From an uncultured Erysipelotrichaceae bacterium (lineage in GTDB: Bacteria > Bacillota_I > Bacilli_A > RFN20 > CAG-826), in contig CACWSI010000005.1 in NCBI GenBank assembly GCA_902763555.1, forward strand, positions 1 to 50,892: a stretch of 50,892 nucleotides of DNA, written 5' to 3'. The notes beneath the pieces were generated by a model, which saw only the letters and a list, made by a program, of their open reading frames with translations, did no database searches and was not told the origin of the DNA. How positions within the stretch are numbered: the stretch's first letter is position 1; every line of letters begins with the position of its first letter. Shown here in pieces: positions 1 to 50,892 of this stretch. The position numbers and the translations under genes were made by a program.

Positions 1-1
1 T

Positions 2-379
2 GCGACACTCGGTAGCACTTCCTGGGAAGTCGCCACTGGCTTCAAGAGTGGTGGTTCTATGACCTACACAATTAATACCGCTTCTAATGGTAAGTCTGAC
101 GTTGACGTTTACTTAGCCTTAGGCGAAGTCAAAAACGTCCCAATCGATAACCTTATCGACTTCATCACTATCAAGATTAATGGCTTAGCTGTTAAGACCG
201 TTGACTTTGACCTTCCAACTAGTGGTGAATTGCAACAATTAGTGCTTAAAAATACCAACCTCATTAAAGGTGAAAACACATTAGAATTTGCCACTTCCGT
301 TAGTGATGGAAGTGATAACTTCATTATGCCAGCTATCGCCGCTGTCACATTCATTACTGACGTTGCTTTAGCACAATAA
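2..379 (+). CDS. C-terminal part of a surface/carbohydrate-binding-like protein (5' end outside window)
   Basis: The frame is open from base 2 to a TAA at 377-379, so this is the last ~125 residues of a longer protein. The first Met (position 59) has no ribosome binding site and lies mid-domain. The segment alternates short beta-strand-like hydrophobic runs with polar turns and ends in a 'G-E-N-T-L-E-F' strand pattern. That resembles the ends of the beta-sandwich modules in the lipoprotein at 16934-18838. There is no catalytic motif. A strong terminator follows 11 bases after the stop. A secreted binding or adhesion module is my inference; the family is not identified. Confidence 0.6.
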   Translation, partial: ATLGSTSWEVATGFKSGGSMTYTINTASNGKSDVDVYLALGEVKNVPIDNLIDFITIKINGLAVKTVDFDLPTSGELQQLVLKNTNLIKGENTLEFATSVSDGSDNFIMPAIAAVTFITDVALAQ

Positions 380-390
380 CCCAATCATTA

Positions 391-424
391 AAAGAGGGCT
401 GCTTCTCGCGGCCCTCTTTCTTTT
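391..424 (+). terminator. Intrinsic terminator of the first gene (likely bidirectional)
   Basis: A perfect 9-bp stem, AAAGAGGGC (391-399) with GCCCTCTTT (411-419), is followed by a T-rich run. On the minus strand the same stem could end the 436-1023 gene. Confidence 0.85.
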
Positions 425-435
425 GCTCTTTTTTA

Positions 436-1023
436 CTACTTTTCCTTGTAGTGGAAGAAACCTATTTTATTTAATAAATAACAGCCCACTAATAAGGTGG
501 CTTGGGCAATGATATTAACTACTTCCTCAATCCAGTTAGCAGCGGTTACACTTAAGTTCATCTTTGTAGATAAAGGCTTCATTGCGCCCATGACCATTAG
601 GCCAATGAAAGAGATGATAAATAACACTAGGCAAAACCATTTCTTGTTCTTAACGGCTAAAAAGCACAAAGTCGTAGCGATCATAATTTCACCAATGACT
701 AGCATTGCGATAAAGGCTACGCTGCCATCAACTTGCTTCGCAGGTGTGGCTAAAACCACTAAAGATAATAATGGTAATGCGCTTACCGCTACTATAGCAT
801 CGTTTTCTTTCTTTTTATTAAATAATAAAGATATTAAACCAACACCAATTAAAACAAAACCAAGAGATTGGGTTGGCATAAACATCACATTGAATGGATA
901 AAAGTCACAGACATTTAATGATAATAATATCTTCCAAATAGCTTTAAATAATCCTGCGGTTAGACTAAGTGTCACACCAGAACAAAGCATTACTGCGAAT
1001 GGCTTTTTTAAAACATTAAACAT
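436..1023 (-). CDS. Hypothetical six-helix membrane protein
   Basis: This 195-residue protein has about six hydrophobic stretches separated by short charged loops (a KKKEN loop around residue 70, KNKK around 125), so it is an integral membrane protein. The C-terminus is basic (HYKEK). I recognise no family motif. Upstream of the ATG on the minus strand there is no clear Shine-Dalgarno; a TATTGT-like -10 lies about nine bases before the start, similar to other apparently leaderless genes in this window. It converges on the preceding gene across the terminator at 391-424. Function unknown. Confidence 0.65.
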   Translation of the reverse strand: MFNVLKKPFAVMLCSGVTLSLTAGLFKAIWKILLSLNVCDFYPFNVMFMPTQSLGFVLIGVGLISLLFNKKKENDAIVAVSALPLLSLVVLATPAKQVDGSVAFIAMLVIGEIMIATTLCFLAVKNKKWFCLVLFIISFIGLMVMGAMKPLSTKMNLSVTAANWIEEVVNIIAQATLLVGCYLLNKIGFFHYKEK

Positions 1024-1188
1024 ATTAAGTCCACAATACCCATGATCAAAGAATAATCTTCAGCAAAATGTTCGCCCATAATATCACCTACGTCAATCAC
1101 TATTATTATATTAAGAAATGAATTATCAAGTAAGTGAATAGAGTTTTATACAATAATTGAGATATAATAAAACCAATAAAGAATACAT

Positions 1189-1875
1189 ATGAATTTAGCT
1201 AAAAGTATCATCAAGATATTAATTAAAGTCGCTTTAGTAGTAATGGGTGTTTTAGGCATTGTTTTAACCGCTCAATCATCAGAGTTCATGGGTGGTGGAT
1301 CAGTGTTCTTCTTTTTCACTGTTCAATCAAACATCTTCATCATGTTGATGGCGCTTATCTTCCTAGTTAACGAAGTAGAAGTGCTTATTGCTAAAAAGAG
1401 TTTTATTAACCAAGTATTACTTCATATCAAATATGTCGCTACTATAGCGATTACAATTACATTCTTAGTGTTCTTTACAATGCTTGCACCAATAATGGGT
1501 GTGGATTATTTATTATCGTTTAAGAACTTCGCGTTACACGCGATTGTACCTATCTTAGCCATAGTGGATTTCTTCTTATTTGATAAAGACATTCAGCTCA
1601 CTTATAAAAGTTCTTTATTAGCCACTATAGCGCCTATTTGCTATGTTGCATTTGTTTATATCGGTTCAATATTTAAAATCCAATACACCAAGGATCTCTA
1701 TTATCCATATTTCTTCTTAAATGTGGACACTAATGGATTCTTCTTTGAAAAAGGCACAATGGGTATTATCCCTTGGATTATTATACTTTTAGGTTTCATA
1801 ATTGGACTAGGGTGCTTGTTCTGCCTATTTATGAAGCTAAGACAAAAAGCAGGTAATAAAAAGCCATCTAACTAA
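1189..1875 (+). CDS. Pr6Pr-like (FAR-17a/AIG1-type) integral membrane protein
   Basis: The protein has 228 residues and about six membrane helices. It carries 'FFFFTVQSNI' near residues 40-50, then a helix with a His (FALHAIVPILAIVDFFLFD) and a 'YPYFFLNVD' segment. That order is typical of the bacterial Pr6Pr/FAR-17a-like membrane family, whose biochemical role is largely unknown. A TATAAT box sits at 1163-1168, 20 bases before the ATG, giving a very short leader without a Shine-Dalgarno. The terminator overlaps the stop codon. The family call is from motif memory. Confidence 0.6.
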   Translation: MNLAKSIIKILIKVALVVMGVLGIVLTAQSSEFMGGGSVFFFFTVQSNIFIMLMALIFLVNEVEVLIAKKSFINQVLLHIKYVATIAITITFLVFFTMLAPIMGVDYLLSFKNFALHAIVPILAIVDFFLFDKDIQLTYKSSLLATIAPICYVAFVYIGSIFKIQYTKDLYYPYFFLNVDTNGFFFEKGTMGIIPWIIILLGFIIGLGCLFCLFMKLRQKAGNKKPSN

Positions 1876-1895
1876 TAGATGGCTATTTCTTTATT
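1862..1895 (+). terminator. Terminator overlapping the stop of the Pr6Pr-like gene
   Basis: An 8-bp stem, AGCCATCT (1862-1869) with AGATGGCT (1877-1884), is followed by ATTTCTTTATTT. The stop codon TAA (1873-1875) lies in the loop. Confidence 0.75.
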
Positions 1896-1906
1896 TATTT
1901 CAATAT

Positions 1907-2206
1907 TTATTGTTCGATTTTAAGAATGTTATCAAAACCAGACATCGTAAAGACATCCAAGACATTTTCATTTGGATGACGGATAATGACTTCACCTTTA
2001 TCCCCTATAGTTTTGCGTGCCGCTAATAAGACACGTAAACCAGCGGAAGAAATATAGTTAACTTTAGTGAAATCAAAAACTAAAGAATTGATATTGTTTA
2101 ATGAATCACATATTTGATCATTTAATTCAGGTGCAGATGTGCTATCGATACTTCCATCGACTGCAACGAAAAGTTCATTACCTGAAAGTTGCTTTGTCAC
2201 ATTCAT
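1907..2206 (-). CDS. STAS-domain anti-sigma factor antagonist (SpoIIAA/RsbV-like)
   Basis: This 99-residue single STAS domain has the hallmark 'VNYISSAGLRVLL' around residues 49-61. In SpoIIAA/RsbV proteins the Ser at the equivalent of Ser54 is phosphorylated by a cognate anti-sigma kinase, which controls partner switching. The Shine-Dalgarno is good (AAGAGGGGG upstream of the ATG at 2206). No anti-sigma kinase, sigma factor or PP2C phosphatase gene lies in the window, so the partner must be elsewhere. The usual Asp before the phospho-site is Ser53 here. The gene stands alone and is transcribed towards the 1862-1895 terminator. Confidence 0.85.
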   Translation of the reverse strand: MNVTKQLSGNELFVAVDGSIDSTSAPELNDQICDSLNNINSLVFDFTKVNYISSAGLRVLLAARKTIGDKGEVIIRHPNENVLDVFTMSGFDNILKIEQ

Positions 2207-2317
2207 AAAATCTATCCCCCTCTTAATGAAAGAAACTTTATATTTTTATTAAACACGCGCATACACAAAAAGTCAAAAAGTAATTTGAATCAAAATAAGA
2301 ATAAAGATTATCTATAA

Positions 2318-2350
2318 AGTCACCCTAATCCGGATGGCTTTTTATTTATT
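2318..2350 (+). terminator. Probable terminator/hairpin upstream of the CBS gene
   Basis: AGTCACCC (2318-2325) pairs with GGATGGCT (2332-2339), with one mismatch and one wobble, followed by CTTTTTATTTATTT. It insulates the gene at 2384 from upstream plus-strand transcription. Confidence 0.5.
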
Positions 2351-2367
2351 TCTAATAAAAAGTTTTC

Positions 2368-2373
2368 TATAAT
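2368..2373 (+). promoter_or_regulatory. -10 box for a leaderless CBS-protein mRNA
   Basis: TATAAT at 2368-2373 predicts a transcript start near 2380-2384. The upstream in-frame ATG (2372) overlaps this box and cannot be in the mRNA, so translation should begin at the ATG at 2384. Confidence 0.55.
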
Positions 2374-2383
2374 GAAATCAAAG

Positions 2384-2800
2384 ATGGAAAACTTCAATTT
2401 ACTTCAGATTACCACGCTTAAAGGTGCAACTTTTTACTTAGACAATACAATGACTGTGAGACAAGCTTTTGAAAAGTTTGCATATCACAAATTTACTGTT
2501 GTTCCTGTCCTAGATGGGAACGGTCATTATGTTACTTCCTTATCAGAAGGTGACATCTTAAGATTCATCCACGCTAGTGGTGGCTTTAATCTCGCTTTAG
2601 CGGAACAAACAAACATCTTAGAAATTGAAAGATATCGTCCATATAATGCTGTCTCAGTAGACGCTACTTTAGATGAACTCTATGCTCTTGCGTTATCACA
2701 AAACTTCATCCCAGTCGTGGATGATAGAGAAGTCTTTATTGGTATCGTTAAAAGAAGAGATGTCTTCATCTATTTAAAGAAACAAATTGATAATAAATAA
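2384..2800 (+). CDS. Tandem CBS-domain protein
   Basis: The 138-residue protein consists of two CBS motifs. The first (about residues 15-60) has 'RQAFEKFAYHKFTVVPVLDGNGHYV'-type spacing and the second (about 75-135) ends 'VVDDREVFIGIVKRRDVF'. CBS pairs bind adenine nucleotides or SAM, or act as dimeric sensor modules. No catalytic domain is attached. I chose the start at 2384 rather than 2372 because TATAAT at 2368-2373 covers the upstream ATG, and there is no Shine-Dalgarno. The broken alcohol dehydrogenase follows 16 bases downstream, so the two may be co-transcribed. The ligand is unknown. Confidence 0.8.
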   Translation: MENFNLLQITTLKGATFYLDNTMTVRQAFEKFAYHKFTVVPVLDGNGHYVTSLSEGDILRFIHASGGFNLALAEQTNILEIERYRPYNAVSVDATLDELYALALSQNFIPVVDDREVFIGIVKRRDVFIYLKKQIDNK

Positions 2801-2816
2801 CTAAGAGGAAATAAAT

Positions 2817-2933
2817 ATGCTCTTCATTAAGAAATGGTATTATCGCATTTACCAAAAAGTTTTAAAAATTGCGATGTGTTTTATGGACTGGAAAGAGCCT
2901 CAACTTTTAGAAGGTGAAGGCGCTGATAAATAG
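2817..2933 (+). pseudogene. Detached N-terminal fragment of the iron alcohol dehydrogenase
   Basis: A 38-codon ORF starts at ATG 2817 behind an AAGAGGA ribosome site and ends at TAG 2931-2933. It reads like the true N-terminus of clostridial-type iron alcohol dehydrogenases: a basic aromatic start, then 'DWKEPQLLEGEGA'. In intact relatives this runs on, after about a dozen residues, into 'INRVLVVTDKG', which appears here in a different frame (2932 onward). A small out-of-frame deletion near 2922-2931 explains both halves. An assembly or sequencing error remains possible. Confidence 0.65.
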
Positions 2934-3990
2934 AGTTTTAGTGGTTACTGATAAAGGCTTAATGAGCATTCACTTATTAGATCCATTATTTGAGCAACTT
3001 AAGGCACACGGTATTGAATATTTTGTCTATGATGGCGTTCAACCAAACCCCACAATTCCTAATATAGAGCATTGTCGAGATATGTATTTAGATAATAACT
3101 GTGAAGGTATTATTGCCTTTGGTGGTGGTTCTCCAATGGATTGCGCTAAAGCTGCAGCCGCAAGAGTGGCTAAACCAAAGAAATCAGTAAGAAAAATGAG
3201 AGGGTATTTAAAGGTTGGTAAAAAGCTTCCTCCGTTCTTTGCGGTGCCAACAACCGCCGGTACAGGTTCTGAAACAACGGTGGCAGCAGTTGTAACTGAT
3301 CCAGAAACTCATGAAAAGAATGCTATTTCTGATCCATGCTTAAGACCTAAATATGCAGTTTTAGATCCCGCTTTAACAATAGGCTTACCTCCACATATCA
3401 CATCCACAACAGGCATGGATGCGATGACTCATGCTGTAGAAGCCTATATTGGTAAAAGCAATGTGAAGTCCACAATTAGATATGCAGAAGATGCTACAAA
3501 ACTAATTCACGATAATTTAGAAAAAGCTTATAACAACGGTAAAGATATGGAAGCTAGAGAAAATATGCTAAAAGCATCTTTCTATGCTGGTAGTGCTTTT
3601 ACAAGAGCGTTCGTCGGCTATGTACACGCTATCGCACATAACCTAGGTGGTTTATATAACACTCCTCATGGTCTAGCTAATGCTGTTATTCTTCCATATG
3701 TTTTAGATTGGTATGGTTCCTCAGTTTATAAGAAGTTAGCGAAACTCGCTGATATCATTGGTATCACTAAAGAAAACATGAGCAATGAAGAAAAGGCTAA
3801 GGCCTTTATTGCTGAACTTAGAAGAATGAACAAGGCAATGAATATTCCAGATAAATTCGACTTCATTAAAGAAGAGGATTTACCAACACTCATAAAGCGT
3901 GCACTTAAAGAAGGCAATCCAGGTTATCCAGTTCCAAAAATCATGGATGAAAAAGAATGTGAAAAAGTCATTCGTTCATTCATGAAATGA
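2914..3990 (+). CDS. Iron-containing alcohol dehydrogenase, N-terminally broken
   Basis: The body of a group III (iron-dependent) alcohol dehydrogenase, which interconverts alcohols and aldehydes with NAD(P). The nucleotide-binding 'GGGSPMDCAKAAA' (about residues 69-81), 'PTTAGTGSETT', the metal-ligand segment 'MDAMTHAVEAY', and 'HAIAHNLGGLYNTPHG' with two further His ligands are all intact. The only in-frame start is a GTG at 2914 inside the expected N-terminal domain; the natural N-terminus lies in another frame at 2817-2933. The protein is therefore about 25-45 residues short and may be inactive, unless it is a sequencing error or is rescued by frameshifting. It ends with TGA at 3988-3990, nine bases before the next -10 box. 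Confidence 0.75.
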   Translation: MKALINRVLVVTDKGLMSIHLLDPLFEQLKAHGIEYFVYDGVQPNPTIPNIEHCRDMYLDNNCEGIIAFGGGSPMDCAKAAAARVAKPKKSVRKMRGYLKVGKKLPPFFAVPTTAGTGSETTVAAVVTDPETHEKNAISDPCLRPKYAVLDPALTIGLPPHITSTTGMDAMTHAVEAYIGKSNVKSTIRYAEDATKLIHDNLEKAYNNGKDMEARENMLKASFYAGSAFTRAFVGYVHAIAHNLGGLYNTPHGLANAVILPYVLDWYGSSVYKKLAKLADIIGITKENMSNEEKAKAFIAELRRMNKAMNIPDKFDFIKEEDLPTLIKRALKEGNPGYPVPKIMDEKECEKVIRSFMK

Positions 3991-3999
3991 TGTTATAGT
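3991..3999 (+). promoter_or_regulatory. Extended -10 for a leaderless C39-like gene
   Basis: TG-T-TATAGT at 3991-3999 is only nine bases before the ATG at 4009, with no Shine-Dalgarno between. A TTCGTT at 3971-3976 gives a 17-bp spacer. Confidence 0.5.
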
Positions 4000-4008
4000 A
4001 TTTCAGTT

Positions 4009-4677
4009 ATGAAAAAGAAAGCCAAAGTCACAATAATTGTTGTGTCCGCTTTAGTGGGCTCATTAGTGGTCACCGCTAGTGTTCCTTTGATGGTTGATGC
4101 AGTTAAAACAAATAGCCTAAACGCAGATTATTCCTATTTAAGAAATGATGCTAATTATAAAGATAAAGTAGAAGTCACAGGATTAGAGTTAGTTACTCAA
4201 CACGTTTCATGTGGCTACGCTACGATCGAAATGATTTCTGGTTTCTATGGTAACAAGGTTACTGAAGATGATTTAGATTCTCGCAATAGTGCGGTTTCCA
4301 CTCAAACATCTAAAGGTTTCTTAGATGAAATAAATAAATCTATTCCATCACATAACTTTATTAAACGTTCTTATTTAAAACATGACGCTTTATTAAAAGA
4401 AGTTCATGACGCGATTAAAGATAATAAGCCAGTAGCCCTCGAATGGGCGGCTAAATATGAAAACGAATGGACTCTTCATTTCTCAGTAGTAAGCGCTATT
4501 GATTTAGCTAATGACAAAGTCACCATCTATAATCCATATGGCTATATTGAAAATATTGAAGTAAAAGAGTTTGTTGATCGTACATCTTTTAAGGACTATA
4601 AAGGTATGCCATTATTCTATAATTACGCATTCGCTTTTGGCATGTTTGATAAGAACACAATTTTCTACGCAAAGTAA
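4009..4677 (+). CDS. Membrane-anchored C39-like cysteine peptidase family protein
   Basis: A 222-residue protein with a basic N-terminus and one membrane helix (residues 7-31), so the rest lies outside the cell. The papain-like pattern of the C39-like family is visible: Gln64 and Cys68 in 'TQHVSCGYATIEM', His157 in 'TLHFSVVSAID', and Asn175 in 'YNPYG'. Known relatives are bacteriocin-leader peptidases or uncharacterised secreted C39-like proteins. No bacteriocin or ABC transporter neighbours it, so the substrate is unknown. The mRNA appears leaderless. An AT-rich gap and a terminator follow. Confidence 0.75.
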   Translation: MKKKAKVTIIVVSALVGSLVVTASVPLMVDAVKTNSLNADYSYLRNDANYKDKVEVTGLELVTQHVSCGYATIEMISGFYGNKVTEDDLDSRNSAVSTQTSKGFLDEINKSIPSHNFIKRSYLKHDALLKEVHDAIKDNKPVALEWAAKYENEWTLHFSVVSAIDLANDKVTIYNPYGYIENIEVKEFVDRTSFKDYKGMPLFYNYAFAFGMFDKNTIFYAK

Positions 4678-4702
4678 CTTGTTTTGTTAAGAATCTTAAA
4701 AT

Positions 4703-4728
4703 AATCACTCTATTGGGTGATTTTTTCA
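4703..4728 (+). terminator. Terminator after the C39-like gene
   Basis: AATCACTC (4703-4710) pairs with GGGTGATT (4715-4722), with a four-base loop, and is followed by TTTTTCATTT. Confidence 0.75.
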
Positions 4729-4750
4729 TTTACTTATATATTTGATACCT

Positions 4751-4756
4751 TATAAT
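4751..4756 (+). promoter_or_regulatory. -10 box of the trpB-like gene
   Basis: TATAAT at 4751-4756 implies a ~33-nt leader with a Shine-Dalgarno (GAAAGGAAG, about 4779-4787) before the ATG at 4796. No leader long enough for a Trp attenuator or T-box is present. Confidence 0.5.
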
Positions 4757-4795
4757 AAATAGGCATAAAGAATATACCGAAAGGAAGTAAAAGGT

Positions 4796-6217
4796 ATGAA
4801 ATATATTACCGTATTAGAAGCTAGTGAAAAATGGGGAATTAATGAAAGAAGAGTTCGTGCTCTTTTAAAAGAGCAGAGGATTGAAGGCGCAATTCTTAAA
4901 GGCCATAAGTACTTTATACCGGAAAATGCACCAAAACCATTAGATCGCAGAATCAAGGGACAAAGGCTCTTTGAAGATTCTCCTTTAAAAGATATAAATT
5001 TTGACTTCAAGAATTACCGTAAACAATTTCCAACAGATGATGGATACTTTGGTCGTTACGGGGGTAGCTTTGTCCCTCTTAAATTACAAAAGGCCATGGA
5101 CGAGATTTACTATGGCTATCAAACAATTGCTAAATCATCTAAATTCATCGCTGAACTTAGAGAGATTAGAAAGAATTATCAAGGTCGTCCTACACCTGTG
5201 TATCACTGCCAAAACTTATCAAATTACTTAGGACGTGTACAGATTTACCTCAAAAGAGAAGACCTTAATCATGGTGGTGCACATAAGTTAAATAATGCGA
5301 TGGGCCAAGCCTTATTAGCTAAGTATTTAGGCAAGAAAAAACTCATTGCCGAAACAGGCGCTGGTAGTCATGGTTCTGCAGTCGCTATGGCGGCAGCATA
5401 CTTTGGTTTAAAGTGTGATATTTATATGGGCGAAGTTGATATGGAAAAACAAGCGCCTAACGTTAAACGTATCGAAGTATTAGGCGCTAGAGTGGTACCA
5501 GTTAAGTTTGGTACAAGAACATTAAAAGAAGCAGTGGATGCCGCTTTTGAAGCATATATGAAAGAATATAAAGACGCATTCTATGTCATCGGTAGTGCCG
5601 TTGGTCCTCATCCATATCCATTAATGGTCAGAGACTTCCAAGAAGTCATCGGTAGAGAAGCCAAAGAACAATTCTTAGAAATGACAGGTGAATTACCAGA
5701 TATTGTTACCGCTTGTGTTGGTGGTGGAAGTAACGCTATTGGTATGTTTGAAGCTTTCTTAGACGAACCAGTTAATATCGTTGGTGTTGAAGCCATGGGT
5801 ACTGGTAAAGAAATTGGTAAAAATAGTGCCACTATGACATTAGGCAAAGAAATGGTCTTACATGGCTTTAATTCATATGTTCTTCAAAATGAAGATGGTA
5901 CAGCGGGTGATGCTTATTCCATCGCTAGTGGATTAGACTATCCAGGTGTTGGTCCAGAACATGCTTTCTTAAAAGATATCGGTCGTGTTAAATACGAATC
6001 AATCACTGATGATGAAGCCGCAGAAGCCTTCTTCTTATTATCAAGATTAGAAGGTATTATCCCTGCCATCGAATCAAGTCATGCTTTGGCATATGCGATC
6101 AAATGCGCTAGAAATATGAAGAGTGGTTCCATTCTTGTTAATTTAAGTGGCCGTGGTGATAAGGATATGGATTTCATGTTAGAGAAATATCCTCACATGT
6201 TCTTGGACGCAAAATAG
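4796..6217 (+). CDS. trpB: Tryptophan synthase beta chain with N-terminal helix-turn-helix domain
   Basis: Residues ~1-45 form a MerR/excisionase-like winged HTH ('[23 protein letters not shown]...' ending in a short wing with 'GHKYFIP'). A linker follows, and residues ~80-473 are a full-length TrpB. PLP Lys164 lies in 'HGGAHKLNN', the catalytic Glu186 in 'AETGAGSHG', and the phosphate loop 'VGGGSNAIG' and C-terminal '[10 protein letters not shown]' and '[12 protein letters not shown]' are intact. TrpB condenses indole (or TrpA-channelled indole) with serine to give tryptophan. No trpA or other trp gene is nearby, which suggests indole salvage. One continuous frame with a good Shine-Dalgarno argues against an artefactual fusion. 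The HTH could be regulatory or structural; no operator is evident. Confidence 0.85.
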
Positions 6218-6244
6218 CTTTTATATAATAAAATCCTTTCAAAG

Positions 6245-6270
6245 AGGGCTACTTCGGTAGTCCTTTTTGT
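6245..6270 (+). terminator. Terminator after trpB
   Basis: AGGGCTAC (6245-6252), loop TTCG, GTAGTCCT (6257-6264), then TTTTTG. Confidence 0.8.
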
Positions 6271-6317
6271 TGCATACGCGCTTACAAAGTGGGAAACTAA
6301 TAACGAGGATTTAATCT

Positions 6318-7367
6318 ATGAAAAAAATATTAGCTCGTTTAGCGCTTATTTCTTTTGCGCTCATTACTGCAGCTTGTGGTAATAAAGGCTCATCATCTGA
6401 GACTTCTTCTTCAGTGGAACCATCTATTTCTTCTGACACGTCTATGCCAAGCTCAAATAGCTTAGCCCCTTCTAGTTCTGATCCTAAGATTGTTGATAAT
6501 CAATTATCCGCGTCAAACGGACTTAAAGTTTACTTTAAAGAACAAGGTGCTAGAATCGATAAAATCGAATTTGATGGAAAACAAATCGCTAAAGATGGTT
6601 TTACCGTTGGTAGAGTCGCTAATCGTATCGCAGGTGGTAAATTCACTTTAAATGGTACTCAATATAGTGTTACCAAAAACGATGGTAATAACTCTCTTCA
6701 TGGCGGTGGTAGATCATGGCAAGGACCATTTGCCATAACAAACTGGAAGAAAGAAGAACAAACAATTAATTCAATTAAGTATTCTATCGTTTCGCAAGAT
6801 AAAGATAATGGTTATCCAGGTGAAATGAAGATGTTTGTGACATATACACTTTCTGAGACTGGTGAATTGTCAATTGAATATAGTGCGACAACTACACAAG
6901 ATACACTTTGTAATCCAACCAACCACCTATTCATTGATATCAATGGTAGTCGTAGTTATTCCAATGTTAAATTACAAATTGCGGGTAGTAATTACACACC
7001 ATTAGACAACAATAAAATTCCAACAGGTGAAGTTAAATCAGCTGCTGGCACAAAGTTTGATTATATTGATGAAAAAGCTTTCAAGAGTAGTGAGAGCTAT
7101 GATGATAACTATGTTCTAGATAAAGAAAAAGGTGCATTTGGCAAGGCCGCAACATTAACTGGAACACAATATAAAGTCGATGTCTATACCGATAGGCCAG
7201 GCTTACAGCTTTATAAAGATGGTAGTGGCAATATCTGTTTAGAAACACAGATGATGCCTGACGCTATCAATCATCCAGAATTTGATAAATATGGTACAAC
7301 CGTCTTAAAAGCAGGTGAAACATTCACCTCTAAAACTACATATCACTTCAGTAAATTAGGAGCGTAA
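6318..7367 (+). CDS. Secreted lipoprotein aldose 1-epimerase (mutarotase)
   Basis: A signal peptide ends in the lipobox 'ITAAC' (Cys20), and a Ser/Pro-rich linker to ~residue 56 puts the enzyme outside the membrane. The rest is GalM-like: 'GRVANRIAGGKF' (98-109), His128 in 'NNSLHGG', His203 in 'NPTNHLFIDING', and the catalytic base Glu309 in 'CLETQMMPDA'. These match the two His and one Glu of characterised mutarotases. It would speed alpha/beta interconversion of sugars freed outside the cell. A GAGG ribosome site precedes the ATG. The SGNH lipoprotein starts two bases after its stop, so the two form one operon. Most GalM proteins are cytoplasmic; this one is exported. Confidence 0.88.
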   Translation: MKKILARLALISFALITAACGNKGSSSETSSSVEPSISSDTSMPSSNSLAPSSSDPKIVDNQLSASNGLKVYFKEQGARIDKIEFDGKQIAKDGFTVGRVANRIAGGKFTLNGTQYSVTKNDGNNSLHGGGRSWQGPFAITNWKKEEQTINSIKYSIVSQDKDNGYPGEMKMFVTYTLSETGELSIEYSATTTQDTLCNPTNHLFIDINGSRSYSNVKLQIAGSNYTPLDNNKIPTGEVKSAAGTKFDYIDEKAFKSSESYDDNYVLDKEKGAFGKAATLTGTQYKVDVYTDRPGLQLYKDGSGNICLETQMMPDAINHPEFDKYGTTVLKAGETFTSKTTYHFSKLGA

Positions 7368-7369
7368 TT

Positions 7370-8284
7370 ATGAAAAAATTAACTCTGTTAAGTGTCGCAC
7401 TTTTTGCGGTTTTATCAACCGGCTGTAATCAAGCTGAAGAATATGATTTTTATATCGATGATTCTGATGCTTGGCACACATTCATCGAAGGCGAAAATTT
7501 CAACTCTGATGGTTTAGGGGTCTATTTAAGAGGCGCCAAATCCGGAAAGTTAAAACCCGTTGAGTTTGAAGTAGAAAATGGTGAAAACCTAACTGCTGGT
7601 CAAGCCAGTGTCACTATTAAATATGGAGAGTATTCCGCTGAATATCCAATCACAGTGAAGAAAGAATATCACATTGCTTGTGTTGGTGATTCACTTACTG
7701 CCGGCCATTATTGGGCTAATGAATCATACCCAACATTCTTAGGCCAAACAGTGGATGCTAAATACAAAGTTGGTAACTTCGGTGTCAACGGAATTAGTAT
7801 CACTGGTTATGGTGGCTCATTTAGTTCTACAGCCCCAAATCAACGCTATATTAAGCAAGACGTGTATACAAATTGCGTCAATTATGAACCTGATGTCTTT
7901 GCTATTATGTTAGGCACAAACGATGCTACTGAATGGTCAAAAGCGGAACCAACATTTACTAGTGAATATAAGATTCTTCTTGATTCATTTATTGAACAAT
8001 TCCCAAGAGCGAAATTCATCATCATGGTTTCTCCACCAGTCGTGACTCCAAACCAATTCGGCATCCCAAATGATGAGATTAGAGATTATGTTAATCCTAT
8101 TCAAAGAGAACTTGCAGAAGAGTACGGTTTTGAAAAACTCGACTTAAGAGAAGAATTTGAAGCAAATCCTAATTTTGCCACTGAATACTTAAGACCAAAT
8201 AACGATAACGTTCACTTCACTAAAGCGGGTGCTCAATTTGTCGCTGGTAGAGTCTGGGATATCGCTAAAGAGTTCAAGTTATAA
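7370..8284 (+). CDS. Lipoprotein SGNH/GDSL hydrolase with Ig-like N-terminal module
   Basis: The lipobox is 'LSTGC' (Cys19). Residues ~28-98 look like a bacterial Ig-like (Big_3 type) module. The hydrolase follows with all four SGNH blocks: Ser108 in 'VGDSLTAG', Gly in 'NFGVNG' (136-141), Asn184 in 'LGTNDA', and Asp279/His282 in 'DNVHFT'. Such enzymes are esterases or lipases, and secreted ones often deacetylate xylan or other glycans. Coupling to a mutarotase lipoprotein favours a carbohydrate esterase; the substrate is not provable from sequence. A ribosome site (TAGGAGCG) overlaps the end of the upstream gene. Confidence 0.88.
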   Translation: MKKLTLLSVALFAVLSTGCNQAEEYDFYIDDSDAWHTFIEGENFNSDGLGVYLRGAKSGKLKPVEFEVENGENLTAGQASVTIKYGEYSAEYPITVKKEYHIACVGDSLTAGHYWANESYPTFLGQTVDAKYKVGNFGVNGISITGYGGSFSSTAPNQRYIKQDVYTNCVNYEPDVFAIMLGTNDATEWSKAEPTFTSEYKILLDSFIEQFPRAKFIIMVSPPVVTPNQFGIPNDEIRDYVNPIQRELAEEYGFEKLDLREEFEANPNFATEYLRPNNDNVHFTKAGAQFVAGRVWDIAKEFKL

Positions 8285-8332
8285 AAAATTTTAATAAAAA
8301 TATTTTTTTGCCACGAAATAGGTTTATAATAC

Positions 8333-8420
8333 AAGCACTAGCCTCTTAATTTAAGAGAAATGGCATAAATAATAGGTTAATAAATACGTGAAGAATTAAA
8401 ACTTCCGTATTTATTATTTT
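8333..8420 (+). ncRNA. Candidate small transcript between the SGNH gene and gdpP
   Basis: TATAAT at 8325-8330 would start an RNA near 8337. It contains a CTCTT/AAGAG hairpin (8343-8357) and ends in a long stem: AATAAATACG (8379-8388) with CGTATTTATT (8406-8415), plus inner GAAG/CTTC, then ATTTT. The gdpP gene has its own -10 downstream at 8433. No good -35 is seen upstream and the T-run is short. It could instead be the terminator region of the preceding operon. Confidence 0.3.
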
Positions 8421-8432
8421 ACGCACATTATA

Positions 8433-8438
8433 TATAAT
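8433..8438 (+). promoter_or_regulatory. -10 box for a leaderless gdpP operon mRNA
   Basis: TATAAT at 8433-8438 is nine bases before the ATG at 8448. There is no Shine-Dalgarno. TTTATT at 8410-8415 gives a 17-bp spacer. Confidence 0.5.
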
Positions 8439-8447
8439 GATTGCACT

Positions 8448-10484
8448 ATGGGAAAAACGATTAGAATTATCAAGCTTATCTCTTTTATCATCATCGCCAT
8501 CGAAGTTCTCCTTGGTGGTGTCTTTTCCATTATCTATTTCAATAACTTCTTTAACTTCTACGATAAGGTAAAACCAGAATATATTGCCATTACAATGGCC
8601 ATCATTATTGCGGTTGACTGTTTATTTGTCTGGATCATTATTTTAGTGCTCTCCTCATTAAGACAAAAAACTGACTTAAAAGCGGCCACAATTATTGGCA
8701 GTGACGTTCAAGAAGCTTATAACTTTGCGATGATTGGTCTTGCTATTACTGATGATCAAAACGTTGTCTTATGGACCAATGACTTATTCAAATCTAGACA
8801 TATTGAAATCATGGATATGGATATCATTGAATGGCAACCAGAACTAGCGACATTAAGAGATATCGCTAATGGTGATCAAGTCGCTAAAATCGTTGTTAAC
8901 TCAAGAACATATCAAGTTAAGCTCCTTCAAGAAGCGGGCTTATGGATTTTTAAAGATATCACTGATTATGAATCTATTTATAACTATTCCAAAGACCAAG
9001 CACCTGTCGTTGGTATTTTAACTATTGATAACTATGATGACGTTGTCCGTGGTGATGATGACTTCAATGACGTTGTCACTAAAGTTAAAAACGACATCTT
9101 TGCCTGGGCAAAAGAATACGGTATTCTTCTAAGAAGAATTAAAGATGATAGTTATTCCATGTTATGTAACTATGAAGCATTCACTAAGATGCTTGAAGAT
9201 AAATTCTCTATTATTGATAAGGTACGTGGTGAATCTATCCGTGGTGAAATCCCATTAACTCTTTCTATGGGCTTTGCGCATGACTTCCCAGATGTTATTA
9301 AATTAAATGACCTCGCTAATGATGCTTTAGATATTGCTATGTCTCGTGGCGGTGACCAAGTCGTTGTTTCTGCTTATGGTCAAGAAATGAAATTCTATGG
9401 TGGTAAATCTGAAGCCCAAGAAAAACGTAATAGAGTTAAGACTCGTGTTTTAGCCGACTCTCTTATCTCTTTAATCAATGCTTCTGACCGTGTCCTTATC
9501 ATGGGCCATGCGATGATGGACATGGACGCTTTCGGTGCCTGTTTAGGTATGAAAGCCATCTGTAATCGTTTAAAGAAGAATTCCCGTATCGTTGTCGACT
9601 TAAAGAACACTGAATTCAAAACTAGATCAGCGATGACATCCTCATTTGGTAAAGATGAATTAGATAAATTAGTGGTCACTTCTAAAGAAGCTGAAGACTT
9701 AATCAATGGTAATACATTATTAATCGTCGTGGACGTCCACACTCCAAACATGGTTATGGCGCCTAAACTCATTGATAAAGCCGCGAAGATTGTCGTTATC
9801 GACCACCATAGACGTGCGGAAGAATATATTGATTCCCCAGTCTTTAACCATATCGACCCAGCGGCATCTTCCACTTGTGAATTAATCTCTGAATTCATTA
9901 GATTCTCATCTATCAACCCAAGAATTGAACTTCCAAGTACATATGCCACAATTATGCTCTCTGGTATCTTCTTAGATTCCTCATATTTCAAATCTAGAAA
10001 TACTGGTATTAGAACATTTGAAGCGGCGACTATTCTTAAAGAATATGGCGCTGATAACTCCTTAGCGGATGACTTCTTAAAAGATGACTATGAAGAGCAT
10101 AAGGAAGTTACAGATATTACCACTAACTTAGATACCCCATATTATGGTGTGGTTATCGCTACCGCTAATCCAGATCGTTTATACGACCATGCGACAATTG
10201 CGAAAGCGGCTAACCTCTGCTTAACATTTAAAGGCGTACACGCTGCCTTCGTTATGGGTAAAGTTAGCAACCGTGAAATGCGTGTCTCAGCGCGTAGTGA
10301 TGGCACAATCAATGTCTCATTACTTGCCGAACGACTCGGAGGTGGTGGTCACTTCACTTCCGCAGCCGTCACCTTTAACACAAGCGACCCAAGAGAAGTT
10401 AAGAACGCCATCTTAGCGGTCTTAGAATCATCATTAACCGAAGCCACAAACAAGGGCTTACCAAAGAACAGTGAGGAGGATTAA
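8448..10484 (+). CDS. gdpP: Cyclic-di-AMP phosphodiesterase GdpP
   Basis: A 678-residue protein with the full GdpP architecture: two N-terminal membrane helices (~8-31 and 45-70), a PAS-like domain (~85-175), a degenerate GGDEF domain (~185-310), then DHH/DHHA1. The metal-binding DHH motifs are intact: 'MGHAMMDMDAFG' (352-363), Asp429 in 'VVDVH', 'IDHHRR' (451-456), and the C-terminal 'GGGGHF'. It hydrolyses c-di-AMP, so this organism should signal with c-di-AMP. It is the first gene of a Firmicutes-type operon with rplI and dnaB; rplI starts 4 bases after its stop. A -10 box lies directly before the start. Confidence 0.95.
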   Translation: MGKTIRIIKLISFIIIAIEVLLGGVFSIIYFNNFFNFYDKVKPEYIAITMAIIIAVDCLFVWIIILVLSSLRQKTDLKAATIIGSDVQEAYNFAMIGLAITDDQNVVLWTNDLFKSRHIEIMDMDIIEWQPELATLRDIANGDQVAKIVVNSRTYQVKLLQEAGLWIFKDITDYESIYNYSKDQAPVVGILTIDNYDDVVRGDDDFNDVVTKVKNDIFAWAKEYGILLRRIKDDSYSMLCNYEAFTKMLEDKFSIIDKVRGESIRGEIPLTLSMGFAHDFPDVIKLNDLANDALDIAMSRGGDQVVVSAYGQEMKFYGGKSEAQEKRNRVKTRVLADSLISLINASDRVLIMGHAMMDMDAFGACLGMKAICNRLKKNSRIVVDLKNTEFKTRSAMTSSFGKDELDKLVVTSKEAEDLINGNTLLIVVDVHTPNMVMAPKLIDKAAKIVVIDHHRRAEEYIDSPVFNHIDPAASSTCELISEFIRFSSINPRIELPSTYATIMLSGIFLDSSYFKSRNTGIRTFEAATILKEYGADNSLADDFLKDDYEEHKEVTDITTNLDTPYYGVVIATANPDRLYDHATIAKAANLCLTFKGVHAAFVMGKVSNREMRVSARSDGTINVSLLAERLGGGGHFTSAAVTFNTSDPREVKNAILAVLESSLTEATNKGLPKNSEED

Positions 10485-10488
10485 CGAT

Positions 10489-10941
10489 ATGAAAGTCATT
10501 TTATTAGCAGATGTCAAAAAACTCGGTAAAAAAGATCAAACAATCGAAGTCAGTGATGGCTATGCCGTCAATTTCCTCTTCCCTCGTAAACTTGCTGTCC
10601 AAGTCACTAAGAAAAGTGTCGAAGTTTTAGAAAATCAACAAGAAGAACGTAAAGAGAATGAAGCTAAAGCCAAAGCGGAAGCACAAGAACTCGCTAAACG
10701 TTTAGATGAAATCACCTTACCTTTCAAAGTCAAAACAGGTAGAGAAGGTAAACTCTTCGGTGCGATTTCTTTAAAACAAGTGACTGACGAACTTGAAAAA
10801 CAATACAAAATTACTATCGATAAAAGAAAATTCATTGATAAAGGACCACTTGATGTCCTTGGTTATTGGGACCTCAACGTGGAATTACATAAAGGCGTTA
10901 TCGCCAAAGTTCATGTGCATATAGAAGGGGAGGAAAAATGA
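10489..10941 (+). CDS. rplI: Large-subunit ribosomal protein bL9
   Basis: A 150-residue L9. The N-terminal domain, 'MKVILLADVKKLGKKDQ' through 'VNFLFPRKLAV', is classic, followed by the long charged connecting helix (~45-75) and the C-terminal RNA-binding domain with 'GREGKLFGAIS'. I chose ATG 10489 over the GTG at 10471 because GAGGAGG (about 10473-10479) is nine bases from 10489 and overlaps the GTG. It lies between gdpP and dnaB, as in many Firmicutes. The stop is TGA. Confidence 0.96.
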   Translation: MKVILLADVKKLGKKDQTIEVSDGYAVNFLFPRKLAVQVTKKSVEVLENQQEERKENEAKAKAEAQELAKRLDEITLPFKVKTGREGKLFGAISLKQVTDELEKQYKITIDKRKFIDKGPLDVLGYWDLNVELHKGVIAKVHVHIEGEEK

Positions 10942-10942
10942 T

Positions 10943-12445
10943 ATGGCCGTTAGTAAAAATAGTCGCGAACTCCCTTATAATGCGCAAGCGGAGCAAGCGG
11001 TCCTAGGTTCAGCCTTGTTGTCTAGAGAATGCCTATATACTGTCTTCAGCAGATTAAATGAAGAAGATTTCTTCGTAGGCAAACATCAACTCATCTACCG
11101 CGCAATTAAGAATTTATTTGATAAACAAACTCCAGTGGATGTTTTAACTGCCACTGAAGAGTTAATGAATATGAAAGAACTTGAAACCATCGGTGGTGTT
11201 GAATATCTTCAACAATGCGCTGATGCGATGGTCGCTCTTTCTAGTATTGATTACTATATCAATATCGTTAATGACCAAGCTGTCTTAAGAAGACTTATTC
11301 AAACATGTCGTGATATCGATGCTGCTTATTTAAGTGAAGAAATCACTGATGTTAACGAATTCATCGCTAATAGTGAAACAACATTAAAAGATGCTGTCGA
11401 AAAGAGAAGAGTCGCAGAATTCAAGAAAGCCAAAGATGTTGCTGAAGAAGTTAAGTTAAATATCGAAACACCACAAGAAGTGAAAACCGATGGTGTTAGT
11501 GGTCTTACCACTGGTTTTGATAGATTAAATAAAATCACTCAAGGTTTCCATCCAGGTGACATGATCATTGTTGCCGCTCGTCCTTCTGTTGGTAAAACCG
11601 CTTTAGCGCTTAATTTCGCCTATAGAGCGGCGAAACGTACAAATAAGCCTATTGCTATCTTCTCTTTGGAAATGCCTGCGGAAGCGCTTATTAAACGTCT
11701 TATCGGTGTGGAATCCGCTGTGTCATTAACCAAAATTACCACGGGTAACCTTGTGGGTGTTGATAGAGCAAAAGTGGCTAACGCCATTTATAAAATTGGT
11801 AGCTTACCAATCTATATTGATGATTCCCCAAACGGCAAATTAATGGATATCATCGCCAAGAGTAGAAAACTCCAAGCCAATGAACCTGAATTAGGTATGA
11901 TTATTGTTGACTATTTAGGTTTAGTGACTACTGGTAGTACCGCTAAAGGATCAGACTCCCGTCAAGAAGAAGTCCGTAAAACATCCTTAGCGCTCAAAGC
12001 TTTAGCGAGAGAACTTCAAGTCCCAATTATTGTCGTTTCACAGTTATCCCGTGACGTTGAAAAACGTGGTGAAAATAAACGTCCTATCCTTTCTGACTTA
12101 CGTGACTCTGGTTCTATTGAACAAGACGCTGACGTTGTCATGCTCCTTTACCGTGAAGACTACTATAAAAATAGCAAAGCGCCTAATAATAACGCCGGTA
12201 ATAAGAAGATGAGCAACTTAAGTGGTAGTGAACGTTTTGAAATGGTGAAAGAACAAAAAGAAAAGATTACTGGTGAACCAATGGGTGGTGACGTTTCTTA
12301 TGTTGAAGTTAACGTCGCTAAAAACAGAAACGGTCAAACTGGTAATGCCTATCTCTTCTTCTATAAGAGCTTCGGTAGCTTTGATGAACCAACCGAAGAA
12401 TGGCTCAAGCAAATGCGAGAGATAGCCGAAAACGCAGCGAACTAA
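10943..12445 (+). CDS. dnaB: Replicative DNA helicase DnaB
   Basis: A 500-residue hexameric replicative helicase. The N-terminal primase-interacting domain is ~8-110 ('LPYNAQAEQAVLGS...'), then a linker, then the RecA-like ATPase with Walker A 'ARPSVGKTA' (212-220), Walker B 'MIIVDYLGL', and 'SQLSRDVEKR' and 'LRDSGSIEQDADVVMLLYR' near the C-terminus. It unwinds DNA ahead of the replisome. It starts one base after rplI with GGGGAGG as ribosome site, and its TAA shares an A with the walJ start codon. No intein or insertion is present. B. subtilis calls this gene dnaC. Confidence 0.96.
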   Translation: MAVSKNSRELPYNAQAEQAVLGSALLSRECLYTVFSRLNEEDFFVGKHQLIYRAIKNLFDKQTPVDVLTATEELMNMKELETIGGVEYLQQCADAMVALSSIDYYINIVNDQAVLRRLIQTCRDIDAAYLSEEITDVNEFIANSETTLKDAVEKRRVAEFKKAKDVAEEVKLNIETPQEVKTDGVSGLTTGFDRLNKITQGFHPGDMIIVAARPSVGKTALALNFAYRAAKRTNKPIAIFSLEMPAEALIKRLIGVESAVSLTKITTGNLVGVDRAKVANAIYKIGSLPIYIDDSPNGKLMDIIAKSRKLQANEPELGMIIVDYLGLVTTGSTAKGSDSRQEEVRKTSLALKALARELQVPIIVVSQLSRDVEKRGENKRPILSDLRDSGSIEQDADVVMLLYREDYYKNSKAPNNNAGNKKMSNLSGSERFEMVKEQKEKITGEPMGGDVSYVEVNVAKNRNGQTGNAYLFFYKSFGSFDEPTEEWLKQMREIAENAAN

Positions 12446-13203
12446 TGTACTACCATATTATTGCTTCTGGTTCGAAAGGTAATGCGACCATTATTGTCTC
12501 TAATAAGACCGTATTATTAATTGATATGGGTATTTCTTTAACCCGTTTAACCGAAGGACTAGAAGAAATAAATTTAAGCGTAAAAGACATCACAGGTGCC
12601 TTATTTACTCATAATCACACTGATCATATCTCTGGCTTAAAATTCATTTCTCCAAAGATTATGTATGCATTAGAGGGAACACTTCCAACTTCTCTTTCTA
12701 ATGTCGTGGAATTAAATAAGCCATTTACAATCGGGGACTTTATTATTACCCCAATTAAGACTAGCCATGATGCGATTAATCCATGTGGCTTTTTCATTAA
12801 GGATAAAGAACAGTCTTTATTCTATATGACTGATACAGGAGTCTTTTTAGAAGATAACTTACCATTAGTGAAAAACCCAACATATCTCATCATTGAATCC
12901 AACCATGATATTAAGATGCTTTTGCACACTAATAGACCATTTGAATTAAAGAATAGAATTCTTTCAGAATATGGCCATCTATGTAACGAAGATAGTGCGA
13001 TCGCAGCGATATCCATTATCGGAGACAACACGAAAGAGATTACCTTAGCCCACTTATCAGAAGAGGCTAATACTCCAGAAACCGCCTTAGAGGCTTACGA
13101 TAAAATCTTTAATCACTTCCATATTAATAAGGATAAATATATTATCAGGTGCGCGAACCAGTGGACATCACTTTCGGGAGGAGACTTGCCTCATGAAGAT
13201 TAA
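12445..13203 (+). CDS. walJ: WalJ/YycJ metallo-beta-lactamase-fold protein
   Basis: A 252-residue MBL-fold hydrolase with the zinc motif 'HNHTDH' (56-61), 'YMTDTG' and 'IESNHD', and 'LAHLSEEANTPETA', which is characteristic of YycJ/WalJ. The family is linked to cell-wall/division homeostasis and DNA repair in Firmicutes; the substrate is unsettled. The start ATG 12445 overlaps the dnaB stop as TAATG, implying translational coupling; the longer upstream reading lies inside dnaB. No walKR two-component genes are here, unlike in many Bacilli. The last 11 bases overlap rlmH. Confidence 0.9.
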   Translation: MYYHIIASGSKGNATIIVSNKTVLLIDMGISLTRLTEGLEEINLSVKDITGALFTHNHTDHISGLKFISPKIMYALEGTLPTSLSNVVELNKPFTIGDFIITPIKTSHDAINPCGFFIKDKEQSLFYMTDTGVFLEDNLPLVKNPTYLIIESNHDIKMLLHTNRPFELKNRILSEYGHLCNEDSAIAAISIIGDNTKEITLAHLSEEANTPETALEAYDKIFNHFHINKDKYIIRCANQWTSLSGGDLPHED

Positions 13204-13672
13204 GATTTACGCGATTGGGCACTTAAAAGAAGCCTATTTAAAACAAGGCATTAATGAATATCTCAAAAGACTTGAACCATATACCCAAGTGGAAGTTATT
13301 GAAGTGGATGATGAACCCGTTAATAACAATCCAAGTCAAAAAGATATTGAAAATGTTAAAAATAAAGAAGGACAAAAGATTATTAAATTATTAAAAAATA
13401 ATGAATATCTTATAGGCCTAGATTTAGTAAAGAAACAATTAACAAGCGAAGAGTTCGCTAAATATATCGAAGATAAATTTGTTTTAGGAGGTTCTAATAT
13501 CTCCTTTGTCATCGGTGGCTCTTATGGCCTTAGTGAAGAATTAAAAAACCGCTGCAACGATCGATTATCATTATCAAATATGACATTCCTTCATCAGATG
13601 ACTAGATTAATTCTATTAGAACAAATCTATCGCGCATTTAAAATTAATAGAAATGAGGTATACCACAAATGA
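13193..13672 (+). CDS. rlmH: 23S rRNA pseudouridine-1915 N3-methyltransferase RlmH
   Basis: 159 residues, the usual length. This is a SPOUT methyltransferase with 'LIGLDLVKKQLTSEEFA', the SAM-knot motif 'FVIGGSYGLS', and the invariant ending 'RLILLEQIYRAFKI.....YHK'. It methylates Psi1915 in helix 69 of 23S rRNA as a homodimer. A GGGAGGAG site lies within the end of walJ, 8-10 bases before the ATG. Its TGA overlaps the next ATG (ATGA). The dnaB-walJ-rlmH order is Firmicutes-like. Confidence 0.95.
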   Translation: MKIKIYAIGHLKEAYLKQGINEYLKRLEPYTQVEVIEVDDEPVNNNPSQKDIENVKNKEGQKIIKLLKNNEYLIGLDLVKKQLTSEEFAKYIEDKFVLGGSNISFVIGGSYGLSEELKNRCNDRLSLSNMTFLHQMTRLILLEQIYRAFKINRNEVYHK

Positions 13673-14010
13673 AAGAGTATGAAGAATTTAAAAATCTAAG
13701 AAAAGAAAAGGATGAGAACAATCCATTCTGTGCTTTATACTTCCTTGAAAGTGGTGAATCCTTTTATTTAGAACCAGTATTCTATACCCAATTAATGGGC
13801 TTTAAAGATCACTATGCTGATAAATATCCACTCATTATCGATAAGATGCTTGAACTCGTTAAGAGAAATAAAAAAGTTGTCTTTACCGGTAACTTTGAGA
13901 ACCCATTAACTGAAGTCGACAACTATATTTATTTAGAAGTTACTGACGTGACAGATGCCTTACAGATTTACGCTGAAGATAAGTCACGCGGTAGCGACTA
14001 CGGGGATTAA
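13669..14010 (+). CDS. Hypothetical acidic protein in the rlmH operon
   Basis: The protein has 113 residues, is soluble and acidic, with no signal peptide or membrane helix. It begins with a charged helix and continues with alternating hydrophobic strands ('KKVVFTGNF', 'NYIYLEVTDV'). It overlaps rlmH by the ATGA junction, so it is translated as the last gene of the gdpP-rlmH operon. I recognise no family. It overlaps the convergent gene on the minus strand by four bases, and no terminator lies between them. Confidence 0.65.
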   Translation: MKEYEEFKNLRKEKDENNPFCALYFLESGESFYLEPVFYTQLMGFKDHYADKYPLIIDKMLELVKRNKKVVFTGNFENPLTEVDNYIYLEVTDVTDALQIYAEDKSRGSDYGD

Positions 14011-15059
14011 GCTTGAGGTCTTAATTCCTTCATAGAGATCCACATCACTCTTAAACCTAAAGTTAAGATGAAGATAAGTGGAGCTTGGTTAGTTAAGAAG
14101 AAGCCTGCGATTAAGGTAATAATAGCAGGAGATAAGGCTAATCTAGCTTCAATCTTTTGTGTTAACCATGGTGTGAAGTAATTGTTTGGATTATTCTTAC
14201 CACGAGTTAAGATCCACATTAAGAAGCCCATCACGACACTTAAACCAAAGAAGATTGCTAAATAGATACCACTTGTACCCCAAACATTAACAACCTTACT
14301 TGATTCATAAGATTTATCTAAGACTTTCTTAAAGTTCTTTAAAACACCATTGGTGTAGTTATCATCCAAGATGTTTTGCGTAACAGCGTTACCATCTTTA
14401 TCGGTGACTGTTAATAATTCTTTTAAACCAGTAGTAGTGGCTTTCATGGTTTTGAAATCACCAGTGTAGGATGAAGTTAAAATCTTTGCGGTTTTATTAC
14501 CATAAAGCACCATATAGAAAGAATCTGGGAAGACGACCATGTAGCTAGGTGTATAGATACCTTCTTTTTCAGTGGAAGCTTCTTTTGTTTCAAGTTTATA
14601 TGTTTTAGCCGCGATAGCGGTGTTAACGATTTTCTTTTCCGCAGCAGTCATGACGTCACTGACATAAAGCATGAAGTCATATTGTTTTGTTGCAGTATTT
14701 TCATATGTAGCGAATGGTTGTGTTTGACCATAGGCTTTGTAATCGATAGTGGCGTTATTCTCTTTGATACTTAAGATGTGATCAACGCCTAAATCAAATT
14801 CCACATTGCGATTGTCTTTTAAATCAATGGCCATCGCCGTGATGGTTCTTTCTAAACCATAAGTGTATCTATTTAAAAAAGTGGAACCATTGACGTTAAT
14901 TTGAGCAATAAAAATAGGAAGGACAGGCAAGAATAAAGATAAGACAAAGAAAATAATTGTTAACCATAATGGTCCATTCTTTGCCCCTCTAATTGCCGCG
15001 GCGTTATTCACTAATACGCCGAACCCATCTCTTAATACTTCTTTAGTTCTTTCTTTCAT
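14007..15059 (-). CDS. Hypothetical multi-pass membrane protein with large extracellular domain
   Basis: 350 residues. One membrane helix is at ~32-55 and three more follow ~265-345. Between them is a ~200-residue beta-rich polar domain, probably outside. The layout resembles DUF1189-like proteins of Firmicutes, but I do not see a decisive motif. A GAGG ribosome site lies before the ATG. It faces the rlmH operon convergently and diverges from xylA. The role is unknown. Confidence 0.65.
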   Translation of the reverse strand: MKERTKEVLRDGFGVLVNNAAAIRGAKNGPLWLTIIFFVLSLFLPVLPIFIAQINVNGSTFLNRYTYGLERTITAMAIDLKDNRNVEFDLGVDHILSIKENNATIDYKAYGQTQPFATYENTATKQYDFMLYVSDVMTAAEKKIVNTAIAAKTYKLETKEASTEKEGIYTPSYMVVFPDSFYMVLYGNKTAKILTSSYTGDFKTMKATTTGLKELLTVTDKDGNAVTQNILDDNYTNGVLKNFKKVLDKSYESSKVVNVWGTSGIYLAIFFGLSVVMGFLMWILTRGKNNPNNYFTPWLTQKIEARLALSPAIITLIAGFFLTNQAPLIFILTLGLRVMWISMKELRPQA

Positions 15060-15162
15060 TTTGCTAACCTCGCAATTAATTTTTACCGATAAATATTATT
15101 ATTTATTTTTGGTCTACAATTAATCACATAATTAATTATACCTAAATAATATATAATATTAT

Positions 15163-15192
15163 TTGACTATTTCCGCCACATAACAATATAAC
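15163..15192 (+). promoter_or_regulatory. Candidate promoter region of xylA
   Basis: TTGACT (15163-15168) and TATAAC (15187-15192) are separated by 18 bp. A second possible -10, TATACT (15222-15227), lies closer to the gene. The leader carries two GTCAAT copies (at 15211 and 15237). No clear XylR operator is recognised. Confidence 0.4.
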
Positions 15193-15263
15193 CATAGTCA
15201 GCGCAAGAAAGTCAATTTATTTATACTGTGTATATGTCAATATCATAACGTAGAGGTATACAT

Positions 15264-16586
15264 ATGAAAGAAATTTTCCCAAATATTCCTGAGATTAAGT
15301 TCGAAGGAAAAGACAGCAAAAATCCTTTTGCTTTCCATTACTACAACCCAGACCAAATCATCTTAGGTAAACCAATGAAAGAACACCTCCCATTCGCTAT
15401 GGCTTGGTGGCACAATCTTGGTGCAACAGGTGTTGATATGTTTGGCGCTGGCCCAGCTGATAAGAGTTTCGGTGCTAAAGTTGGCACAATGGAACACGCT
15501 AAGGCCAAAGTCGATGCCGGTTTCGAATTCATGAAGAAACTTGGTATCAGATATTTCTGCTTCCATGATGTTGACTTAGTTCCAGAATGCGCAGATATCA
15601 AAGATACAAACAAAGAATTAGATGAAATCAGTGACTACATCTTAGAAAAGATGAAAGGCACAGATATCAAGTGTTTATGGGGCACCGCCAATATGTTCAG
15701 TAATCCACGTTTCTGCAATGGTGCGGGTTCCACAAACAGTGCGGATGTCTTCGCTTTCGCCGCTGCTCAAGTTAAGAAAGCCTTAGATATCACCGTTAAA
15801 TTAGGTGGTAGAGGTTACGTCTTCTGGGGTGGTCGTGAAGGTTACGAAACATTACTCAATACAGATGTTAAATTCGAACAAGAAAACATTGCTCGTTTAA
15901 TGAAGATGGCTGTTGAATATGGCCGTTCCATCGGTTTCAAAGGCGATTTCTATATCGAACCAAAACCAAAAGAACCAATGAAACACCAATATGACTTCGA
16001 CGCCGCGACAGCTATTGGCTTCTTAAGAGCCCACGGCTTAGACAAAGACTTCAAGATGAACATTGAAGCTAACCACGCCACATTAGCTGGTCATACATTC
16101 CAACACGATTTAAGAATCTCCGCCATCAATGGTATGTTAGGTAGTATCGATGCTAACCAAGGCGATATGCTCTTAGGTTGGGATACAGACGAATTCCCAT
16201 TCGATGTCTACAGTGCCACACAATGTATGTACGAAGTCTTAAAGAATGGTGGTCTTACAGGTGGTTTCAACTTTGACTCCAAAACACGTCGTCCATCCTA
16301 CACAATGGAAGATATGTTCTTAGCCTATATCTTAGGTATGGATACATTCGCTTTAGGTTTAATCAAAGCTGCTCAAATCATCGAAGATGGCCGTATTGAT
16401 CAATTCATTGAAAAGAAATATTCTTCCTTCCGTGAAACAGAAATCGGTCAAAAGATCTTAAACAACAAGACAAGCTTAAAAGAATTATCCGATTACGCTT
16501 GCAAGATGGGTGCTCCAGAACTTCCTGGCAGTGGTCGTCAAGAAATGCTCGAAGCCATCGTTAACGATGTCTTATTCGGCAAGTAA
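15264..16586 (+). CDS. xylA: Xylose isomerase
   Basis: A 440-residue class II xylose isomerase, which converts xylose to xylulose in the cytoplasm. Diagnostic segments are intact: 'FAFHYYNPD', '[10 protein letters not shown]' (catalytic His), '[17 protein letters not shown]', '[16 protein letters not shown]' (metal Glu), '[14 protein letters not shown]' and '[14 protein letters not shown]'. The Shine-Dalgarno is AGAGG. No xylB, xylose transporter or XylR is adjacent, so the rest of the pathway must be elsewhere. It is consistent with pentose use alongside the secreted sugar-active lipoproteins nearby. A terminator follows. Confidence 0.96.
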
Positions 16587-16608
16587 TTCTTAACAAAACT
16601 TAACAACA

Positions 16609-16637
16609 AACCATCGGTGAAAATCGGTGGTTTTTTC
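16609..16637 (+). terminator. xylA terminator
   Basis: AACCATCG (16609-16616) pairs with CGGTGGTT (16625-16632), one wobble, then TTTTTTCTT. Confidence 0.8.
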
Positions 16638-16933
16638 TTGCCAAAACTTAAATAAAACTTGAAAAAATCAAGACTTTTAAAATCAATTGCCTATTTCTTA
16701 TTTATATAAATAAAGTTTTAGTCGCCTTAAAGTTAGTAGTTATGAAATAGCAAGATTGTCATACAGGTATGCACTCGTATCACTTACGATAAGATGTAAA
16801 GAAAGAACAATTTAGACCTATAGTTTGTTTTTAATTTCTTTGACGTTATATGGTTTTAAGGGCCCCTTTAGCGTTCATAATGAAAAACCCTTAAAGAAAG
16901 GAAACGCAACGAATCCGTTGCGAGAAAGATTTT
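16638..16933 (+). promoter_or_regulatory. Long upstream region of the three-module lipoprotein with several inverted repeats
   Basis: No ORF is supported here. Inverted repeats include CATAC-AG-GTATG (16760-16771) inside a possible TTGTCA(16756)/TATCAC(16778) promoter, TCGTA/TACGA (16775-16789), and TTTAAGGG/CCCTTAAA (around 16854 and 16888). A tight CGCAACG-AATC-CGTTGCG hairpin (16905-16922) ends 11 bases before the start codon. An AAAGGAAA ribosome-site-like sequence precedes that hairpin. Confidence 0.4.
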
Positions 16934-18838
16934 ATGAAAAAATCAAAACTCTTAACATTATTTGGTGTTATGCTTGCGATGGGCATTACTGCTTGTGGTG
17001 GTACAACTAATCCTTCAGATAGTAAACAACCAAGCGCTAATCCATCATCACAACCACAACCATCACAATCATCCAGTGGTGATAAAACATCATCCACTCC
17101 ATCATCAACATCCAGCACACCAGCTCCACAAGTTCATATCCATGAATTAGATGGTGCTGAAAAGGTTGACATTTTAGAAGAAGAAGGCGCTGTCGCTGAA
17201 GACATGTACAAATGTAAAGATTGTGACAAATACGCAGTCGCTTGGAGTTCTTTAGATTACGATGTCACAAAGACAACCGAAAGATCTACAAAGAAACCAG
17301 AAAGTAGAGCAAGTGGTAAAGCTATTAGATTCGATTCTACAGCCAACTATCAAGACGGCGACACAACTAAGAAAGGCTGCCATATCGTCTATAACGTCTA
17401 TCTTCCAGAAGCAGTTGAAAACGCTAATCTCATGGTTAGAATGGCATCCAGAAATGACACAAACGACATCTTCGCTAGATATGAAGATGACCAAGCCAAA
17501 GGCTATGAATATGTTCCACAAGCCTCTGGTGATCCAAAATTAGAAAGACCAGCCACACGTTATGGTCTTAAACTTGATGGTAATGTTTATGTCTTCCCAG
17601 AAGACAATACAAATCAATCTTGGAAGAGTGATATCGGTTGGTATCAATTCCCAGGTACTCTTCCAGCATTAACCGCTGGTCTCCACGAAGTTGAACTTTA
17701 CAACTTAGGTGGTTTCAGAACTGATATGTACAACCTCGCTATCGTTGGTTTTGGTCCACACGAACACGTTGAAAACTTCAAACGAGTCGCTGCTAAAACA
17801 AACGATGACGGCAAAGGCGTTTACCTCGGTGAAGATAAATTCACTGGTAACAAAGCTATTGAAATCGCATTCAAAGACTTCCATGAAGCTCCAGTTTCTC
17901 CAGATGGTGAAAACCCATGGTATATGAAGAAAAACAGTTTCGCTACATGGACAATCAATGTTGATAAGGCTATTGAAGGTGCTAAATTGTATTTCTCCTT
18001 ACAATGTGCTTCTGATACACACATTGCAAGACACTTATTCAACGAAGCTAAATACAACGCTGCACATCCAGATGCTCCAGTTGATCTTCCAAGCCAAAGC
18101 CCAGACACAGTTGAAGAAGATGATTGGAGATATGCTGTCGCCGTCGGTGAAACAAATTATCCAATTTTAAACGACAAAACATTTGGTGAAAGTGGTGTTA
18201 AAGAAGCTAACAAACAATACTATGTTTACTTCGCAGACATCAACTTAGCCGCTGGTGCTAACATCCTCAAACTCACACAATGCAACATGGGTTACCGTAT
18301 GAGATTCAACCAAAACATCAGAATCGTCTACAAGGGTGATGCAGTCATTACTGGTGAAGATTATGTCCCACCACATGAACACTCTTGGACAGTCGGTGAT
18401 GCAGATGCTAATGGTGTCTCCCCACTTACATGTGCTGGTTGTGACAAAACAGGTATCCAATTCGATGGTTTCACAGGTGATAATGCTACTGCTATCGATG
18501 GTGATAATAAAGTCACAAAGAAATTCGAATTCAAATGGAGCCTCAATATGCCAAAAGCCGGCAAAGTCGCATTATATATGAGCTTTGCTTATAGCGCATA
18601 CAATGGCGGTCAAAAATTTGGTACAGGTTATGCCCTCAAAGTTGGTGAAACAGAAGGTACAGTCACTCTCGGTGACGTTGCATTCAACACACTTCTCCAA
18701 CAAGCTCCAACTTGCACATTTATTGAAATCGGTACCATTGATGTCCCAGCGGGCGCAATCGAATTCGATTATACCCATGGTAATCAAGGCACAAGATTAA
18801 TCTCTGACAAACTCGTTAGATTAATCTACGTTGACTAA
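16934..18838 (+). CDS. Large lipoprotein with three carbohydrate-binding-like modules
   Basis: 634 residues. The lipobox is 'GITAC' (Cys21), followed by a ~45-residue Ser/Pro/Gln linker. Three beta-rich modules follow (~70-275, 277-485, 487-634). Each begins with an HxH/HEH motif (HIHEL, PHEHVENF, PPHEHSW), and the first and third also contain CxxC pairs ('YKCKDCDK', 'LTCAGCDK'). Each ends with a similar 'G...L.....G.R.....NLAIV'-type strand, resembling CBM6/35 sandwiches. HxH...CxxC segments occur in gut Firmicutes surface proteins. No catalytic site is seen. It is probably a glycan-binding or structural surface protein; the ligand is unknown. Confidence 0.75.
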   Translation: MKKSKLLTLFGVMLAMGITACGGTTNPSDSKQPSANPSSQPQPSQSSSGDKTSSTPSSTSSTPAPQVHIHELDGAEKVDILEEEGAVAEDMYKCKDCDKYAVAWSSLDYDVTKTTERSTKKPESRASGKAIRFDSTANYQDGDTTKKGCHIVYNVYLPEAVENANLMVRMASRNDTNDIFARYEDDQAKGYEYVPQASGDPKLERPATRYGLKLDGNVYVFPEDNTNQSWKSDIGWYQFPGTLPALTAGLHEVELYNLGGFRTDMYNLAIVGFGPHEHVENFKRVAAKTNDDGKGVYLGEDKFTGNKAIEIAFKDFHEAPVSPDGENPWYMKKNSFATWTINVDKAIEGAKLYFSLQCASDTHIARHLFNEAKYNAAHPDAPVDLPSQSPDTVEEDDWRYAVAVGETNYPILNDKTFGESGVKEANKQYYVYFADINLAAGANILKLTQCNMGYRMRFNQNIRIVYKGDAVITGEDYVPPHEHSWTVGDADANGVSPLTCAGCDKTGIQFDGFTGDNATAIDGDNKVTKKFEFKWSLNMPKAGKVALYMSFAYSAYNGGQKFGTGYALKVGETEGTVTLGDVAFNTLLQQAPTCTFIEIGTIDVPAGAIEFDYTHGNQGTRLISDKLVRLIYVD

Positions 18839-18860
18839 TTCAATAAGAAAATATAACAAC

Positions 18861-18892
18861 AACCAGGCATTTCGGTGCCTGGTTTTGTTTTA
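18861..18892 (+). terminator. Terminator after the three-module lipoprotein
   Basis: AACCAGGCA (18861-18869), loop TTTCGG, TGCCTGGTT (18876-18884), then TTTGTTTT. Confidence 0.9.
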
Positions 18893-18984
18893 TCTAACAC
18901 ATAATAAACAACTACAAAAAATAGAATAGTCATATTTATAAATAGGAAATAATGAAAAAATGTTTCCATATAGAGGTGCATAAC

Positions 18985-20226
18985 ATGAAAAAACAAGCAT
19001 TGTTCGTTTTGTTGCTTAGTTCGTTGATTTTGTCTGCCTGTAATAATTCTGTTACTCCATCTGAATCAAATAGATCAGAACCAAGTAGTGGTGAACAACA
19101 ACCAAGCAGCCAAAGCTCTGAACCATCAAGCCAATCTTCTTCACAGAGCAGTTCTTCATCCTATAGTGGTGAACCAAGTGGCGTTGCATTAGAGCTTACC
19201 GCTCCTGAAAATGATATCCATATTGATTTGCAGTATTCTTATCTAAAAGATCCAGATTGGAGAAATATTAAAGCATACATTCCAACCACAGGCGCTGATG
19301 GTGGTAATAAAGGTGATAAATCCGCTCCTAAAGCCTTATCATTTAAGTTTGAAGATGTTGCTGATGCTCAAACATATTACGTTCAAATTTCTAAAGACAA
19401 TACATTCGCTAACGCTGAAGTCCGCACAAGCACAAAGAAATCATACGATTTCATTAATGCTGAAGTTGGTACAAAATACTACTATAGAGCAGCCATTAGC
19501 CAAGATGCCTTAGCGACCGCAACAGTCAAAGAATATCAAGTCGCTGATACTGCTCCACGTAACTTAAAAGTTGGTGGCATGATTAACTTCCGTGACCAAG
19601 GTGGTTGGAAATCATCCCTTGTCCCAAATGGCGTTATCAAACAAGGCTTATATTATAGATGTGCTCAGTTCAACAGTATTACTTCTGAAGGCAAGAAAGT
19701 TATTAAAGAATTAGGCATCAAAGTGGATATCGATATGAGAGATAGACCTCCATCATCATCTCCAGCCTCTTCAACTGACTGGCCAGTCGAAATCATCGAC
19801 GCTCACGTTGCTTCTGGTACAGAAAATGTTCGTTGGGAAGGTTCTAATGGCATTGCCGCGACATATAAGAAAATCTTTGAAGCTATCGCCAAAGCCGATG
19901 AAAAACCAATTGCCTTACACTGCACACATGGTGCGGATAGAACTGGTATCACATCATTCTTCTTAATGGGTTTATTAGGCGCTAGCGAAGATGATATTGG
20001 TAGAGACTATGTCTTAACCAGATTCGCAGGTGAAAGAGCAGTTCCTCCTACTGGAAGTAGTAGTGAAATCGCTAAATGGTTTACAAAAACTAATGCCTTA
20101 GCCGGCGCTACATTTGCGGATAAGACCTATAAACACCTCAAAGATGACTTTGGTATTAGTGCGGATACTCTTGAAACAATTAGAGAAAAATTCGTTCCAG
20201 GTTATACAAGACCAGCGGGTAATTAA
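18985..20226 (+). CDS. Lipoprotein CX5R (tyrosine-type) phosphatase, copy 1
   Basis: From ATG 18985 (AGAGG eight bases upstream; the earlier ATG at 18952 is weaker) the protein has 413 residues. The lipobox is 'LILSAC' (Cys19), followed by a Ser-rich linker to ~65, a fibronectin-III-like module (~115-190), then a Y_phosphatase3-type domain with 'INFRDQGGW' and the catalytic 'HCTHGADRTG' (Cys313, Arg319; general acid probably in 'DMRDRPP'). CX5R enzymes dephosphorylate phosphotyrosine, phosphoinositides or inositol phosphates. Being outside the cell, a nutrient or inositol-phosphate substrate is plausible but unproven. A paralogue follows directly. Confidence 0.88.
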   Translation: MKKQALFVLLLSSLILSACNNSVTPSESNRSEPSSGEQQPSSQSSEPSSQSSSQSSSSSYSGEPSGVALELTAPENDIHIDLQYSYLKDPDWRNIKAYIPTTGADGGNKGDKSAPKALSFKFEDVADAQTYYVQISKDNTFANAEVRTSTKKSYDFINAEVGTKYYYRAAISQDALATATVKEYQVADTAPRNLKVGGMINFRDQGGWKSSLVPNGVIKQGLYYRCAQFNSITSEGKKVIKELGIKVDIDMRDRPPSSSPASSTDWPVEIIDAHVASGTENVRWEGSNGIAATYKKIFEAIAKADEKPIALHCTHGADRTGITSFFLMGLLGASEDDIGRDYVLTRFAGERAVPPTGSSSEIAKWFTKTNALAGATFADKTYKHLKDDFGISADTLETIREKFVPGYTRPAGN

Positions 20227-20251
20227 TTCACTCGCAAGTAAGTCATATAAG

Positions 20252-20273
20252 ACCAGGCTTAGCCTGGTTTTTA
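20252..20273 (+). terminator. Terminator after phosphatase copy 1
   Basis: ACCAGGC (20252-20258), TTA, GCCTGGT (20262-20268), then TTTTAATT. Confidence 0.85.
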
Positions 20274-20373
20274 ATTACGTATCACACGATTACCACGCGC
20301 AAAAAATATAATAATCCTATTTTAATATTTGCTAGAATGTGAGAATATTAGAGCAAAGAGAGGATTTTTATAC

Positions 20374-21525
20374 ATGAAAAAACAAGCATTATTATTTTTA
20401 TTGCTCGGTTCTTTAGTGGCTACCGGATGTAATAATGGCAACAACAATCCATCAACATCCAAAGGTCCAGATGTTGAAGATCTTGGTGTCAAAGAAATTC
20501 ACACTGATTTAATGAAACAATACTTAGAAGACCCAGATTGGAAATCCATCAAGACATATGTGCCAAAGGTCAATGCTGAAGATAGTTCTTATCACAACGA
20601 TCAATCTCAACCAAATCCAATCGAATTAAAGTTTGACGAAGTTGAAGAAGCAGAAAAGTACGTTGTTCAAATCGCTAAGAACGTTGAATTCACTGACGCT
20701 AAATTAGTGGAAGCTGATACAAAAGCTTACAACTTCTACAATTCCGAAATTGGCCAAGAATACTATTACAGAGCCGCAGTTAGTGAAGAAGCCTTAGCCG
20801 CTGCTAAGATTTACAAATTCAAAGTCAACGATGTTGCTCCACGTTATTTACACATTGATGGTGTGATTAACTTCCGTGATAGTGGTGGTTGGAAGTCATC
20901 CTTAGTAGAAAATGGTGTCACCAAACAAGGTATGTATTACCGTTGCGCTCAATTCAACAGTATCACCGCTGAAGGTAAAGCCGCTATGAAGGAATTAGGT
21001 ATCAAATTAGATATCGATATGAGAGATAGACCTCCAGCAGCTTCCCCAGCCTCTTCTGAAGATTGGCAAATCGAAATCATGGACGCTCACGTTGCTTCCG
21101 GTACAGAAAACTATCGTTGGGAAGGTAAACAAGGTTCCAATACAGGTATTGCTCAAACATATAAGAAGATTTTCGAAGCTATCGCTGAAGCTGATGAAAA
21201 ACCAATCGCCTTACACTGCACACATGGTGCTGACCGTACAGGTATTGTTTCTTGGTTCTTATTAGGCTTATTAGGCGTTAGTAAAGAAGATTGCGCTAGA
21301 GACTATGTTATGACAAGATTCGCTGGTGAAAGAGCGGTCTTACCACAAGATGATTCTTCAGGTTCCAGTGAAATTGCTAAATGGAATCAAAAGACTGAAG
21401 CTTTAGAAGGCGATACATGGGCTGAAAAGACATATAAGCACTTGAACGAAGACTTCGGTATCGAAACCGACACACTCGAAACAATCAGAGAAAAATTCGT
21501 TGAAGGCTATCATAGAGCTGCCTAA
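20374..21525 (+). CDS. Lipoprotein CX5R (tyrosine-type) phosphatase, copy 2
   Basis: A 383-residue paralogue of the preceding gene, also beginning MKKQAL. I chose ATG 20374 because AGAGAGGA lies ~10 bases upstream; the ORF extension to 20329 has no ribosome site. The lipobox is 'LVATGC' (Cys19), but the Ser-rich linker is much shorter. The FnIII-like module and the phosphatase domain align closely with copy 1, including 'INFRDSGGW', 'DIDMRDRPPAASPASS' and 'HCTHGADRTG'. Each copy has its own terminator, so they are separately transcribed duplicates rather than one operon. Copy 2 adds a short Gly/Ser insertion before the 'SSEIAKW' segment. Confidence 0.88.
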   Translation: MKKQALLFLLLGSLVATGCNNGNNNPSTSKGPDVEDLGVKEIHTDLMKQYLEDPDWKSIKTYVPKVNAEDSSYHNDQSQPNPIELKFDEVEEAEKYVVQIAKNVEFTDAKLVEADTKAYNFYNSEIGQEYYYRAAVSEEALAAAKIYKFKVNDVAPRYLHIDGVINFRDSGGWKSSLVENGVTKQGMYYRCAQFNSITAEGKAAMKELGIKLDIDMRDRPPAASPASSEDWQIEIMDAHVASGTENYRWEGKQGSNTGIAQTYKKIFEAIAEADEKPIALHCTHGADRTGIVSWFLLGLLGVSKEDCARDYVMTRFAGERAVLPQDDSSGSSEIAKWNQKTEALEGDTWAEKTYKHLNEDFGIETDTLETIREKFVEGYHRAA

Positions 21526-21544
21526 TTAAAAACAACTCAAAATA

Positions 21545-21576
21545 AGCGGTGTTTCTTAGTAAACATCGCTTTTTCT
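21545..21576 (+). terminator. Terminator after phosphatase copy 2
   Basis: AGCGGTGTTT (21545-21554) pairs with AAACATCGCT (21561-21570), one G-T pair, then TTTTCTTT. Confidence 0.85.
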
Positions 21577-21669
21577 TTGCTCTAAACAGGAGAAAATTGC
21601 GATTAGAAAATTTACTCTCACTTTGATAGTGATAATGTAAAAATGAAAGCGCAAAAAAGACTATTTTTT

Positions 21670-21684
21670 ATACACTATGTGTAT
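21670..21684. promoter_or_regulatory. Inverted repeat upstream of the AraC gene
   Basis: ATACAC-TAT-GTGTAT is a symmetric site 114 bases before the regulator's start, flanked by T-rich DNA. It is a possible operator; I infer no specific factor. Confidence 0.35.
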
Positions 21685-21797
21685 TTTTAAAAGTGCGCAA
21701 GTTAATGGCTAATAAATAGCATAATAGTATTGTAGTCAAAGTTGCTAAATGATAAGATAATGGCGGTTTAGAAAACAGCTTAGATAGGAGATCGCAA

Positions 21798-22772
21798 TTG
21801 ACCATGAAACAATTAGATGTCGAACTCATTCGCTACGAAAAACTTAAGCATGTTAAATTTTTAGTTAACCGCATTCAATTTAGAAAAGAACATATCCATA
21901 ACGAATTTGAGATTTTCATCGTTCTCAAAGGTAGTGGTATCGCTAAGATTAAGAATAAATCTTATTCCTTAAAAGAAGGCGATATCTTCTTAATCAACTC
22001 AGGCGAAGTGCACTCTTATATGAGAGATCCTTTATACACCCTTGATGTTGAAGATACAGATGATGTCCCATTGTTCTTATTCGTCCAAATCTCTAATCAC
22101 TGTTTGAGAGAATATTTCCCACAGATTAGAACAACAATTTTTAATTCTTGTAATCTAAGAGATTATTTAAGTGATGAAGAAGCTAATTCCATGATTAACT
22201 TACTCGTTCAATCCGCAAAGATTTACTTCATGGAAGAACCTTTATATCAATTAAATGTTCTTTCTAACATCGCTAAAGTCTTAGTGTCTTGCTATAAAGA
22301 AGTGCCACATGAAATCATTTCTGAAGCTCAAAAGACAAACTTAAAACAAAAGAATTTACGCGTTGAACGTATTATCTCTTATATCGACGCTAATTTTGAA
22401 ACACAAATCCGTTTACAAGATCTCGCAGAACAAGAAAATCTATCTCCAACTCACTTCTCTCATTTATTCACATCCCTATTTGGTGTTACTTTCCAAAACT
22501 ATGTGAACATTAAGAGAATGGAACAATGCATTCGTTTAATGCCTAATAAAGAAAAGACATTATTAGAAATCTCTTATGAATCAGGCTTCTCTGATCCTAA
22601 ATATATGAATAGAATGTTTATAAAACATTTCGGTTATACTCCTAAGGAATACCGTAAGAGACTCGGTATGGAGCAAAAAGAGATTAGCCAAATCACTAGA
22701 GAGTTTGAAACAATCTACTCCTTAAGTGAATCCATTGGAGCCTTAGAAGAATATCAAAAAAGTCATTCCTAG
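21798..22772 (+). CDS. AraC-family transcriptional regulator with cupin sensor domain
   Basis: About 324 residues. The N-terminal cupin (~20-110) has 'HIHNEFEIFIVLKGSGIAKI' and 'LKEGDIFLINSGEVHSY', typical of sugar-sensing AraC regulators. The C-terminal double HTH (~195-292) ends with the signature '...ISYESGFSDPKYMNRMFIKHFGYTPKEYRKRL'. Start choice is uncertain: TTG 21798 is seven bases from AGGAG, while ATG 21804 is 13 bases away. It lies just upstream of the GH3 glycosidase gene in the same direction but with its own terminator, so it probably senses a sugar and controls the GH3 operon. Confidence 0.93.
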   Translation: MTMKQLDVELIRYEKLKHVKFLVNRIQFRKEHIHNEFEIFIVLKGSGIAKIKNKSYSLKEGDIFLINSGEVHSYMRDPLYTLDVEDTDDVPLFLFVQISNHCLREYFPQIRTTIFNSCNLRDYLSDEEANSMINLLVQSAKIYFMEEPLYQLNVLSNIAKVLVSCYKEVPHEIISEAQKTNLKQKNLRVERIISYIDANFETQIRLQDLAEQENLSPTHFSHLFTSLFGVTFQNYVNIKRMEQCIRLMPNKEKTLLEISYESGFSDPKYMNRMFIKHFGYTPKEYRKRLGMEQKEISQITREFETIYSLSESIGALEEYQKSHS

Positions 22773-22795
22773 CAGTAACAAGAAAATATCAAGAT

Positions 22796-22825
22796 AACAT
22801 CGATTTATAAATCGATGTTTTTCAT
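22796..22825 (+). terminator. Terminator after the AraC gene
   Basis: A perfect 24-bp palindrome (22796-22819, half-site AACATCGATTTA) is followed by TTTCATTATTTTT. Confidence 0.85.
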
Positions 22826-22876
22826 TATTTTTAAAAGGTAATCACATATCTGTATACCACGCTACCGCACGATAGT

Positions 22877-22974
22877 CATACGCGCATACGTGTATAGTAG
22901 AGTTAAATATAAGAGGAAAAACAGCACAAATAATTCAATTCGAATATTTTTGCTCTTTTTATACGCGTTATAAT
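22877..22974 (+). promoter_or_regulatory. GH3 operon promoter region
   Basis: TATAAT at 22969-22974 is 21 bases before the ATG, with AAAGGA as ribosome site (about 22982-22987). Upstream, CATACGCGCATACGTGTATAG (from 22877) and ATACGCG (from 22961) are related CG-rich elements and may be regulator sites. Confidence 0.5.
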
Positions 22975-22995
22975 GCGCAAGAAAGGAAAACATTT

Positions 22996-25989
22996 ATGGC
23001 AAAACCAAAATTATGGTTAGGTTTATCCACAATCGGTGTTGTCTTGACTGGTGTTTTACTTGCTGGAAGCGGCCTCGTTAATACTTATGAAGGCTTAGTT
23101 GTCCAAGCTCTTGGTTTAAACACCACTAAAGTTAGCAAAATCGATAGTGATGAAGTCCAAGGTTCTGCATATGCCGATAACAACGGCAACTTAACAGAAG
23201 AAGGCTTCTACAAGATGATCTCTGACTCTTATCAGTTTTGTGAACAATTGGTAGAACAAGGTTCCGTTTTACTTAAAAACAAAGTTAAAGACGGCAAACC
23301 AACTTTACCTTTAGCGAAAGAAGAAAGAAACATTTCTTTACTTGGCCAAGGCAGTAAAAACTTGTTTATGCGTTCTGGTGCAGGTGGCGCTGAACCTAAT
23401 GACGCTCTTGGTATAGTTGTTACTCTTGACAAGGCTTTCGAAAATGCTGGATTCGATATCAACAGAACAGTTTTTGACAAATACTCATCTCTTGATAAGA
23501 AACAAATGACCACCCCATCTCAAAAAGTTGAACACACATTCTCAGGTTTCTACACTGATGAAATGAAAGCATCCTTTGCTGAACACAATGATGCGGCTGT
23601 CATTACATTCGTTCGTATCGGTACAGAAAACACCGACCCACCAAAGGGCCAACTCGATTTAAACAACGACGAAAAAGAACTCTTGAAGATGGTTAAGAAT
23701 TCTGGAGTTTTCAAAAAAATCATTGTTTTAATTAACTCTCCAATGCCAATGTCTACTGATTGGGTTGACAATGAAGAATATGGTATTGACGCTTGTGTCT
23801 TCATCGGTTCACCTGGTTATTATGGCGCTGGTGGTGCAGTCCACGTTCTTACTGGTGAAGATGCTGATGGCAATCCTGTTAATCCTTCAGGCCACTGCCC
23901 AGATACATTTGCTGCTAGTGCCAGCTCATCACCTGCATATGTTAACTTCGGTGAAAGTGCTATGGCAGTCTATTGTGAAAACGTCTATGTCGGTTACAAG
24001 TATTATGAAAGCAGATACTATGACGCTGTTTTAGGACAAGGAAACGCTAATGGCGCTGCCGGCACATTTATTTCAAGCGGATCATGGGATTATGCAGAAG
24101 AAATGGGCTATCCATTCGGTTATGGCTTAAGCTATACAACATTTGAACAAAAAATTAAGGACGTTAAATACAATGCAACTACAGACACTTACGATGTCAA
24201 AGTTGAAGTGAAAAACACTGGTGCGTTAGATGGTAAATCCTCAGTGCAAGTGTATGTTAGTGCTCCTTATACCGATTTTGATAAAGAAAAAGGTTTAGAA
24301 AAATCAGCTATTGCTTTAATGGCTTATGAAAAAGTTGATGTTGAAGCAGGTAAAACTGTTGAAGTCACAATCCCTGTCGAAAAATATTTCCTTTGTACAT
24401 ATGACTACATTGAAAATAGATCATATATCTTAGAAGGTGGAGATTATTATTTCGCAATTGGTAACGGCGCACATGAGGCTGTTAACAATGTTTTAGGAGC
24501 TGTTGATCCAACAGTACAATTAGTCGACCATAATGGCGAAGCTTACAGTGCCAACGCAGATGCCGTTAAGAAAGTAACTATTAGTGAAGACTATGTCACT
24601 TACAAAAAATCTCACTATTCCGATGAAGTCGTTGAAAATCAATTCGACGATGCTGATTACAACTATATGGTTAATAAAAATGGTGGTACAAAAATCACTT
24701 ATTTAAGTAGACAAGATTGGGAAAGCACATGGCCAAAGAAAATCACATCAAATCCTGCAAAGAATGATGATAGCAACATGTCTCAATATTATAAAAAGAC
24801 AAGCGAAACACCTTCTTACAAGGATGGCGATGGCGTTGAATACAATGTCCCATATATGGAAAACGATGAAAAATCTACCATTGAATTTACTGAAATGCGT
24901 AATGTTCCATTAGAAGGCATTGTTGAAAAAGGTAGATTTGCAGGCCAAGAAGGTGCTGAAGTTTGGGATAAATTCATTAAGCAAATGAATCTTAATGATT
25001 TAGTTATCTCAGTTACTGATAACAGAGGTATCCTTGATGTTAGCAAAGTTAACAAGATGGGTAACTACGTTGCCGAAGGTCCTGAAGGCCTTTTAGCCAA
25101 ATTTAAATATGGTAAAGAAGTTAGAGCTGCTACTGGTTTCCCAACCGGCCCAGTTTACACAGGTACTTTTGACCACAAAATGCAAGAAAAATACGGTGGA
25201 TTCTTCGGAGAAGAAGCGTTATATTGCGGTGTTGCTTCTGTTAACGCACCAGGCGCGAATATTAATAGAACACCTTATGGTTCACGTGCTTCTGAATATA
25301 TGTCCGAAGATGGAATCTTGAATTACTACACAGCCAGTAACGTTGTTGGTGCTGCTAGAAAGAAAGGCTTAATCATGAATATTAAGCACTGTTTCTTAAA
25401 CAACCAAGAAACTGGTAGACAAAGAATTCATACATATTGTAACGAACAAGCAATTAGAGAAATCTACTTAAGACCATTTGAAGGTGCTCTTACAAGAGGC
25501 CATGGCTTAGGCATTATGACTTCCTATAATAGAATTGGTGCTAGATATGCTGCTTGTCATGAACCTTTAATGAAAAACGTTATGAGAGGCGAATGGGCAT
25601 ACAAAGGCTTAATTATCGATGACGCATTACCTGGTTCAAATAACGACAGCTATTCTAATGGTCCAGCAATGCTCCACTGCGGAACAGACTTGTTCTGCTT
25701 GGATGGCAATCGTGGCAGAGATTTAAAACAATGGGTCATAGATAACGACGATGGCACAATTTTAGCGGATTTACAAAGAGCAAATAAATACGTAATGTAT
25801 GCTTTGTCTAGATCTTGGATGGGTGGCGTCGATCAAGGCAATATGGGTGCTGCTGCTTGGCTTAATCCAACAATAAACGGCATCACTATTGGCGCTGGTG
25901 TTTTAACTCTTGCTGCATTTGGTATGTATGTGTTTGGTGAAATAACCACAAAATTCTTACCAAAGAAAAAGGAAGAAAAGGCAGAATAA
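22996..25989 (+). CDS. Domain-permuted, membrane-anchored GH3 glycoside hydrolase (beta-glucosidase-like)
   Basis: 997 residues. The order is inverted relative to most GH3 enzymes. After an N-terminal membrane helix (~7-30) comes the alpha/beta-sandwich domain ('QGSVLLKN' ~90; 'GYPFGYGLSYTTFE' ~375), then an FnIII-like domain (~395-500). The TIM-barrel domain comes last, with Lys797-His798 in 'NIKHCFLNNQETGR', 'MTSYNRIG', and the nucleophile region 'GLIIDDALPG' (Asp876 aligns with the Asp of the usual S-D-W). A second hydrophobic helix (~955-978) and a basic tail close the protein. Permuted GH3 enzymes are known in Ruminococcus and Butyrivibrio. It probably removes terminal beta-linked glucose or xylose outside the cell. 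The linkage is unknown. Confidence 0.88.
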   Translation: MAKPKLWLGLSTIGVVLTGVLLAGSGLVNTYEGLVVQALGLNTTKVSKIDSDEVQGSAYADNNGNLTEEGFYKMISDSYQFCEQLVEQGSVLLKNKVKDGKPTLPLAKEERNISLLGQGSKNLFMRSGAGGAEPNDALGIVVTLDKAFENAGFDINRTVFDKYSSLDKKQMTTPSQKVEHTFSGFYTDEMKASFAEHNDAAVITFVRIGTENTDPPKGQLDLNNDEKELLKMVKNSGVFKKIIVLINSPMPMSTDWVDNEEYGIDACVFIGSPGYYGAGGAVHVLTGEDADGNPVNPSGHCPDTFAASASSSPAYVNFGESAMAVYCENVYVGYKYYESRYYDAVLGQGNANGAAGTFISSGSWDYAEEMGYPFGYGLSYTTFEQKIKDVKYNATTDTYDVKVEVKNTGALDGKSSVQVYVSAPYTDFDKEKGLEKSAIALMAYEKVDVEAGKTVEVTIPVEKYFLCTYDYIENRSYILEGGDYYFAIGNGAHEAVNNVLGAVDPTVQLVDHNGEAYSANADAVKKVTISEDYVTYKKSHYSDEVVENQFDDADYNYMVNKNGGTKITYLSRQDWESTWPKKITSNPAKNDDSNMSQYYKKTSETPSYKDGDGVEYNVPYMENDEKSTIEFTEMRNVPLEGIVEKGRFAGQEGAEVWDKFIKQMNLNDLVISVTDNRGILDVSKVNKMGNYVAEGPEGLLAKFKYGKEVRAATGFPTGPVYTGTFDHKMQEKYGGFFGEEALYCGVASVNAPGANINRTPYGSRASEYMSEDGILNYYTASNVVGAARKKGLIMNIKHCFLNNQETGRQRIHTYCNEQAIREIYLRPFEGALTRGHGLGIMTSYNRIGARYAACHEPLMKNVMRGEWAYKGLIIDDALPGSNNDSYSNGPAMLHCGTDLFCLDGNRGRDLKQWVIDNDDGTILADLQRANKYVMYALSRSWMGGVDQGNMGAAAWLNPTINGITIGAGVLTLAAFGMYVFGEITTKFLPKKKEEKAE

Positions 25990-26003
25990 GGAGGAATAAT
26001 ATA

Positions 26004-27374
26004 ATGGAAAGCATTAAAAAATTCTTAGCCAATAAATCAATTGGATATTACATTTCTGTCGGCATTGCTCTAATCAGCCTTGTCTTAGGTATTGTTTTCT
26101 TCGCCACAAGTAAAGGCACAGTGCCTAATAGTGCAGCGTCATATGTTACTCAATCAGTGGGTATCTTCTTGCTAGTGGGTGGCATTATTGAAGTCACATT
26201 CTTAGTTTTACCACAATACCGTTTCATCCATTTAATTACTACTTTTATGTATTGCTTATCTCTTGCAACAGAGCTATTGATTTTTGCTCCACTCGTTGCT
26301 GGTAAAGCAAACAACGTTGAATACGAAGGCGGAAATTTCAATTATCACTTATTCTATACAATTGCAATTGTTCTACTTCTTGCTATTTGTATCGCAGCTT
26401 CATTCGTAGGATTTTTCAAATCCGAAGATGGATTAGGTGAAGAGATGAAAATCTCTCCAAAAAATCCTTTAAAAATTGGTGTTGTTGCAGCATGTACTGT
26501 TATAATCATTGGCTCCATCGTTGGAGGTAAGATTATTGAAAACAATATTAGAAAGAGTCTCAATACAGCGGAAGTTGATAATGGAGAAACAGAGATTGAT
26601 TACTCCAAAGATCCACATATTACTGACGAAATGAAGGCAAAAGCAGCAGAATTAAATTATGAATTTAATCCTAAAGAAGTCATCATTAAAGAACAAGAAG
26701 AATATGATTATGATGATGCTGAATTAAAAGGTTTGAACACTAATGGTAAAAGAGATGGTGATCATCATTTAGTCTACTATTTCGAAGGTTCATACATCGA
26801 AGGTTATCAAGGCGACTACTCTCCTTCTTTCGCTAATATCTATCTTTGGGAAGATGGAATGTATGTTGGAAAAATTAAAGACACAACCATTAGAGGATAT
26901 TGGTACAACTCATCACTATTGAACACCGGTAAAGATGCTGAAGGCAAAGACATCAAAGATAAAGTTGTGTTAGTGTCAAACATTAGCAAATATGAATCCA
27001 TGATTTGCCGCGAATCTTCTGGCTTCTATGATTTATCATTATATGCGTTTATTGATATGGGCTGGGGCCAACGTTCAATGTCTCTTTATGGATATTATTA
27101 CTATCCAGATATCGCTACTTTCATCAAATATTCTGATGATGTAGAAGATTTCAAAGTTGGTGATACCCTAGATAAAGGTAAATTCTCAACTCAACACGTT
27201 TTAAGCAATTTCAAATATGGTGGTGTTTTCAAAGCATCAGAAGTTACTTGGACTTGGCCATCAGGCATGCTTGATAGCAATAACAAGTTTGTTGCTGCTG
27301 GCGAATTCGAACTTAAATCAAAATGGGGCGAATTCGAAGCGACCAAAACGATCGTTGTGAAAGACGCTCAATAA
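26004..27374 (+). CDS. Membrane protein partner of the GH3 enzyme
   Basis: 456 residues. About five membrane helices occupy the first ~185 residues, followed by a ~270-residue polar, aromatic-rich extracellular domain ('YYFEGSYIEGYQGDYSPSF', 'NIYLWEDGMYVGKI'). Aromatic-rich beta segments suit glycan binding, but I recognise no family. It starts 14 bases after the GH3 stop behind AAGGAGG and ends at a strong terminator, so the two genes form one operon. A role with the GH3 enzyme at the membrane is inferred from context only. Confidence 0.7.
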   Translation: MESIKKFLANKSIGYYISVGIALISLVLGIVFFATSKGTVPNSAASYVTQSVGIFLLVGGIIEVTFLVLPQYRFIHLITTFMYCLSLATELLIFAPLVAGKANNVEYEGGNFNYHLFYTIAIVLLLAICIAASFVGFFKSEDGLGEEMKISPKNPLKIGVVAACTVIIIGSIVGGKIIENNIRKSLNTAEVDNGETEIDYSKDPHITDEMKAKAAELNYEFNPKEVIIKEQEEYDYDDAELKGLNTNGKRDGDHHLVYYFEGSYIEGYQGDYSPSFANIYLWEDGMYVGKIKDTTIRGYWYNSSLLNTGKDAEGKDIKDKVVLVSNISKYESMICRESSGFYDLSLYAFIDMGWGQRSMSLYGYYYYPDIATFIKYSDDVEDFKVGDTLDKGKFSTQHVLSNFKYGGVFKASEVTWTWPSGMLDSNNKFVAAGEFELKSKWGEFEATKTIVVKDAQ

Positions 27375-27396
27375 AAATAACAAGATTATCAAACTG

Positions 27397-27431
27397 AAGG
27401 TGGCGAGTCCTTGTGGTACGCCACCTTTTTT
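27397..27431 (+). terminator. Terminator of the GH3 operon
   Basis: AAGGTGGCG (27397-27405) pairs with CGCCACCTT (27419-27427), then TTTT. Confidence 0.88.
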
Positions 27432-27571
27432 AAAAGTCATTTACTTAAAAACTCTTAGATAATTGCAAAAACATTGAAATGTAACAACTGTATTATAGTA
27501 AGAGCTAAAAAATATTGTTGCAATCAATAAAAAATGATATTATATGATTGCTTGAAATAGGAGGAATAATA

Positions 27572-29650
27572 ATGAAATTCAAGTGCTTAGCAGGTGTTTT
27601 AATTATGCTTTTCACCGCATCCTTATCACAGGGTAAGTCAGTAGACTATCTGAAAAAAAGCAACAATCTCAATCAGCATTTAGAAGATTTCGAAGAGATT
27701 AATCTTCAGGACAAAGTGTTTAGACACTATTATGGAGAACTAGATGACGAAATTAAGAACGAGTTATCGTTAGAAGATTTCGAAAATGCTTATCAAAATA
27801 GTGAATATCAAATCACTGAGTTTGTAGAAAAACTTAACAAAAAAGATCTGCACATTTCTGGTCCAAGTATTCGTAAAGCGGCAACTTTAAGTCAATATTG
27901 GTATCAGGAATATGAAGATCTGGACTTTATTATCTCAGATAATCATAACGGACACAACAATAATCCGAATTATACTCCGCTTCCAGTCTATGCTTCTTAT
28001 GAAAAAAATAGGTCTTTTGACTTAAGCAGTTCAAGAGATTTTACCTTTGATAGGGTACATAATCCAGAATTACCAGAATATGATGCTGGAATATCAGCAT
28101 ATTATAGCTATTTCCTTAGAGAAGGTGATATCGTTTGGGATTGCGCTTCATTTATTAGCCAAGACCCCACTAACCTAATTACTCATGCGGGTCTTATCGT
28201 TAATATGAATAAAGATGGTGTATATTGGGATGCGTCTAACAATCCAACTTATTTCCAATTTATTGAAACCATAGAGTCTGTCGCAAGTGGCGTAAGGTTT
28301 GGATATCTTGACGATAATAGAATATTGAGAAATGGAACCCGAGTCCTTCGCTCTACAGTTGCCACACCTGAACAGGTCGATACAGCTATTGACTTTATGT
28401 TCAGCCAACTGGGAAAAGATTACAATCTCGATATTTCCTATAGTGGTCCTGTTCCTGGTAGCACTAGAAATTCTTGGTATTGCACGCAATTAGTATTTTC
28501 TGCTTTCTATAGCGCTGGTGTGAACTTGTGTGAAAATTGGTATCATAATAACTATTACGGATATGGCGGAACTGTTTCTGGACCAGTTACAGGTAGTATG
28601 TTTTATCATTCTATGACTGTTGAAGAAATTGGATTCTACACAATGAATAAACCATTCCCAACATTAAGCGTTTCAAATAAGAGTGGATCGACATGGAAAA
28701 TTGATATCACCAATACCTTTGGCTATCCGATTTGTGTTAGCTATACACCATCAATGTATTTTTGGGGTGATATTATCAACGATTTCACAAATAAGACCTT
28801 AGCGGATATTTATTTAGCTTCATATGAAACAAGAACAGTTGATGTCACAGAAAATGGGCTTGCAACCTCAATTCTTGCATATGTTATTGTAGATGGTGAA
28901 GCATGTGTAACTATTGCAAACGAACTATCTAATAGTCCAAAAAGCTTGTTTGAAGTTAACTACGTTAAATCATTTTCAGGCGTTCATTACCAATTTGGCA
29001 GGGATAGTGAGAGCAATTATCAATTACAAATTAGTAATAGTTCAGGCTCTAGTATTTCATATAGAACATCCGGCAATATTCTAAGGAGCAACGGCGAAGT
29101 AGATAAATTCTGCTTTAAAGAAGATTTTACAAATTATTCTTTCACCGTCTATAATGGCGACACATATTTCCAAAAGGTGAATGCTAATTCTGAAAAATAT
29201 TTTGCAATAAGAAAAGCGAATACTGGTAGTGGACAAAATCAAGTAATCAATATGATTAAATTTGAAGTCAACAAAACCACAAACAAAGTCACAGTTACAG
29301 AGAAAACTAGTGATGTAAAAGCGATTTTCTTGAGATTAAGCATAATCAAAAAAAGTGGCACAAAGTGGACTATTCGAGTAAGAAATCTATATAACTCAGG
29401 ACAGTATTTTTATTACAACACGAAAATGTGCAATTATAATGATGCCAAGAATTGGACAGGATTATCAAATGTACCTAGCAATCCTATTTATATTTCTTCA
29501 AACGGATATAAAGACGTCGAAATAAGCGAAAACTGGTTTGCGACCTCAATCACGTTTAGAGTTGACTTAAATGGTAAAAAGTATATCAGTTATGCTGATG
29601 GCTTAAACGCAAGTACCAAGTCACTAAATTTTTATACAAACATTAAATAA
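27572..29650 (+). CDS. Secreted YiiX-like (permuted NlpC/P60) amidase with beta repeats
   Basis: From ATG 27572 (AGGAGG 27559-27564) the protein has 692 residues with a cleavable-type signal peptide. Residues ~175-345 match the permuted papain-like YiiX/YaeF family: 'EGDIVWDCASF', His205 in 'LITHAGLIVN', 'RVLRSTVATPEQV', and Cys304 in 'WYCTQLVFSAFY'. The order is His before Cys, the hallmark of permutation. Two similar beta modules follow (~365-460 and ~585-690), each with 'SG..WKI/TI', an 'ENxxATSI' segment and 'SxKSL'; a different module lies between them. Relatives cleave amide or lipid-amide bonds, often on the cell wall. The target is unknown. No anchor was found. Confidence 0.8.
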   Translation: MKFKCLAGVLIMLFTASLSQGKSVDYLKKSNNLNQHLEDFEEINLQDKVFRHYYGELDDEIKNELSLEDFENAYQNSEYQITEFVEKLNKKDLHISGPSIRKAATLSQYWYQEYEDLDFIISDNHNGHNNNPNYTPLPVYASYEKNRSFDLSSSRDFTFDRVHNPELPEYDAGISAYYSYFLREGDIVWDCASFISQDPTNLITHAGLIVNMNKDGVYWDASNNPTYFQFIETIESVASGVRFGYLDDNRILRNGTRVLRSTVATPEQVDTAIDFMFSQLGKDYNLDISYSGPVPGSTRNSWYCTQLVFSAFYSAGVNLCENWYHNNYYGYGGTVSGPVTGSMFYHSMTVEEIGFYTMNKPFPTLSVSNKSGSTWKIDITNTFGYPICVSYTPSMYFWGDIINDFTNKTLADIYLASYETRTVDVTENGLATSILAYVIVDGEACVTIANELSNSPKSLFEVNYVKSFSGVHYQFGRDSESNYQLQISNSSGSSISYRTSGNILRSNGEVDKFCFKEDFTNYSFTVYNGDTYFQKVNANSEKYFAIRKANTGSGQNQVINMIKFEVNKTTNKVTVTEKTSDVKAIFLRLSIIKKSGTKWTIRVRNLYNSGQYFYYNTKMCNYNDAKNWTGLSNVPSNPIYISSNGYKDVEISENWFATSITFRVDLNGKKYISYADGLNASTKSLNFYTNIK

Positions 29651-29676
29651 TCAGTCAATAGACGTTTAAGATTCTG

Positions 29677-29710
29677 GTGGCATATTGGAAACGATATGCC
29701 ACTTTTATTT
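29677..29710 (+). terminator. Terminator after the YiiX-like gene
   Basis: GTGGCATAT (29677-29685), eight-base loop, ATATGCCAC (29694-29702), then TTTTATTT. Confidence 0.85.
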
Positions 29711-29737
29711 GCAAACGAAAAAAAGTTTATATATCAT
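29709..29737 (+). promoter_or_regulatory. tmRNA promoter
   Basis: TTGCAA (29709-29714), 17-bp spacer, TATCAT (29732-29737). The predicted transcript start lies a few bases before the mature 5' end at 29748. Confidence 0.6.
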
Positions 29738-29747
29738 ATACGCACAT

Positions 29748-30141
29748 GGGGTCGTATTGGTTTCGACCAGGAATGGTTAGGCTCTAACTGCAGTCGAGTG
29801 ATGACGTTATCATCAAAACAAAAATAACTGACAACAGTTATATGAGAGCTCCAAGAGCTCAACAACTCTGCTTAGCTTAATTTAGCTCCCGACATAGGGT
29901 CCGACGCATGGCGCCGGGCAGAGCATCCCCCAAGGTTTTATCCTTTCACGCTTGGGTAGGATGTCATACCAAAAGGATAGGTGTCTAGAGTCGATAAGTT
30001 ACTAGCGCCGAAATTCCGTTTATCTCGCACGTCCTAGTGAGTCGATATACGAAAGCGTGTTAAATCTTAATATCGTCTAAACTGTAGACGTTATTGAAGA
30101 GCCTTCTTGGGACAGGAGTTCAATTCTCCTCGGCTCCACCA
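29748..30141 (+). ncRNA. ssrA: Transfer-messenger RNA (tmRNA)
   Basis: The RNA has 394 bases. The 5' GGGGTCG pairs with CGGCTCC before the encoded 3' CCA (30139-30141). The tRNA-like D/T-arm sequences 'TTCGACCAGGAATGG' and 'GACAGGAGTTCAATTCTCCT' are present. The tag reading frame is the only open one after AAATAACT: GAC at 29830 to TAA at 29878-29880, giving the 16-residue tag DNSYMRAPRAQQLCLA. tmRNA with SmpB rescues stalled ribosomes and marks the product for proteolysis. The tag starts with Asp and ends Cys-Leu-Ala rather than the common Leu-Ala-Ala. The promoter and terminator flank it closely. Confidence 0.93.
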
Positions 30142-30153
30142 AAATGAACAAAT

Positions 30154-30181
30154 AGTCATCGAAAGATGGCTTTTTATTTTT
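30154..30181 (+). terminator. tmRNA terminator
   Basis: AGTCATC (30154-30160), GAAA tetraloop, GATGGCT (30165-30171), then TTTTATTTTT. Confidence 0.85.
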
Positions 30182-30252
30182 CAAATATGTGTAATGCAAA
30201 ATGCTTTACAATGTGTGTATAAGAATTTATAATATTACTGAGGAAAATATAA

Positions 30253-30516
30253 ATGGCTACGATAAACATTAGGGTAGATGATGGATTAAAGAAACAATCA
30301 GAAATGATCTTCGATGCGTTAGGGGTAAGCATGACGGCTGCCATGACTATATTTTTAAAAGCGGTTGTTAGAACCAAAAGCATACCTTTTTCCTTAGAAA
30401 TACCCAATGATGAAACACTTAAAGCATTTAAAGAAGTTGATGATATTTCTTCTGGGAAGGCAAAGGCTAAGAAGTATTCTAGCGCTGCTGAGCTCAAGAA
30501 AGATTTAAAGAAGTAA
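30253..30516 (+). CDS. RelB/DinJ-family antitoxin, orphan
   Basis: An 87-residue protein with the RelB/DinJ ribbon-helix-helix start 'MATINIRVDDGLKKQSEMIFDALGVSMTAAMTIFLKAVV' and a charged C-terminal tail that would bind a RelE/YafQ-type toxin. RHH antitoxins dimerise, bind DNA and neutralise the ribonuclease toxin. No RelE-like ORF follows; a terminator comes seven bases after the stop. It is therefore an orphan, or the toxin gene has been lost. The ribosome site is AGGAAA. Confidence 0.88.
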   Translation: MATINIRVDDGLKKQSEMIFDALGVSMTAAMTIFLKAVVRTKSIPFSLEIPNDETLKAFKEVDDISSGKAKAKKYSSAAELKKDLKK

Positions 30517-30523
30517 AACAAAA

Positions 30524-30557
30524 CCAGGCATCACATCAGCCTGGCTTTGCTTTTTTA
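30524..30557 (+). terminator. Terminator after the antitoxin gene
   Basis: CCAGGC (30524-30529) pairs with GCCTGG (30539-30544), then CTTTGCTTTTTT. Confidence 0.75.
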
Positions 30558-30568
30558 TGACTTAATAA

Positions 30569-30736
30569 TTACTTTGCAGCGACCTTCGCGCTTGTGAAGA
30601 CATTGATTTGATTGACCTCAACATTTTTAAGCTTGCTGATCTCAATTTTGAAATCGCCTTCAGGAAGAGCAAAATTACTAAGCACCTGCGATACTCAGCT
30701 TACGAATAAGGTGTGCCTTAAAAACAGACTTTTCCA
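30569..30736 (-). pseudogene. Frameshifted small ORF with intact ribosome site
   Basis: On the minus strand an ATG (30736) sits eight bases after AAGGAG. It reads 19 codons (begins MEKSVFKAHLIRKLS) to TAG near 30677. Shifting one base gives a clean 37-codon continuation (contains ALPEGDFKIEISKLKN, ends TSAKVAAK) to the TAA at 30569-30571. Together they would make a ~57-residue protein, so a small indel around 30677-30682 seems to have broken it. I do not recognise the family. It converges on the antitoxin gene. Confidence 0.45.
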
Positions 30737-30891
30737 TATAAGGACTCCTTTATGTTATTTTAAGCACTTATAATTCTACCACTCACGAGCGCGTATGTGC
30801 ATTCAAAAGTCTATTTACATTCGCACGTGTTTACATATTTTTGAAAATGGCACATGTATGTAGTTTTGATAATAAGAATATAAATTTTTTG

Positions 30892-30919
30892 TTGCGCATT
30901 TCTTTGATAGTGCTAAACT
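30892..30919 (+). promoter_or_regulatory. Promoter of the ABC-transporter leader
   Basis: TTGCGC (30892-30897), 16-bp spacer, then an extended -10 TG-C-TAAACT (30911-30919). This predicts a start near 30926 and a ~200-nt leader before the ATG at 31128. Confidence 0.45.
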
Positions 30920-30923
30920 TATA

Positions 30924-31107
30924 GCCAAGTAAAATTATGAAAAGAGCATTTTATTACTTTTATAGCTACTATTATCCAAGAGGTAATCAATAATCTTGGC
31001 CTTTTAGCTATTAAGGTGTTATTGATTACAAGGACTTAATCAATGGCACTGGTAATAAAGAAAATGAATTATTAATTGGTGCCAAACAGGACACCAATTT
31101 TTTATTT
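30924..31107 (+). promoter_or_regulatory. Structured leader with terminator/antiterminator (riboswitch or divergent T-box candidate)
   Basis: CCAAGA (30976-30981) pairs with TCTTGG (30994-30999). Its 12-base loop contains GTAATCAATAA, the exact complement of TTATTGATTAC (31019-31029), so it can form a pseudoknot. ATTGATTA (31021-31028) can instead pair with TAATCAAT (31037-31044). That hairpin abuts an antiterminator, GGCACTGG/TAATAA (31045-31058) with TTATTA/ATTGGTGCC (31069-31083). The antiterminator excludes the terminator AATTGGTG (31074-31081)/CACCAATT (31092-31099) followed by TTTTATTT. TGGCAC (31044-31049) resembles the tRNA-binding TGGNACC of T-boxes. No known aptamer consensus was recognised. 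Confidence 0.6.
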
Positions 31108-31127
31108 CATTAAGGAGGACAAATAAA

Positions 31128-32108
31128 ATGAAAAAAGAAAAACTATTAACGCTCTTACCACTTATGCTTACACCATTTATGATGACAGGTTGTAACAATG
31201 ACAGCACTGATATTGGTATTCTCCAATTCGGTGAATTCGCAGCCTTAGACGATGCTAGAGAAGGCTTTATTCAAGGCCTTAAAGATGCAGGCTTCGGCGA
31301 TTTAAAATTTGATATTCAAAACGCTAAAGCAACTGCTGCCACAAACTCTACATTAGCCAAAGGTATGGCAAGTAAAAAGCACAAACTCAATTTAGCAATT
31401 GCTACTCCATGTGCGACAGCCTTAAAAGCCGCTCAAGAAAATATCGGTTCTACAACTCCATTATTATTCACTGCTGTGACAGATCCAGTTGGTGCTGGCT
31501 TATTAAAAGACAATAATGCTCCAGAAGGTTTCGTTACTGGTACAAGTGACCTTCAACCAGAAGAAGCATTAGGCAATCAAATTAAATTAACAAAGAAAAT
31601 GATTCCAGATGCCAAAAAGTTAGGTATCTTCTACTGCGCTAATGAACAAAATTCACGTGTGCAAGCTCAAATGGCTTCAGAAGTTGCTAAAGCTGAAGGC
31701 TTAGAAGTTGTTGAAAAGACATGTGTTGATCAATTCACCATCAAAACAAACATCGCTGAATTAGCCGCGGATGTGGATGCGATTTGGATTCCAACTGATA
31801 ACACAGTCGCTAGTAATATGGCAAAAGTCAAAGACGGCTTAGGACAAAATAAAACATTAGTCATCGTTGGTGAAGAAGGTATGCTTGATGGTGGTCAAGT
31901 GACTGTTTCTATCTCCTACTATGATTTAGGTGTTAAGACCGCTGAATTAGCAGCAAAGATCTTAAAAGGTACCGCTGTTAAAGATATCCCAGTCTTCTTC
32001 AACACTGCAGATACATGTTCTTACACATTCAGTAAAAAGAATTTAGAAGATGCTGGTTTCAAAACTGAAGACTTACCATCAGAATTCCCTTGGAAAGAAG
32101 CTAAATAA
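31128..32108 (+). CDS. ABC transporter substrate-binding lipoprotein (TrpX/PF04392 type)
   Basis: 326 residues. The lipobox is 'MMTGC' (Cys22). The body has the two-lobed PF04392 pattern: 'IGILQFGEFAALDDAREGFIQGL', 'NLAIATPCATALKAAQ', 'LFTAVTDPVGAGL', 'GTSDLQP', 'LGIFYCANEQNS', 'DAIWIPTDNTVASN' and 'YYDLGVKTAELAAKIL'. Characterised relatives include the Streptococcus TrpX system for tryptophan/tyrosine uptake. It is the first gene of a three-gene operon with a permease and an ATPase, read from AAGGAGG (31112-31118) just after a leader terminator. Tryptophan is the best guess at the ligand but is not shown. Confidence 0.9.
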   Translation: MKKEKLLTLLPLMLTPFMMTGCNNDSTDIGILQFGEFAALDDAREGFIQGLKDAGFGDLKFDIQNAKATAATNSTLAKGMASKKHKLNLAIATPCATALKAAQENIGSTTPLLFTAVTDPVGAGLLKDNNAPEGFVTGTSDLQPEEALGNQIKLTKKMIPDAKKLGIFYCANEQNSRVQAQMASEVAKAEGLEVVEKTCVDQFTIKTNIAELAADVDAIWIPTDNTVASNMAKVKDGLGQNKTLVIVGEEGMLDGGQVTVSISYYDLGVKTAELAAKILKGTAVKDIPVFFNTADTCSYTFSKKNLEDAGFKTEDLPSEFPWKEAK

Positions 32109-32110
32109 AC

Positions 32111-33085
32111 ATGGATATTACTGAGCTAATACGTTTGACATTAAGCATGGGTCTTCCATGCTGTCTATTGGCCCTAGGTGTATTCTTAACATTCAGGATA
32201 CTCGATTTCGCTGATATGACCGCTGAAGGAAGTTTGTTAATCGGTGGGGCAGCTTGTGCCTTAATGATTACTAAAAACGTTCCTCCTCTTATTGCGACAT
32301 TTGTCGGTATGCTTGCCGGTGGTGTGTGCGGTTTTATCACTGGATTTCTAAATCGAGTGCTTAAAATACCTAAGCTATTAAGTGGTATTATCACCATGAC
32401 CGCTTCTGGTTCTATTGCCTTATTATTATTTGGCCTAGCCAATGGTAGAATCTTTGCTTCAGAGATTAACGGCATTGATAACTCTAAAACAATCTTTGGC
32501 TTCTTAAATCCAAAGATATTCCATGGTTGGCAACAAGTAATGGTAGTCGCGGTTATCGTCGCCATAGTCTTAGCGGTTGCCTATTTCTTCTTTGGTACTG
32601 AATATGGTATGGCCATACGTGCCACTGGTATCAATGAGAAAATGGCCAAATCACAAGGCATTAATACTACAGTTACCACAATTATATGTGTTTCCATTAG
32701 TAACGCTTTAATCGGCTTAGCAGGCGCTCTTATTGCCCAAATCGATAGTGGCATGAACGCACAAGGTGCGACTGGTTATCTTGTTGTCGGCTTAGCAAGT
32801 ATTCTTATCGGTGAAACATTATTTGGTAAAAGATCGTTTAAAAACGCTCTTATATCCATTAGTTTAGGTTCAATACTATACTTCGCTATCATCATGCTTG
32901 CTACCCAAGTATTCAAGATGCCAACAGACTTAACTAAATTACTATATGCTTTCTTAATCGCTTTAGCGCTTTGCCTTCCAATGATTAAGCAAGCAATCTT
33001 AAAACTTTGGGCACGAATTTCACCGCCTATAAAGAGATTCTTTAAAAAGTTATTTGTTAGAAAGAAAAAGAAGGAGGCTGAATAA
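32111..33085 (+). CDS. ABC transporter permease (TrpY type)
   Basis: 324 residues with about eight to nine membrane helices and a lysine-rich C-terminus (RKKKKEAE). It resembles the branched-chain/ribose permease fold (BPD_transp_2) that accompanies PF04392 binding proteins. Recognisable segments are 'RILDFADMTAEGSLLIGGA', 'GMAIRATGINEKMAKSQGIN' (coupling loop to the ATPase) and 'VGLASILIGETLFG'. It begins two bases after the binding-protein stop and lacks a strong ribosome site, suggesting coupled translation. It forms the transmembrane channel of the uptake system. Confidence 0.9.
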   Translation: MDITELIRLTLSMGLPCCLLALGVFLTFRILDFADMTAEGSLLIGGAACALMITKNVPPLIATFVGMLAGGVCGFITGFLNRVLKIPKLLSGIITMTASGSIALLLFGLANGRIFASEINGIDNSKTIFGFLNPKIFHGWQQVMVVAVIVAIVLAVAYFFFGTEYGMAIRATGINEKMAKSQGINTTVTTIICVSISNALIGLAGALIAQIDSGMNAQGATGYLVVGLASILIGETLFGKRSFKNALISISLGSILYFAIIMLATQVFKMPTDLTKLLYAFLIALALCLPMIKQAILKLWARISPPIKRFFKKLFVRKKKKEAE

Positions 33086-33087
33086 CT

Positions 33088-34101
33088 ATGTTAGAACTAA
33101 AAAACGTCACTAAAACATTCAACCTCACTGGTAACAAAGAAGACTTAAGAGTGGCCTTGGACCACGTTAATTTACAAATCGAAAGTGGTGAATTTGTCAC
33201 CATTATCGGTAGCAATGGTTCTGGTAAAAGTACCACGATGAATATCCTCACCGGTGTTCTTAAACCAGATTTAGGGCAAGTCTTATTAAATAATGTTGAT
33301 ATCACTAAGATGGATGAACATGAACGTGCAGCCTATTTCGGTCACGTTTTCCAAGATCCAATGATGGGCACATGCGGCGAAATGTCCGTCATTGAAAACT
33401 TAGAAATCGCCTATCGTCGTGGTAGAAAGCATTCTCCATTCCTATGGGGCTTTAGAAAATCTCATAAAAAAGAATTCATTCGTGAATTAAAAAGATTTGA
33501 TTTAGGTTTAGAAGATAGACTTAATCAAAAAGTTGGTGTTATGAGTGGTGGTCAAAGACAAGCTTTAACTTTGTTAATGGCCACAATGCGTAATAAACCA
33601 ACACATAAGACAGTTAAGAAAGACTACATCACATTCTGTGAAAAAGACCATGAAGTCGCTAGAAAAGAATTTGAAAGTGTCTATAAACCAGCGCTCGCGG
33701 AATATAAAACTAATAAGTCCTCTATTAGAAAAGATAAATCCTTATCCTTTAAAGAAAAACGTGAAGCACTAGCAAAAGCCTATGATGAATTTGATAAAAA
33801 GATTCGTCAATTTGACTTAACAAAACAAATTCTTTTATTAGATGAACATACCGCTGCCCTTGATCCAAAGACAGCGAAAAAGGTTTTGGAATTAACAGAT
33901 AAAATCGTTAAAGAAAACCAAATGACAACATTAATGATTACCCACAACATGAAAGATGCTCTGACATATGGTAATAGATTAATTATGTTCCACACTGGTC
34001 ATATTATTTTTGACGTCAGAGGCGAAGAAAAAGCAAAACTCACCGTTGAAGATTTATTAAAAAAATTCGATGAAGCGGATCAAAAAGCGATAGAAATGTA
34101 A
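33088..34101 (+). CDS. ABC transporter ATPase with insertion between signature and Walker B
   Basis: 337 residues. Walker A is 'GSNGSGKST' (41-49), the Q-loop 'VFQDP' is ~87-91, the signature 'MSGGQRQAL' is 152-160, Walker B 'ILLLDEHTAALDP' is 248-260, and the switch His lies in 'LMITHN'. Normally ~15 residues separate signature and Walker B. Here ~85-90 residues do, because of a ~75-residue highly charged, helical insertion (~169-245, e.g. 'KSLSFKEKREALAKAYDEFD'). The reading frame is continuous and all catalytic motifs are kept, so the protein is probably active and the insertion is a real added element. It energises the operon's importer. The ribosome site is AAGGAGG. Confidence 0.9.
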   Translation: MLELKNVTKTFNLTGNKEDLRVALDHVNLQIESGEFVTIIGSNGSGKSTTMNILTGVLKPDLGQVLLNNVDITKMDEHERAAYFGHVFQDPMMGTCGEMSVIENLEIAYRRGRKHSPFLWGFRKSHKKEFIRELKRFDLGLEDRLNQKVGVMSGGQRQALTLLMATMRNKPTHKTVKKDYITFCEKDHEVARKEFESVYKPALAEYKTNKSSIRKDKSLSFKEKREALAKAYDEFDKKIRQFDLTKQILLLDEHTAALDPKTAKKVLELTDKIVKENQMTTLMITHNMKDALTYGNRLIMFHTGHIIFDVRGEEKAKLTVEDLLKKFDEADQKAIEM

Positions 34102-34140
34102 TATAAACCACGTTACACGTGTATCATTTTTCTCGTAATG

Positions 34141-34168
34141 TAGACATTAAGAATTTTTTTGATACAAT
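34141..34168 (+). promoter_or_regulatory. Promoter of a leaderless degV mRNA
   Basis: TAGACA (34141-34146), 16-bp spacer, TACAAT (34163-34168); the ATG follows nine bases later with no Shine-Dalgarno. Confidence 0.5.
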
Positions 34169-34177
34169 ATAGGCGTT

Positions 34178-35032
34178 ATGAAAATTGCTATATCTGTCGA
34201 ATCTACTGTCGACCTCTCTAAAGAATTAATTAAACAATACAATCTTGAAATGATTCCATTCACTGTCTTATTAGGCGAAACAGCCTATAAAGATGGAGAT
34301 ATCACATCTCAAGACATCTTTGACTTCGTGGCCAAAGAAAAGATCTTACCAAGGACAAGCGCTATTAATGATTTCCAATATCGTGAACACTTCGATAATT
34401 TAAAGGCTAAAGGATATGACGCTATTATCCATATCTCATTAAGTTCTGAAATCTCATCATCATTCTCACATGGGGAATTAGTCGCTACTAAATACGATAA
34501 CGTTTACGTCATTGACTCAAGAAGCTTATCTACTGGTATTGCCTTACTTGCCATCTATGCTTGCAAGTTAAGAGATAAAGGCTATAAACCACAAGAAATT
34601 GTGGAGAAAGTTAAGGCCCGTATCCCTTATGTTCAAGCAAGTTTCGTTATTCAAACTCTTGAATACTTACATAAAGGTGGTAGATGCTCTGGCTTATTAC
34701 GCTTTGGCGCAACTATCTTAAGAATCAAACCACAAATCATTGTTAGTGATGGTAAAATGGCACCTGCTAAAAAGTACATTGGCCGTAAAACTCAAGTTAT
34801 CAATGGCTATTGTAAAGACACCTTAGAACAATTCGCTAATCCTGACTTATCAGTGGCGTTTGTGACTCATACACAAGCCACACCTGAAATGGTCGCTGTA
34901 GCGATTGACGCTCTTAAGGAACGTGGATTCAAAACAATCTATGAAACAACTGCTGGTGCAACAATCACTAGCCACTGTGGTCCACAAACACTAGGTATCC
35001 TCTTCATTAATGATGGAGGAACCGAAGACTAA
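34178..35032 (+). CDS. DegV family fatty-acid-binding protein
   Basis: A 284-residue DegV protein, full length. The N-terminal domain begins 'KIAISVESTVDLSKELIKQYNLEMIPFTV' and has 'DGDITSQDIFDFV'. The lipid-pocket segments 'HISLSSEISSSFSHG', 'VIDSRSLSTGIALL' and 'LEYLHKGGRCSG', and the closing 'HCGPQTLGILFIND', are clear. Family members (FakB) deliver exogenous fatty acids to the FakA kinase for phospholipid synthesis; whether this one is a FakB is inferred. No fakA is nearby. The mRNA looks leaderless. Confidence 0.92.
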   Translation: MKIAISVESTVDLSKELIKQYNLEMIPFTVLLGETAYKDGDITSQDIFDFVAKEKILPRTSAINDFQYREHFDNLKAKGYDAIIHISLSSEISSSFSHGELVATKYDNVYVIDSRSLSTGIALLAIYACKLRDKGYKPQEIVEKVKARIPYVQASFVIQTLEYLHKGGRCSGLLRFGATILRIKPQIIVSDGKMAPAKKYIGRKTQVINGYCKDTLEQFANPDLSVAFVTHTQATPEMVAVAIDALKERGFKTIYETTAGATITSHCGPQTLGILFINDGGTED

Positions 35033-35033
35033 G

Positions 35034-35066
35034 AAAAAACTGGTTCAAACCAGTTTTTCTTTTTAC
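35034..35066. terminator. Bidirectional terminator between degV and the XRE gene
   Basis: AAAAACTGGTT (35035-35045) pairs perfectly with AACCAGTTTTT (35048-35058). T-runs lie on both strands, and it serves convergent genes. Confidence 0.85.
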
Positions 35067-35683
35067 CTTTTTCTGTTTCTTCTAAATAGATACCAAATAA
35101 TTTCTAATACTTCTAATGGGATAGCGACTACGAACAATAATGGAAGTGGCAAGTTCATGACCACGAAGAATGTTAAGAAGAGAGATAACGCAGCAGTCCA
35201 GATAATAATGGAAGTAGCGATCATTCTTAAGAATCTATTGTGATAGATGAATTCCCAAACGAGAAGAATAATACCAGTTGTTAATGTGCCGTATATAAAT
35301 GTTAACCAAGGTTCAAATGGTGCATTTGGAGCAAATCTACTTAACAAAGTATTTAATAAGAAGAATGTAAGAACAGTCACTAACCAGTTAATACCAATTG
35401 ATAATAACTTTAAGTATGTTTGTTTTCTTTTCTTATTTTGACTAACCTTAACGGCTTTATGTTCACTTTGATAGAAGTCATCAACAGTGATGCCATAGAA
35501 ATCCGCGAGTGATTTCAAAACAAAAATATCAGGGAAGCCTTCACCTCTTTCCCATTTGGAGACAGACTTATCGGAATAATTAAATTTATCCGCGAGCTCT
35601 AATTGGGTGAGACCGCTAGCCTTACGATAGTAAGCGAGGTTTTTCGCTAATAGTTCTTGTTGGTTAGTAATGTCGTTTTCCAT
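35063..35683 (-). CDS. XRE-family regulator with C-terminal membrane domain
   Basis: 206 residues. The N-terminal Cro/CI-type HTH (~10-68) reads 'LAYYRKASGLTQLELADKFNYSDKSVSKWERGEGFPDIFVLKSLADFYGITVDDF'. A basic linker (KKRKQ) leads to about four membrane helices (~85-200). A soluble HTH tethered to a membrane domain suggests it senses a membrane signal. TTGCCT-17-TAAAAT lies upstream with the -10 twelve bases before the ATG, so the leader is only a few bases. TTTGTC/GGCAAA half-sites overlap that promoter and could be autoregulatory. Confidence 0.88.
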   Translation of the reverse strand: MENDITNQQELLAKNLAYYRKASGLTQLELADKFNYSDKSVSKWERGEGFPDIFVLKSLADFYGITVDDFYQSEHKAVKVSQNKKRKQTYLKLLSIGINWLVTVLTFFLLNTLLSRFAPNAPFEPWLTFIYGTLTTGIILLVWEFIYHNRFLRMIATSIIIWTAALSLFLTFFVVMNLPLPLLFVVAIPLEVLEIIWYLFRRNRKR

Positions 35684-35750
35684 AAACCGTTAATGATTTT
35701 ATTAAATATTTGTCTAAAAGGCAAATAATAGGGGCAAAAGTCTTTTCAAA

Positions 35751-36914
35751 TTACTCTTTTTGTTTCAAGAATTGCTTGAGGAAAAGAATAGTTCTGCGGT
35801 TAATAACTGACATTGAATAAAGTTTATTAACATCAGCGTTAGCTTTCTTGATCATATCCGCTCTATTTTCTTTATTCAAAGAAAGACCGGCTTTAAGACC
35901 TTTTAATAAGTCATAGATTTCACAATCCTCAACCCATATAGCATCATCTTTAAATGACTTCATAAATTGACGATTTCTAACAGAAACCACAATAGAATTG
36001 CTATTGAAGTAATCCACTAAGTTAGCGGGAACATAATATCTATCAAAGTCTTCAGTAAATGGTAGTGGATTAACATTTAATAAAGAGTGGCTCGCTAAAG
36101 AGATAACTTCATCACTTGGAATATTTCCAAGATTGATAACATTTTGATTGTTGTGAATGACTTTAATAAGTGTTTCGTTATCTGGATAATAGCCAGAAAT
36201 AATTAATTTAAGTTTTGGATTATCTAATTCTCTAAAAGCAAGAATGAGTTGGACAATACCATGGTTTGGTTCTAACGAACCATTAAAGAATATATAATCA
36301 CCATATTCGTTTTCTTTATTTATAACGACGTTATCGTCTAAGACACCTTCAAATGATAAATTAGCTCTGTTATAGGTGTTATATAGAGTATTTAAACCTT
36401 GAGTTAAGGTAATATAGCCAGATAAGTTTTCCGCAAGACTTAGTATCGAAGTAGCGTAGCTCTTACCAGTATTGTGAATACTACTTGGAGTATTATTACA
36501 AACACCAATAATTGGAAGATTATACTTTTTAGCGAACTTCGTAGAATTTCTTAAGACGTTTGGATTAAGTGTATCAGTAATGATAATGCAGTCCTTAAGA
36601 TTCATCTTACTTAAGATTTTATTGCACTGTTTCGTGACTGTTGAATAACGTAAAAGTTTATTTCTTTTTATTTCCAAATAGTGCCAAGTAATTTTGCCTT
36701 CTTGTTTTGTTTCGGCATCTAGTTTCTTAAGCTTGCAATATCTTCTAGAAAAAGGACGCATTGAGAAGACTTCCACTTCGTGGGTCAACGCTAAGGAACG
36801 GATAAAACGATTATGAAGATTTTGAATGGACGCATTTAAAGAAGAGTCCCACATCTTAGAGAAGGATACATAGTCTTCTTTTTTACATGCTGTTGTGAAA
36901 TAGATAATTCTCAT
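35751..36914 (-). CDS. GT4-like glycosyltransferase
   Basis: 387 residues in a GT-B-like layout. The N-terminal Rossmann half (~1-190) includes 'MRIIYFTTACK', 'DCIIITDTLNPNV' and 'PIIGVCNNTPSS'. The C-terminal half has 'DYIFFNGSLEPNHGIVQLILAFREL', 'LKLIISGYYPDNETL', 'NVINLGNIPSDEVISLASHSLLNVNPLP' and 'YYVPANLVDYFNSNSIVV', the usual nucleotide-sugar site of family GT4. It probably glycosylates a cell-surface polymer or lipid; donor and acceptor are unknown. It stands alone, divergent from ung. Its promoter is followed by a tight inverted repeat at the predicted transcript start. Confidence 0.8.
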   Translation of the reverse strand: MRIIYFTTACKKEDYVSFSKMWDSSLNASIQNLHNRFIRSLALTHEVEVFSMRPFSRRYCKLKKLDAETKQEGKITWHYLEIKRNKLLRYSTVTKQCNKILSKMNLKDCIIITDTLNPNVLRNSTKFAKKYNLPIIGVCNNTPSSIHNTGKSYATSILSLAENLSGYITLTQGLNTLYNTYNRANLSFEGVLDDNVVINKENEYGDYIFFNGSLEPNHGIVQLILAFRELDNPKLKLIISGYYPDNETLIKVIHNNQNVINLGNIPSDEVISLASHSLLNVNPLPFTEDFDRYYVPANLVDYFNSNSIVVSVRNRQFMKSFKDDAIWVEDCEIYDLLKGLKAGLSLNKENRADMIKKANADVNKLYSMSVINRRTILFLKQFLKQKE

Positions 36915-36925
36915 ATATCGTTATC

Positions 36926-36957
36926 TGTTTGGCACCGCCAAACACGCCTACATTATA
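36926..36957 (-). promoter_or_regulatory. Promoter plus operator-like hairpin of the glycosyltransferase gene
   Basis: Minus-strand TATAAT (36957-36952) predicts a start near 36945. TGTTTGGC-ACC-GCCAAACA (36926-36944), an 8-bp inverted repeat, begins exactly there. It is either an operator or a 5'-end mRNA hairpin. Confidence 0.5.
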
Positions 36958-36989
36958 GTGTTTTATCTTCCAAAAAGATATAGGAATGA

Positions 36990-36995
36990 TAAAAT
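36990..36995 (+). promoter_or_regulatory. -10 box of leaderless ung
   Basis: TG-A-TAAAAT (TAAAAT 36990-36995) lies six bases before the ATG at 37002. There is no Shine-Dalgarno. Confidence 0.45.
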
Positions 36996-37001
36996 TGAAG
37001 C

Positions 37002-37676
37002 ATGGAAAAAGCACCTAAAACATGGAATGAGTTTTTTAAAAAACTCCAAAACGAAGAATTCTGTTTAAAGCTCAATGACTTTCTTAATAAAGAATATCGT
37101 GATTATACTTGCTACCCTCCAAGGGAGTTATTATTTAATGCTTTTAGATTAACTCCATTAGATAAAGTCAAAGTCGTAATAGTGGGTCAAGATCCATATC
37201 ATGAACCAGGTCAAGCGATGGGTTTATCCTTTTCTGTGCCTAAAGGAATTAAGGTTCCTCCATCATTAGTGAACATCTATAAAGAGATTGCTCAAGAGTA
37301 TAACGCTAAGATGGATTTCTCATCTGGTGACTTAACCTATTTAGCAAAGCAAGGCGTACTTCTTTTAAACTCTATTCTATCCGTTAGAGCGCATCAAGCG
37401 ATGAGCCATAATACGGAAGAATATAAGATGTTTTTAGCCAGAGTTTTAGAAGTCCTAGATAAACAAACCACCCCAATAGTTTTCTTATTATGGGGTGGTC
37501 CTGCGAGAAAATTAAAGGGCTATTTGCATAACCCTTCACACTTGATATTAGAATGCATCCATCCATCGCCTCTTGCGGCAAATCATGGGGGATGGTTCGG
37601 AAATAATCACTTCACCGAGGCAAATAGGTATCTTAGGGAGCACGGCCTCAGCGAAATAAATTGGTTAAATAATTGA
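37002..37676 (+). CDS. ung: Uracil-DNA glycosylase
   Basis: A 224-residue family 1 UDG. The catalytic water-activating Asp64 lies in 'VIVGQDPYHEPGQAMGLSFSVP', with 'PPSLVNIYKEI' downstream, 'LLWGGPARKLK', and the minor-groove loop 'HPSPLAANHGGWFGNNHF'. It excises uracil from DNA to start base-excision repair. The last 12 bases overlap the convergent thiT gene, so neither has a dedicated terminator there. No Shine-Dalgarno; a -10 box lies six bases before the start. Confidence 0.96.
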   Translation: MEKAPKTWNEFFKKLQNEEFCLKLNDFLNKEYRDYTCYPPRELLFNAFRLTPLDKVKVVIVGQDPYHEPGQAMGLSFSVPKGIKVPPSLVNIYKEIAQEYNAKMDFSSGDLTYLAKQGVLLLNSILSVRAHQAMSHNTEEYKMFLARVLEVLDKQTTPIVFLLWGGPARKLKGYLHNPSHLILECIHPSPLAANHGGWFGNNHFTEANRYLREHGLSEINWLNN

Positions 37677-38711
37677 TTCGTTATTTTTCTTTCTTTTAAT
37701 AATAGCAAGAATTAATAACACAATTGATGTAAGCATTACTACTCCACCAATAGCAAACCAGATCCAATAAAGAGTTGGATCTTTTCCTTTTCTAATAACT
37801 TTCATTAACCTATAAAGGCCAAAGACAAATGTAGATGTTGTAATCGCGCTTAAAGCCCCAGTATAAGTGACAAAAGAGAAATCATTTTTGAAAGTTTTGA
37901 TCAATGAAATAACACCTAAGACAACTAAGAATGCACCCATGACAAAGAGAATCATACTGTCTGGGTCAAAGTCATATTCAAAGCTGCCACCATAGTCTTC
38001 CAAGTAGAAACTCTTAATGTATCTAACAAGGAAAAAGATAAAGAAGAATAAACCAGTGGACACTGTTAAGAATGAAACAATCATTGGACCAGTGGTGTTG
38101 GTTTCTTTTTCAGAATCAATAAATGTACTTCTAGTAGCAAGAATCTTAGGGGCAAATAATTGAATAATGATTAATAAAGCCGCAGTTAAGATGATGGATG
38201 GACCAATAAATGCAATGTTATAAACAAATGAATATAACCAAGGTTGCATTTCATTTAATCCCCAGGCAAAGTCTGCTTGGTTAGCCCAGAAGAAGATGCC
38301 TGCTAAATAGTGAGATAAGAATTTCATTAAACCGCCAATTACTGTGCCAAGTATAAGCACGGCTATTTTCTTATCTATACTTTTGGCTCTATCGTAAAGT
38401 GGCTTTGTTAAAGCCGCAAGTGCTACAAAAGCGTAAGGAAAGATGTAGTCCAAGAATAATTGGAATACGTTAACAATGTAGGCGTTTGATGCAATATCAA
38501 GTAAGCCCATGATTAAGCCGGTGACTAAGGCTGGAATTAAACCACGACGATAAGCAATAATTAAAACCGCAATCATCGCAAAGCCAATGGAGCCACCGTT
38601 TGGAAAGACACCTTTAAAGATGATGCCTTGTAATTCGTCAAAGACGAATCCTAACGCGGCAAAAATACCAACTTCAGAAATGGTACGTACCGCAGTTGTG
38701 GTGTTTTTCAT
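37665..38711 (-). CDS. thiT: ThiT-type thiamine ECF transporter S component with C-terminal extension
   Basis: 348 residues from ATG 38711 (AGGAGG nine bases upstream; the GTG at 38717 is only three bases from it). Residues ~10-195 match ThiT: 'SEVGIFAALGFVFDELQG', 'FPNGGSIGFAMIAV', 'DYIFPYAF', 'SHYLAGIFFWA' and 'YSFVYN'. These carry the aromatic/His/Glu thiamine pocket. ThiT works with the EcfAA'T energy module. Usual ThiT is ~180-200 residues; here ~150 more residues with about four extra helices follow, of unknown role. A TPP riboswitch directly upstream confirms the thiamine link. Confidence 0.92.
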   Translation of the reverse strand: MKNTTTAVRTISEVGIFAALGFVFDELQGIIFKGVFPNGGSIGFAMIAVLIIAYRRGLIPALVTGLIMGLLDIASNAYIVNVFQLFLDYIFPYAFVALAALTKPLYDRAKSIDKKIAVLILGTVIGGLMKFLSHYLAGIFFWANQADFAWGLNEMQPWLYSFVYNIAFIGPSIILTAALLIIIQLFAPKILATRSTFIDSEKETNTTGPMIVSFLTVSTGLFFFIFFLVRYIKSFYLEDYGGSFEYDFDPDSMILFVMGAFLVVLGVISLIKTFKNDFSFVTYTGALSAITTSTFVFGLYRLMKVIRKGKDPTLYWIWFAIGGVVMLTSIVLLILAIIKRKKNNESII

Positions 38712-38730
38712 AAACACACTCCTCCTAAAT

Positions 38731-38756
38731 AAAAACCCTCAAACTAGTCGAGGGGG
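38731..38756 (-). terminator. TPP-riboswitch terminator
   Basis: On the minus strand, CCCTC (38754-38750) pairs with GAGGG (38740-38736), then TTTTTATTT. The 3' strand of the aptamer (GGAGGGAAC) can pair with GTTTCCCCCTC, giving the competing antiterminator. Confidence 0.8.
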
Positions 38757-38775
38757 AAACGTTTCAAATAAAAAA

Positions 38776-38858
38776 GTTCCCTCCGCTAGAATTACCTAGA
38801 TCAGGTACGGTCGATCCCAAGAAGGATCCTCTCAGCCGAATTTCGTTCAGCTCCCACC
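38776..38858 (-). promoter_or_regulatory. TPP riboswitch (THI element)
   Basis: The minus strand has GGTGGGAGCT, the invariant 'GGCTGAGAGGA', then 'ACCTGATCTAGGTAATTCTAGCG' split over the pyrophosphate-binding half, and 'GAGGGAAC' closing P1. This is the thiamine-pyrophosphate aptamer consensus. With the terminator at 38731-38756 it should stop thiT transcription when TPP is abundant. Upstream TTGCAA (38890-38885) and TATTAT (38868-38863), 16 bp apart, form its promoter. Confidence 0.95.
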
Positions 38859-38923
38859 AAAAATAATAAACTTTTGTTTAACTATTGCAAATGATTTTTC
38901 TATTCTTCCATATATAAAGCAGT

Positions 38924-38951
38924 AACAATTTTATTGTTGTTATGTTATAGT
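38924..38951 (+). promoter_or_regulatory. Promoter region of the t6A operon
   Basis: Extended -10 TG-T-TATAGT (38943-38951) is preceded by an AACAAT-TTT-ATTGTT inverted repeat (38924-38938). GGAGG lies before the ATG at 38975. Confidence 0.45.
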
Positions 38952-38974
38952 TATATCAGTTTTGGAGGTACACC

Positions 38975-39955
38975 ATGGAAAACGAAGATATCAAGACTAT
39001 TGATGAACAACAAGAAGAGCCAAAAATCGAAGAACCAAAACTCGATGAAGAAGCTCAAAAAGAAGATAAGCCATACAATGTGGCGATTGAAGAAGTTAGA
39101 AAAGAACTCTTCACATCTTATTCAAGAACAAGAAAAATTAGTAACATCATCATGTTCGTTGTTTTAGCGGCGATCGTGGGCATTATGTTCTTAATCATGA
39201 ATAACAACCCAGTCCTTAAATATATTGGCTTTGGTTGTGGTGGCGCTTTAATCGTCGGCATGATTGTTTATTATCTTTTAACAAGAAAGAAATTCCCAAA
39301 CAAAACAAAAGATTATATCTCTTTCTTCGCTAATAAAATAAGAGAAAGAATGTTTGGCGCTAAACCATATGAAAATGTTACTTTTGATGAATCCGAAAAA
39401 TTCGCTTTAGCGGATTTCGTCGGTGATGGTGTTTATAAAGAAGCCTCAGGCATCAATTCAAGAAACATCATCAGAGGCGAATATAAAGGCCATCACTTCA
39501 CCTACGGTGAATTGGCTTTATTAAGACCATCTACAAGAAAGCAACAAGTTCCACCTTTATTCGTTGGTAAATACGTTACCCTTCCAAATGACTTAGAATT
39601 TGAAGGTCGTTTTGTCATCGTCATGCAAAATGAAAAACAACCATATGACTTACCAAACGATATCGATGACTTAAAAGTCTTAGAAGAAAAAGATGGCATC
39701 ATTGTTTATGGTCCAGAAGGTGCGGATATTCGCAAAGTCCTGAAGGGCACATTCTTAAGTGATCTTCGTAAGATTAAAATCGAAGGTCGCTTGTTCAACG
39801 TTAACGTTGTTGTTTGGGGCGGTCATTCCGCAGCTTACTTAAGTTATGATGACGCCATTATGGCGGTTCCATTCGATAAACCATTTGATACTGCTGGTTT
39901 TGAACAATCCTTTAAGGATGTTGACGCCATCATTAAATTATTAGCAGGAGAATAA
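38975..39955 (+). CDS. Membrane protein of the t6A operon, possibly DUF3137-like
   Basis: 326 residues: a very acidic N-terminus (~1-35), two membrane helices (~52-72 and 78-100), then a ~220-residue cytoplasmic domain. 'FALADFVGDGVYKEASGINSRNIIRGEYKGHHFTYGELAL' and the later 'FEGRFVIVMQNEKQ' recall DUF3137 proteins; this match is tentative. It is the first gene of the operon, ending one base before ntdP. A GGAGG ribosome site and an extended -10 box precede it. The function is unknown. Confidence 0.65.
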   Translation: MENEDIKTIDEQQEEPKIEEPKLDEEAQKEDKPYNVAIEEVRKELFTSYSRTRKISNIIMFVVLAAIVGIMFLIMNNNPVLKYIGFGCGGALIVGMIVYYLLTRKKFPNKTKDYISFFANKIRERMFGAKPYENVTFDESEKFALADFVGDGVYKEASGINSRNIIRGEYKGHHFTYGELALLRPSTRKQQVPPLFVGKYVTLPNDLEFEGRFVIVMQNEKQPYDLPNDIDDLKVLEEKDGIIVYGPEGADIRKVLKGTFLSDLRKIKIEGRLFNVNVVVWGGHSAAYLSYDDAIMAVPFDKPFDTAGFEQSFKDVDAIIKLLAGE

Positions 39956-39956
39956 A

Positions 39957-40487
39957 ATGTCTTCCGTCGGACGTTGGTATAGTATCCGTTGCTATAAACA
40001 TAACGGTGCCTTACATCGCGTTTGGGATCGTGGTTTAGTCTTGGAAAATACCGAAGACTATTTAGTTATTGCCACGAAGAAAGCTAAAGTTATCGAGGCT
40101 AATGGCCGTTGCTGGTTTACTAAAGAACCAGCGGTTACCATTTTTTCGAAGAAAGAATGGTGGAATGTCATTTGTATGCTTAAAAAAGATGGTGTTTGCT
40201 ATTACTGTAACATCGCTTCTCCAAGCATCATAGATAAAGACGCAATCAAATACATTGATTACGACTTAGACGCTAAGTTATTCCACGACAATGAAATAAG
40301 AGTTTTAGATGAAAAAGAATATCTCCATCATAAAAACACTTATCAATATAGCGATGAACTCGATGCAGTTCTAAAGAACCAAACAAAAATTATCGTTGAA
40401 AGAATGAGAAATCGTGAATTCCCATTTGATGACGATTTAATTAACCGTTACTTCAATCAGTATCTAGAAAGTACGAAGAAGGAATAA
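39957..40487 (+). CDS. ntdP: DUF402 nucleoside tri-/diphosphatase (Ntdp family)
   Basis: The 176-residue length is standard for the family. The DUF402 beta barrel reads 'RWYSIRCYKHNGALHRVWDRGLVLENTEDYLVIA', then 'GRCWFTKEPAVTIFSKKEWWNVICML', 'YYCNIASPSIID' and 'KYIDYDLDAKLFHDNEIRVLDEKEY', with metal-binding Asp/Glu. Firmicutes Ntdp enzymes hydrolyse nucleoside tri- and diphosphates in a Mn/Co-dependent way. It is packed against its neighbours (one base to each side), typical of an operon. Confidence 0.9.
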   Translation: MSSVGRWYSIRCYKHNGALHRVWDRGLVLENTEDYLVIATKKAKVIEANGRCWFTKEPAVTIFSKKEWWNVICMLKKDGVCYYCNIASPSIIDKDAIKYIDYDLDAKLFHDNEIRVLDEKEYLHHKNTYQYSDELDAVLKNQTKIIVERMRNREFPFDDDLINRYFNQYLESTKKE

Positions 40488-40488
40488 A

Positions 40489-40935
40489 ATGGAACATCAA
40501 TTAATCACTTATAGTGCCGAAGAGACAATGAATCTTGGGCAGAAATTTGTTGCCCTTGCAAAACCTGGTTCAACATTCTGTTTAACCGGTGATTTAGGCG
40601 CGGGTAAAACAACCTTAGTGAGAGGTATTGCGAGAGCCTTAAATATTAAAAATGTTGTTCAGTCTCCAACATTTAATATTATGAAAGTCTACTTTGATGG
40701 AGATCGTCCTTTAATCCATATCGATGCCTATCGCCTCGCGGATGTTAACACTGATATCGGCTTAGATGAATACATTGGTTATGAAACAGGTATCACCGTC
40801 ATTGAGTGGCCTGAATTCATTAAGGATTTGATTCCAGAAAATGCCATCGAAGTAAACATTAGACACGCTGAAGGCGATACAAGAAACATCACCATTAAGA
40901 GTGATGATAAAGACTTTATGGAGGGACTTAAATAA
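40489..40935 (+). CDS. tsaE: tRNA t6A biosynthesis ATPase TsaE
   Basis: 148 residues. The P-loop is 'GDLGAGKTTLVRGIARAL' (~35-52), then 'VQSPTFNIMKVY' and 'LIHIDAYRLAD', and 'VIEWPE'. This is the classic TsaE pattern. TsaE hydrolyses ATP to cycle the TsaBDE complex that installs threonylcarbamoyl on A37 of ANN-reading tRNAs. The last base of the stop is shared with the tsaB start, so translation is coupled. Confidence 0.94.
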   Translation: MEHQLITYSAEETMNLGQKFVALAKPGSTFCLTGDLGAGKTTLVRGIARALNIKNVVQSPTFNIMKVYFDGDRPLIHIDAYRLADVNTDIGLDEYIGYETGITVIEWPEFIKDLIPENAIEVNIRHAEGDTRNITIKSDDKDFMEGLK

Positions 40936-41516
40936 TGGTTACAATTCTTTTAGATTCCTCAAATACAAACCTTTCAGTTGGTATTGCTAAAGACAATATT
41001 CTTTTAGACTACATTTCTTACGAAGCTTGGCAAAGACAATCAGAATATATGATTGTGGAACTTAATAAGCTTTTAGAGAAACACAATATCAAAAAAGAAG
41101 ACATTACTGATGTCATGGTCGCTAAAGGACCAGGCTCATATACAGGCGTAAGAATTGCCATCACAATCGCTAAAACAATTGCCGTGGCATTAAACGCTAA
41201 GTTATATGCTGTGAGTTCCCTAAGAGTGGAGAAAAACGGTGACGTTCCTTCTATTTGCCTTATTAACGCTAGAAGTAATCGTTCTTACGTTGGTGTTTAT
41301 CAAGGCCAAGAAATCTTATTGAATGACTGCATTATGAAAAACGATGAAGTCATGAAATATATAGCAGATCATCCAGACTACAGTGTCTGTGGTGACACTA
41401 AATACCTTAACATTGAAGGTATAGAGTCTAACACCATGAAAGAGATGTTAGATTTAAAAGATTCATTAGAATCTATTAACCCACTTTCATTAAAACCAGT
41501 GTACATGAAGGACTAA
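40935..41516 (+). CDS. tsaB: tRNA t6A complex scaffold TsaB
   Basis: 193 residues with an ASKHA fold: 'ILLDSSNTNLSVGIAKDN', the signature 'VAKGPGSYTGVRIAITIAKTIA', and 'VSSLRVEKNGDVPSICLINARSNRSYVGVY'. The C-terminus is shorter than in E. coli YeaZ, as is common in Firmicutes. TsaB binds TsaD and TsaE. It overlaps tsaE by one base and is followed by rimI after one base. Confidence 0.92.
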   Translation: MVTILLDSSNTNLSVGIAKDNILLDYISYEAWQRQSEYMIVELNKLLEKHNIKKEDITDVMVAKGPGSYTGVRIAITIAKTIAVALNAKLYAVSSLRVEKNGDVPSICLINARSNRSYVGVYQGQEILLNDCIMKNDEVMKYIADHPDYSVCGDTKYLNIEGIESNTMKEMLDLKDSLESINPLSLKPVYMKD

Positions 41517-41517
41517 G

Positions 41518-41991
41518 ATGCAAAACTTATTTGTGAACATTAGAGAAGCTAAATTAGACGATTTAAAAGTAATCATGCAAATCGAGCAATTATGCTTTCC
41601 TCATGGCGCTTGGAAAGAGGAAAATATCCTCTATGAATTAAAAGAAAATCCAGTAGCCCATTTCTGGGTTATTGAACTCTCAATTAATAACGAAGATGGT
41701 TATCAAGTAGTCGGGTTCTGTGACTATTGGGAAACCTTCGACAGTGCGACGATCTGCCAAATCGCTGTTCACCCATATTTACAAAGAAAACAATTGGGCT
41801 CAGCGATGATGGATGAAATCTATAACGATTGTTACGCGAAAAAGATTAGAACTCTCACCTTAGAAGTGAGAACCACTAACGAAAAAGCTATTAACTTCTA
41901 TAAGAAGCATGGCTTTAAAACAGAAACAACAAAACCGCATTATTACGATAACGGTGATGATGCGTATTACATGATTTTGGAAGTGAAATAA
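41518..41991 (+). CDS. rimI: Ribosomal protein alanine N-acetyltransferase RimI
   Basis: A 157-residue GNAT. It opens 'IREAKLDDLKVIMQIEQLCFPHGAW', has the acetyl-CoA P-loop region 'QIAVHPYLQRKQLGSAMMDEI', and 'LEVRTTNEKAINFYKKHGFKT', diagnostic of RimI. It acetylates the N-terminal Ala of bS18 in E. coli; substrates vary elsewhere. Its place between tsaB and tsaD is a conserved arrangement. Confidence 0.92.
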   Translation: MQNLFVNIREAKLDDLKVIMQIEQLCFPHGAWKEENILYELKENPVAHFWVIELSINNEDGYQVVGFCDYWETFDSATICQIAVHPYLQRKQLGSAMMDEIYNDCYAKKIRTLTLEVRTTNEKAINFYKKHGFKTETTKPHYYDNGDDAYYMILEVK

Positions 41992-41992
41992 C

Positions 41993-43012
41993 ATGGCATT
42001 AATATTAGCAATTGAATCAAGTTGTGATGAAACAAGTGTAGCGATTACTAGAGATGGTAAACTCCTTTCTAATGTCATCAATACACAAATTGAAGTCCAT
42101 CAAAAATATGGTGGTGTGATGCCTGAAATAGCATCTAGACTTCACTGCGAAAATATTTCTTTAGTGCTTAAAGAAGCTTTAGAAAAAGCTGATGTTAAAT
42201 TAGAAGACATTGATGCTTTTGCTGTGACTAGAGGCCCAGGCTTAATTGGCGCTCTCCACGTAGGTATGCAATGCGCTAAAACATTAGCGATGCTTTATAA
42301 GAAGCCATTAATCCCAGTCCATCACTTAGCAGGACATATCTACGCTAATGAATTTAATGAAGAACTTAAGTTCCCATTATTAGCGGTAGTTGTCAGTGGT
42401 GGTAACTCTGAACTCGTCATTATGAAAGACCATATGAATTTTGAAATCATTGGTGAAACAAGAGATGACGCCATTGGTGAATGCTACGATAAAGTGGCTA
42501 GAGTCTTAGGCTTACCTTATCCAGGTGGCATTCCAATTGATAAATTGGCTAAAGAAGGCGAGCACACATATCATTTACCAACACCACTTAGTGGTGAACA
42601 TACTTACGATATGTCTTTCTCTGGTCTTAAGACCAATGTTATTAATTTAGTTCATAATCTAGAACAAAAAGGCGAAAAAATCAGAGTCGCGGATATGTGC
42701 CGTAGCTTCCAAGATGTCGCTGTTGGTATGGTTATTAATAGAGCTGTTAAAGCTATTCAAGAATATAACGTTAAACAAGTCGTTTTAGCGGGAGGTGTTT
42801 CCGCTAACTCATATTTAAGAAGTGAAATGGTGAAAGAGTGTGAAAAGCTTAATGCACATATCATTATTCCACCAATGTGGTGCTGCACTGATAATGCCGC
42901 GATGATCGCAAAAGTCGCTGAGCATTTATACGATATGAAAGTCTTCGCGGGACTAGATTTAGGGGTCGATCCTAACTGGTCTATCGAAAAATGGGCAGAA
43001 TTCCAAAATTAA
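41993..43012 (+). CDS. tsaD: tRNA N6-threonylcarbamoyladenosine transferase TsaD
   Basis: 339 residues. 'ILAIESSCDETSVAI' opens the protein. The metal site 'HHLAGHIYAN' (~111-120), 'VVSGGNSELVIM', 'IGECYDKVARVLGLPYPGG', 'SFSGLKT' and 'LAGGVSANSYLR' are all present. It transfers the threonylcarbamoyl group made by TsaC/Sua5 onto A37 of tRNA. No tsaC is in the window. Last of the four t6A/rimI genes, it is 48 bases from asnS. Confidence 0.96.
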   Translation: MALILAIESSCDETSVAITRDGKLLSNVINTQIEVHQKYGGVMPEIASRLHCENISLVLKEALEKADVKLEDIDAFAVTRGPGLIGALHVGMQCAKTLAMLYKKPLIPVHHLAGHIYANEFNEELKFPLLAVVVSGGNSELVIMKDHMNFEIIGETRDDAIGECYDKVARVLGLPYPGGIPIDKLAKEGEHTYHLPTPLSGEHTYDMSFSGLKTNVINLVHNLEQKGEKIRVADMCRSFQDVAVGMVINRAVKAIQEYNVKQVVLAGGVSANSYLRSEMVKECEKLNAHIIIPPMWCCTDNAAMIAKVAEHLYDMKVFAGLDLGVDPNWSIEKWAEFQN

Positions 43013-43060
43013 AGTGACATTGTTACTTTAAGTAACTATGATATTGATAAGGAGCATTTT

Positions 43061-44452
43061 ATGGAACCTATGAAAATTACTAATTTTGAACTCTATGACA
43101 TCGTCACAAACGGTGACCAAGAAGAGATTAATTCCCTTGAAACATTAGAACTCCAAGGTTGGGTTAAAACTAACCGTGATAATGGTTCAATTGGTTTCGT
43201 TGAATTTAACGATGGTACATATTTCAAAAGCGTCCAACTTGTTTATACAGATAAATGTCAAAACCATGATGTCTTATCTTCTTTAAAAACAGGTGCCGCG
43301 ATTACAGTTACTGGTAAGTTAGTTTTAACTCCAGAAAACAAACAACCATTTGAAATCGCTGTTGAATCATGCGTTTTAGAAGGTGATGTTGCTGATGATT
43401 ATCCTCTTCAAAAGAAGAGACACAGCTTTGAATTCTTAAGAGAAATCGCTCACATTAGACCACGCGCTAATACATTCCAAGCGGTCTATCGTGTGAGAAG
43501 TGTTCTTTCCTTTGCGATTCATGAATTTTTCCAAAACAATGGCTTTATTTATGTGCATACACCATTAATTACCACAAACGATGGTGAAGGCGCAGGCAAC
43601 GTCTTTGACGTTGTCACACACGATACAAAAGATCCAAACAGTTTCTATGGTCGTAAAGTTAACTTAACTGTTACTGGTCAATTACACGTTGAACCATTTG
43701 CTTTAGCCTTTAGAGATGTTTATACATTTGGTCCTGCCTTTAGAGCGGAACACTCTAACACCGTTAGACATGCTTCTGAATTCTGGATGGTGGAACCAGA
43801 AATGGCCTTCACTGATTTAGAAGGTAATATGGATGTCATTGAAGACTGCGTTAAGTTCTGCATTAACTACATCATGTCCGTTTGCCCACAAGAAATGGAA
43901 TTCTTCAACAACATGATTGATAAGACTTTATTAGAAAGACTCAATCACGTCGCTAATAGTGACTTCAAGAGAATGACATACACTGAAGGTGTTGAACTCT
44001 TAAAGAAAGCTGTTAAAGAAGGTCATAAGTTCGAAAATAACAATATCGAATGGGGTATGGACTTACAAAGTGAACACGAAAGATATCTCACTGAAGAAAT
44101 CGTTAAAGGTCCATTATTCTTAACCGATTATCCAAAAGAAATTAAAGCTTTCTATATGAGAGAAAACGATGATGGTAAGACCGTTGCCGCTTGTGACTTA
44201 TTAGTCCCAGCAGTTGGTGAACTCGTCGGTGGTTCTCAAAGAGAAGAAAGATATGATGTCTTACTTAAGAAGATGCAAAAACTCGGTAACGATAAGGAAT
44301 TAGATTGGTACTTAGATACCCGTAGATACGGTGGTTGCAAACACTCTGGTTTCGGTATCGGCTTTGACCGTTTACTCATGTACATCACTGGTATGCAAAA
44401 CATCCGTGATGTCCAACCATATCCAAGAACAAGCAATAGCATTAAATACTAG
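43061..44452 (+). CDS. asnS: Asparaginyl-tRNA synthetase
   Basis: A 463-residue class IIb synthetase. The N-terminal OB fold (~25-110) has 'LQGWVKTNRDNGSIGFVEFNDGT'. Motif 2 'FGPAFRAEHSNTVRHASEFWMVEPEMAF' and motif 3 'GFGIGFDRLLMYITGMQNIRDVQPYPR' define the core. It charges tRNA-Asn directly, which implies the organism does not rely only on the GatCAB route for Asn. GGAG lies before the ATG. A 49-residue membrane protein follows in the same transcript. Confidence 0.96.
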   Translation: MEPMKITNFELYDIVTNGDQEEINSLETLELQGWVKTNRDNGSIGFVEFNDGTYFKSVQLVYTDKCQNHDVLSSLKTGAAITVTGKLVLTPENKQPFEIAVESCVLEGDVADDYPLQKKRHSFEFLREIAHIRPRANTFQAVYRVRSVLSFAIHEFFQNNGFIYVHTPLITTNDGEGAGNVFDVVTHDTKDPNSFYGRKVNLTVTGQLHVEPFALAFRDVYTFGPAFRAEHSNTVRHASEFWMVEPEMAFTDLEGNMDVIEDCVKFCINYIMSVCPQEMEFFNNMIDKTLLERLNHVANSDFKRMTYTEGVELLKKAVKEGHKFENNNIEWGMDLQSEHERYLTEEIVKGPLFLTDYPKEIKAFYMRENDDGKTVAACDLLVPAVGELVGGSQREERYDVLLKKMQKLGNDKELDWYLDTRRYGGCKHSGFGIGFDRLLMYITGMQNIRDVQPYPRTSNSIKY

Positions 44453-44461
44453 GAGGTTATT

Positions 44462-44611
44462 ATGATTGAAGAAGTTGTCGATAGCGAAAAAGAGGCCCGT
44501 AAGGCTAGAATAAAAACAAGATTCCTCTGGGTTATCATTATCCTAGACTTACTTTTGTTTGGCTACGCAGCTTATGAAATCGTAATGATTATCATTAACC
44601 TAGTTAAGTAA
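44462..44611 (+). CDS. Small single-helix membrane protein after asnS
   Basis: An ORF of 49 codons plus stop behind a perfect AGGAGG (about 44450-44456). The first ~20 residues are strongly charged (MIEEVVDSEKEARKARIKTR); the rest is one long hydrophobic helix ending in Lys. Amphipathic-then-transmembrane design and the excellent ribosome site argue that it is real. No family is recognised. The operon terminator follows 16 bases after its stop. Confidence 0.7.
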   Translation: MIEEVVDSEKEARKARIKTRFLWVIIILDLLLFGYAAYEIVMIIINLVK

Positions 44612-44627
44612 AAAATAAACAAAAAAG

Positions 44628-44660
44628 AAATCCCGTTAATTCGGGATTTTTCTTTTACAT
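44628..44660. terminator. Terminator of the t6A/asnS operon (bidirectional)
   Basis: AAATCCCG (44628-44635), six-base loop, CGGGATTT (44642-44649), then TTCTTTT; A-rich on the other side, so it can also stop the convergent gene at 44655. Confidence 0.85.
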
Positions 44661-45353
44661 TGGTTGAACAGGATTGTTTGGTTGTTGAGGTTGTTGTGGT
44701 GGAGTGTTTTGATCAAAGTTATCTAAGCTCTTTTCAAACACTTTCTTAGAAAGCTTAATCGCTCTGATGGTTCTCGCTAAATAGGCTTGAGCAGCGATGA
44801 AATACCATGTGCCACCGACGACCATACAAACGATATAGACATAACACCAAATAGCATCAACTGAGAAGTGTGGTTCATTAACAAGTGGTGGCCACTTCGC
44901 TAATAAAGTTAAGCCCCAAATCTTTGTGTATGAATCTGGATCTTTAAAGTCCCAAACCCAAAGTAGTGTACCAAAGCCTGTACCACCTTCATTTTTAGTG
45001 CCGTTATTGTAGTTAAGCAAGTCATAAGACCAATCTTTAGTAATAGCGTTTCTAATAAGAAGAGTACCAACACCCACAAGGATGATAATAATTGGTATCC
45101 AAGCTTGTTTTAAGAAGTGACGAATATTCTTTTTCGCAGCATATTTTCTTAATTGGTGAGGTGTTTTAACAATGTGATTAGTGACAACATCACTCACTAA
45201 AGTATCACATTTCTTACCTTGCCATCTCATTGTTCTAACAATTAATGAACCGAGCAAACCGATGATAACGAAAAGAAGAATAATCGCAAAGAGAAGAGCG
45301 ATAATTACTCTTTTGTCATTTTCCGTTAACTTAATTAATAAATTAAAATTCAT
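44655..45353 (-). CDS. Hypothetical membrane protein
   Basis: 232 residues. Three or four membrane helices (~13-38, ~85-105, ~165-190) surround a polar region with aromatic residues ('SYDLLNYNNGTKNEGGTGFGTLLWVWDFKDP') likely outside. The C-terminus ends with a Pro/Gln-rich tail (PPQQPQQPNNPVQ). Its start overlaps the stop of the upstream gene at 45350-45353, so the pair is translationally coupled. No family is recognised. Confidence 0.6.
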   Translation of the reverse strand: MNFNLLIKLTENDKRVIIALLFAIILLFVIIGLLGSLIVRTMRWQGKKCDTLVSDVVTNHIVKTPHQLRKYAAKKNIRHFLKQAWIPIIIILVGVGTLLIRNAITKDWSYDLLNYNNGTKNEGGTGFGTLLWVWDFKDPDSYTKIWGLTLLAKWPPLVNEPHFSVDAIWCYVYIVCMVVGGTWYFIAAQAYLARTIRAIKLSKKVFEKSLDNFDQNTPPQQPQQPNNPVQPM

Positions 45354-46033
45354 CGTTTACCCCAATCATCAAAATTTATATTCACACCAGAATCGGTGTC
45401 ATCATCTTCATCAATTGAATATGTATCATCAGTGGTGCCTTTTGGTCTATAGACTTCAAGTTCTTCCTCTTCTTCCACTGGTTTATTATCTTCTCCAAAA
45501 GGATCTAAGAAATCATCTAATGGATCTTCATGGTCATCAGGAATTAATTCCTTAACAGGTTCAGGTTTGACCTCTTCTTCCACTGTTGGTTGTGGCGCAG
45601 GTGTTTCTTCTACTGACGCTGCTTGTATGGGAGCAACCTCTGGAGCGGGTTCTTCTTCAAAGACAACTTCTTCAATAGTGGTTTGTTGTCTAGGAAGTGG
45701 TGTTTCAGGAGTTGGTTCTTCTAAGAAATCATCTTCATCATATGTTTCTTCGTAGAGAAGTCCACCTTGACCTTGGTTATTAACTTGAGGTTGTGGTTGA
45801 GGTTGAGGATTATTTTTCGCTTCTTCCGCTTCCTTCATAAGTCTTAATTCTTTATCTTCAGGTAGTTCTGGGAAGAACTTTTGACCAGTGAAGAAATAGA
45901 AAATAGATTTAATGAGTTGGAAGATAAACGCTAATAAGCCAATCACAGCAAAAATCGCCAATGCCACCAAGAAGAATGGGAAGCAAAGGATGTAAAGAAT
46001 TCCGCGACCGAATGCCTTAAGTAAATCTACCAT
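45350..46033 (-). CDS. Membrane-anchored acidic, Pro/Gln-rich protein
   Basis: 227 residues. Two close membrane helices at ~8-50 are followed by a ~170-residue low-complexity cytoplasmic tail rich in Glu, Pro, Gln and Asp ('PQPQPQPQ', 'EEEEELEVY', 'DEDDDTDSG'). There is no Shine-Dalgarno; TAAAAT lies nine bases before the ATG, so it may have its own leaderless start. It is coupled to the next membrane gene. Such tails often scaffold division or wall proteins; that is only an analogy. Confidence 0.6.
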   Translation of the reverse strand: MVDLLKAFGRGILYILCFPFFLVALAIFAVIGLLAFIFQLIKSIFYFFTGQKFFPELPEDKELRLMKEAEEAKNNPQPQPQPQVNNQGQGGLLYEETYDEDDFLEEPTPETPLPRQQTTIEEVVFEEEPAPEVAPIQAASVEETPAPQPTVEEEVKPEPVKELIPDDHEDPLDDFLDPFGEDNKPVEEEEELEVYRPKGTTDDTYSIDEDDDTDSGVNINFDDWGKR

Positions 46034-46045
46034 GGTAATAATATT

Positions 46046-46939
46046 TTAATTATTAATTTGCTTAGATAACAAGATATTTTTAATAAAACTTGTCAGTCCA
46101 GTTGCAAGTGGAAATAAACCAAATAACATGAAGCCCACTGGTTTATCAATTTTAGTGAAAAAGATCACAAAAACGATAAAAGAACTAACCATCGTAATGC
46201 CTAATAAAACATAAGCAAAAGTTCGTTTGGCGAGAATGATATCTATTAATAGGAAAATAGCGAAATAGAACGATAGCGCCACAAAGGATAATGACATAGG
46301 TCTATAAGTAAAAGCTAAGATAGTGGCGACCACTAAACAAGCGAATAAACCAATGACATATGGAGTAAAAGAATTGACACGGGTATCAGTTTCTACACCA
46401 AGTTTCTTAATCTCGGTTAATAAAACAAAGTGAGTAATAGAACACTGTGTTAAAGCGATAAAGAGAATAAATAGATGCATCAATTCTTCTTTAAAGGCAA
46501 ATTCGTTTAAATGGAAAATGGTTAAGAATGTCTCAACCATATCGGTATTTGTCATTAAGTTGATTAATGGAATAAAAGCATATGTTAAAGCCACTTCAAT
46601 TAAAGTAGAACTTAATATCATCCAGAAGGGGTGAATCTTTTTATCTAAAAGTAGGCCAATCACAAAGCCAGAACATAATGCTGGGACAATATAGAAAATT
46701 GTATCAGCGATGTTAAAGATCATACATAATCCAATACTCGCTACAGCGTAGATGATGTAATATCTTTTCTGACAGAAATAAGAAACAACTCCACTAACAA
46801 ATGGCAATAATAAGATAAGTAAAACCATTAAAAATGGCACATAAGTATCAAGGACGATAAAAATGAGATTTATCGCAGTCATGATGGCCATATATGTAAT
46901 GTTATGAACTAACGTTGTCTTTTTAGAAAAAAGCGCCAT
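46046..46939 (-). CDS. Polytopic membrane protein, possibly DUF2232/ECF S-like
   Basis: 297 residues with eight or nine membrane helices and few charged loops. The helix pattern ('HNITYMAIMTAINLIFIVLDTYVPFLMVLLILLLPFVSGVVSYFCQKRYYIIYAV') recalls YybS (DUF2232) or ECF substrate-binding components. YybS normally neighbours gdpP, which is elsewhere here. No ligand-specific motif is visible. TAAAAT (46951-46946) ends six bases before the ATG, so the mRNA looks leaderless. It is divergent from the thioredoxin-like gene with 56 bases between. Confidence 0.6.
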   Translation of the reverse strand: MALFSKKTTLVHNITYMAIMTAINLIFIVLDTYVPFLMVLLILLLPFVSGVVSYFCQKRYYIIYAVASIGLCMIFNIADTIFYIVPALCSGFVIGLLLDKKIHPFWMILSSTLIEVALTYAFIPLINLMTNTDMVETFLTIFHLNEFAFKEELMHLFILFIALTQCSITHFVLLTEIKKLGVETDTRVNSFTPYVIGLFACLVVATILAFTYRPMSLSFVALSFYFAIFLLIDIILAKRTFAYVLLGITMVSSFIVFVIFFTKIDKPVGFMLFGLFPLATGLTSFIKNILLSKQINN

Positions 46940-46945
46940 ATAGTT

Positions 46946-46989
46946 ATTTTACTATTTTTTGTGTAAGAAAGCACAAAAACCCGTATACT
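46946..46989. promoter_or_regulatory. Divergent leaderless promoter pair
   Basis: Minus TAAAAT (46951-46946) and plus TATACT (46984-46989) each end six bases before their start codons (46939 and 46996). Neither gene has a Shine-Dalgarno. Confidence 0.5.
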
Positions 46990-46995
46990 AATGCT

Positions 46996-47448
46996 ATGAA
47001 ATTATCAAGATTCATTGTTCCTATCTTAAGTTTTAGTTTATTAACTGCTTGTTCACAAAGTGAAAATTCTAGTGAATCTTTTAAAGCATATAAAGATTTT
47101 GAAGTAGTGGCTAATAACTCAATTACCTGGCCAGAAATCTTAAATCAAGAAGAGAAAAGCTACATTATATTCTTTTATTCTGAGACCTGTGCTTATTGTC
47201 ACGAAATGCAACAAGAAGTCATAGATTTTGCTATCACGTGTCCACTAAAAACCTATTTTTTGAATACTAGTGAAAACACTGTTCCTATTAAAGAAGATAA
47301 GGTAATTAACGTTAAAAACTATGAAGAAGCCTCAATTACTGGTGCACCCACAATTTTAGAAGTGAATGATGCCGTAGTTACTGATAATATCGCAGGTATA
47401 GATGACTGTCTAACATACTTAAATGTCCAAAGAGTGAAACAAAATTAA
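46996..47448 (+). CDS. Thioredoxin-like lipoprotein
   Basis: 150 residues. The lipobox is 'LLTAC' (Cys19). The mature part has a thioredoxin fold: 'SYIIFFYSETCAYCHEMQQEVIDFA' with a CxxC redox pair (CAYC) and a cis-Pro-like 'GAPTILEV'. It probably makes or exchanges disulfides or reduces extracellular proteins. It has no neighbouring CcdA/DsbD electron donor. The ribosome site is absent; -10 TATACT lies six bases upstream. Confidence 0.85.
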   Translation: MKLSRFIVPILSFSLLTACSQSENSSESFKAYKDFEVVANNSITWPEILNQEEKSYIIFFYSETCAYCHEMQQEVIDFAITCPLKTYFLNTSENTVPIKEDKVINVKNYEEASITGAPTILEVNDAVVTDNIAGIDDCLTYLNVQRVKQN

Positions 47449-47480
47449 CTCTTTATTGCATGTAGGCACTTTTCTTTGTA

Positions 47481-47498
47481 ATATATTGTTAACAATAT

Positions 47499-47500
<2 letters not shown>
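47481..47500. promoter_or_regulatory. 20-bp perfect palindrome at the pcrA start
   Basis: ATATATTGTTAACAATATAT is perfectly symmetric about GTT|AAC, and its last two bases are the first two of the pcrA ATG. It overlaps the only -10-like sequences (TATATT 47482-47487), so bound protein would block transcription. Operator function is inferred. Confidence 0.5.

Positions 47501-50892
<3,392 letters not shown>

Follow-up and report, generated by a model that had tools for sequence, protein, structure and literature searches.

A tyrosine codon-rich leader with alternative RNA helices, probably a ribosome-mediated attenuator, precedes a predicted tyrosine importer operon in Bacilli

Leader-peptide attenuators are established for trp, his and phe. 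In the E. coli his attenuator, the RNA segments pair as A:B, C:D and E:F in the off state, and as B:C and D:E in the on state. In Bacillota, the usual view is that T-boxes control tyrosine genes. The principle of leader-peptide his attenuation is set out in PMC9413887, where such his attenuators are also predicted computationally in Erysipelotrichales, the B. cereus group and the C. difficile group; further ones have been predicted in Bacillota at hisZ/hisS* (PMC2965389). The aroR leader peptide of C. glutamicum, located before aroF and the only one with Tyr codons in the literature searched, contains Phe-Tyr-Phe and answers to limitation of phenylalanine, not of tyrosine (PMC11802643). No tyrosine-responsive leader-peptide attenuator was found in the open-access literature that we searched. 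Here we describe a leader that is very probably a ribosome-mediated transcription attenuator, sensing tyrosine through the charging of Tyr-tRNA and controlling a tyrosine ABC importer; as far as checked, this would extend a known kind of device to an amino acid and a target, an uptake operon, that are both new to it.

The leader lies in a window of 50,892 nucleotides, by which we mean the whole stretch of DNA analysed, from an uncultured Erysipelotrichaceae bacterium; the leader elements and the operon genes described below are on its forward strand. Three genes follow the leader: a substrate-binding lipoprotein (31128–32108; PF04392, Pfam 1.4e-57), an ABC permease (32111–33085; Pfam PF02653) and an ABC ATPase (33088–34101; Pfam PF00005). 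The best solved relative of the binding protein is 6hni, which is CD0873 of C. difficile (E 8e-44); CD0873 binds tyrosine, and its Glu-263 touches the Tyr hydroxyl (PMC6816091). The window protein has Glu and Tyr at CD0873 positions 263 and 279, as a CD0873-like tyrosine binder should, unlike the Ala and Gln of the Trp binder. The operon is thus predicted to code for a tyrosine ABC importer, and, as judged by the pocket residues, the genes downstream would import the amino acid whose codons fill the leader. Annotation of the binding protein as TrpX was rejected, its score of 221.9 bits against NCBIfam TrpX (NF041285) being below the curated cut-off of 390. The original prediction had seen a regulatory leader with antiterminator and terminator before a Trp-type PF04392 ABC operon; the leader is borne out, while the Trp-type assignment gives way to the CD0873-like pocket and the sub-threshold TrpX score. 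Of 57 family genomes, 2 have a TyrA (prephenate dehydrogenase, PF02153) match over the cut-off; the window's genome, which is 85% complete, is not one of them. This pattern is consistent with dependence on imported tyrosine. A tmRNA gene, followed by an ORF for a RelB/DinJ-type antitoxin, occupies window positions 29748–30141 and 30253–30516.

Between promoter and operon lies a short ORF rich in tyrosine codons, MKRAFYYFYSYYYPRGNQ*, which runs from the ATG at 30937 to the TAA at 30991–30993 and has 18 codons, 6 of them for Tyr. Its putative regulatory cluster, Y-Y-F-Y-S-Y-Y-Y (30952–30975), is conserved in type-I leaders: six of the eight codons are Tyr in 16–21 of 23 such leaders, and the remainder are mostly Phe. 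In the window, no strong or clear Shine-Dalgarno sequence is seen ahead of the leader ATG, and ribosomes would initiate after a very short 5' UTR (~11 nt); some relatives in family f23 carry AAGGAG-like sites before the leader ORF. Around the start codon there is also an inverted repeat (30927–30939/30947–30959, 77% complementary), which could tune leader translation.

The downstream binding protein was used as query against 196 genomes of the family, a relative was found in 82, and the loci were oriented and their upstream DNA read. Loci counted for presence of the ORF are the 86 unselected family loci with enough upstream sequence, and the ORF was sought within 260 nt upstream.

A Tyr-rich short ORF (at least 4 Tyr in 12 residues) is present upstream of the binding-protein gene in 66 of these 86 loci. 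In a set of 46 nonredundant leaders, each picked because it has both a Tyr ORF and a terminator, the best stretch of 12 residues holds 5.3 Tyr on average, and the level of at least 4 in 12 is reached by 0.6% of dinucleotide shuffles. The leader peptides consist of 26% Tyr and 13% Phe, compared to 2.0% and 2.7% in the binding proteins; eleven amino acids were counted, and enrichment is confined to Tyr and, to a lesser degree, Phe, with none for Trp, His, Ile, Val and the others. In a class-wide search, families f2, f5, f12, f16 and f23 also showed a Tyr-rich ORF at a similar distance (in f23, in 15 of the 17 loci read), with LACSQFYYYYYYPRGYQE and MKIRSFAQSYYYYYYPRKIV as examples from outside the home family. 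Judging from these counts, chance cannot account for a Tyr-rich ORF that most relatives have in the same position.

The leader RNA contains a series of helices that compete for the same segments. The protector hairpin P1 (30963–31010) is made of two helices, 30963–30968/31005–31010 and 30976–30981/30994–30999 (CCAAGA/TCTTGG); a second CCAAG copy is located at 30925. Segment 1 (GTAATCAATAA, 30983–30993), which is formed by the last codons and the stop codon of the leader ORF, pairs 11/11 with TTATTGATTAC at 31019–31029, an exact inverted repeat. Segment 2 (GGTG-TTATTGATTAC, 31015–31029) can have segment 1 (ON) or segment 3 (OFF) as its partner; segment 3 (31037–31058) can pair with segment 2 (OFF) or with segment 4 in the antiterminator (ON); and segment 4 (31069–31083) serves both hairpins, closing the antiterminator as its 3' arm and opening the terminator as its 5' arm. 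The antiterminator (31045–31058/31069–31083) has 14 pairs and one bulge. The core of 2:3, ATTGATTA with TAATCAAT at 31037–31044, extends to GTGTTATTGATTA (31016–31028) with TAATCAATGGCAC (31037–31049), and since this extended form includes GGCAC (31045–31049), 2:3 and 3:4 are mutually exclusive, which makes the arrangement a switch. Segments 2 and 4 each contain GGTG, and both compete for the CACC of segments 3 and 5. All pairings listed in the original prediction are present at the coordinates that it gave, and the structure is more than chance, with a folding energy z of −3.9 for the window leader RNA (0 of 200 shuffles as stable) and covariation of the ON helices in relatives; the second hairpin does adjoin the antiterminator as it had said, but rather than merely abutting it, overlaps it in the extended form.

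The intrinsic terminator before the first gene, AATTGGTGCC-AAACA-GGACACCAATT (31074–31107; arms 31074–31083/31089–31099), has a hairpin of −10.8 kcal/mol with a T-run after it, and a terminator was found in 65 leaders. A probable promoter at 30892–30919 was read from the sequence as TTGCGC, a 16 nt spacing and the extended −10 TGCTAAACT, which would place the transcription start at ~30926; a GTGnTAnAnT motif is aligned at the promoter position in most of 27 leaders. Simple scans of the window, one for sigma-70 promoters and one for terminators, flagged neither this promoter nor the terminator at 31074–31107.

Alignment A1 holds 23 diverged type-I leaders, with slid helices and 500 shuffles as controls. 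P1 and 1:2 are treated as alternatives in the models used.

In this alignment, the ON helices (1:2 and 3:4) have 92.1% of cells paired, compared to 24–62% for slid helices, and their covariation score of 0.236 is reached by 0 of 500 shuffles. Compensatory GC to AU exchanges are found at 31045:31083 (AU in 10 leaders, GC in 9) and at 31046:31082 (GC in 17, AU in 4). The OFF helices (P1, 2:3 and terminator) are paired in 90.4% of cells versus 25–46% when slid, with weaker covariation that is not clearly above shuffles (58 of 500 reach the observed value). Taken one by one, the 1:2 pairing has 92.5% of cells paired, the terminator helix 96.4%, and the two helices of P1 89% and 96%, P1 having no two-sided changes. 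In f23 leaders the same positions read GTTATTAC/GTAATAAC in an identical alternating order, and in one of them (L176) the words that join segment 1 to the 3' portion of segment 2 are ATGTCAT:ATGACAT. Outside the home family, an exact alternating word of at least 6 nt occurs in 10 of 19 leaders (shuffle mean 4.0), while in the home family such exact words are of 4–5 nt, the same as in shuffles. We regard the preservation of helix order while the letters change as the strongest sign that the pairings matter. In one leader (L005, genome G105), ~46 nt holding segment 3 are missing and an antiterminator is impossible; this deletion would be either a natural loss of inducibility or an assembly error. 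A covariance model of the element, which reaches mainly type-I leaders, gives one copy per genome where it matches, always before the binding-protein gene; a regulon of several such elements was rejected, as the next best match in the window's genome has E = 2.

For the folding calculations, the decision point in the window was taken as RNA ending at 31088, where the antiterminator is complete and the terminator is not, and the 5' boundary was moved like a ribosome, assumed to protect some 12–15 nt ahead of the A site.

With RNA exposed from 30966–30981, the antiterminator probability is 0.99–1.00, and it is 0.98 from 30984; it drops to 0.16, 0.08 and 0.05 with RNA exposed from 30988, 30992 and 30996, over which range the probability of 2:3 is 0.96–0.99. 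Given the 12–15 nt protection, the high set corresponds to an A site in the Tyr cluster and the low set to an A site at the stop codon. When the exposed part starts inside the linker, the antiterminator is at 0.25–0.50 in the window, being back at 0.50 for boundary 31000. Left uncovered by a ribosome, P1 folds in silico: with nothing masked and RNA to 31088, P1 is at 0.92 and 2:3 at 0.86, and the antiterminator, beside a short form of 2:3, is at 0.88 at 31088, at 0.45 at 31094 and at 0 once the terminator is complete. A state without a ribosome is thus predicted to be mostly, not strictly, OFF. Across the 46 leaders, mean antiterminator occupancy is 0.707 when the boundary lies in the Tyr region and drops to 0.587 when it lies at the stop (p 1.8e-11); in 30 leaders it drops by more than 0.02, in none is it higher, and in 16 it changes by no more than 0.02. 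The overall effect is modest. Shuffled linkers give a mean difference of 0.019 (range −0.03 to 0.057). As the terminator always wins at full equilibrium, the switch must be kinetic; the energies, which come from equilibrium foldings of truncated RNAs, make a switch possible and do not imply that it occurs. By sequence and folding, then, the leader appears to have a mutually exclusive antiterminator whose formation is decided by the position of the ribosome.

The Tyr-rich leader ORF and its conservation, the alternative helices, the terminator and the tyrosine-type binding protein are all read directly from the DNA, and from these parts we propose the following circuit. RNA polymerase would transcribe the leader while a ribosome translates the leader ORF. 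If charged Tyr-tRNA is present, the ribosome should reach the stop codon at 30991–30993 and cover segment 1; 2:3 would then pair, leaving segment 4 free for the 4:5 terminator, and transcription would end at ~31105 (OFF). If charged Tyr-tRNA is scarce, the ribosome would stall in the Tyr cluster (30952–30975) and block P1, and segment 1 would stay free, allowing 1:2 to form, then the 3:4 antiterminator, and the importer to be transcribed (ON). In the no-ribosome state, P1 would hold segment 1 in its loop, giving a mostly OFF default. The arrangement is the one described above for the his attenuator of E. coli. The Phe codons in the cluster suggest that phenylalanine supply may contribute as well.

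How far this last contribution goes is the subject of the one alternative that deserves real weight, which is a variant of the tyrosine attenuator and not exclusive of it: general sensing of aromatic residues, Tyr and Phe, before a Tyr/Phe importer. Phe is the second enriched residue, Tyr and Phe swap at most cluster positions, and importer relatives in family f20 have T-boxes with Phe as well as Tyr specifiers; we nonetheless consider it possible but the lesser prospect, since Tyr is twice as frequent, the level of at least 4 in 12 is reached by Tyr in 45 of 46 leaders and by Phe in 11, and the Glu in the pocket, which touches the Tyr hydroxyl, is retained. Taken together, the enriched Phe codons and the Tyr or Phe specifiers in f20 suggest that Phe may be co-sensed or co-transported. 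It is also conceivable that stalling is caused by the nascent Tyr-rich peptide and not by scarcity of charged tRNA, with free tyrosine or an inhibitor as the signal, as in arrest of the TnaC or Erm type. Many leaders do have a long aromatic run followed by Pro-Arg, and PMC4191407 describes a B. subtilis ABC transporter under antibiotic-answering ribosome-mediated attenuation. We believe such arrest to be unlikely, as length, order and flanks of the peptides vary freely (YYYYYYFPRGCHV, FYFYYYYFSRN, SYFSYYYYYYLGIVF) while the Tyr content is kept, Pro-Arg is accounted for by the CCAAGA arm of P1, and the target is the importer of that same amino acid.

Readings in which the ORF plays no part fare worse. 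A small-molecule riboswitch or protein-bound leader, with the ORF there by chance, has in its favor P1, a compact and conserved hairpin; yet the Tyr-rich ORF recurs too regularly for chance, helix words turn over between families, unlike a ligand pocket, and no covariance model of the Rfam riboswitch classes matches, all of which makes this very improbable. Least credible of all is a divergent T-box read by tRNA-Trp, as the original prediction had proposed, beside a new element, from the likeness of TGGCAC to part of the T-box motif (TGGNACC), and although a Trp T-box does occur with TrpX relatives in Streptococcus (PMC9382623). The leader matched none of the Rfam families, and the search gave no T-box and no riboswitch even at E<=10, whereas the T-box model found three T-boxes elsewhere in the window's genome, and others before paralogues; stem I with its specifier loop and the AGGGUGGNACCGCG motif are not seen; TGGCAC is the 5' arm of the antiterminator, where GC pairs change to AU with compensation; and the ORF, which had gone unnoticed, would be left unexplained. 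What survives of the T-box idea is the sensing of amino-acid supply.

The tyrosine attenuator also follows the pocket residues. All 69 family binding proteins with a leader have Glu or Asp at the Glu-263 position; family binding proteins with another residue there have no Tyr leader, as is the case for A, S and K binding proteins elsewhere in the class, and twelve family binding proteins with Glu have no leader. Glu-type importers without an upstream Tyr leader or T-box are found at L074, L078, L081–L083, L087, L089 and L090; several of these loci share a promoter-like stretch, TATATAC..TAGAATTT, and, close to −60, the hairpin CTTTCACC..GGTGAA. In four loci (L151–L154; genomes G177, G167, G126 and G108), the C-terminal half of the binding protein (query 164–299) precedes the N-terminal half (16–152) in one open frame, which looks like a circular permutation of this PF04392 protein.

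Seven paralogous operons of the family that have no Tyr leader carry T-boxes upstream, six of them with a UGG (Trp) specifier when read by eye. In the window's genome, one T-box has the specifier UAC, also read by eye, and stands before a TyrRS-like ORF; another reads GUC and has a ValRS-like ORF behind it; the remaining one precedes an AlaRS-like ORF, these three names being our own recognition from sequence. Family f20, with the same type of importer, has T-boxes or T-box motifs with specifiers that by eye read UAC (L197) or UUC (L186, L199, L209), which suggests that the sensor was replaced between families. On balance, we lean towards regarding the leader as the first attenuator of classical type to respond to tyrosine. 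It would represent a class-wide leader-peptide switch that governs the uptake of tyrosine in Bacilli with small genomes and preserves its circuit while exchanging its helix words, and it would be used beside the Tyr T-box of tyrS, one tRNA being read in two ways. The recurrence of a predicted tyrosine leader-peptide attenuator across several Bacilli families, beside T-boxes on Trp importers and tyrS, makes it possible to ask, as in a natural experiment, why one charge sensor is exchanged for another in evolution; it also suggests substrates for PF04392 importers currently annotated as TrpX-like, and presents a design that persists while nearly all its words change.

Among described systems, hisL of E. 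coli and Salmonella is like the window leader in design, with its run of cognate codons, its three off-hairpins versus two on-hairpins and its protector hairpin over the codons; the window leader differs in having Tyr codons, an uptake operon and a host in Bacillota. The His attenuators predicted in Bacillota are devices of this kind from the phylum of the window leader, but with His codons and before biosynthesis or synthetase genes. aroR shares a leader peptide with Tyr codons, and differs in being Phe-responsive. The trpXYZ operon of Streptococcus suis (PMC9382623) is a homologous kind of operon with the same logic of tRNA charge, although there the tRNA binds the RNA directly, in a T-box, and the amino acid is Trp. 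On the protein side, C. difficile CD0873 is the closest solved binding protein, and both its pocket Glu-263 and its Tyr-279 are kept in the protein encoded behind this leader.
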